IMG/VR virus record: IMGVR_UViG_3300028548_005929
Coordinates: 1-28,115 of that record
Source: a virus
Length of the DNA stretch: 28,115 bases
Strand: one strand, 5' to 3'
Shown in pieces: positions 1-28,115 of the stretch. The translations under genes were made by a program, and so were the position numbers. Numbering within the stretch: position 1 is the first letter of the stretch; each line of letters starts with the position of its first letter. A model generated the notes under the pieces. It worked only from the letters and a program-made list of their open reading frames with translations, was not told where the DNA came from and ran no database searches.

Positions 1-435
1 GACGGGTTTCCAAGCGCATATGACAAACATCAAGGGGAGGTGTTAAGCCCATTGAACGATGCGCTTTTTGCTTTGGTTGAGTGGGCTTGTAACTGGTGCA
101 ATTTGTATGAGGACGCAAACAGTCTTCAATCAGCACGGTTCATTGCCGACAGATCCACCATTAATGAGTTTGCTGGAAACAAACATGAAATTGACCCAGC
201 AAAATACGCTTGCCTGATTGTGGAGTACATACAAAAGCAGTATCAGCACGATGGCGAATATGGCTTTAGCTACGATGACTACCTTTCCTGGTTTTGGGAT
301 AGGGTTCGGAATGGCGACAGCCTGTTAGATTTCATGAGCGACACCTTTGAAAGCTTTGGCTTTAAGGATGAGGATGAAGCTGAGATCTGGCACCTAATCT
401 GTGAGCAGAAAGACGACATGAAGCACATTAGGTAG
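1..435 (+). CDS. Hypothetical acidic protein, probably 5'-truncated by the window edge
   Basis: I do not recognise this protein. The reading frame is open from base 1 of the window (it begins DGFPSAYDKHQGE) and stops at 433-435. The first in-window start candidate is a GTG at 40, but the purine-rich GGGGAGG lies directly against that GTG with no spacer. I therefore think the true start is upstream and the gene is partial. The visible part is acidic and rich in aromatic residues (Trp, Tyr, Phe), with many Asp and Glu near the C-terminus. It has no signal peptide, membrane segment or known motif. It reads in the same direction as the following early genes, which are separated from it by a 121-nt gap carrying repeats. 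Function unknown; whether the start lies outside the window is an inference. Confidence 0.6.
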   Translation, partial: DGFPSAYDKHQGEVLSPLNDALFALVEWACNWCNLYEDANSLQSARFIADRSTINEFAGNKHEIDPAKYACLIVEYIQKQYQHDGEYGFSYDDYLSWFWDRVRNGDSLLDFMSDTFESFGFKDEDEAEIWHLICEQKDDMKHIR

Positions 436-443
436 CTAAAGAT

Positions 444-483
444 TTTTGGGCGCAAGACGTACCTTTTGGGCGCAAGACGTACC
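444..483. repeat. Perfect 20-bp tandem repeat, two copies
   Basis: Bases 444-463 and 464-483 are identical (ttttgggcgcaagacgtacc) and directly adjacent. The 3' hexamer cgtacc occurs again at 515-520 and 524-529, giving four copies between two genes. The block sits in the 121-nt gap (436-556) upstream of the small early genes. It could be a protein-binding or iteron-like site, or a recent duplication. Confidence 0.85.
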
Positions 484-556
484 TTTGTAGGTGTTGCACC
501 CCCTCAAAATATAACGTACCATTCGTACCACAACATACTAAATTAGAGAAAATGCT
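484..556 (+). promoter_or_regulatory. Possible early promoter region upstream of the 557 gene
   Basis: After the tandem repeat lies an AT-rich stretch with TTGCAC at 494-499, followed 17 nt later by TACCAT (517-522), a weak sigma70-like pair. The same octamer tgttgcac forms the -35 part of the better promoter candidate at 5393. Two cgtacc copies (515-520, 524-529) overlap the putative -10. Both elements are poor matches to consensus, so this is a low-confidence call. Confidence 0.25.
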
Positions 557-985
557 ATGAAAGCACCAACAAAACAAGAAGTAATCGACAAGTTGAAAGA
601 AGAGGTCAGGCTACGCAGCTTGGATCAAGAGCATCACATCCGCACGACTCAGGAACTTCGCGCAGCAGAAAAGCGCATCGAAGAGCTTGAGCAGTTAACC
701 AAAGGCACTGATGTCTTCCAAGTCTCGCACCCTGCCAACTTGTTTTGGCACCGCTACGCCGATCACGGATTGAGGATTTACACACATGGGGATGACCATG
801 ATGACAGCAAGCAATTGCTGACTAGGATACCCCTTTTCACCAACTACCACGGCGAAGCCGATACGCAGAGCAAGATAGAAATCTTGTTGAAGTTGCAAAA
901 GCTTTTGACCGAAGCCTACGAGTCTTTTCCTGATGAATACATCGGGGTGGAGATTTTTATGGCAGAAAACAACGTGAATGCCTAA
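557..985 (+). CDS. Hypothetical protein with N-terminal coiled coil
   Basis: Function not recognised. The 142-residue product starts with about 50 residues of highly charged, heptad-like helix (Lys/Glu/Arg rich) that should form a coiled coil. A more globular part follows, containing an HPANLFWHRYADHGLRIY stretch and ending in acidic helices. There is no signal peptide or membrane segment. The ATG at 557 follows a weak purine-rich site (tagagaaaa). The stop codon TAA overlaps the next ATG by one base, so the two genes are probably translationally coupled. It is the first gene after the repeat-bearing gap at 436-556. I expect a small early accessory protein. Confidence 0.7.
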   Translation: MKAPTKQEVIDKLKEEVRLRSLDQEHHIRTTQELRAAEKRIEELEQLTKGTDVFQVSHPANLFWHRYADHGLRIYTHGDDHDDSKQLLTRIPLFTNYHGEADTQSKIEILLKLQKLLTEAYESFPDEYIGVEIFMAENNVNA

Positions 986-1185
986 TGAATGAAGCTTACG
1001 AAAAATGGCTTGCTGCTGGGAACAAGCCAACTCAACTGCCCTCTGATGCAACCGCTGGCAAGACCAGATATTGCATCAACTGCGGCTTAGCCAAACCAGA
1101 GGCCGACTTCAAGTTAACGGGCAATGTTAAGTGCAGAGCCTGTTACGAGCGTCGAGGCCTAAAACCAGGAGCCCACAATGAGTGA
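985..1185 (+). CDS. Small zinc-ribbon protein
   Basis: This 66-residue protein has two CXXC knuckles, CINC near residue 31 and CRAC near residue 51, about 16 residues apart, followed by an Arg/Lys-rich tail. The first knuckle sits in the context YCINCGLAKPEADF, which resembles the zinc-ribbon N-termini common in small phage proteins and in endonuclease VII-like proteins. The nuclease domain itself is missing here, so nucleic-acid binding is the most that can be inferred. The start overlaps the preceding stop (TAATG), and the 3' end overlaps the next gene by 8 nt. It belongs to a tightly packed run of short genes (557-1682). Confidence 0.7.
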   Translation: MNEAYEKWLAAGNKPTQLPSDATAGKTRYCINCGLAKPEADFKLTGNVKCRACYERRGLKPGAHNE

Positions 1186-1501
1186 GATAACAAGAGAGCA
1201 GGTTGAGGCATCACATCCTGATGCCCCGTGGAACCAGTTAGATGCTGAGTTTTGCGACAAACACCACGACATTGAGCTTGAGCGAGTAGACGGCGAGGAT
1301 GAGGACGGCAAGTACAGCTTCTCGTTTTGCCCAGTATGCCAATCGCTTGATGAGCTAAACGCTGGAGACCTGTATTGCGAAGCGTGTATCAAAACAGATC
1401 TTTCTTTTCAGGAAGGCGAAGGCTTTTACTGCCTGAACTGCGAGGATTTCACAGAAACAACATACCTTGGGGTATCCCCAGAGGAAGCAAACCATGCCTA
1501 A
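1178..1501 (+). CDS. Small acidic protein with multiple CXXC zinc knuckles
   Basis: The 107-residue product has three CXXC pairs: CPVC, CEAC and CLNC, the last in FYCLNCEDF near residue 85. There is a further single Cys near residue 26. The first two pairs could form one four-Cys zinc site; the third would need the lone Cys or His residues nearby. The protein is strongly acidic outside these knuckles. The ATG at 1178 has a good ribosome binding site (aggag, about 7 nt upstream) and lies inside the previous gene. It is the second zinc-ribbon gene in a row, which suggests that these early genes encode small host-interaction or nucleic-acid-binding proteins. No specific function is recognised. 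Confidence 0.7.
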   Translation: MSEITREQVEASHPDAPWNQLDAEFCDKHHDIELERVDGEDEDGKYSFSFCPVCQSLDELNAGDLYCEACIKTDLSFQEGEGFYCLNCEDFTETTYLGVSPEEANHA

Positions 1502-1682
1502 TTTTCAAGTAGACATTACCCGAACCATAACTGATCGTTACTTTGTAACCGCTAAAGATTGGGAGGAGGCTGAAGACATGGCTCTTGAAGGCGGTGACTT
1601 CTACGCTGAGTTTGTAAAACCCTGCCAGACAAAGTATGGCAAGGAGATTGTGGATGTCGAGGAGATTGATGAAAGTCCTTGA
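1494..1682 (+). CDS. Small hypothetical protein, similar in pattern to the 9054 gene product
   Basis: I chose the ATG at 1494 (MPNFQVDITR) because gagga lies 9 nt upstream; a longer frame from 1467 lacks such a site. The 62-residue product has a beta-strand, a helix centred on a WEEAEDMALEGGD segment, and a final strand ending VDVEEI. The product of the 9054 gene shows the same layout (strand, FVVEAKTQEEAL helix with GGD, strand ending NIREV), so the two may be distant paralogues. The gene overlaps the preceding stop by 8 nt and the methyltransferase start by 14 nt, consistent with one transcript. Function unknown. Confidence 0.65.
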   Translation: MPNFQVDITRTITDRYFVTAKDWEEAEDMALEGGDFYAEFVKPCQTKYGKEIVDVEEIDESP

Positions 1683-2544
1683 CCTGTTCTCAGGCATTGG
1701 CGGCTTCTCATTAGGCTTAGAGTGGGCGGGAATGTCCACTGTGGCCTTTTGCGAACGCGACCCCTACTGTGTCAAGGTGTTAAACAAACACTGGCCTGAC
1801 ACACCAATCCACAACGACGTTAAGGAATTAGATGGTCACCAATACCGAGACTCAGTTGAGCTTATTTGCGGAGGATTCCCCTGCCAGCCTTTCTCAGATG
1901 CAGGGCCAAAAAACGGCGCGAGCGATGACCGTCACCTCTGGCCTGAGATGTTTAGAATTATCAAAGAGTGTCGGCCTAGATGGGTCATTGGCGAAAACGT
2001 TTCTGGCTTCATCAACATGGCGCTCGACAATGTGTGCATTAACTTGGAGAGTGAAGGCTACGACGTCAGGACGTTCGTACTTCCAGCTTGCTCCGTCGAT
2101 GCTCGACACCGAAGAGATCGCGTCTTCATTGTGGGCTACTCCAGCGAGTGGAGAGGGCGGCGGAAGACCGAGCAACAAGAACCAAGACGGGTGGCATTGG
2201 ACGGGGACGAAATGGATTCGACCAAACGGAACCAAGTGCCAGACCAGCCTATCGGATCAGATCAGAATGTACCCCACACCAACAACCCGCGACTACAAAG
2301 GGGGGCGGTCACCTGCCACGCTGAAAGCCAAGGGCCGACTGCCGAGCAACTCATTGCCGGATACAGTGAACGCTTTAGCGGGGGGAACTGGCCCTCTGAA
2401 TCCAGCATTCTGCGAATATCTCATGGGGTTCCCAATCGGGTGGACAGAGTTAAAGCGATAGGTAATGCGGTTGTCCCGCAACTAATTAAAGCAATCGGTG
2501 AGTTAGTGCTTGCCGCCGACAAGGAGATGGAAGATGAAAGTTGA
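1669..2544 (+). CDS. C5-cytosine-specific DNA methyltransferase (orphan)
   Basis: Transfers a methyl group from S-adenosylmethionine to cytosine C5 in DNA. All main motifs are present in order: motif I DLFSGIGGF (residues 5-13, SAM binding), motif IV GGFPCQPFSDAG with catalytic Cys72, motif VI ENV (109-111), motif VIII RHRRDR (146-151), a variable target-recognition stretch (about 157-250), then GVPNRVDR (253-260) and motif X GNAVVP (265-270). At 291 residues it is a compact but complete member. The ATG at 1669 follows gaggag with about 5 nt spacing; a longer frame from 1636 is not needed. No restriction endonuclease gene is adjacent, so protection of phage DNA from host restriction is the likely role. 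Bases 1832-2461 carry a second long frame in +1. Target sequence cannot be predicted. Confidence 0.95.
   Translation: MKVLDLFSGIGGFSLGLEWAGMSTVAFCERDPYCVKVLNKHWPDTPIHNDVKELDGHQYRDSVELICGGFPCQPFSDAGPKNGASDDRHLWPEMFRIIKECRPRWVIGENVSGFINMALDNVCINLESEGYDVRTFVLPACSVDARHRRDRVFIVGYSSEWRGRRKTEQQEPRRVALDGDEMDSTKRNQVPDQPIGSDQNVPHTNNPRLQRGAVTCHAESQGPTAEQLIAGYSERFSGGNWPSESSILRISHGVPNRVDRVKAIGNAVVPQLIKAIGELVLAADKEMEDES
1832..2461 (+). CDS. Overlapping +1-frame protein inside the methyltransferase gene (MGFPIGWT-type)
   Basis: A 209-residue frame lies wholly inside the methyltransferase gene, shifted +1. It has its own ribosome binding site, AAGGA at 1822-1826, five nt before ATG 1832. It does not look like noise. 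It contains SLFAEDSPASLS (10-21), an STWRST...LTW segment (61-72), GRSYFQLAPS (80-89), YPTPTTRDYKGGRSP (147-161), and ends LNPAFCEYLMGFPIGWTEL (189-207). I recognise this series, particularly the closing LNPxFxExLMGFPIGWT motif, from proteins annotated in phages and prophages next to cytosine methyltransferases. The closing motif is the +1 reading of the methyltransferase GVPNRVDRVK segment. Function unknown. It may be a genuinely dual-coded gene, or the database family may consist of translations of the same overlapping frame. Family recognition is from memory. Confidence 0.55.
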   Translation: MVTNTETQLSLFAEDSPASLSQMQGQKTARAMTVTSGLRCLELSKSVGLDGSLAKTFLASSTWRSTMCALTWRVKATTSGRSYFQLAPSMLDTEEIASSLWATPASGEGGGRPSNKNQDGWHWTGTKWIRPNGTKCQTSLSDQIRMYPTPTTRDYKGGRSPATLKAKGRLPSNSLPDTVNALAGGTGPLNPAFCEYLMGFPIGWTELKR

Positions 2545-2725
2545 ACTAAACAAAGAAGAGTGTGACCTTTTGACGCAGCTAATGGGTACATCAAAAGATG
2601 ATCCAAGAATCCACGGGCTAATTGGTACTTGTTTCTGGTCTCACAACCACAGCAAGGAAGACGAGAAGCAACTCAAAGATTCTTGGACTTCGATTCAAAG
2701 TAAGTTGAAAGAGGTCTGCGGATAA
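2534..2725 (+). CDS. Small hypothetical protein
   Basis: I chose the ATG at 2534 (MKVELNKEECDLL) because aaggag lies 8 nt upstream; an upstream start at 2510 lacks a comparable site. The 63-residue product is charged and mostly helical, with segments KVELNKEECDLLTQLM and KEDEKQLKDSWTSIQSKL separated by a loop with Cys, Trp and two His. It has no membrane segment or known motif. It overlaps the methyltransferase stop by 11 nt, so it is the last gene of this plus-strand run, and it is followed by a strong hairpin in the convergent gap. The KxELxxEE...LL start is seen in many small phage proteins. Function unknown. Confidence 0.65.
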   Translation: MKVELNKEECDLLTQLMGTSKDDPRIHGLIGTCFWSHNHSKEDEKQLKDSWTSIQSKLKEVCG

Positions 2726-2726
2726 A

Positions 2727-2776
2727 ATGGTTGCCCCTCTTGCACGGAGGATGCGGGGTGCAAAGAGGGGAACCAT
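2727..2776. terminator. Strong 17-bp hairpin between convergent genes, possible bidirectional terminator
   Basis: The left arm (atggtt at 2727-2732, cccctct at 2734-2740, tgca at 2741-2744) pairs fully with the right arm (tgca at 2759-2762, agagggg at 2764-2770, aaccat at 2771-2776). Each arm has one bulged base, and the purine-rich loop is 14 nt. A second small hairpin, ggcg/cgcc, follows at 2778-2793. The position between genes converging from both strands fits a bidirectional terminator, but neither side has a T-tract. It could instead be a structured RNA or a processing site. Confidence 0.45.
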
Positions 2777-2852
2777 AGGCGCGAGAAAACGCCATGTCCG
2801 ACCAAGACCGGCGAAGTCTCTCAAATTACATCAACATATGCAATTGACAGAA

Positions 2853-3158
2853 TTATCTCTTAGTTGCTAATTTTTTCATCACAGACTTAAATCCAGGAAG
2901 ATTCTTTTTTGACACCTTTCTGTTCTTCATTAGCAATCCGCAAGACTTAATCACTTGATCATCATCCCCGTAATTCTTTTCTAGAAAGTCAGCAATGTCC
3001 TTGAGCATCATCATTGCAAGCTGGTCTTTGATGTTTGCCTCCAATCGCTTTAGGACACTGCGTAAGTGATTAGCTGCAATGCACTCGCTGGGATTGATAT
3101 CCCCAGCTTTGTGCATCCGCTCCACAAAATTAGAAGTTCCAGTCATCTTTGGTCTCAT
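2853..3158 (-). CDS. Hypothetical helical protein downstream of the primase-helicase
   Basis: I do not recognise this 101-residue basic protein. It appears all-helical, with a Met/Leu-rich helix around QLAMMMLKDIADFLEKNYG and a Lys-rich C-terminus (KKNLPGFKSVMKKLATKR), which would suit nucleic-acid contact. I chose the ATG at 3158 (MRPKMTGTSNF). A longer frame from 3218 would overlap the helicase gene by 89 nt, whereas this start overlaps it by 29 nt and has a weak purine site (gaagag) upstream. It is the last gene of the minus-strand replication run rusA, helicase, this gene, so a replication-accessory role is possible but not shown. Confidence 0.65.
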   Translation of the reverse strand: MRPKMTGTSNFVERMHKAGDINPSECIAANHLRSVLKRLEANIKDQLAMMMLKDIADFLEKNYGDDDQVIKSCGLLMKNRKVSKKNLPGFKSVMKKLATKR

Positions 3159-4911
3159 GAAAATCTCTTCTACCCGTTGATCTCGCAACTTGCGCGAACG
3201 GTTCAGGGTTATGTTCACGGTCTCTGTACCTCCCCGTCACCGGATCGTACTGAAGTTCCGCACTGCCTATTGAACCAACCCACTTGAATCTGCATTTCCA
3301 GCTATGTACCTCGATGTGCTCACCTAATCTGTGAACTGTTATGCCGCAATCGGCTTTAGCAAACCATGCAGCAGACCCGCTGATGTGGTTGCCGTTTGGG
3401 ATAGGCATCTTGCCCTGATCGTTTGCCCTCATTTTAGCAGGGTGAGCAATGAACCAGATGTGAAGGTCATGACTTCTAGCAAACTGCACCATACGAGTGA
3501 GCATTTCGCTGATCGCTTGATGCTCGTTCTCGCCGCTGTTCTGGGCTATGTAATTATAAGGATCAATCACCAAGCCTCGGCAACCAAGCCTCATGACAGC
3601 CATTTTTGTACGCTCTATGATGCTGTCTATCGTTGCCGCTTCACCATCCTTGGAATCAAGAAAGGCAAAGTGATCATTGACCCAGCTTCTAGACTCCTTC
3701 ATCTCATCAGAAGACATTCGCTCATGATGACCCTCAAAGAATGGCTTACGAGCGTACTTCTCAGACAGCTTGATGATGTGCATTGCTGGCGGGTTCTCAA
3801 AGCTTGCGATGGCAAACTTCCAATCTTCTTTCTCGGCTAAGTTAACTAGTACCGCGTCGATGAACTCAGACTTACCAGATCCAGGGAGCCCCGTTACTAC
3901 AGTCAATTGACCTTGAAGCACAGTGTAAACATCGTCTAAGCCACGGAATCCGGTAGACATACCCTTCATCAAACCCTTTTCGTACAGGAAGGCAACGTCA
4001 TCAGCGTAGTCATTCGCTGAATACACGCCGACCAATGGGGTTGGACTCGCCTGATTGATGAGATCTACTAAACGCTCTTTGCCTTGATCACGAAGGACAT
4101 CATTCGCATCCTTGCAACCTTCTGGTAGATCTAGGTGGTAGCACTTAGCTCTGCCGACTCGGCGCATGATCTCTTCACCAAGAGCTTGCCCTGGCTCATC
4201 GCTGTCAACAGCCAAGATAATCTTTTCTGCCTGTTCAAACACATCCTTGGCAGCCCAGAGATAAGCAAACTTTCTGTCTTCGGCAGCATCAACACGCTTG
4301 TTGCTGACCTTCTGAGGAGCACCATTAGGAACACTGACTACTAAAGTATCGGGGCAGTCGCCTAGTGCTGACGCAATTGCCAGCGCGTCAAACTCGCCCT
4401 CAGTAATGATGATTGTTTTTAGGCCATCAGATGGTGCCTGCTCAATGCCCCAAAGCGTTTGCGCGGAACCGTCTTGGGTAAACTGCTTATCGCTTACCGC
4501 TCTCCATTTGATGGCTTCATTGTCGCCGTAGACAAAGCCAATGGCATCCAGTTCACCGCCGTTGTGAAAGTATTTGGTTCCACCAACCACGTTATATCCA
4601 CCAATGGTCTCAGGGTCGATACCCCTCTCAGTCAGGAACGCATTCATCAGGCCTTTATCTGATGTCTTTGGCTTACTGATGGCTTTTACGGTGGCTGTCT
4701 GCTCTGAAGGAAACCCATCGAAAGAACTAATTTCCCTACTGACCTTCCCCGATACCTCGCAGTGCCAGCAGCGATAGAGTACGCAGCCGCCATCAGGCTG
4801 GATGTTAAATGTCTTTTCGTTTTTCTTTTTACGTTCCGGCGAACATACAGGACAAACGTGCCTACCTGCCTCGTTGCTGGTCACAAAATATTCTAAATCT
4901 GATTGATTCAT
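3130..4911 (-). CDS. Bifunctional DNA primase-helicase (T7 gp4-like, DnaB-family)
   Basis: Makes RNA primers and unwinds DNA ahead of the phage replication fork. The 593-residue product has a zinc-binding primase domain with C20, C23, C48 and C51 (CPVC...CWHC). A TOPRIM domain follows at about 165-275, with ITEGEFDA around E171 and the acidic VDSDEPG motif. The C-terminal RecA-like helicase has Walker A GLPGSGKS (Lys347), Walker B GLVIDPYNYIA, and IWFIAHPAKM, the DnaB/gp4 motif with its conserved His. Length is close to T7 gp4 (566). I chose ATG 4911 because AAGGAGG lies 6 nt upstream; a TTG at 4938 is less likely. It follows rusA after a 129-nt gap with palindromic repeats that may control it, and it overlaps the next gene by 29 nt. 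Confidence 0.95.
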   Translation of the reverse strand: MNQSDLEYFVTSNEAGRHVCPVCSPERKKKNEKTFNIQPDGGCVLYRCWHCEVSGKVSREISSFDGFPSEQTATVKAISKPKTSDKGLMNAFLTERGIDPETIGGYNVVGGTKYFHNGGELDAIGFVYGDNEAIKWRAVSDKQFTQDGSAQTLWGIEQAPSDGLKTIIITEGEFDALAIASALGDCPDTLVVSVPNGAPQKVSNKRVDAAEDRKFAYLWAAKDVFEQAEKIILAVDSDEPGQALGEEIMRRVGRAKCYHLDLPEGCKDANDVLRDQGKERLVDLINQASPTPLVGVYSANDYADDVAFLYEKGLMKGMSTGFRGLDDVYTVLQGQLTVVTGLPGSGKSEFIDAVLVNLAEKEDWKFAIASFENPPAMHIIKLSEKYARKPFFEGHHERMSSDEMKESRSWVNDHFAFLDSKDGEAATIDSIIERTKMAVMRLGCRGLVIDPYNYIAQNSGENEHQAISEMLTRMVQFARSHDLHIWFIAHPAKMRANDQGKMPIPNGNHISGSAAWFAKADCGITVHRLGEHIEVHSWKCRFKWVGSIGSAELQYDPVTGRYRDREHNPEPFAQVARSTGRRDFHETKDDWNF

Positions 4912-4950
4912 GTGCATCCTCCTTGTGAATCGTTTCAAAAAATGTTAAAT

Positions 4951-5040
4951 CTATAGAACGCCATCTGAGAGAACGTTCTCTTCGATAGCTTTCTTCCCAA
5001 CTTTAAGTTGGGTTTAGAACGTACTGCTTAGAACGTTCTC
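4951..5040 (-). promoter_or_regulatory. Paired palindrome-plus-half-site modules upstream of the helicase gene
   Basis: The hexamer agaacg occurs four times, at 4955-4960, 4970-4975, 5016-5021 and 5030-5035. Two of these are halves of near-identical palindromes: gagaacgttctc at 4969-4980 and agaacgttct at 5030-5039, whose centres are exactly 60 bp apart. Each palindrome has a further half-site 14-15 bp away on the same side, so the whole arrangement is a duplicated module. Between them is a perfect 7-bp stem, cccaact/agttggg at 4996-5012, with a 3-nt loop. The site lies between rusA and the helicase ribosome binding site, which fits a repressor or activator operator. No clear -35/-10 pair is visible. 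Confidence 0.6.
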
Positions 5041-5400
5041 TTAGTCGGTAATCTTCTCAACCTTGATCGTTGCTCTGGGGTTCTCCTTGTCGAGCGCATG
5101 GTAAATATGTTTTTCCTTCACTTGCCTGTCGTTCTTGTACGCAAAGCCCTCTAGACAATCCAATATGACCGATTCATCCAGATCAGGTCTGCGGGTCACA
5201 TACCAAATCTTAATCGTCACCCTAACGTCTCCCTCAATAAGCTCATCGAGGGTCGGGCATTGCTTCTTAAAGGCATCGACATAGTCTCTGGCCTTCTTAC
5301 TCTTTATCAATCTAGGTCTACCCCCGAAAGCTACAATCTTCCGACTGTTGGCTTTGCTGGCAGGTTCGCCGTAGATTGTGGTCTCAAAGATGTTGCACAT
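5041..5400 (-). CDS. rusA: RusA-like Holliday junction resolvase
   Basis: Resolves four-way DNA junctions made during replication and recombination before packaging. The 119-residue product is the usual RusA length. It has the RusA-type N-terminus IYGEPASKANSRK and the catalytic acidic residues in the right pattern: Asp73 and Asp75 in RRPDLDE and Asp91 in NDRQV, matching D70, D72 and D91 of E. coli RusA. I chose ATG 5400 for its fit to family N-termini. It lacks a clear ribosome binding site, and the frame stays open to a TTG at 5436. It is transcribed divergently from the 5450 operon with only 49 nt between starts, and the -35 of the opposite promoter overlaps its start codon. The helicase gene follows downstream. 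Confidence 0.9.
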   Translation of the reverse strand: MCNIFETTIYGEPASKANSRKIVAFGGRPRLIKSKKARDYVDAFKKQCPTLDELIEGDVRVTIKIWYVTRRPDLDESVILDCLEGFAYKNDRQVKEKHIYHALDKENPRATIKVEKITD

Positions 5401-5421
5401 GTTATGATGGTTCGCTATGAT
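5393..5421 (+). promoter_or_regulatory. Sigma70-type promoter for the plus-strand early operon
   Basis: TTGCAC (5393-5398), a 17-nt spacer and TATGAT (5416-5421) make a plausible vegetative promoter pointing at the gene starting at 5450. A second TATGAT lies at 5403-5408. The predicted transcript would begin near 5428 and have a short leader containing AGGAGG. The -35 overlaps the rusA start codon on the opposite strand, so polymerase bound here could interfere with rusA expression. The -10 matches five of six consensus bases; the -35 matches mainly in TTG. Confidence 0.5.
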
Positions 5422-5449
5422 ACGCAAGCGGAACAACAGGAGGAATCAT

Positions 5450-5785
5450 ATGAGCAAAATTGGAAGTTTTGTTTTGGAACAAGAAGAGCGTGGTAACACG
5501 CAATGGAACGAGGAACAACGTAGCTATGAGTCTAATCATAAAATCGAATGTCGAGATGAATGTGCGGAGCACGGGAGAACCGTTGCCAAGCATACCTTGG
5601 GATCAAATGTTTTTCAAAGATGCCTTCGACATACCAGTAGAAGAGCCGGACATAGTCCGAAAGTTGGCGGCGGTCAGAAGCGCATACAAGCGTTACTTGC
5701 TAAAGCAGGAAGATCCACCAGAGCGAGAATTCTTCATAGGTCAGCACTCCGACGAGGCAGGCTTGCTCGTTCGGATTTATTGTAA
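5450..5785 (+). CDS. Hypothetical protein with real-looking N-terminus and anomalous Arg-rich C-terminus
   Basis: The ATG at 5450 has the best ribosome binding site in the region (AGGAGG, 7 nt upstream) and is the first start after the promoter. The first 40-50 residues (MSKIGSFVLEQEERG...) look like an ordinary phage protein. From about residue 55 to the stop at 5785 the sequence becomes Arg/Ser/Gly-rich and overlaps the better-looking 5526 gene in another frame for 260 nt. This looks like run-on translation through a neighbour's frame. The original stop may have been lost, or a frameshift may separate this N-terminus from the 5526 frame. I trust the start more than the end. Function unknown. 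Confidence 0.45.
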   Translation: MSKIGSFVLEQEERGNTQWNEEQRSYESNHKIECRDECAEHGRTVAKHTLGSNVFQRCLRHTSRRAGHSPKVGGGQKRIQALLAKAGRSTRARILHRSALRRGRLARSDLL

Positions 5786-5816
5786 GCAAGGGCCGATTCG
5801 TGAAGATAACCAATAA
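5526..5816 (+). CDS. Hypothetical protein preceding the exonuclease gene
   Basis: The 96-residue product (MSLIIKSNVEMNV...) has normal composition. It contains a GEPLPSIPWDQMFFKDAF segment with several prolines and aromatics, a charged helix around EPDIVRKLAAVRSAYKRYLL, and a mixed C-terminus. I start it at ATG 5526, which has a distant GAGGA site; the frame remains open to 5460, but that part looks unnatural. It overlaps the 5450 frame and ends 17 nt inside the exonuclease gene. No motif, signal peptide or membrane segment is seen. Function unknown; the position suggests a small partner of the recombination genes or an accessory early protein. Confidence 0.6.
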   Translation: MSLIIKSNVEMNVRSTGEPLPSIPWDQMFFKDAFDIPVEEPDIVRKLAAVRSAYKRYLLKQEDPPEREFFIGQHSDEAGLLVRIYCKQGPIREDNQ

Positions 5817-6666
5817 GCACAAACTACCAACCCCGATTGTAAATGCCCTTAGTAAGGACACTTACACCCGTGGAAACAGTCACAGGTCTGTGACGCAACT
5901 CATTGATTCTCCTAGAATTAGGATCTTAACTGAGAAGCATTGGGATGATCTTGAAGAAGATATCTCTAGCAAACTTTGGTCTGTACTTGGTACAGCAGTT
6001 CACTCGATGTTTGAGGACGCTGACCAAGGAGACTCGATTAGTGAGGAGCGATTGTTTGTTGATGTTGATGGGTGGACGGTGTCCGGCGCTATCGACTTGC
6101 AGGACGAGGACGGCCCAAGTGATTACAAATGCACCAGCGTGTGGTCTGTGATCTACGAGAAGAAAGAGTGGGCCTATCAGTTGAACGCCTACGCTTGGCT
6201 GATGCGCCACGCCAAAGGTCAGGTGTCTAAGCAGTTAAAGATAATAGCTGTCATGCGTGATTGGAAAGGTCGGGAGGCACAAAACAATGCCGACTACCCA
6301 CAGTCACCCATAGCAGAGATACGGATACCTCTCTGGTCTGAGTCGGAACAAGATCGGTACATGGCTGACCGAATCAAGCTACATCAAGACGCAGAGTACG
6401 CAAACCTAACCGGCGACAAGCTACCACTTTGCACTGACGGTGAACGTTGGATGAGACCGGCACAGTACGCGGTCAAAAAGGGTAACAATAAACGCGCAAT
6501 GAGGGTTTTGGATACTCAGGAAGAGGCTGAAGGATATATCCGTAGCAAGTTCCCAACAGGTGGCGCTCACATAGAGCATCGACCAGGGGAGCCCATAAGA
6601 TGTGCGGCTAACTGGTGTCGGGTTGCAGATTTTTGTGATCAGTGGCAGGGAGAGCGCAATGCTTGA
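5800..6666 (+). CDS. PD-(D/E)XK exonuclease, Cas4/RecB-like, with four-cysteine cluster
   Basis: Probable 5'-3' DNA exonuclease that makes single-stranded tails for the annealing protein encoded two genes downstream. The 288-residue product has the family's motifs: GTAVH (64-68), the acidic motif SGAIDL with Asp99, DYK (108-110) as the (D/E)XK element, and QLNAY (127-131), the QXXXY motif of RecB/Cas4 nucleases. Cys211 plus Cys268, Cys273 and Cys279 near the C-terminus have the one-plus-three spacing of Cas4/AddB iron-sulfur nucleases, so a 4Fe-4S or zinc cluster is likely. Translation starts at GTG 5800 with a weak upstream site. The neighbouring annealing protein and SSB-like protein support a phage Red-like recombination role. 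Confidence 0.85.
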   Translation: MKITNKHKLPTPIVNALSKDTYTRGNSHRSVTQLIDSPRIRILTEKHWDDLEEDISSKLWSVLGTAVHSMFEDADQGDSISEERLFVDVDGWTVSGAIDLQDEDGPSDYKCTSVWSVIYEKKEWAYQLNAYAWLMRHAKGQVSKQLKIIAVMRDWKGREAQNNADYPQSPIAEIRIPLWSESEQDRYMADRIKLHQDAEYANLTGDKLPLCTDGERWMRPAQYAVKKGNNKRAMRVLDTQEEAEGYIRSKFPTGGAHIEHRPGEPIRCAANWCRVADFCDQWQGERNA

Positions 6667-6943
6667 GCAGCAAAGAAGCGTGTTTGAAAAGATGATTGGT
6701 ATTTGGTCGATAAGCAAGATACCCAATCTACAAATGAGGGTTATTGGCGGTGGTGAAGTGGTATTCACCTGTGCCGCTGGCCCGATATGCGAATTGAATT
6801 TTGATTTGTTCGATAAACTGGTTCCGCTAGAAGTTGTGGAACTAATTGAAGCTAAAATGGAGAAGAAGTATGGGATCAACGGCAAAAAGTACAGAGCAGA
6901 CCTTCGTGGATATATGGCAGACCCTTTCAGCAGTCAACGTTGA
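6659..6943 (+). CDS. Hypothetical protein between exonuclease and annealing protein
   Basis: I chose ATG 6659 (MLEQQRSVFEKM), which has gggaga about 7 nt upstream and overlaps the exonuclease stop by 8 nt. The 94-residue product has an N-terminal helix, a beta-rich middle (MRVIGGGEVVFTCAAGPICEL) with two Cys, then an acidic-to-basic helix PLEVVELIEAKMEKKYG. No known motif. Its last 74 nt overlap the annealing-protein gene in another frame, so the two are tightly coupled. Its position inside the exo-annealing pair suggests a recombination accessory, but the sequence does not prove this. Confidence 0.6.
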   Translation: MLEQQRSVFEKMIGIWSISKIPNLQMRVIGGGEVVFTCAAGPICELNFDLFDKLVPLEVVELIEAKMEKKYGINGKKYRADLRGYMADPFSSQR

Positions 6944-7571
6944 GGACTTCGTTCAAGACAAGATGGGTCTAAGATACCTGTCTTGGGCAAATAGCTGGAT
7001 GGTTTTGATGGATCATTACCCCCAAGCCATCATGGACTTTGGGGCAAATGAGATGCACGAAGACGGCACAGTGACTGTCCACTGCACTATTGTGATTGAC
7101 ACCTATGCTAGGCATATGTGGCTACCAGTGATGGATCATCGTGGTAGAGCAGTAGTCCGACCTGACGCAAGGGCAATAAGTGATAACAAAATGCGATGCA
7201 TGGTTAAGTGCTTAGCATTGTTTGGCCTTGGATTGTACATCTATGCGGGTGAAGACCTGCCTAGTGCGGAAAAGGACGCGCCAAAATCGAAACCAAAACC
7301 AACGCCAGCACCCGCACCTGTAGCAATAATAGAGGAAGCACCTGCCGCAACCAGTAAATCAACGCGAGTAGCTTCTGAGGAGTTTGTAGCTGCGATGAAG
7401 CAATTCATCGACATGATGACCACTGACGAAGGTTTGAGGGGCTACTGGAATGACAACAAGGATCAAATAACAACGATTCAAACCCAACACGCCGACCTCT
7501 ATAAAAAGATGGTCGAAATGTTTACCAACCGTAAAGCAGCAATCTTAAAAGGAGAAACGAAAGATGCCTAA
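6870..7571 (+). CDS. Single-strand annealing protein, DUF1071 (SSAP) family
   Basis: Binds single-stranded DNA and anneals complementary strands for recombination-dependent replication. The 233-residue product shows the DUF1071 signature: YLSWANSWMVL (about 36-46), a hydrophobic beta region ending in LPVMDHRGRAV, then MRCMVK and LALFGLGLYIYAGEDLP (to about residue 130). After that comes a Lys/Pro/Ala-rich linker and a C-terminal helical part of about 70 residues. I chose ATG 6870 with ggag 7-8 nt upstream; upstream sequence in frame is unlike the family. It follows the exonuclease by one gene and precedes the SSB-like protein, the usual order of a phage exo-SSAP-SSB module. The C-terminal part may contact SSB or exonuclease (inference). 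Confidence 0.88.
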   Translation: MGSTAKSTEQTFVDIWQTLSAVNVEDFVQDKMGLRYLSWANSWMVLMDHYPQAIMDFGANEMHEDGTVTVHCTIVIDTYARHMWLPVMDHRGRAVVRPDARAISDNKMRCMVKCLALFGLGLYIYAGEDLPSAEKDAPKSKPKPTPAPAPVAIIEEAPAATSKSTRVASEEFVAAMKQFIDMMTTDEGLRGYWNDNKDQITTIQTQHADLYKKMVEMFTNRKAAILKGETKDA

Positions 7572-7878
7572 TTATGACCTGAAAGAGACCAGTTCTGGCG
7601 CTCTATTTGTCGAGAAGGAACGGAAGAGTGAAAAAGCCCCGTACTACCGTGGCCCATTAACGATAACGAAGGCTCAAGCCCGATTTATCATGGAACACTT
7701 CAAGGCTGGTGCAAGTGAGCTAGACATTAGGATGGCTGCTTGGAACAACGATGGGCCAAGAGGTAAGTATATTGGCATCACTCTAGAGGTTATGCCTCCA
7801 GAGGACGGTCAATCTGCACCGCCACCACCGCCTCCACCAGTTGAGGTTGCCCCCATCGAAGACGATATTCCGTTCTAG
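7564..7878 (+). CDS. SSB-like protein with acidic DDIPF C-terminal tip
   Basis: Probably coats single-stranded DNA and recruits partners. The 104-residue product begins MPNYDLKETSSGALFVEKERK and has the PYYRGPLTI...WNNDGPRGKYIGITLEV strand pattern of short phage SSB-like proteins. A Pro-rich linker with seven consecutive prolines follows, and it ends IEDDIPF. That last motif is the acidic tip by which bacterial SSB proteins bind repair enzymes, and it is good evidence for this assignment even though the core is shorter than a full OB-fold SSB. A strong ribosome binding site (aaaggag) precedes ATG 7564, which overlaps the annealing-protein stop by 8 nt. An alternative is a distinct family that has copied the SSB tip. 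Confidence 0.75.
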   Translation: MPNYDLKETSSGALFVEKERKSEKAPYYRGPLTITKAQARFIMEHFKAGASELDIRMAAWNNDGPRGKYIGITLEVMPPEDGQSAPPPPPPPVEVAPIEDDIPF

Positions 7879-8349
7879 ATGGATCTCCAAGACAAGCAGT
7901 CTTGGTGTGAGCTTGGAGAGCTTGAGGAGGGCAACTTCCTCAAGTCCCAAGACTTTCACTTGGTGAATGTATTGCCCAACGTGGCAAAGGCCAATGACAA
8001 ATTCACTCATGACATGCGGATCTCATTCCCGTCAGATCTAAAAACGATCAGGACTAACTGGCGGTTGTCTCAGGAGATGTTTGGTATAGATCCAAGGTAC
8101 GCCATATCGTTAAACAAGAAGGACGTTGTCCGGTATCAAAAGCTATACCCCAACATCATCATTGTTTTTGATATAGACATACCGGATTACAAGGAAGTTC
8201 ACTGGTCTGACCTAACCAGAATAACTAGGTTGATAACCCGTGATCTTGCAAAAGAGCACACATATAAACAAAGGGTAGATGACTCGTCGGGTAACGCTAA
8301 ATCAAGCTACATATTCGACTGTCGATGGTTCCCAATATTGAGGAAGTAG
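7879..8349 (+). CDS. Conserved-looking phage protein, possible PD-(D/E)XK nuclease
   Basis: The ATG at 7879 follows directly on the previous stop with no visible ribosome binding site, so translation is probably coupled. The 156-residue product has Glu-rich ELGELEEGNFL near residues 12-21, then THDMRISFPSDLKTIRT. The D-x7-D-L-K arrangement in that segment resembles the PD-(D/E)XK catalytic core, and it is followed by a hydrophobic strand YPNIIIVFDID. A conserved-looking YIFDCRWFP ends it. I have seen similar proteins in marine phage genomes but know of no tested function. A small endonuclease is a reasonable inference from motif spacing and from the recombination neighbours; it is not certain. 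Confidence 0.6.
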   Translation: MDLQDKQSWCELGELEEGNFLKSQDFHLVNVLPNVAKANDKFTHDMRISFPSDLKTIRTNWRLSQEMFGIDPRYAISLNKKDVVRYQKLYPNIIIVFDIDIPDYKEVHWSDLTRITRLITRDLAKEHTYKQRVDDSSGNAKSSYIFDCRWFPILRK

Positions 8350-8350
8350 G

Positions 8351-8827
8351 ATGTTGTTGAAGAAAGAAGAAGTTGAAAAGATGACTCAGGTTCAGGGTCT
8401 TGTTAGATTTGATGATCAGCAAGTGGCAAGTGTTGCAGGCGTTCATGTTCAAACCTTAATTAAAGCTAAAAACAGGAGTGGCAGCTTGAGCAGAAGCACC
8501 ATCAACAAGATAAAGGAGTTTATTATCCTTTACGGCGAGAAGGCGCTTAAAACTAAAGTGACTGAAGCGGTCTCAGAGCCAGTAGCAACTGCAAAAGAGG
8601 ACATGGTAAACAGTCCTGCTCACTACTCAGAGAGCGAAATTGAGTGCATTGACGCAATGGTTGCAGCCTTTGGTATTGAGCGTGTTCAAGACTATGCAGC
8701 GATTGCCGCCTTCAAGTATATTTGGAGACAGAACAAGAAGTGGAACCCCATCGAAGATAGGGAAAAAGCTTTGTGGTATATGCGATTCTCAACAGGCGAT
8801 GACCCACGCCTTGACAATAAAGTTTAG
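8351..8827 (+). CDS. DUF3310 (SaV-like) protein with N-terminal HTH-like region
   Basis: The C-terminal half (about residues 83-145) carries the DUF3310 pattern NSPAHYSESEIECIDAM...AAFKYIWRQNKKWNPIEDREKALWYM, often found in phage early regions and named after the Staphylococcus phage SaV protein. The biochemical role is not established; the PxHY and KYxxRxxxK elements suggest nucleotide or nucleic-acid binding. The N-terminal 60 residues (FDDQQVASVAGVHVQTLIKAKN...) look like a helix-turn-helix, so this is a two-part protein of 158 residues. ATG 8351 has gaggaag 5-6 nt upstream. The gene is followed by the noncoding repeat array rather than by an overlapping gene. Confidence 0.8.
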   Translation: MLLKKEEVEKMTQVQGLVRFDDQQVASVAGVHVQTLIKAKNRSGSLSRSTINKIKEFIILYGEKALKTKVTEAVSEPVATAKEDMVNSPAHYSESEIECIDAMVAAFGIERVQDYAAIAAFKYIWRQNKKWNPIEDREKALWYMRFSTGDDPRLDNKV

Positions 8828-8849
8828 GTCAGGGTACTCCTATACCCAG

Positions 8850-9028
8850 TAGCGTGTTCCCGTCCGCGTTGACCGACAGGCGGGGCTAATTAGACCAGAG
8901 CAGAAACCTAACTGCTCAACATCAGGGTTCCCGTCCTCTGGGTCGCAGGCGGGGTTAGACCAGGGGCTCTCCAATGTCCCATTAGCGTGTTCCCGTCCGC
9001 GTTGGTCGATAGGCGGGGCTTAGACCAA
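8850..9028 (+). ncRNA. Noncoding GC-rich structured repeat array, candidate RNA element
   Basis: The gap 8828-9053 has no convincing gene on either strand but contains three copies of a GC-rich unit: 8850-8897, 8921-8962 and 8982-9027. Each has gttcccgtcc, a variable 9-10 nt, aggcgggg, then tagacca. Copies one and three share a longer identity starting tagcgtgttcccgtccgcg. In copy three ttggtc (9002-9007) can pair with gaccaa (9023-9028); in copy two ctgg-g-tc (8938-8944) can pair with gaccag (8958-8963). Between copies one and two is a perfect 6-bp hairpin, gagcag/ctgctc (8898-8903 with 8912-8917). It could be a structured leader for the 9054-9644 genes, an independent RNA, or a DNA-level repeat. 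Strand is assigned by operon direction. Confidence 0.5.
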
Positions 9029-9053
9029 GACAAAATAACCAGAGGAAGCAAAG

Positions 9054-9239
9054 GTGAAAACTAAAAGAAAGTTTTTTCTAAAAGTGTCAGTAACAAAAGA
9101 TGCTGAGTTTGTCGTTGAAGCAAAGACTCAGGAAGAGGCGCTAGAGACCATAAGAAACGGTGGCGACATGAGTATTGTAGATATGTGGGGCGAACCCACA
9201 ATCACAGTTAACAACATTCGCGAGGTGCCTAGTGAGTGA
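9054..9239 (+). CDS. Small hypothetical protein, possible paralogue of the 1494 gene product
   Basis: Starts at GTG 9054 with aggaag about 7 nt upstream, directly after the repeat array. The 61-residue product has a basic N-terminus, a strand FFLKVSV, a segment FVVEAKTQEEALETIRNGGD and a final strand TITVNNIREV. The strand-helix(EEA)-GGD-strand layout matches the small protein encoded at 1494, although identity is low. No known motif. Its stop overlaps the next gene by 8 nt. Function unknown. Confidence 0.6.
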   Translation: MKTKRKFFLKVSVTKDAEFVVEAKTQEEALETIRNGGDMSIVDMWGEPTITVNNIREVPSE

Positions 9240-9474
9240 TTTATTTTTAAAGTCTATTCAAGGCCAGATCGGGTACGCACCTTTAGCGCCTCCGCCAGAA
9301 GCATTTATTAAGAAAAAAAATAAGAATGCAATAAGCGAAATGTACATTGGCATCATCCTTCGACACAAAGAGCGCGGTTTGAGTTATATGCAGATAGCTA
9401 GGGACGTTAACCTTCCCTACCACACAGTCTATAACGTTGTTCGCAGGCACAGAGCAGAAAGGTATTCTCAATGA
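9232..9474 (+). CDS. Small helix-turn-helix DNA-binding protein
   Basis: An 80-residue basic protein whose C-terminal half (about 45-72: GLSYMQIARDVNLPYHTVYNVVRRHR) is a classic helix-turn-helix of the homeodomain/resolvase-like kind, with the recognition helix HTVYNVVRRHR. The N-terminal part is Pro-rich then Lys/Asn-rich (PLAPPPEAFIKKKNKN) and probably flexible. Translation starts at GTG 9232 with GAGG 6 nt upstream. It is a good candidate for a phage transcription regulator and could act on one of the repeat-bearing gaps in this window, but no target can be assigned from sequence. The stop overlaps the next start (ATGA). Confidence 0.7.
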   Translation: MSDLFLKSIQGQIGYAPLAPPPEAFIKKKNKNAISEMYIGIILRHKERGLSYMQIARDVNLPYHTVYNVVRRHRAERYSQ

Positions 9475-9644
9475 GGGCGCTGTTGTTTGTTGCGTCTTTG
9501 TTTTGCGTAACTGTTGCCAGTGCTCATGTCCACAAATGGACGGTTGTGGAAAATGATGATAGTAAAGAGGGCAAATGTACATTGATTTGCGACTTTACAG
9601 GCCAAATTCACATAATAAAGCTGGTTGGTGAGGATTGCCCGTAA
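9471..9644 (+). CDS. Small secreted protein with signal peptide
   Basis: A 57-residue gene. The product begins MRALLFVASLFCVTVASA, a clear signal peptide with a hydrophobic core and an ASA signal-peptidase I site. A mature part of about 39 residues starts HVHKWTVVEND, contains three Cys (KCTLIC and DC near the end) and finishes VGEDCP. The start overlaps the previous stop by 4 nt (ATGA) with aaagg about 8 nt upstream, so it is translationally coupled. It ends 3 nt before the end of the convergent late operon. Export to the periplasm is inferred from the signal. A role in superinfection exclusion or lysis is possible, but no family is recognised. Confidence 0.6.
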   Translation: MRALLFVASLFCVTVASAHVHKWTVVENDDSKEGKCTLICDFTGQIHIIKLVGEDCP

Positions 9645-9647
9645 AGG

Positions 9648-12600
9648 CTATTTTGTTCTTCCAACGTTGCGATCATAAATTTTGTTAAACCTAGCTTGTT
9701 GATCGGCAATATCCTCGTACATTTTTTGTTCAATTGTAGCGGCTCTAATTGCTGTCTCTGGAGATGTATCAGCCATTCTCCTAGCGGCGGCTCTTCTTTT
9801 CCTTAAAGCTTGAAGTCTTTTTTCTGTGCTAGACAACGTTGAGATCATAGATAAATAAATTGAGTTTTCTTTTCGGTAGTCGATTCTTTCTCTTCCCCGT
9901 AAAGAATCAATCCTAGAGGATTTTTGCTGTATTTTTTTGCGTCGCTCGTAATAATCTGATTGGCTTTGCCGCATATCCGGCTCACCCTTGATGCGCCTAA
10001 AGAATGGTATTTCTTTAGTCTTTAACTTTTCGCCCTTGCTCCACTTGTCGAAAGCGTCCATGTTTCTTAGGCCAAATGTTCCAGCCCCGCCAAACATAAA
10101 CTCTGTCATGTGTTCTAATGTGTCTGGCGATATATCAACCGCCCCTGACTCTTGCTCATTACCGTTAAATAGTTTGTTTAAATTTTCAGCAACGCTAATA
10201 AAAGGCGCTCTAGTGGAACCCATATGCATCTGCGAATCAGGCAACTCTGTGCCAAAACCTACGTTTGTTCTGTAGATGGGAGAACCAAAGAAGTTCTCGT
10301 TGGACATAATCTCTATAGCAGGCTGAGAGATGGTTGGGAACGCCGAAGCTGGCCCGAAGCCGATAGGAGAGAATGACCCAGCGAATGCGCTTAATACGTC
10401 AGCAGAACCCCTTGTTACAGACAAATTGCCCTTAGCAATTTCATAGGCTGTTTGACCTACAACGTGAAAAGTGTTGTACCCATAAGGTAAAGGAATCGTG
10501 TAAAACTCCTTTCCGTTTTCAGCCATGATGACCATGTTTCGCTCTTTGACATAGTCAGGTATCTCGGAATAATATGAGCGCCCCGTTTTGGGGTTCTCCT
10601 CACTTTCTTCCTCTCCCCTCATGGCAGACAACGCACCCATCATGATTAGGCCGCCTACTGCACCCTGCTTGACTCTACTTGCCTCTTTACTAAAAGGGTT
10701 GCCTGTTGGGCCAAATAGTCCTCTAGCAAAGTTTGCAGTACCTTGAACGCTTGCGTTAAAGAAAAGGAATGTTGCGTTAAGAACGTCACCAGCCATACCC
10801 TTTCGGTTAAAGTTAATCGTCAAGTTTTTAGCTAAGCTTGCCGCTGTCTTTACTGCTTCAGCCCTTGGTACGCCAGAATTTAGCATCTCATCTCTGGATG
10901 CCTTGAATGTTGCAAGCCGTACAGCGTTTTCTACTGCTGAGTTAGAGTCTTCAATAAAGTCTTTAACCGAGTTAAACCTACTTTGAAAGTTGCCTTTAAA
11001 CGTGCCATTCGCCATGTCAACCATAGACTGAATGCTTTTAATTTGATCCTCTGGAGGGCGCGAGTGGAACCAATCAGCTTTTGCGCCAGCTTGCATAAAC
11101 TCTAAAAAGTCAGCTTTATCTTGAGGACTCATCCCTGTAACAAAATCGGTTAAGCTTCCTGTCTTTGGGTTGTACCGGCGAAGTCCTTTGTAGAAAACGC
11201 CCATAGAAGGGACAACGTCAAGCATGACTTTACGGACTAGCTCTTGATCCCTAGCCTTGCCCTGAGACATATCTTGCTCACCAAGGATGTTAAATATTGC
11301 CGTCTGCACATCGCGAGAAAAGTTACCAATAACAAACTCTGGGTTGAGAGATGTATTGACCATAGAAAGCCAGCGGTTAACTACGCTAAACTTTTGCAGC
11401 AGTCCGTCAACAGTTCCTACGTCAAAAGAGATAACGGCATCTCTCATTCTTTTGTCAGTTATTTCTACATAAACCTGTTTACCGTCAACTTTGACTCCAA
11501 TTAAATCGTTGTCCATTGTTGGGGATAAAAAGTCTGGCTTAACAGTAATTAACTGCAAAAAGTCTTTTCTGCTATAGCCTTCTGGAACCTCCGTAAACTT
11601 TTGACCCTGCATATCTGGGTCTTTTCCAACATATGTATATTTCTTCTCAAACCCTCTAGACATTCTTGGATCGTCAGGAGAAATAACGCGCCAAAACGAG
11701 TTGTCAGGCGAAGATTTAACTAAGTTTACTAACCTTTGACCAAACTCTTTGTTCTTTATGGAGCGAACAATTGCTCGTTCCGCGTTGAGCATTATGTGTC
11801 CAAGAGGAGACTGAGCGGCAGATTCTCGCCCCATAGCTCTTAAAGACTCCTTACCCTTAGTGCTTAGCCCACTAGAGGTAATTACCGACTCAGCGTAATC
11901 ATCTTCAATTTCTTTGCCTCTCAGCGGAGCGTAATACTTGTAGGCGCTGTTAATAACGTCAGCATTTTCTCTAGAAATAAGACCACCCGCCACGGTAGTG
12001 TTCATTGTTTCTCTTACTATTTGATCAACATCTTGAGCTACATCTAAAAACTTTTTAGCTTTGCTGTTACCGCCACTCCATGTTCCTGTAGAATCGTTCC
12101 ATGTCATGCCATAACGATTTCTCATTCTGTCTTTGACAAAGCTATCAGTTAAAGGTTCACCCGTCTTCAAGGAACCAGACCCAGGGTTAACTTCTGGATC
12201 TCGCTGCGAGTCTCTTAGGTTTATGGTCTTGTTGCGCTCAATAGCGTGTCTCAAGGTAAGAAACTCGTCTATATCGTTAAGGTCTAATCCATTTTTGGCT
12301 ATTTTGTTTGCAAGAGGCTTCTTTCTGTTCTCTTCAAACTCTTGACCAGCAAACCCAATCTTACCAGGAACGCTTTCTTCGCCCCTGTATGGTGATTCTT
12401 CTTCTGTAAGAGGCTTTAAGCCTAATCCTTTACGCCAATCGTTGATTTGCTTCTCAACATTCTTTAAACCAACAAGCTTGTCTTGTATTTGATATACAAA
12501 CTTGTTGCCAAGAGTATGGCTACCAGACTGAATAGAAAGCGGAGTAGCCCCATCCAACATCTCTTGCTGGGCTACAGCTAATTTAATTTCTGGGTTTTGA

Positions 12601-15600
12601 TCTGCGGCCTGTATTATTGACCCTTCTGGGTTCCGTTGAGCAAACTCTTCTGCGGCTTGTTGCCCTTCCTCGATTCTTGATGCGAGTATCTCTGTATTAG
12701 GCGTTGCATCGCTAGACTCCCTGCCTGCTTCGCGTCTTTTTCTAAATCTTTCGAGTTGTCGTTTTGTAATTTCTGAAATTGTTTCATTGGTTGATGCTCC
12801 TCGGTATCCAGCCTCTTTGGCTGAGTTAATCATGTAGAACCATCTCATTGCTTGTAGAGATGCTGGGTCGTTGGTCTTGCCAGAGATCTTGTCGTACTCT
12901 TCCTTAAAAACTGTAGAGAACTCTTGAAACAGTTTGTCCTCATCTACAGTCACAGGAACGCCTGTGTTCTTTTCAAACAGCCCTTCAAAGTAGCTGCGAA
13001 TAAACCTAGATTCCCATACGTCTATTGTCGTGTATCGTGAGTCGCCCGTCAAGTTTAGAGTGTAGGAGCCAATCTTCTTACCAAAGATAAACATCCTCGG
13101 TATAACCTCATCTTGTCCTGTCGCTTGCTTTACAAGAGACTTTATCGCGCTCATGCCAGACACATTACTTTTGTAACCCATCTGCCTATTAAACTGCTGA
13201 AGCTCTTTTGCTGTAACGCCTTCACGAAGGTAATCAACAGCAGCTTTAACTGGATTAGGTGTATTTGAAAACTGTTGAATTAGCGAGTCAAAAACCTTTA
13301 GCGACATAGCTTTAGTTGGAGCGGTTGTGCCTGAAATTTGAAAAGGAGAGCTTGCTACAACACGGTTACCTTTGGGGCTTAGACCTAACTCAATGTCGTT
13401 AAGGTTACCTTTCTTCTTGTACAATTCAAAAAGATTTAGAGCATCACCTACGTTTGCAGATAGCACCGTGGCTGGAGATGTAAGGCCATTTGACACTTGA
13501 TAAAACAACATATCGTCATCAGTGATTGTTCCATAATCTCCCTCAAGGGCCGCCTTAATTGCCCTCATATCCTCGGCATAATAATCCGCATACTTAGGAT
13601 TCTTTGATACAAACGTCTGAATATCCTTGATAGCCCTTTTTGAGGCCGTTCTTACTTTGCTTGGATCTACTGTACCTTTTACCTCAGACATAACTTTAGG
13701 CCAGAAGTTTCCAAAGAACTCTTCTTCTACCGCAGAGTTATAGTCTGCATACTTTGTTTTTGCTCTTTCAACTAAGCCTTCTATAGGGCTGGACGATTTA
13801 GCCATCATTATGTTTGAAGAAGATACGGTTGGGTCTTCAACGACCTCTGCACTTTCTTGAGCTTCTTCAGGTAAAGGGGCAACCCTATCAAAGGTCTCAT
13901 CTATTTCTCTGCCAATACCTCTTTCAGGGACGGCTTGTAGGCCTTTCTCTAATGCTTTTAAGGATCTAATTTGACCACGCTTTCTGCCGCCAATTTCTCC
14001 AGATTCAAGCCTATCAAGAACACTCTCAAAGGACTGAAACCCTGTTCCGTTTAATGCATTTCCAGTTTTTTCAAAGAAGCTAAACATTCGATTGATGAGG
14101 CTTCTTGGCTTACCAGATATTAACGATCTATCTTTTCTTGCGTACCTAACAAACTCAGCAACAGCCTCTTCCATTTGGCTGACAGGGGGCAGGTTGTCAT
14201 AACGCCGTTGAGCGTTGTTATAAAACGTCTCGTTGCCTGTGCCAGGGAATATTTTTTTCTTAACGGCGTTTTCTAAAAGCCGCCACTCAGCATCTTCCCA
14301 AAGATCAAGGTCTCTGACAGCGTGAACCACTTCGTGATCAAGAATCTCAGCTAATGCCGCCTCTCTTGCTTCGGGACTCTCGTCCCTAGCCATCATATTG
14401 GCCCTGTCTAAAGCAAGAAATGTAGTTCTTGGAGAGGAGTTGTAATACCCAGCAGCCGTTTTAACGACATCTGTCTCAGATTGGTCTCCTTCTAAGATTA
14501 GCTGACCATCTCTAGTAACAGGCCCATACTTTAACGCATCAAGCACCCTTAACCTGACATCGTCTAGACCAAATCCCTTTAAAGTCTTTGACAGTTTTTG
14601 CTCTAACTTTTGAGCCTCTTCAGAAACATTTTCTTTGTAAGGCTCGATTTCAAACGTTGGTGGTTGAGGTGGCGACGGAAGCATAGTCAGTGCTGGAACA
14701 GTATCGTCAGCTTGCACTACGCCAGAATTTTTTAATGCTTTTTGCAAAGCCGTGGCAACTACTCGCTTACGCTTCTCACTAGAAACATCAGGAAGCTGCG
14801 ATTCAATATTTGCTACAGTCCCATCACCTGTTGCGGTCACATAGGTTAAGGCTTCGTTGTACTGCCTTCTTGTAAACGACTTGGGCCTAAAGTCAGGCAA
14901 AGATGCGGCAGCATCACCAGGGATGATTGGAAGCTTTTTTAATTCACTAACAAGAAACAATCTTTGTGACGGGGACATCTTGCTAACATTTGACTCGTTA
15001 ACTATTTGCTCAAAGGCATAGGACAGTTGAGGAGAGTCAACGTCAGAGACTATGTTTTTTGACTCTAAGACAGACTTTATCTCAGCCTTAGTAGATCTAT
15101 CGTCTTGATATTCTTTACGTCTACGGGCCGCCTCCGCGCCCACAGAGCCAAAATCAGTAATACCCTCTGAAGCGTCAGGTTCTTTTGCTCCAACTAACAC
15201 ATCAAAAACTTTAGGATACTTGTCACCAAGTATTAACTTAGCTTCTCTTTGAGTAAACTCAGCTTTTTCCGGCTGTCCATTTTTTCGTCGCTCAAAGTTT
15301 ATTTGTTGGGCGGCGGTCATATTAGACAGCGGTTTGTATATCTTTTGACCACGATCAGTTAAAGGAGGAACCCCATACTGTTGCTGATGCAAAGCATCAA
15401 TACTCAGCCCTTCAACAAAGTTAGATCCAAAGCCAGTTGTGGTGTTTGCGGCCTCATTCAAAACTTCCGCTGTAATTGTGTGGCCTTGAGGCCTTACAAG
15501 CTTTTGCCCAACCATGAACAACGATTCGGACTGTTGAGGGTTGTATGCATCTGGAGCTAAATCCAAAGAGTCGATTACCGAATTGGTAATGTTCCGATTA

Positions 15601-17228
15601 ATAAGTTCTTGGTTTAGGTTTGATGCAAGGTGGGCTGCGGCCTCGTACTCGACAGCAGATGACCCATACTCTTTGCCATCAATAGAATGTACAACTTTAT
15701 ATTCATTTCTAGCGCCTTGCGGCGTTGAAACTTGCTCTGTAATAACTTTAAAATCACCCGCATCAGGAAACACGCCCTCACTTAATGATGCATCTTTAGC
15801 TATCTGTGAGGCATATGTCTTACCAATACCCTTGTATGTCTCTGTATTGCTAGTGCCGCCATAAGAGCCAACAGTCGGATCAAGTTGTTGTTTCGGGTTA
15901 AATTGCTGACCTCCACGGACAGAAGACCCTATAGCTTCTAGCTGCTGCCCTCTAGTAGGCACTGCGTCAGCATCTTGTCCTTGCTGATATTCAAATTCCT
16001 TGCTTAACTTTTCTCTTAATTCCGCCTCATGCCGAGCTATGTCGGCTTTGCTGTAATAAATTTCTCGTTGATTTTCTTCTTCTTCTCTTAAAACAGCTTC
16101 TTTTTCTTCTAAAGACGATTGAACAATCCTGTTTCTGCGGTTAGCAACACCAACAGATACTCCATCTACCAACGCGCCAGCGCCAAAGCCAACAGTAAAG
16201 TCATCCCACAAACTTTCACCGACCTCAATGCTGTCATCGTACATACCAACTTGAATAGCATCTTGAGCCAGACTATTTACGACTTCTTGTAGTCCTTCTT
16301 TTGCTCCCGTACCTAAAGAACTTTTAACGCGCTCCATGCCGTTCATTACTCTAGACACTTCTTTTGATAGGCGGATTTGTTGGTTAAGTAAGTTTGTTGC
16401 TAGAACCTCATCACCAGCATCAAGAGCTTTTTGCCTTTGCGAGTTAAGCGCCTCTAGTCGCTCTCTTGGTTCTTTAATACCGCGAACTTTTTTCAACACA
16501 CCTAAAGGTGTAAGCGCCTCCGTAGCGCCAACAACACCGCCCAAAAGAATTGAGCTATCAGCAGTATCTTGATCTATCTCAATACCCTTGGCCCTAGATG
16601 CAGCTATTCTTTGAGCTTGATCATCAGCGCCAAAACCAGAGCCTGATGCGATTGTAGATCCTGAACCAATAACTCCAGCAGCTTTAGCACTAGCGCCAAG
16701 AGCGCCAGCAACTTTAGCCAAACCTAAGCCAGGAACAGCAAAAGAAGCAATAGATCCTAACGCCTCAGAAACTTTAACCGCATAGCTATCTCTATATGCT
16801 TCATCAACCCCAAGGGCTGAATCCAATGCTTGCTTGCCTTCAGTAGCAAGCCGAATAATTTCGTTTTCTTCGCCGCTATCTATTAAGGATTCTAGACTGG
16901 AACCAACATCTTCAGCGCCTAAATAGGTAGCAAGATCCCCTGCTTTGTTTGTTGCAGCATCAGCTAGGTGGGCAAGACCGGCACCAGAAGATAAAAGTCC
17001 TTGCCCTAAGCCTCTGACAGGTGCAGCAAGCAACTCTGACGGGAGCCCTAGAGCGTAATCAACAGTGCTCATCTCTTCATATTCTTGGTTAATGCCAAGC
17101 TCTTTGAAGTATGTTTCTCGCTCTATTTTTCCGTCATAAAACTTATCGTAAAGACTTGTGGCTAAATCGTAATCAGATAAATCGTCATACTCTGGGTGTT
17201 GCTCTCTAAAAGAAACTAAACCTGCCAT
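9648..17228 (-). CDS. Giant polyvalent virion protein with zincin motif and LPD38-like domain (gp16-position ejection protein)
   Basis: A 2526-residue protein, probably packaged in the virion and injected with DNA. The N-terminus has Gly/Ala-rich hydrophobic stretches (about 60-110, 150-200 and 335-360) suited to membrane interaction, then a charged coiled coil (about 365-420). HEVVHA at 965-970 with EEAVAEF 50 residues later fits a zinc metallopeptidase (zincin). From about 1935 to 2330 (NPEFVIGNFSRD, VENAVRLATF, FFNASVQG) it resembles LPD38, a domain of phage polyvalent proteins. The C-terminus is Lys/Arg-rich helix. ATG 17228 overlaps the preceding stop (TGATG); a TTG one codon earlier is less likely. 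As last gene of the late run it holds the T7 gp16 position but is twice as long, and I see no transglycosylase motif. Domain names are from memory. Confidence 0.8.
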   Translation of the reverse strand: MAGLVSFREQHPEYDDLSDYDLATSLYDKFYDGKIERETYFKELGINQEYEEMSTVDYALGLPSELLAAPVRGLGQGLLSSGAGLAHLADAATNKAGDLATYLGAEDVGSSLESLIDSGEENEIIRLATEGKQALDSALGVDEAYRDSYAVKVSEALGSIASFAVPGLGLAKVAGALGASAKAAGVIGSGSTIASGSGFGADDQAQRIAASRAKGIEIDQDTADSSILLGGVVGATEALTPLGVLKKVRGIKEPRERLEALNSQRQKALDAGDEVLATNLLNQQIRLSKEVSRVMNGMERVKSSLGTGAKEGLQEVVNSLAQDAIQVGMYDDSIEVGESLWDDFTVGFGAGALVDGVSVGVANRRNRIVQSSLEEKEAVLREEEENQREIYYSKADIARHEAELREKLSKEFEYQQGQDADAVPTRGQQLEAIGSSVRGGQQFNPKQQLDPTVGSYGGTSNTETYKGIGKTYASQIAKDASLSEGVFPDAGDFKVITEQVSTPQGARNEYKVVHSIDGKEYGSSAVEYEAAAHLASNLNQELINRNITNSVIDSLDLAPDAYNPQQSESLFMVGQKLVRPQGHTITAEVLNEAANTTTGFGSNFVEGLSIDALHQQQYGVPPLTDRGQKIYKPLSNMTAAQQINFERRKNGQPEKAEFTQREAKLILGDKYPKVFDVLVGAKEPDASEGITDFGSVGAEAARRRKEYQDDRSTKAEIKSVLESKNIVSDVDSPQLSYAFEQIVNESNVSKMSPSQRLFLVSELKKLPIIPGDAAASLPDFRPKSFTRRQYNEALTYVTATGDGTVANIESQLPDVSSEKRKRVVATALQKALKNSGVVQADDTVPALTMLPSPPQPPTFEIEPYKENVSEEAQKLEQKLSKTLKGFGLDDVRLRVLDALKYGPVTRDGQLILEGDQSETDVVKTAAGYYNSSPRTTFLALDRANMMARDESPEAREAALAEILDHEVVHAVRDLDLWEDAEWRLLENAVKKKIFPGTGNETFYNNAQRRYDNLPPVSQMEEAVAEFVRYARKDRSLISGKPRSLINRMFSFFEKTGNALNGTGFQSFESVLDRLESGEIGGRKRGQIRSLKALEKGLQAVPERGIGREIDETFDRVAPLPEEAQESAEVVEDPTVSSSNIMMAKSSSPIEGLVERAKTKYADYNSAVEEEFFGNFWPKVMSEVKGTVDPSKVRTASKRAIKDIQTFVSKNPKYADYYAEDMRAIKAALEGDYGTITDDDMLFYQVSNGLTSPATVLSANVGDALNLFELYKKKGNLNDIELGLSPKGNRVVASSPFQISGTTAPTKAMSLKVFDSLIQQFSNTPNPVKAAVDYLREGVTAKELQQFNRQMGYKSNVSGMSAIKSLVKQATGQDEVIPRMFIFGKKIGSYTLNLTGDSRYTTIDVWESRFIRSYFEGLFEKNTGVPVTVDEDKLFQEFSTVFKEEYDKISGKTNDPASLQAMRWFYMINSAKEAGYRGASTNETISEITKRQLERFRKRREAGRESSDATPNTEILASRIEEGQQAAEEFAQRNPEGSIIQAADQNPEIKLAVAQQEMLDGATPLSIQSGSHTLGNKFVYQIQDKLVGLKNVEKQINDWRKGLGLKPLTEEESPYRGEESVPGKIGFAGQEFEENRKKPLANKIAKNGLDLNDIDEFLTLRHAIERNKTINLRDSQRDPEVNPGSGSLKTGEPLTDSFVKDRMRNRYGMTWNDSTGTWSGGNSKAKKFLDVAQDVDQIVRETMNTTVAGGLISRENADVINSAYKYYAPLRGKEIEDDYAESVITSSGLSTKGKESLRAMGRESAAQSPLGHIMLNAERAIVRSIKNKEFGQRLVNLVKSSPDNSFWRVISPDDPRMSRGFEKKYTYVGKDPDMQGQKFTEVPEGYSRKDFLQLITVKPDFLSPTMDNDLIGVKVDGKQVYVEITDKRMRDAVISFDVGTVDGLLQKFSVVNRWLSMVNTSLNPEFVIGNFSRDVQTAIFNILGEQDMSQGKARDQELVRKVMLDVVPSMGVFYKGLRRYNPKTGSLTDFVTGMSPQDKADFLEFMQAGAKADWFHSRPPEDQIKSIQSMVDMANGTFKGNFQSRFNSVKDFIEDSNSAVENAVRLATFKASRDEMLNSGVPRAEAVKTAASLAKNLTINFNRKGMAGDVLNATFLFFNASVQGTANFARGLFGPTGNPFSKEASRVKQGAVGGLIMMGALSAMRGEEESEENPKTGRSYYSEIPDYVKERNMVIMAENGKEFYTIPLPYGYNTFHVVGQTAYEIAKGNLSVTRGSADVLSAFAGSFSPIGFGPASAFPTISQPAIEIMSNENFFGSPIYRTNVGFGTELPDSQMHMGSTRAPFISVAENLNKLFNGNEQESGAVDISPDTLEHMTEFMFGGAGTFGLRNMDAFDKWSKGEKLKTKEIPFFRRIKGEPDMRQSQSDYYERRKKIQQKSSRIDSLRGRERIDYRKENSIYLSMISTLSSTEKRLQALRKRRAAARRMADTSPETAIRAATIEQKMYEDIADQQARFNKIYDRNVGRTK

Positions 17229-20101
17229 CAATCTTGCGCTCCATACGAGCCTCTTAGTCCGAGAGGGTCGTTTTCACGACCTTTTGTTGGATTATTATTT
17301 TGATTAGTTTGCATATTGCCAGTTTCAACGTTACCGCTAGACCTATATAAACCGAATCCCCGCATAAGCTCTTCAACATACTCACGAATTTCTGTTGGAG
17401 ATGGAGTTGTAACGCTACTGTCAATGAAATCTTGTGTTTGAGTTGATATCATCGGGGCGTATATAGATAGCTGTTGTGTGTGACGCATCCGCTCAGAATC
17501 ATTTGCCAGATCTTTATATCTTTCCGCTGATATCATTGTTGTAAGCTGATCAAGAGCAAACTTTCTGTCTGCCTGAGTGTTAGCAACAATAGCTTTAGCT
17601 GCCTCTGTCTCAACGCCAGCCATAGCCTTTGCAGCATCAACATCCATTCCAGCAGCAACAAGCTCTGCTCTTCTGTCGGCATCGTAAGACTTAACGATCA
17701 TTTCATTAGTTGCTTGCCTGCCCCGCTGCCTAGACTCTTCAGTCTTCATACCAAGAGTCATTTTTGCCTCTTGCTGAGACATCATCATCCGAGTAGAAAG
17801 CTGTTCTTCGGCGCTTGCTTCTTTTCTTCCTTGCCGCCTAATGTCAGCCGCAGTTTTACCAGCCTCAGAAATACCTTTAGAAAGATTGCCTCCAGCTATT
17901 CCAGCACCCAACTGTATCAATGCTTGAGCGCCAGCTTCTTTCCTAGCCTCGTCGCGTATTGTTTGCGCCCTTGCTTCTTGACTTTGAATCAAGCTTGAGT
18001 AGTCGGGCGCATACTTGCCAAAGTCAGGAATATAGCCTTTTATCAGGCTTTCGTAGTTGGCGGTTTTGTTTCTTATCTTGTCTGCGGCAGTAGAAATATC
18101 GCCTATAGCAGTCCTTGCTGACTCATAATTAACATCTTCAGATGCAATATTAAGATTTTTTATACCTGCTTGAGCGTCAGCATAAACATTGCCGGTAGAT
18201 TCAAACTTCTTGCTTTCTTTATCAACCTTTTCATCAACATTTGTCTCTGACAATGCAGTTTTAATAGTTTCGGCGTCAAGTTTGTTTACCTTTTGCCCGT
18301 CTTCTCTTATCGCGTTACTTTCGTCGCTTGCAGCAGCAAGCGCCGTAGCTACATCTACATTTTCTTTAATTACCTTGCTGTTATCTTCGGTTACAGCGTT
18401 AGAAAGTATCCTTGCTGACCCATCAGTGTTTTGTCCAACAGACGGTTGTTCTGCTCTATTTAATTTATCCGTAATTAACGCTGCAATACCGTCATCTTCA
18501 GGATTGATTTCAGTCTTAGACGCAGAGTACATATCTATAAGAGCTTGCGCTTCTTCCTTGTTGCCGTCCTGATAAAGCTTCCCAGCTCTTTCACGCAACT
18601 CAGGTGGGAATCCGGCTGGCATTTCGATTGAATCGAATCGAAATGCTTTGCTACCAGCCTCTAGATTTAATTCTGGATATCGTCGTTGAGCTTCTTCAAG
18701 TGAGATTGTTTCATTAGTGGTTCCAAGATCTTTTTTAAAGCCGCCAGACCCTCTCTCGGCCTGTCTATCTCTCAAGGCCCGTAAGTCTGTCGTTACATCT
18801 TGAGTTGGCGTTTCGTTTTCTAACTCTGATAAGCGGATAGCTTCTGCATCACGGGCGTTAGCGTTGTCCCTCAAAATATTTGAGAGTAAAGGATAGCCCT
18901 CTTCTAGTGTTGGTTTCTGTGTTTGCAGGTAAGCAACATAATCGTCAAAAGTTTTTGGAGCCTCGTTGTTAGTTGGAACCCCGTCTGGGAACTTGGCGCG
19001 AATGTATCCTTCAGCATCATCAGTGTAGGCATCAGGAGCTTGAACGATTCTTTGCTGTCCTGACGCTGTCCCTTGAATTTCTCTTAATCTTGCCGCTTGT
19101 GCAGCATTCATTCTCGCTTGATCATCACCTTGCCGCCCTGAACTCGATGAATCAACACCACTAAGGCCGGTAGGGAACTGAAGTCCCCGTATTCTTTCTT
19201 CAGGCACAACTACTTCAGCGTTGTTATTAACAACTTGATTGTTAGATTCCGCTAAAATGCTTTGAAGCATTTCGCCTACAGGAGCGTCGCCTTGACCCTG
19301 ACCTTTCATGGAGGCTAGTTTTGCTCTAATTGCATCAGCAGTGCCTGCTGGGGCTTGAAATGGGTTGCTTCTTGTGTCAGTTGACTCTTGTGGCGTAGGC
19401 GCTTTAAACATTGGAGGATTTAAAGGCTCAAAGTCAGTACTTACACCTTGAGTAAACCTGTCTAGAGGGTTGTATCGCGACTCGGTAAGACCCTCTATAT
19501 AAGATCCAACCCTTGATGGATTAATCAACTCATTAAGATCTGAAAATTTTGAAGCATCAGCTTGCTCTTGAGCGGTACCAAAAATTGAGTCTACATCTTC
19601 TTGTGTAATCCCGCCGATCCTACCCTGCATATCTCTTACGGCCTCGCTGCCCCCAGGAAGCTCAGCCAAATAGGCTAGTCGCGCTAAGTTATTTTCGCGC
19701 TCAGCAAGTTTTGCGTCTTCAGAAGACATAGCATTAAGATAAGGGTTTGGAATAGTTAGTCCTTGAGCCATACGCACAACGCCACCACTGTACATTCCCA
19801 TTTGAGGTGCTGGCTGCTGCATAGGCATTTGACCGCCCATAGGAGGCATAGGCCGCCCTTGAGGCTGACCCATAGATGCCATTTGCCGTTGAGGCGTTGT
19901 AGGATTCACGCCCAGAAGCTGATCTTTTACAGTGCCTTGAGGCTTTTGATTCTGAGCATAACGCGCTCGCATATCCTTACGGCGTTTAATCTCAGACACA
20001 ACAAGGAACTGAGGCGCTTGGCCTGAAGGGTTCTGAGCTTCTTTTTGTAAGGCTGCATCAGGCAAGCCTTTGATCATGTCTTCTGTGTCAATTATATTCA
20101 T
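17228..20101 (-). CDS. Large helical virion protein (gp15-position ejection protein)
   Basis: A 957-residue protein likely to be an internal virion or ejection protein. The N-terminus (TEDMIKGLPDAALQKEA...APQFLVVSEIKRRKDMRAR, residues 6-46) matches, from memory, the start of structural proteins in marine phages. Residues about 60-110 are Gln/Pro/Met/Gly-rich, and most of the middle is polar and probably disordered. About 690-880 is Ala/Glu/Arg-rich and should form long helices or coiled coil, interrupted by a short hydrophobic LIQLGAGIAGG at about 725. The gene begins 2 nt after the 674-aa gene ends and its stop overlaps the next ATG, so it is cotranscribed. Assignment as gp15-like rests on position, size and helicity, not on sequence identity. 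Confidence 0.7.
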   Translation of the reverse strand: MNIIDTEDMIKGLPDAALQKEAQNPSGQAPQFLVVSEIKRRKDMRARYAQNQKPQGTVKDQLLGVNPTTPQRQMASMGQPQGRPMPPMGGQMPMQQPAPQMGMYSGGVVRMAQGLTIPNPYLNAMSSEDAKLAERENNLARLAYLAELPGGSEAVRDMQGRIGGITQEDVDSIFGTAQEQADASKFSDLNELINPSRVGSYIEGLTESRYNPLDRFTQGVSTDFEPLNPPMFKAPTPQESTDTRSNPFQAPAGTADAIRAKLASMKGQGQGDAPVGEMLQSILAESNNQVVNNNAEVVVPEERIRGLQFPTGLSGVDSSSSGRQGDDQARMNAAQAARLREIQGTASGQQRIVQAPDAYTDDAEGYIRAKFPDGVPTNNEAPKTFDDYVAYLQTQKPTLEEGYPLLSNILRDNANARDAEAIRLSELENETPTQDVTTDLRALRDRQAERGSGGFKKDLGTTNETISLEEAQRRYPELNLEAGSKAFRFDSIEMPAGFPPELRERAGKLYQDGNKEEAQALIDMYSASKTEINPEDDGIAALITDKLNRAEQPSVGQNTDGSARILSNAVTEDNSKVIKENVDVATALAAASDESNAIREDGQKVNKLDAETIKTALSETNVDEKVDKESKKFESTGNVYADAQAGIKNLNIASEDVNYESARTAIGDISTAADKIRNKTANYESLIKGYIPDFGKYAPDYSSLIQSQEARAQTIRDEARKEAGAQALIQLGAGIAGGNLSKGISEAGKTAADIRRQGRKEASAEEQLSTRMMMSQQEAKMTLGMKTEESRQRGRQATNEMIVKSYDADRRAELVAAGMDVDAAKAMAGVETEAAKAIVANTQADRKFALDQLTTMISAERYKDLANDSERMRHTQQLSIYAPMISTQTQDFIDSSVTTPSPTEIREYVEELMRGFGLYRSSGNVETGNMQTNQNNNPTKGRENDPLGLRGSYGAQD

Positions 20102-20103
20102 CG

Positions 20104-22128
20104 TTAACTCATAGCCCTATATAGACCAACGCCACCAAGGCCAGCACCAAGCGCCTGCTGGGTGCTGCTAGGGCCGCCGAATGTAGTAGTTTGAGAACCA
20201 GCACTAATAGGCAACCCTTGTAGCATATTATTAAAGAAGCCAAGCTGTTCTCTGCCAAATGCCTGCTGACGCAAGAAGTCTTGATAACCCATATCCATTC
20301 CGCGCTGGCTCATGTTCCTTTGGTTTTCACCGGCAGCTTGAAGGTTACGCATTCTCTCAATGCCCATTCTTTGATCGTCAGTGCCTAGTTGACCAAGCAA
20401 TCTAGCTGAGTCTAACCTTTGACCTTGAGTGGCTCTGTCTGCATCGAGGCCAGCAAAGCCCATCCTTGCGCGAGTTTCTGCCAGCCCAATGTTTTCTTGC
20501 CTAGCCCTCATACGAGCATCATTCTGAGCCTGATTAACCCGTTCCTGCATCTCTTGAGCATTAAGACCAAGCCTAGCCCCTTCTTGTCTGGCTTGTTCTG
20601 TTGCTTGAAATACAGAGCGTTGTTCTTGTTGCTGAGCAAGTCTGTTTTGTTCGTTCTGACCAAACTGGGACTGTCCAAACCTTTCCGCAGCTTGATTAGC
20701 TGCATCCTGCTGCTGCTGTGCATTCATGCCCATCTCGGCAGCGCGTTGCCTAGCTTGTTCCTGTATCTGGAACGTTTGATTTTGGAAGTCTTGTTGCTGT
20801 ATCCGACCCTGTTGAGTCGTTGAAAAAGCACTCTGAGTAAACTTCTCTTGAGCTTGTCTAGCAGCATCAGCTTGTTGTTGTGCGTTCAAGCCCATCTCTG
20901 CTGCTCTTTGCTTAGCCTGTTCACCTGCTTGGAACCCTTGCTGAGCAAACTGCTCTCGCTGTGCAGCAACATCCGCTGTCTGACCAAATGCTGATTGAGT
21001 AAACTGTTCTTTAGCTTGTCTTGAGGCATCAGCTTGCTGCTGAGCAGTCATGCCCATAGAAGCAGCCTGTTGCCTTGCAGTCTCTCCAGCTTGGAAAGAA
21101 TCAATAGCCATCTTTTGTTGAGCTTGTCTGGCTTGTTCTGTTGTGCCAAACGCAGACTGTCTAAAGGTTTCCTCTTGTCCTCTGGCAGACCTATCAGCTT
21201 CAAACGCCTTCTGAGCCTGCTCAAACGCTGCCTGCCCACCTCTTGTCTGAATGTCAGCCATCTGTTGTCCGAGAGCATTTTCTCGTTCAGATTGCATGAT
21301 TGCTTCTCTGTATCCACCAAGGCCGCCAGATTGCGCTGCTTGTTGAGACATCTCAGATCCACGGATGTCAGATTGCTTTTGAGCTTCACGCTTCTCGATA
21401 TCAGTAACAAGCTGCTGATAAGGGTTTGTGTATTTAGCTAATGTGTCTGCGTCAGCAATAGTTCCAGCTTGAAACCCAGACTGAAGGTCTCTGGCAGAGT
21501 AATCTTGACCAAGCTCTCTAGCCATATAACCAGGATCAAAAGAACTAGCTTCATAGCCACTTGTTAACGGCCCCATATCATATTGAGACTGACGCTCTGT
21601 GGCTTGATAACCAGGATCAAAAGAGCCAGCTTGATAACCAGATGTTAAATCTTGAGCTTGGAAGTCTTGATTAAGGGTTCCAGCGTTGTAGTCTGATGTG
21701 AACTGCCCAGGTTGATAACCAACACCGCGCTGACCAGCTTGATAGCCTTGGCCTAAGCTGCCAGCGTCATAGCCACTGCTTATATCCCCAGCGTTATACC
21801 CTGAAAACTGATCTTGCGGGTTAAACCCTGCTGCTATATTGGCTCCAGCGCCAACATCTTGACCACCAACGCTACCAGCTATATTAGCAGCCATATTCGA
21901 TTGATAAGGGCTCCCAGCATAAGCCATGTCAGCCATGCCCTGCATTCCCTGATTCTCAAAATCAGTAAACTCAGCCATCCTTTGACCCGGAAAAGCTTCA
22001 TAAGGTCTTGTTGACTCATAGACAGTCCTACCAAGAAGCTCCTCATAAAAGGGTTCTGCATATTCTGGTAAGTTTGTTTGTACTACTGTGCTTTCTTGAG
22101 CACCGCCGCCGCCACTACTCTTTCCCAT
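20104..22128 (-). CDS. Repeat-rich virion protein (gp14-position, probable DNA-ejection protein)
   Basis: A 674-residue protein in four parts: an N-terminal PEYAEPFYEELL segment (20-33), about 14 nine-residue repeats (100-225) with Gly-Tyr-x-Ala, a Gln/Ala-rich coiled-coil part with a 54-residue period (345-554), and a C-terminus YQDFLRQQAFGREQLGFFNNML followed by a Gly-rich tail. The C-terminal pattern is, from memory, shared by many phage proteins in this position. It has no Cys or enzyme motif. ATG 22128 has aaggag about 8 nt upstream and overlaps the preceding gene by 14 nt. Placed between the GNAT-like gene and the 957-aa gene, it corresponds to T7 gp14 by order; a structural ejection role is inferred. 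Confidence 0.75.
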   Translation of the reverse strand: MGKSSGGGGAQESTVVQTNLPEYAEPFYEELLGRTVYESTRPYEAFPGQRMAEFTDFENQGMQGMADMAYAGSPYQSNMAANIAGSVGGQDVGAGANIAAGFNPQDQFSGYNAGDISSGYDAGSLGQGYQAGQRGVGYQPGQFTSDYNAGTLNQDFQAQDLTSGYQAGSFDPGYQATERQSQYDMGPLTSGYEASSFDPGYMARELGQDYSARDLQSGFQAGTIADADTLAKYTNPYQQLVTDIEKREAQKQSDIRGSEMSQQAAQSGGLGGYREAIMQSERENALGQQMADIQTRGGQAAFEQAQKAFEADRSARGQEETFRQSAFGTTEQARQAQQKMAIDSFQAGETARQQAASMGMTAQQQADASRQAKEQFTQSAFGQTADVAAQREQFAQQGFQAGEQAKQRAAEMGLNAQQQADAARQAQEKFTQSAFSTTQQGRIQQQDFQNQTFQIQEQARQRAAEMGMNAQQQQDAANQAAERFGQSQFGQNEQNRLAQQQEQRSVFQATEQARQEGARLGLNAQEMQERVNQAQNDARMRARQENIGLAETRARMGFAGLDADRATQGQRLDSARLLGQLGTDDQRMGIERMRNLQAAGENQRNMSQRGMDMGYQDFLRQQAFGREQLGFFNNMLQGLPISAGSQTTTFGGPSSTQQALGAGLGGVGLYRAMS
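20467..21096 (-). repeat. Coding repeat with exact 54-residue period (about 4 copies)
   Basis: In the 674-aa protein, FQAGETARQQ, FQAGEQAKQR, FQIQEQARQR and FQATEQARQE start at residues 345, 399, 453 and 507, exactly 54 residues (162 nt) apart. Each unit has AAxMGxNAQQQ at position 11, then a QA-rich helix and a FTQSAFG-like turn near position 32. The last copy is diverged, and a partial copy precedes the first. All are without frameshift. Confidence 0.85.
21454..21831 (-). repeat. Coding nonapeptide repeat, about 14 copies
   Basis: Residues 100-225 of the 674-aa protein consist of consecutive 9-residue units with pattern x-(G/D)-(Y/F)-x-(A/P)-(G/R)-x-x-x, for example SGYDAGSLG, QGYQAGQRG, SDYNAGTLN, SGYQAGSFD and PGYMARELG. 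The period is kept for 126 residues without insertion. The first unit is degenerate. DNA period is 27 nt. Confidence 0.85.
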
Positions 22129-22636
22129 CTTCTAAACTCCTTTCGTAGACCACAAAAGATCGACTGAATTTATCTTGTTCTAACCATTTCCAGAACCCCA
22201 TACGGGCAGTTGCTTCCATTCCCTGACAACTATTATCACGCCCAAAATCTTTAAAGCGATCTAGCATTTCCCAAACCCAGCTATTGAAATTGTCACCACC
22301 TAAAAACTGTACAGCCAACATCTTTCTTTCTGGGTATTGAAGTATCTCTGTTGTACCAACACCGTCAATATGGTTCTCTGAATCAAACGCAACCCATAAC
22401 TGTTGGCTGCCATTTGATATGGCGGCATGAAGAAACTCCAAACTCCATCGCCCATTTGACCTTTTAGTCGCTTTAGCAAGCTGGGTTCTTACATCAGGCC
22501 ACAGATTATTAAGATAATTTGCTGGAACCATAGTTATCGTGTGAGTAACTTCTCTTGGCTCAGACCGTTTGCGAACCTTTGGCTCTCTAGATAAGTCCTT
22601 TATCTTGCTTGAATCAAAGTCTAGTAGGGTGTTCAT
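22115..22636 (-). CDS. GNAT-fold-like phage protein upstream of the ejection genes
   Basis: A 173-residue protein without signal peptide. The N-terminus is basic (SKIKDLSREPKVRKRSEPREV). The body has the strand-helix layout of GNAT-like phage proteins: a helix LEFLHAAISNG, strand QLWVAFDSEN, strand KMLAVQFLGG, then a helix and EATARMGFWKWLEQDKFSRSFVVYERSL, where a Glu-x-x-Ala-Arg and a C-terminal strand are typical. Acetyl-CoA binding motifs are not obvious, so enzymatic activity is doubtful and a virion or assembly role is as likely. T7 gp13, which lies in the equivalent place, is comparable in size (138 residues). ATG 22636 overlaps the preceding stop by 4 nt (ATGA), and the 3' end overlaps the next gene by 14 nt. 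Confidence 0.6.
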   Translation of the reverse strand: MNTLLDFDSSKIKDLSREPKVRKRSEPREVTHTITMVPANYLNNLWPDVRTQLAKATKRSNGRWSLEFLHAAISNGSQQLWVAFDSENHIDGVGTTEILQYPERKMLAVQFLGGDNFNSWVWEMLDRFKDFGRDNSCQGMEATARMGFWKWLEQDKFSRSFVVYERSLEDGKE

Positions 22637-24909
22637 GCTGGCAATAAGCCTCCGCCTCTAACATTAACTAAGGGTGCCGGTTGCTCTGTAGTTCCAGTGC
22701 GTTCCGTGCGGACTCGATCCATCATTGATGCCAATTCTTTAGCTCCAGCACTGGTATCTCCATCGCCTAAGCCAGAAACCACATCGCCAGGAACTATAAA
22801 CTCACCAGGAGATACAGCAACTTTTTGTTGATCACCAATCATACCGCCAATCTGATCGTCCATGCCACCGCCAGCGCCCTGAATTAGGCCTTCTTTTTGC
22901 GAGTTAGGAACAACAGACTCTAGAACCTGATTCCGTAACTGCTGGAAAGCTTCTGTTCCAAACTCATCTACAAATCTTTTAATGACAACGCTAGATTCTT
23001 CTTCAGACATACGACCCAAAAGAGCCATTGCTGTTTGTTGAATCAAAGCTTGAGCAGCTTGCTCTCCGTTGGGAACTTGATCCCCTTGGTTCATACCTAC
23101 AACGCCGCCGTTATTCATGCCATATTCAGTGCCGTAAGGGGCGCGGTTAAATCCACCTATACCGGAATATAAATCCTGCCCTGACATGTCAAGAGTTAAC
23201 CCTGAGTTCCGAACAGTGGGGTTTCCTTCAGCGTCTACTGCGCTATACCCTTCTGGAGCATCAAAGCCTCGCTCGCTTAACGCTGCGTTTTGCGCGATCT
23301 TTTGACGAACAGCAAATATTTCGTCTTTTTGCTCTGTTGAAAGACTTTCATCTACAACAAAGTTCATCGTCGGGTCATTTCTTAATCGCTCTATCTCTGC
23401 GGCTCTACCAGCAACGTTTACTGGATCATTAACAACAGCTTGTTGTTCAGCAATAGCAGGCTCTGCCGGAAGCTTTTTACGAAAGTAATTTATTTCTGGA
23501 TCTATTCCGGGTCTATACCCTTCTAGCTCTTCTGAAGATACCACCCTTGGGCCTCTAAGGCTGGCTTGCCTACCTGATGGGTTGAATGCAAAAGAGCGAT
23601 CACTACCCCCAAAACTGTTAGCGCCAACAGCGTTGTTAGAGTTAAAATTTGGGGAAAAATTAGGCCTTCCAGCTTCACCACCACCAAACATTCTAACCGG
23701 CTGCTGCATACCCATTTGTTGGAAATCAGCCATTCTTTGCTGATAATCCATAGGATTTATAGAAGTGATACCTCCAGCTTGATAGCCGCGTCCATAATCG
23801 TAGCCATAGTCAGTAGCAACCTGCCCTAGAGACTGATCCAAGATACCTTGTGACCTAGCAAGTCTTTCAGCCCTCTCAGCTTCTGTAGCACCAAACTCAG
23901 CGTCACGAGCCTCTTGAGCTTCCATTGCTGCGCGTTGACCTTCACCAACGCCTATTGGCAACAAAGAACTAGGCTTCATGAGATTTTTGCCAAATTCTTT
24001 TGTAAAAGCTCCGGGATTATCTTTAAAGTTTCCAAAAACATTCTGACTGGCTTTAGAGGTTTCTGCCGCTAAAGTATTTTGAGCCATTTCAAGGCTGCCA
24101 GGGTTAATTGCTCCACTTGCCGTGGGCGGCCCTTGCTGTAACAACGATGCTCGGCCTGATCCAGTTGTTGCTTCAGCCAAGCCGCCTTGAAGGTTAAGCA
24201 AAGTTTGTTTGTCTGCTGCTGTCGCCGCATCGCCAAGACCTTTTACAAGAGTGCTTTGTTCTGTCGCTGCCGTAGCTAAGTCTTTTGCTGCACTAGCGCC
24301 CTCAGTGACCGCCGTTTGTGCAGCATCAAGGCCTGGAGAAACAGCCGCTGAAGCAGCATTCAAAGCACTGCCAATACCAAAGCCAGTTAAACCTGCGGTC
24401 AAGCCTTTCTTGATATCACCTGTTACAGCGGTTGTTGCTAAGCCGGAGCCAATAGCGCCCATAGCTGTTGCTCCAAGACTGCCAAGTCCTAACGCGCTGG
24501 CAAAACCAGTTCCTGCAAGAGCGGAACCTCCAAGGCTTCCCAATAATGGAAGCAAGAACGGCAAGAAAGCCTCTGGCTGTCCTGTCATCGGGTTTGTAGT
24601 TAGGCCTCCTGTAGGCGATAGCGAGGCTATGCCAGCTACTTCTACAGGGTTCATGTGAACTAACATACTGTCGCCATAACGACCTTGCTGAGCCATCTGC
24701 TGTGCCATAGGCTCCATAGGACGAGCGTTTGGCATAGCGCCACCTTGGTTCGCATTCATTTGCGGAGGCATTTGTGGCGGCATCTGAGGCATTTGAGGCA
24801 TCTGAGGTGGCATCTGCATCTGCTGACCCATTTGTTGCATACGCTGCATTTGTTGCATTTGTTGATTCATGGGGTTCATAGGCGGCATTTGTCCGTTATT
24901 GTAATTCAT
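22633..24909 (-). CDS. Large low-complexity virion protein with hydrophobic Gly/Ala segment
   Basis: A 758-residue protein. Residues 1-70 are almost only Met, Gln, Pro and Gly (PPQMPQMPQMPPQMPPQM). Residues about 113-195 form a long Gly/Ala/Leu hydrophobic stretch (FLLPLLGSLGGSALAG onward) that could insert in a membrane, and the middle is polar and probably disordered. The C-terminus has VAVSPGEFIVPGDVVSGLGDG, which I recall from structural proteins of marine phages. ATG 24909 overlaps the preceding stop by one base and ggag lies about 10 nt upstream; the stop overlaps the next ATG. Its place between tail and ejection-type genes supports a virion role. No enzymatic motif is present. Confidence 0.7.
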   Translation of the reverse strand: MNYNNGQMPPMNPMNQQMQQMQRMQQMGQQMQMPPQMPQMPQMPPQMPPQMNANQGGAMPNARPMEPMAQQMAQQGRYGDSMLVHMNPVEVAGIASLSPTGGLTTNPMTGQPEAFLPFLLPLLGSLGGSALAGTGFASALGLGSLGATAMGAIGSGLATTAVTGDIKKGLTAGLTGFGIGSALNAASAAVSPGLDAAQTAVTEGASAAKDLATAATEQSTLVKGLGDAATAADKQTLLNLQGGLAEATTGSGRASLLQQGPPTASGAINPGSLEMAQNTLAAETSKASQNVFGNFKDNPGAFTKEFGKNLMKPSSLLPIGVGEGQRAAMEAQEARDAEFGATEAERAERLARSQGILDQSLGQVATDYGYDYGRGYQAGGITSINPMDYQQRMADFQQMGMQQPVRMFGGGEAGRPNFSPNFNSNNAVGANSFGGSDRSFAFNPSGRQASLRGPRVVSSEELEGYRPGIDPEINYFRKKLPAEPAIAEQQAVVNDPVNVAGRAAEIERLRNDPTMNFVVDESLSTEQKDEIFAVRQKIAQNAALSERGFDAPEGYSAVDAEGNPTVRNSGLTLDMSGQDLYSGIGGFNRAPYGTEYGMNNGGVVGMNQGDQVPNGEQAAQALIQQTAMALLGRMSEEESSVVIKRFVDEFGTEAFQQLRNQVLESVVPNSQKEGLIQGAGGGMDDQIGGMIGDQQKVAVSPGEFIVPGDVVSGLGDGDTSAGAKELASMMDRVRTERTGTTEQPAPLVNVRGGGLLPA

Positions 24910-25238
24910 TAAGTTGTCTCCACACCAAATAGGTTAAAACTGACGTTAGCGGCGCTTACATAAACTTTCATTACATCCGCTTGGGATAGGCACATTCCAA
25001 TCACAACTGTTCTTGTGGTTGTAGCAGCTAAAGATTCATCAAAAAAAAGAAATTGTTTGTCATCCGCCGAAGCATTAGCGACATGAACGGTAACTCTAAA
25101 AGTAATTGCAGAGCCAGATCTGTTGCATATAACCAACGAGCTAACTGTTGTTTGTGCCAAGTTAGGCACTGTGTACAGCACAGTTGTTGTAGTTGCACTA
25201 GGGTCTAACTGCCCAAGTACTTTTATTACATCAGTCAT
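24909..25238 (-). CDS. Small beta-rich virion-associated protein
   Basis: A 109-residue Thr/Val/Ala-rich protein (MTDVIKVLGQLDPSA...) predicted to be nearly all beta strand, with one Cys in VICNRSGSAITFRV and a C-terminal VSAANVSFNLFGVE. I recall closely similar small proteins in many tailed-phage structural clusters, usually annotated hypothetical. A compact beta-sandwich tail or capsid decoration protein is a reasonable guess. ATG 25238 overlaps the preceding stop (ATGA) and its stop overlaps the next start, so it belongs to the late operon. No signal peptide. Confidence 0.7.
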   Translation of the reverse strand: MTDVIKVLGQLDPSATTTTVLYTVPNLAQTTVSSLVICNRSGSAITFRVTVHVANASADDKQFLFFDESLAATTTRTVVIGMCLSQADVMKVYVSAANVSFNLFGVETT

Positions 25239-25432
25239 GAAGCCCCCATCAATAGAAACTGAAACCTTCGCATAGCTAATGATCCTTGGCTATCGCCTTG
25301 AGTCTTAGCAAGAAAAAGGTCGTTTTGAACCTCATCAAAGATTAACTCTAGGTTTCTGCGAGTTATAGCCTCGTTGTCTCTATCATAGTCCGAGCTTGGG
25401 ATTGGCAGCGATGTTTGTTTAGTGCCTGACAT
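25235..25432 (-). CDS. Small hypothetical late protein
   Basis: A 65-residue protein with an unstructured start (MSGTKQTSLPIPSSDYDRDNEAITRRNLELIF) and a helical C-terminal half. The DNEAITRRNLE element recalls the N-terminal segments of some phage tail-fibre and head-tail proteins, but I cannot name a family. Start and stop overlap both neighbours (TAATG with the gp10-like gene, ATGA with the next gene). A small virion or assembly protein is the most likely role given its position. Confidence 0.6.
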   Translation of the reverse strand: MSGTKQTSLPIPSSDYDRDNEAITRRNLELIFDEVQNDLFLAKTQGDSQGSLAMRRFQFLLMGAS

Positions 25433-27282
25433 TAGCGCCTACCATCTTGACGTATATCAAATCTAAGGCCACCTAAGCGCCATCCATATCCAAGGCCAGA
25501 GCTTTCAACACGAATAACCGTATGCCTAGCCCTTGCTCTAATATTTGATTGGGTGGTGTTTTGAGTAACTGTAGCTGTGGCTAATGACGAAGCGGTCTCT
25601 AAAGGGTAGTTGCTTCCCTTGATCGTCAAGTCCATTGACGCATCACTCTTGGTTCCGCTAAAAGCAAAGTCTGGAACAATCCGACTAATCATCATAAACC
25701 TGTCGCCATCACCTATCTCTAAGTCACCAGACTCAACAAACGCAGTCATTGCAACGCCATCATCGTCGTGACCAACTTCGTGGTTGTACAGATAGTTTGC
25801 TCCATTACCAGCAACTGTCGTGGTTGCTAGAGGCTTTGATCTTGTTCCAGCGCCAATCCAAGCACCTCTTTCTAGGGTTCCGACAGACCACAGGTTTTCT
25901 GCGTAATTATATGTAACGTAGTTTGTAATCTCGGTATCACCGGAACCTATTGGGTAAAACCAACTAACTTCAGAGAACGCATTGTTCTCGGCAGCAAAGA
26001 CCTTGAATGCTTGGTCTTGATTTAAGTTTGAAAAAACAAAGTCTTTAACGCTACAAGGCAGTGGTTGCACAGAACCGTTGTAGACATAGAAGTTGCCTTT
26101 ATCCATAAAGTATACAGAACCCCTAGCATTTGCCGCAGCATTTGGAGATATCATTGATATATCGGTGCTAAGTGTTTGGAATTGGAAGGTAAAAGGAGCC
26201 CCGACAAAACGCATAGAATGTAAGCTAACGTCAGTCCATATAAGAATTTCTTGTCTTGCTTGGATTGCGCCAATTATCTCTGATCCAGCGTTTATTCTTA
26301 CACCACCGGCTGTGTTTGTTGCTGTCGGTGTCCAATCAGCAATGTTTTCTTGATCAGAAAAACGTATGAACAAAGGATCAATTGTAGATGAGCCTATGCC
26401 GTTTGTGCCAAAAGCAATAACGTGTTGATCAATGTCTGAAACTAAAACTTTTAAAGCTATTGTCGGTACGTTGGATGCGTTGGCTAGAGTTGTTATGTTT
26501 ACCGCTCTAGTACCTGTTCCGGCAGACTCATCCCAATAGAAAATGCCACCTCCACGAGGATTTAGAATCAAATCTTCCCCAAAGTTATCTTGGCTATAGA
26601 GCCTAAGCTGACCGGATGCTGAAACACTGTTTGCGCTACCAAACCCGCCAGAACCCCAAGCAGACGCTCCAAATCCCGTGCCTTGAACAAAGGTGTTTAG
26701 TCCCGTGTTAATTTGATATGCACCATCAACACCTGAACCGCCATTCCCTGAGTCAGAAGAGTTAGCAGCTACAGCGTCTCCTGCTGAGTCTTTTGCAGTA
26801 AATGTATAAGTGTTTGACGTAGGTACTGATGTTATTTGATATTCTTGATTTAAGACTCCAGCAGTGATTACACCACCAAGAGTTGCAGCCCCGCTTATTG
26901 TGACAAAGTCGTTTGTAACCGCTCCGTGACTACTGTCTGTAGCCGTTATCGTCGAAGAGGTATTAACTGCCGCAAAAGTTATTCCATTGGTCGTGGTTGC
27001 ACGAATAGGAGTCACATCATTAAAGGTATTACCTTGAGATACCAAAAACTTTAAGTTTGTTCCGAGTCCAATGTACTTAATGGACTCAAGAGAAGCCCAG
27101 TCATGGATTGACCGGCAAATGCCTAAAAAAGAATTTTGGCTGAATTTTGTCCACCCACCGATTTTTTCTGGCCTGCCTTGGCGAAACCTAATCTTGTCTG
27201 AATCAAACCACCCAGAGTCGGCTGTATATTCGGTGCCTTCTTTGTCAACACCTGGATTAAATTGGATCTTAGATAATGTCAT
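25432..27282 (-). CDS. P22 gp10-like tail protein (packaged DNA stabilization family)
   Basis: Structural protein of the tail hub that closes the portal after packaging in P22-like podoviruses. The 616-residue product starts with the family's characteristic segment, FNPGVDKEGTEYTADSGWFD followed by SDKIRFRQGRPEKIGGW (residues 8-44). It is otherwise mostly beta strand with many Thr, Ser, Gly and Asn. The C-terminal GLGYGWRLGGLRFDIR also fits. It is longer than P22 gp10 (472); the extra sequence is around residues 100-210, which is Gly/Ser/Thr-rich and could be an inserted immunoglobulin-like or beta domain. ATG 27282 begins 2 nt after the 241-aa gene ends. This gene is the main evidence for a podovirus-type virion. 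Confidence 0.85.
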   Translation of the reverse strand: MTLSKIQFNPGVDKEGTEYTADSGWFDSDKIRFRQGRPEKIGGWTKFSQNSFLGICRSIHDWASLESIKYIGLGTNLKFLVSQGNTFNDVTPIRATTTNGITFAAVNTSSTITATDSSHGAVTNDFVTISGAATLGGVITAGVLNQEYQITSVPTSNTYTFTAKDSAGDAVAANSSDSGNGGSGVDGAYQINTGLNTFVQGTGFGASAWGSGGFGSANSVSASGQLRLYSQDNFGEDLILNPRGGGIFYWDESAGTGTRAVNITTLANASNVPTIALKVLVSDIDQHVIAFGTNGIGSSTIDPLFIRFSDQENIADWTPTATNTAGGVRINAGSEIIGAIQARQEILIWTDVSLHSMRFVGAPFTFQFQTLSTDISMISPNAAANARGSVYFMDKGNFYVYNGSVQPLPCSVKDFVFSNLNQDQAFKVFAAENNAFSEVSWFYPIGSGDTEITNYVTYNYAENLWSVGTLERGAWIGAGTRSKPLATTTVAGNGANYLYNHEVGHDDDGVAMTAFVESGDLEIGDGDRFMMISRIVPDFAFSGTKSDASMDLTIKGSNYPLETASSLATATVTQNTTQSNIRARARHTVIRVESSGLGYGWRLGGLRFDIRQDGRR

Positions 27283-27284
27283 TA

Positions 27285-28010
27285 TTAAAAGAAGCCTCCG
27301 AGTCCTTGGCGCATAGGAGCATAACCCATCTGCCTCGCCTGACCGCCCTTGCTCCCAAAGCCTCCGGCATTACCAACATACGGCCCAAAATTATTGTTAT
27401 AGCTATTAGGGGAGGAACCCTGCGAGAGCAAACCGCCAAACTGTTGTTGTTGCTGCTCCTCAGTGGACACCGGCCCTTGCGTGTAAGCCATTCCGCCCTG
27501 CTCAACGAGACTCTCTGGCCCTCTAGTTCGCAGATGGATCTCTGGATTGAGTTGAGGGGGGCTTTGAAACTCGAACGGGTCATTAGCTTCAATATTTTGG
27601 GCAGCACCAGCGCTCGCGTCGCCAAATTGTCCTTGGGCTGCAAGGCTTTCTGGCCCTCTAGTCCTAATCTCTTCCCGTCTTCTTTGATCTAATGAATTGG
27701 GAGGCTCAATCACTATCTGCCCACCAGACGGTAGAGAGGTGAAGTTACCGTTGCCATCCGGTTGAGAAAAATTTGGATTTCGTGGTGGCATGGCTTGTGG
27801 GTTTTCCATAAAGTCACCAAACCCAGATCGCATTCCATGCTGACTGTAGCTTTGACCTTGCCCGTAAGGGCTTCGATAAGGTTGTTGATAAGACTGTGAA
27901 CCGCCTTTACTGCCAAGTCCCGTTGCTTGATTCCCGCCATAAGAGGGCTGAGAGTTTCCAGAAAAAGAACCTCTAGCTTGCTGGGTTGTGCCTTGACCAC
28001 CTTTAGACAT
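27285..28010 (-). CDS. Gln/Gly-rich disordered late protein
   Basis: A 241-residue protein of low complexity: Ser, Gly, Gln, Pro and Tyr dominate (for example GGNQATGLGSKGGSQSYQQ), with five Gln in a row near residue 190 and a closing GLGGFF. One short unit is duplicated, RTRGPESLAAQG and RTRGPESLVEQG, about 44 residues apart. There is no signal peptide, membrane segment or known domain. ATG 28010 shares one base with the stop of the partial upstream gene (TAATG). Located just before the gp10-like gene, it is probably a virion or assembly protein, but the sequence gives no further clue. Confidence 0.65.
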   Translation of the reverse strand: MSKGGQGTTQQARGSFSGNSQPSYGGNQATGLGSKGGSQSYQQPYRSPYGQGQSYSQHGMRSGFGDFMENPQAMPPRNPNFSQPDGNGNFTSLPSGGQIVIEPPNSLDQRRREEIRTRGPESLAAQGQFGDASAGAAQNIEANDPFEFQSPPQLNPEIHLRTRGPESLVEQGGMAYTQGPVSTEEQQQQQFGGLLSQGSSPNSYNNNFGPYVGNAGGFGSKGGQARQMGYAPMRQGLGGFF

Positions 28011-28115
28011 TACGAATACTCACCTGTACGGATCATCTCGGTGACCTCTACTGCTCGATTGCCTACCTGCCCACTCCACTTGCTGTCCATAAACTCATCG
28101 GCGGCAATGTCGAAC
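28010..28115 (-). CDS. Partial late gene, 3' end only
   Basis: The minus-strand frame runs in from the right edge and reads FDIAADEFMDSKWSGQVGNRAVEVTEMIRTGEYS before a TAA at 28012-28010 that overlaps the start of the 241-aa gene by one base. Only about 34 residues are visible and I do not recognise the family. By position upstream of a gp10-like gene it could be a head-tail or capsid-region protein, but that is a guess. Confidence 0.6.
   Translation of the reverse strand, partial: FDIAADEFMDSKWSGQVGNRAVEVTEMIRTGEYS

Follow-up and report, generated by a model that had tools for sequence, protein, structure and literature searches.

The window, a 28,115-base virus record (IMGVR_UViG_3300028548_005929) analysed at its full length, very probably carries, in two overlapping reading frames, the two chains of a single heterodimeric C5-cytosine DNA methyltransferase. 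Alpha, read in frame 0, would supply the AdoMet-binding and catalytic motifs I-VIII with the catalytic cysteine, together with the C-terminal motif X. Beta, read in the +1 frame, would supply the small domain, made up of a presumed target-recognition region and motif IX. Both chains are predicted to come from one message, beta by internal initiation at its own ribosome-binding site. They would then assemble, each probably needing the other for activity, into an enzyme in which beta touches the DNA and chooses the target site, with flipping and methylation of the cytosine left to alpha. The enzyme may serve to mark the phage DNA or to shield it from host restriction.

The methyltransferase ORF occupied positions 1636-2544 of the plus strand; the likely start of alpha was the ATG at 1669, with GAGGAG 4 nt upstream, giving 291 codons. 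The +1 ORF (1832-2461, plus strand, 209 aa, ATG start) was nested inside it, and 630 of the 876 nt of the methyltransferase gene (1669-2544) were shared by the two frames. A preliminary description of this DNA had reported a 209-codon +1 ORF preceded by AAGGA-5nt-ATG and covering 72% of the methyltransferase gene, and all of this was confirmed from the sequence. The segments quoted there as conserved (SLFAEDSPASLS, GRSYFQLAPS, PTPTTRDYKGG and LNPAFCEYLMGFPIGWTEL) were all present in beta. The features of the locus are as follows.

1659-1664, plus strand: Shine-Dalgarno (SD) sequence GAGGAG of alpha
1669-2544, plus strand: alpha, the C5-cytosine methyltransferase in frame 0, with motifs I-VIII and X and without IX
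1681-1704, plus strand: motif I, DLFSGIGG, in alpha
1822-1826, plus strand: SD-like AAGGA of beta, 5 nt upstream of the ATG at 1832
1832-2461, plus strand: beta, the +1 protein, put forward as the second subunit (a small domain that includes motif IX)
1879-1896, plus strand: catalytic motif IV, PCQPFS, in alpha; its +1 reading falls within SLFAEDSPASLS of beta
1976-2104, plus strand: beta residues 49-91, a conserved helix and beta-hairpin on bases shared with motifs V-VIII of alpha
From 1993, plus strand: motif VI in alpha, frame 0
2104-2127, plus strand: motif VIII, RHRRDRVF, in alpha; downstream of it constraint passes from alpha to beta
2132-2395, plus strand: residues 101-188 of beta, presumed to recognise the target (WATP..., PTPTTRDYKGG)
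2146-2436, plus strand: alpha residues 159-255, a hydrophilic, poorly conserved spacer between motifs VIII and X, over the recognition part of beta
2396-2443, plus strand: motif IX, LNPAFCEYLMGFPIGW, in beta, overlapping GVPNRVDR of alpha
2461-2478, plus strand: motif X, GNAVVP, in alpha, 65 nt past the start of motif IX

A DNA primase/helicase of phage type adjoined the methyltransferase on the opposite strand (3130-4938, minus strand; phrog_239, E 1.3e-87). Further along the window lay an ORF of 2527 aa (9648-17231, minus strand) whose last ~950 residues matched large PHROG families of unknown function.

When the codons of the overlapped part of frame 0 were permuted synonymously, the +1 frame held 5.1 stops on average and stayed open in a fraction of 1.5e-4 of 20,000 trials (about 1 in 7,000). 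When frame 0 was resampled from codon usage, the probability of an open +1 frame was 1e-4. A chance ORF was rejected on the synonymous shuffles and on stop counts. Residues 7-206 of beta matched phrog_1008 in PHROG (E 2.1e-29), six relatives of beta matched the same family at E 2.6e-54 to 8.8e-17, and 74 phage records matched beta at E<1e-5. A Pfam search with beta gave no match. The family match, the phage records and the recurrence of the locus bore out the earlier claim that the +1 product is a real, conserved phage protein.

The methyltransferase had been described as intact. This was true of motifs I, IV, VI, VIII and X, which followed one another in alpha in the order of PF00145, but motif IX was absent and the profile match (E 1.1e-48) covered only positions 1-169 of 324. 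A canonical motif IX was looked for in frame 0 of alpha and not found there, and it was missing from the alpha frame of the aligned relatives as well (0/19). The last conserved segment of beta, LNPxWVEWLMGFPxGWT, is motif IX, a short match; its form in the window is LNPAFCEYLMGFPIGW, and its counterpart in M.HhaI is LHPRECARVMGYPDSY. The preliminary description had correctly recognised this closing motif as the +1 reading of GVPNRVDRVK in the methyltransferase. In an hhalign comparison with single-chain phage methyltransferases, the end of beta fell on their motif IX (E 1.8e-4, probability 48%). No match was obtained when the motif IX peptide alone was searched, and no chain was found when the beta profile was compared with PDB sequences. 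Because frame 0 is without motif IX and beta ends in it, beta is better read as a subunit than as the modulator of the methyltransferase that had been suggested; on our reading, it is probably the missing piece of the enzyme and not an unrelated regulator.

Matches to the second protein also overlapped a methyltransferase frame elsewhere, in each of three scans. Relatives of the methyltransferase were sought in IMG/VR without reference to the second protein, and 80 loci were fetched; the same protein lay in register +1 in 80/80, one of which (L056) had an indel shifting both frames. When the scan was seeded with the closing motif alone, 79/80 loci had the +1 overlap on a methyltransferase frame, the exception (L213) holding two copies in tandem. 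The scan of bacterial genomes gave 80/80, and these counts, from bacterial and viral loci picked by similarity, are not prevalences. Host groups in the bacterial scan included Bacillota, Bacteroidota, Chlorobiota, Pseudomonadota, Deltaproteobacteria, Acidobacteriota, Chloroflexota, Actinomycetota, Verrucomicrobiota, Synergistota and Marinimicrobia. The nested arrangement recurs in phages and prophages across about ten bacterial phyla, as read by us from record titles, many of them of metagenome bins. Both frames were already annotated as genes in Paenibacillus phages and in phage K1ind1, and the overlap sequence of one relative, L001, was identical to that of the window. Carriers of the locus that are in culture include Paenibacillus phage Tadhana and Lacticaseibacillus phage R9.1.

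The partition of the motifs recurred along with the overlap. In pattern pairs of motifs IV and IX from the methyltransferase-selected set, motif IX lay in +1 with the frame open back to motif IV in 72 of 73; the other sets gave 34/42, 38/41 and 64/67 non-duplicate loci. Motif X was mostly in frame 0, and the commonest offset from IX to X across loci was 65 nt, as in the window. Single-chain enzymes differed in this respect. In mycobacteriophage Papez and Gordonia phage Trax, a motif IX of this type was part of a single in-frame chain with motif X after it, and the +1 frame was broken in both. The monomeric phage methyltransferases L353, L354 and L355, with a canonical motif IX in frame, had 11, 18 and 12 stops in +1, and the +1 frame was likewise broken in L351 and L357, where motif IX was in the methyltransferase frame. 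A broken +1 frame beside a conserved methyltransferase, the case singled out beforehand as telling against the proposal, was found only in enzymes that, like these, have motif IX in frame and in one that is split otherwise (L356).

In 81 loci selected on the methyltransferase, +1 stops were absent between a point ten codons upstream of motif IV and motif VIII, compared with 113 expected from synonymous permutation, whereas +2 stops in the same region were close to expectation (433 vs 444). In 71 of the 81 loci the +1 frame had, ahead of motif IV, a start codon for beta with an SD sequence matching at four or more bases, as against 24% of permuted controls. At conserved codons of alpha, third-base entropy at fourfold sites was 1.36 bits inside the overlap (16 columns) and 1.81 bits outside it (5 columns; p 0.009); synonymous variation of the methyltransferase was thus reduced in the overlap, as the check proposed in the preliminary description required. 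Some residues of beta ahead of motif VIII were nearly fixed among 101 loci (W72 in 100%, L86 in 99% and S36 in 94%), a conservation test partly confounded by descent. By column entropy, 69% of beta columns varied less than the synonymous null, and the +2 frame was likewise below its null (-0.42 vs -0.50 bits). Because this test was confounded by shared descent and linked constraint, the stop counts and the fourfold-site test were relied on instead.

The nonsynonymous-to-synonymous ratio relative to opportunity (N/S) was estimated from six close pairs. Up to the end of motif VIII it was 0.23 for alpha and 0.96 for beta, the latter from 39 substitutions; past motif VIII it was 3.27 for alpha and 0.15 for beta. 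Between L001 and L003, 22 of the 28 substitutions past motif VIII altered alpha and were silent in beta. Constraint switches frame at motif VIII: alpha is conserved before it and beta after it. Beta residues 101-188 are presumed to form the recognition region because they lie between motifs VIII and IX and because the N/S of beta is 0.15 there. Over this part of beta, alpha residues 159-255 had a GRAVY of -1.20 and aligned poorly among relatives; this stretch of alpha would be mostly a spacer, kept open to reach motif X.

These data bear on two other readings of the overlap. The open +1 frame could be an untranslated by-product of codon and amino-acid conservation in the methyltransferase, whose strongly conserved motifs I-VIII do drag some +1 residues along. 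However, such a by-product would not explain the loss of stops from +1 with +2 at expectation, the reduced synonymous variation in the overlap, the low N/S of beta past motif VIII, in a stretch where alpha can vary freely, or the 11-18 stops in the +1 frame of monomeric methyltransferases. This reading has already failed the stop and substitution tests, and we give it practically no weight. The second reading, raised in the preliminary description, is that the overlap is kept because it drives a faster change of DNA specificity. It would fit the fast-changing segment of alpha between VIII and X and the differing length of the recognition part of beta among relatives. However, the changes in alpha there are a synonymous shadow of the constraint on beta, and the presumed recognition part of beta is strongly conserved in close pairs, which makes this reading very unlikely.

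Dual coding was most clearly evident in beta residues 49-91, which are probably dual-coding with motifs V-VIII of alpha; beta residues 1-48 are probably constrained less. AlphaFold modelled beta alone with low confidence (pLDDT 64.6, pTM 0.30), with a helix at residues 49-64 and strands at 69-76 and 82-89, and comparison of the model with PDB structures gave no useful match. The alignments submitted for structure prediction excluded rows taken from loci in annotated records. In a relative that is a natural fusion, L125, residues 1-253 of the AlphaFold model (27 sequences, pLDDT of the recognition part mostly under 50) aligned with residues 12-296 of M.HhaI (Z 17.0). Motif IX of HhaI, residues 273-290 by our count from the sequence, is inside the aligned range, and the alignment thus places the end of beta within the range of HhaI motif IX. 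On balance, we tentatively favour a further reading, in which the locus is a gene that is mobile, dual-coding and deeply conserved and has spread over about ten bacterial phyla. Motifs V-VIII and the helix-hairpin of the partner would occupy the same bases in different frames, so that neither chain could change alone, and the hairpin would be an overprinted domain through which beta docks on alpha.

The boundary between the two chains varied among relatives. In L090/L110, L111, L113, L137 and L323, motif X was in the beta ORF and alpha ended before motif IX; with motif X moved into beta, alpha closes early. In mycobacteriophage Bumblebee11 (L356:1126-2221), the motifs were divided between adjacent genes, gp75 (I-VIII) and gp74 (TRD-IX-X), which overlap by 23 nt. 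The +1 frame under gp75 had stops, and gp74 resembled the beta of L090 (E 5e-7). From this layout, gp75 and gp74 appear to be one enzyme with an AquI-like split. Both are recorded as "DNA methylase" genes, and the same pair was listed for several other mycobacteriophages. In five other loci (L125, L236, L328, L344 and L346), motif IX was in one ORF with motifs I-VIII and motif X was outside that ORF; these may be indel fusions, decay, assembly errors, pseudogenes or real variants.

Such variants are informative on whether beta belongs to the enzyme. If beta were a phage protein foreign to the enzyme, acting as its regulator or inhibitor or in some other role, with the overlap as ordinary overprinting, one could understand the independent conservation of residues 49-91, the lack of a counterpart to residues 1-48 in monomeric methyltransferases and the absence of any PDB or Pfam match to beta. 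We consider this improbable: beta ends in the very motif missing from alpha, motif X can shift into the beta ORF, a separate TRD-IX-X gene exists (L356), and there are in-frame fusions. The natural fusions bear in turn on programmed +1 frameshifting, in which translation would leave the alpha frame near motif VIII to yield a fused I-VIII-TRD-IX product and no separate subunit. They have the same order as that product, and nearly all loci hold both frames in register +1. However, beta has its own start and SD far more often than the permuted controls, the +1 frame is open and conserved well before motif VIII, where a frameshift product would have no use for it, and the product would be without motif X. 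Frameshifting is therefore also improbable, and two chains that assemble into one enzyme remain our preferred reading.

Several relatives had unusual structures. Two Paenibacillus plasmids (L011 and L013) carried additional PTPxxxD and motif IX segments downstream of the first, those of L011 in a separate ORF; these are possibly duplicated recognition modules. In L095, L058, L041 and L137, beta was about 320-600 codons long and contained several WPTPxAxD repeats, mostly between motifs VIII and IX, suggesting a recognition region that has grown by repeats. In L228 (IMGVR_UViG_3300037487_000141, 2290-2345), a run of GA dinucleotides in the overlap gave RERERER whichever frame was read; around this run the frames were out of register, possibly through phase-variable slippage or an assembly error. 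The shifted frames of L056 and L228 could each reflect an error of assembly, a pseudogene or a true variant. In L022 (MT835926.1, 846-1500), the methyltransferase was seemingly interrupted ahead of PCQPF by a segment ending in HNC, which has the look of an intein.

Few same-strand overlaps exceed 600 nt and are also conserved across phyla, and assays of both chains are feasible because this class of enzyme is well studied. Should the two-chain reading hold, many C5 methyltransferases of phages and prophages that are now annotated as single genes would be half-enzymes, with the partner chain unannotated, labelled "hypothetical" or lost to gene callers that penalise overlap. Cloning alpha heedless of the beta frame, for example with codon optimisation, would then yield an inactive enzyme. 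The steps from one chain through an adjacent split to nested frames would also make the origin of a dual-coding gene traceable. In the mainly open-access literature searched, no paper described this overlap in phages; what is new here is its breadth (about ten phyla) and a probable double constraint over motifs V-VIII.

Existing annotations reflect the arrangement only in part. The label of phrog_1008 is "DNA methyltransferase" and is silent on a second chain encoded in +1. The "Mte8-like protein" ORF28 of Escherichia phage K1ind1 and TADHANA_55 of Paenibacillus phage Tadhana are +1 genes inside a C-specific methylase gene, as in the window, but the records either state no relation to the methyltransferase or name a second DNA-cytosine methyltransferase.

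Among known enzymes, the closest is M.EcoHK31I, of which M.EaeI is an isoschizomer. The small polypeptide of EcoHK31I was reportedly traced by Lee, Kam and Shaw in 1995 to an alternative frame inside the large gene; the window has a small chain in an alternative frame as well. In M.AquI, one chain holds motifs I-VIII and the other, small subunit holds motifs IX and X together (PMC3404938), whereas the window keeps motif X in alpha. The AquI type of split after motif VIII is that of L090, L111, L113, L137, L323 and the Bumblebee11 gp75/gp74 pair. In M.EcoHK31I, the large chain has motifs I-VIII and X and the small chain has IX only (PMC3404938), and the window shares this partition; we group the two on anatomy, that is, on the division of the motifs, with kinship understood in that sense alone. 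Two differences stand beside the likeness. M.EcoHK31I belongs to an E. coli restriction-modification system and the window holds a phage gene. The predicted TRD of M.EcoHK31I is in the large subunit and not in the small one (PMC3404938), whereas the constraint past motif VIII in the window points to beta.
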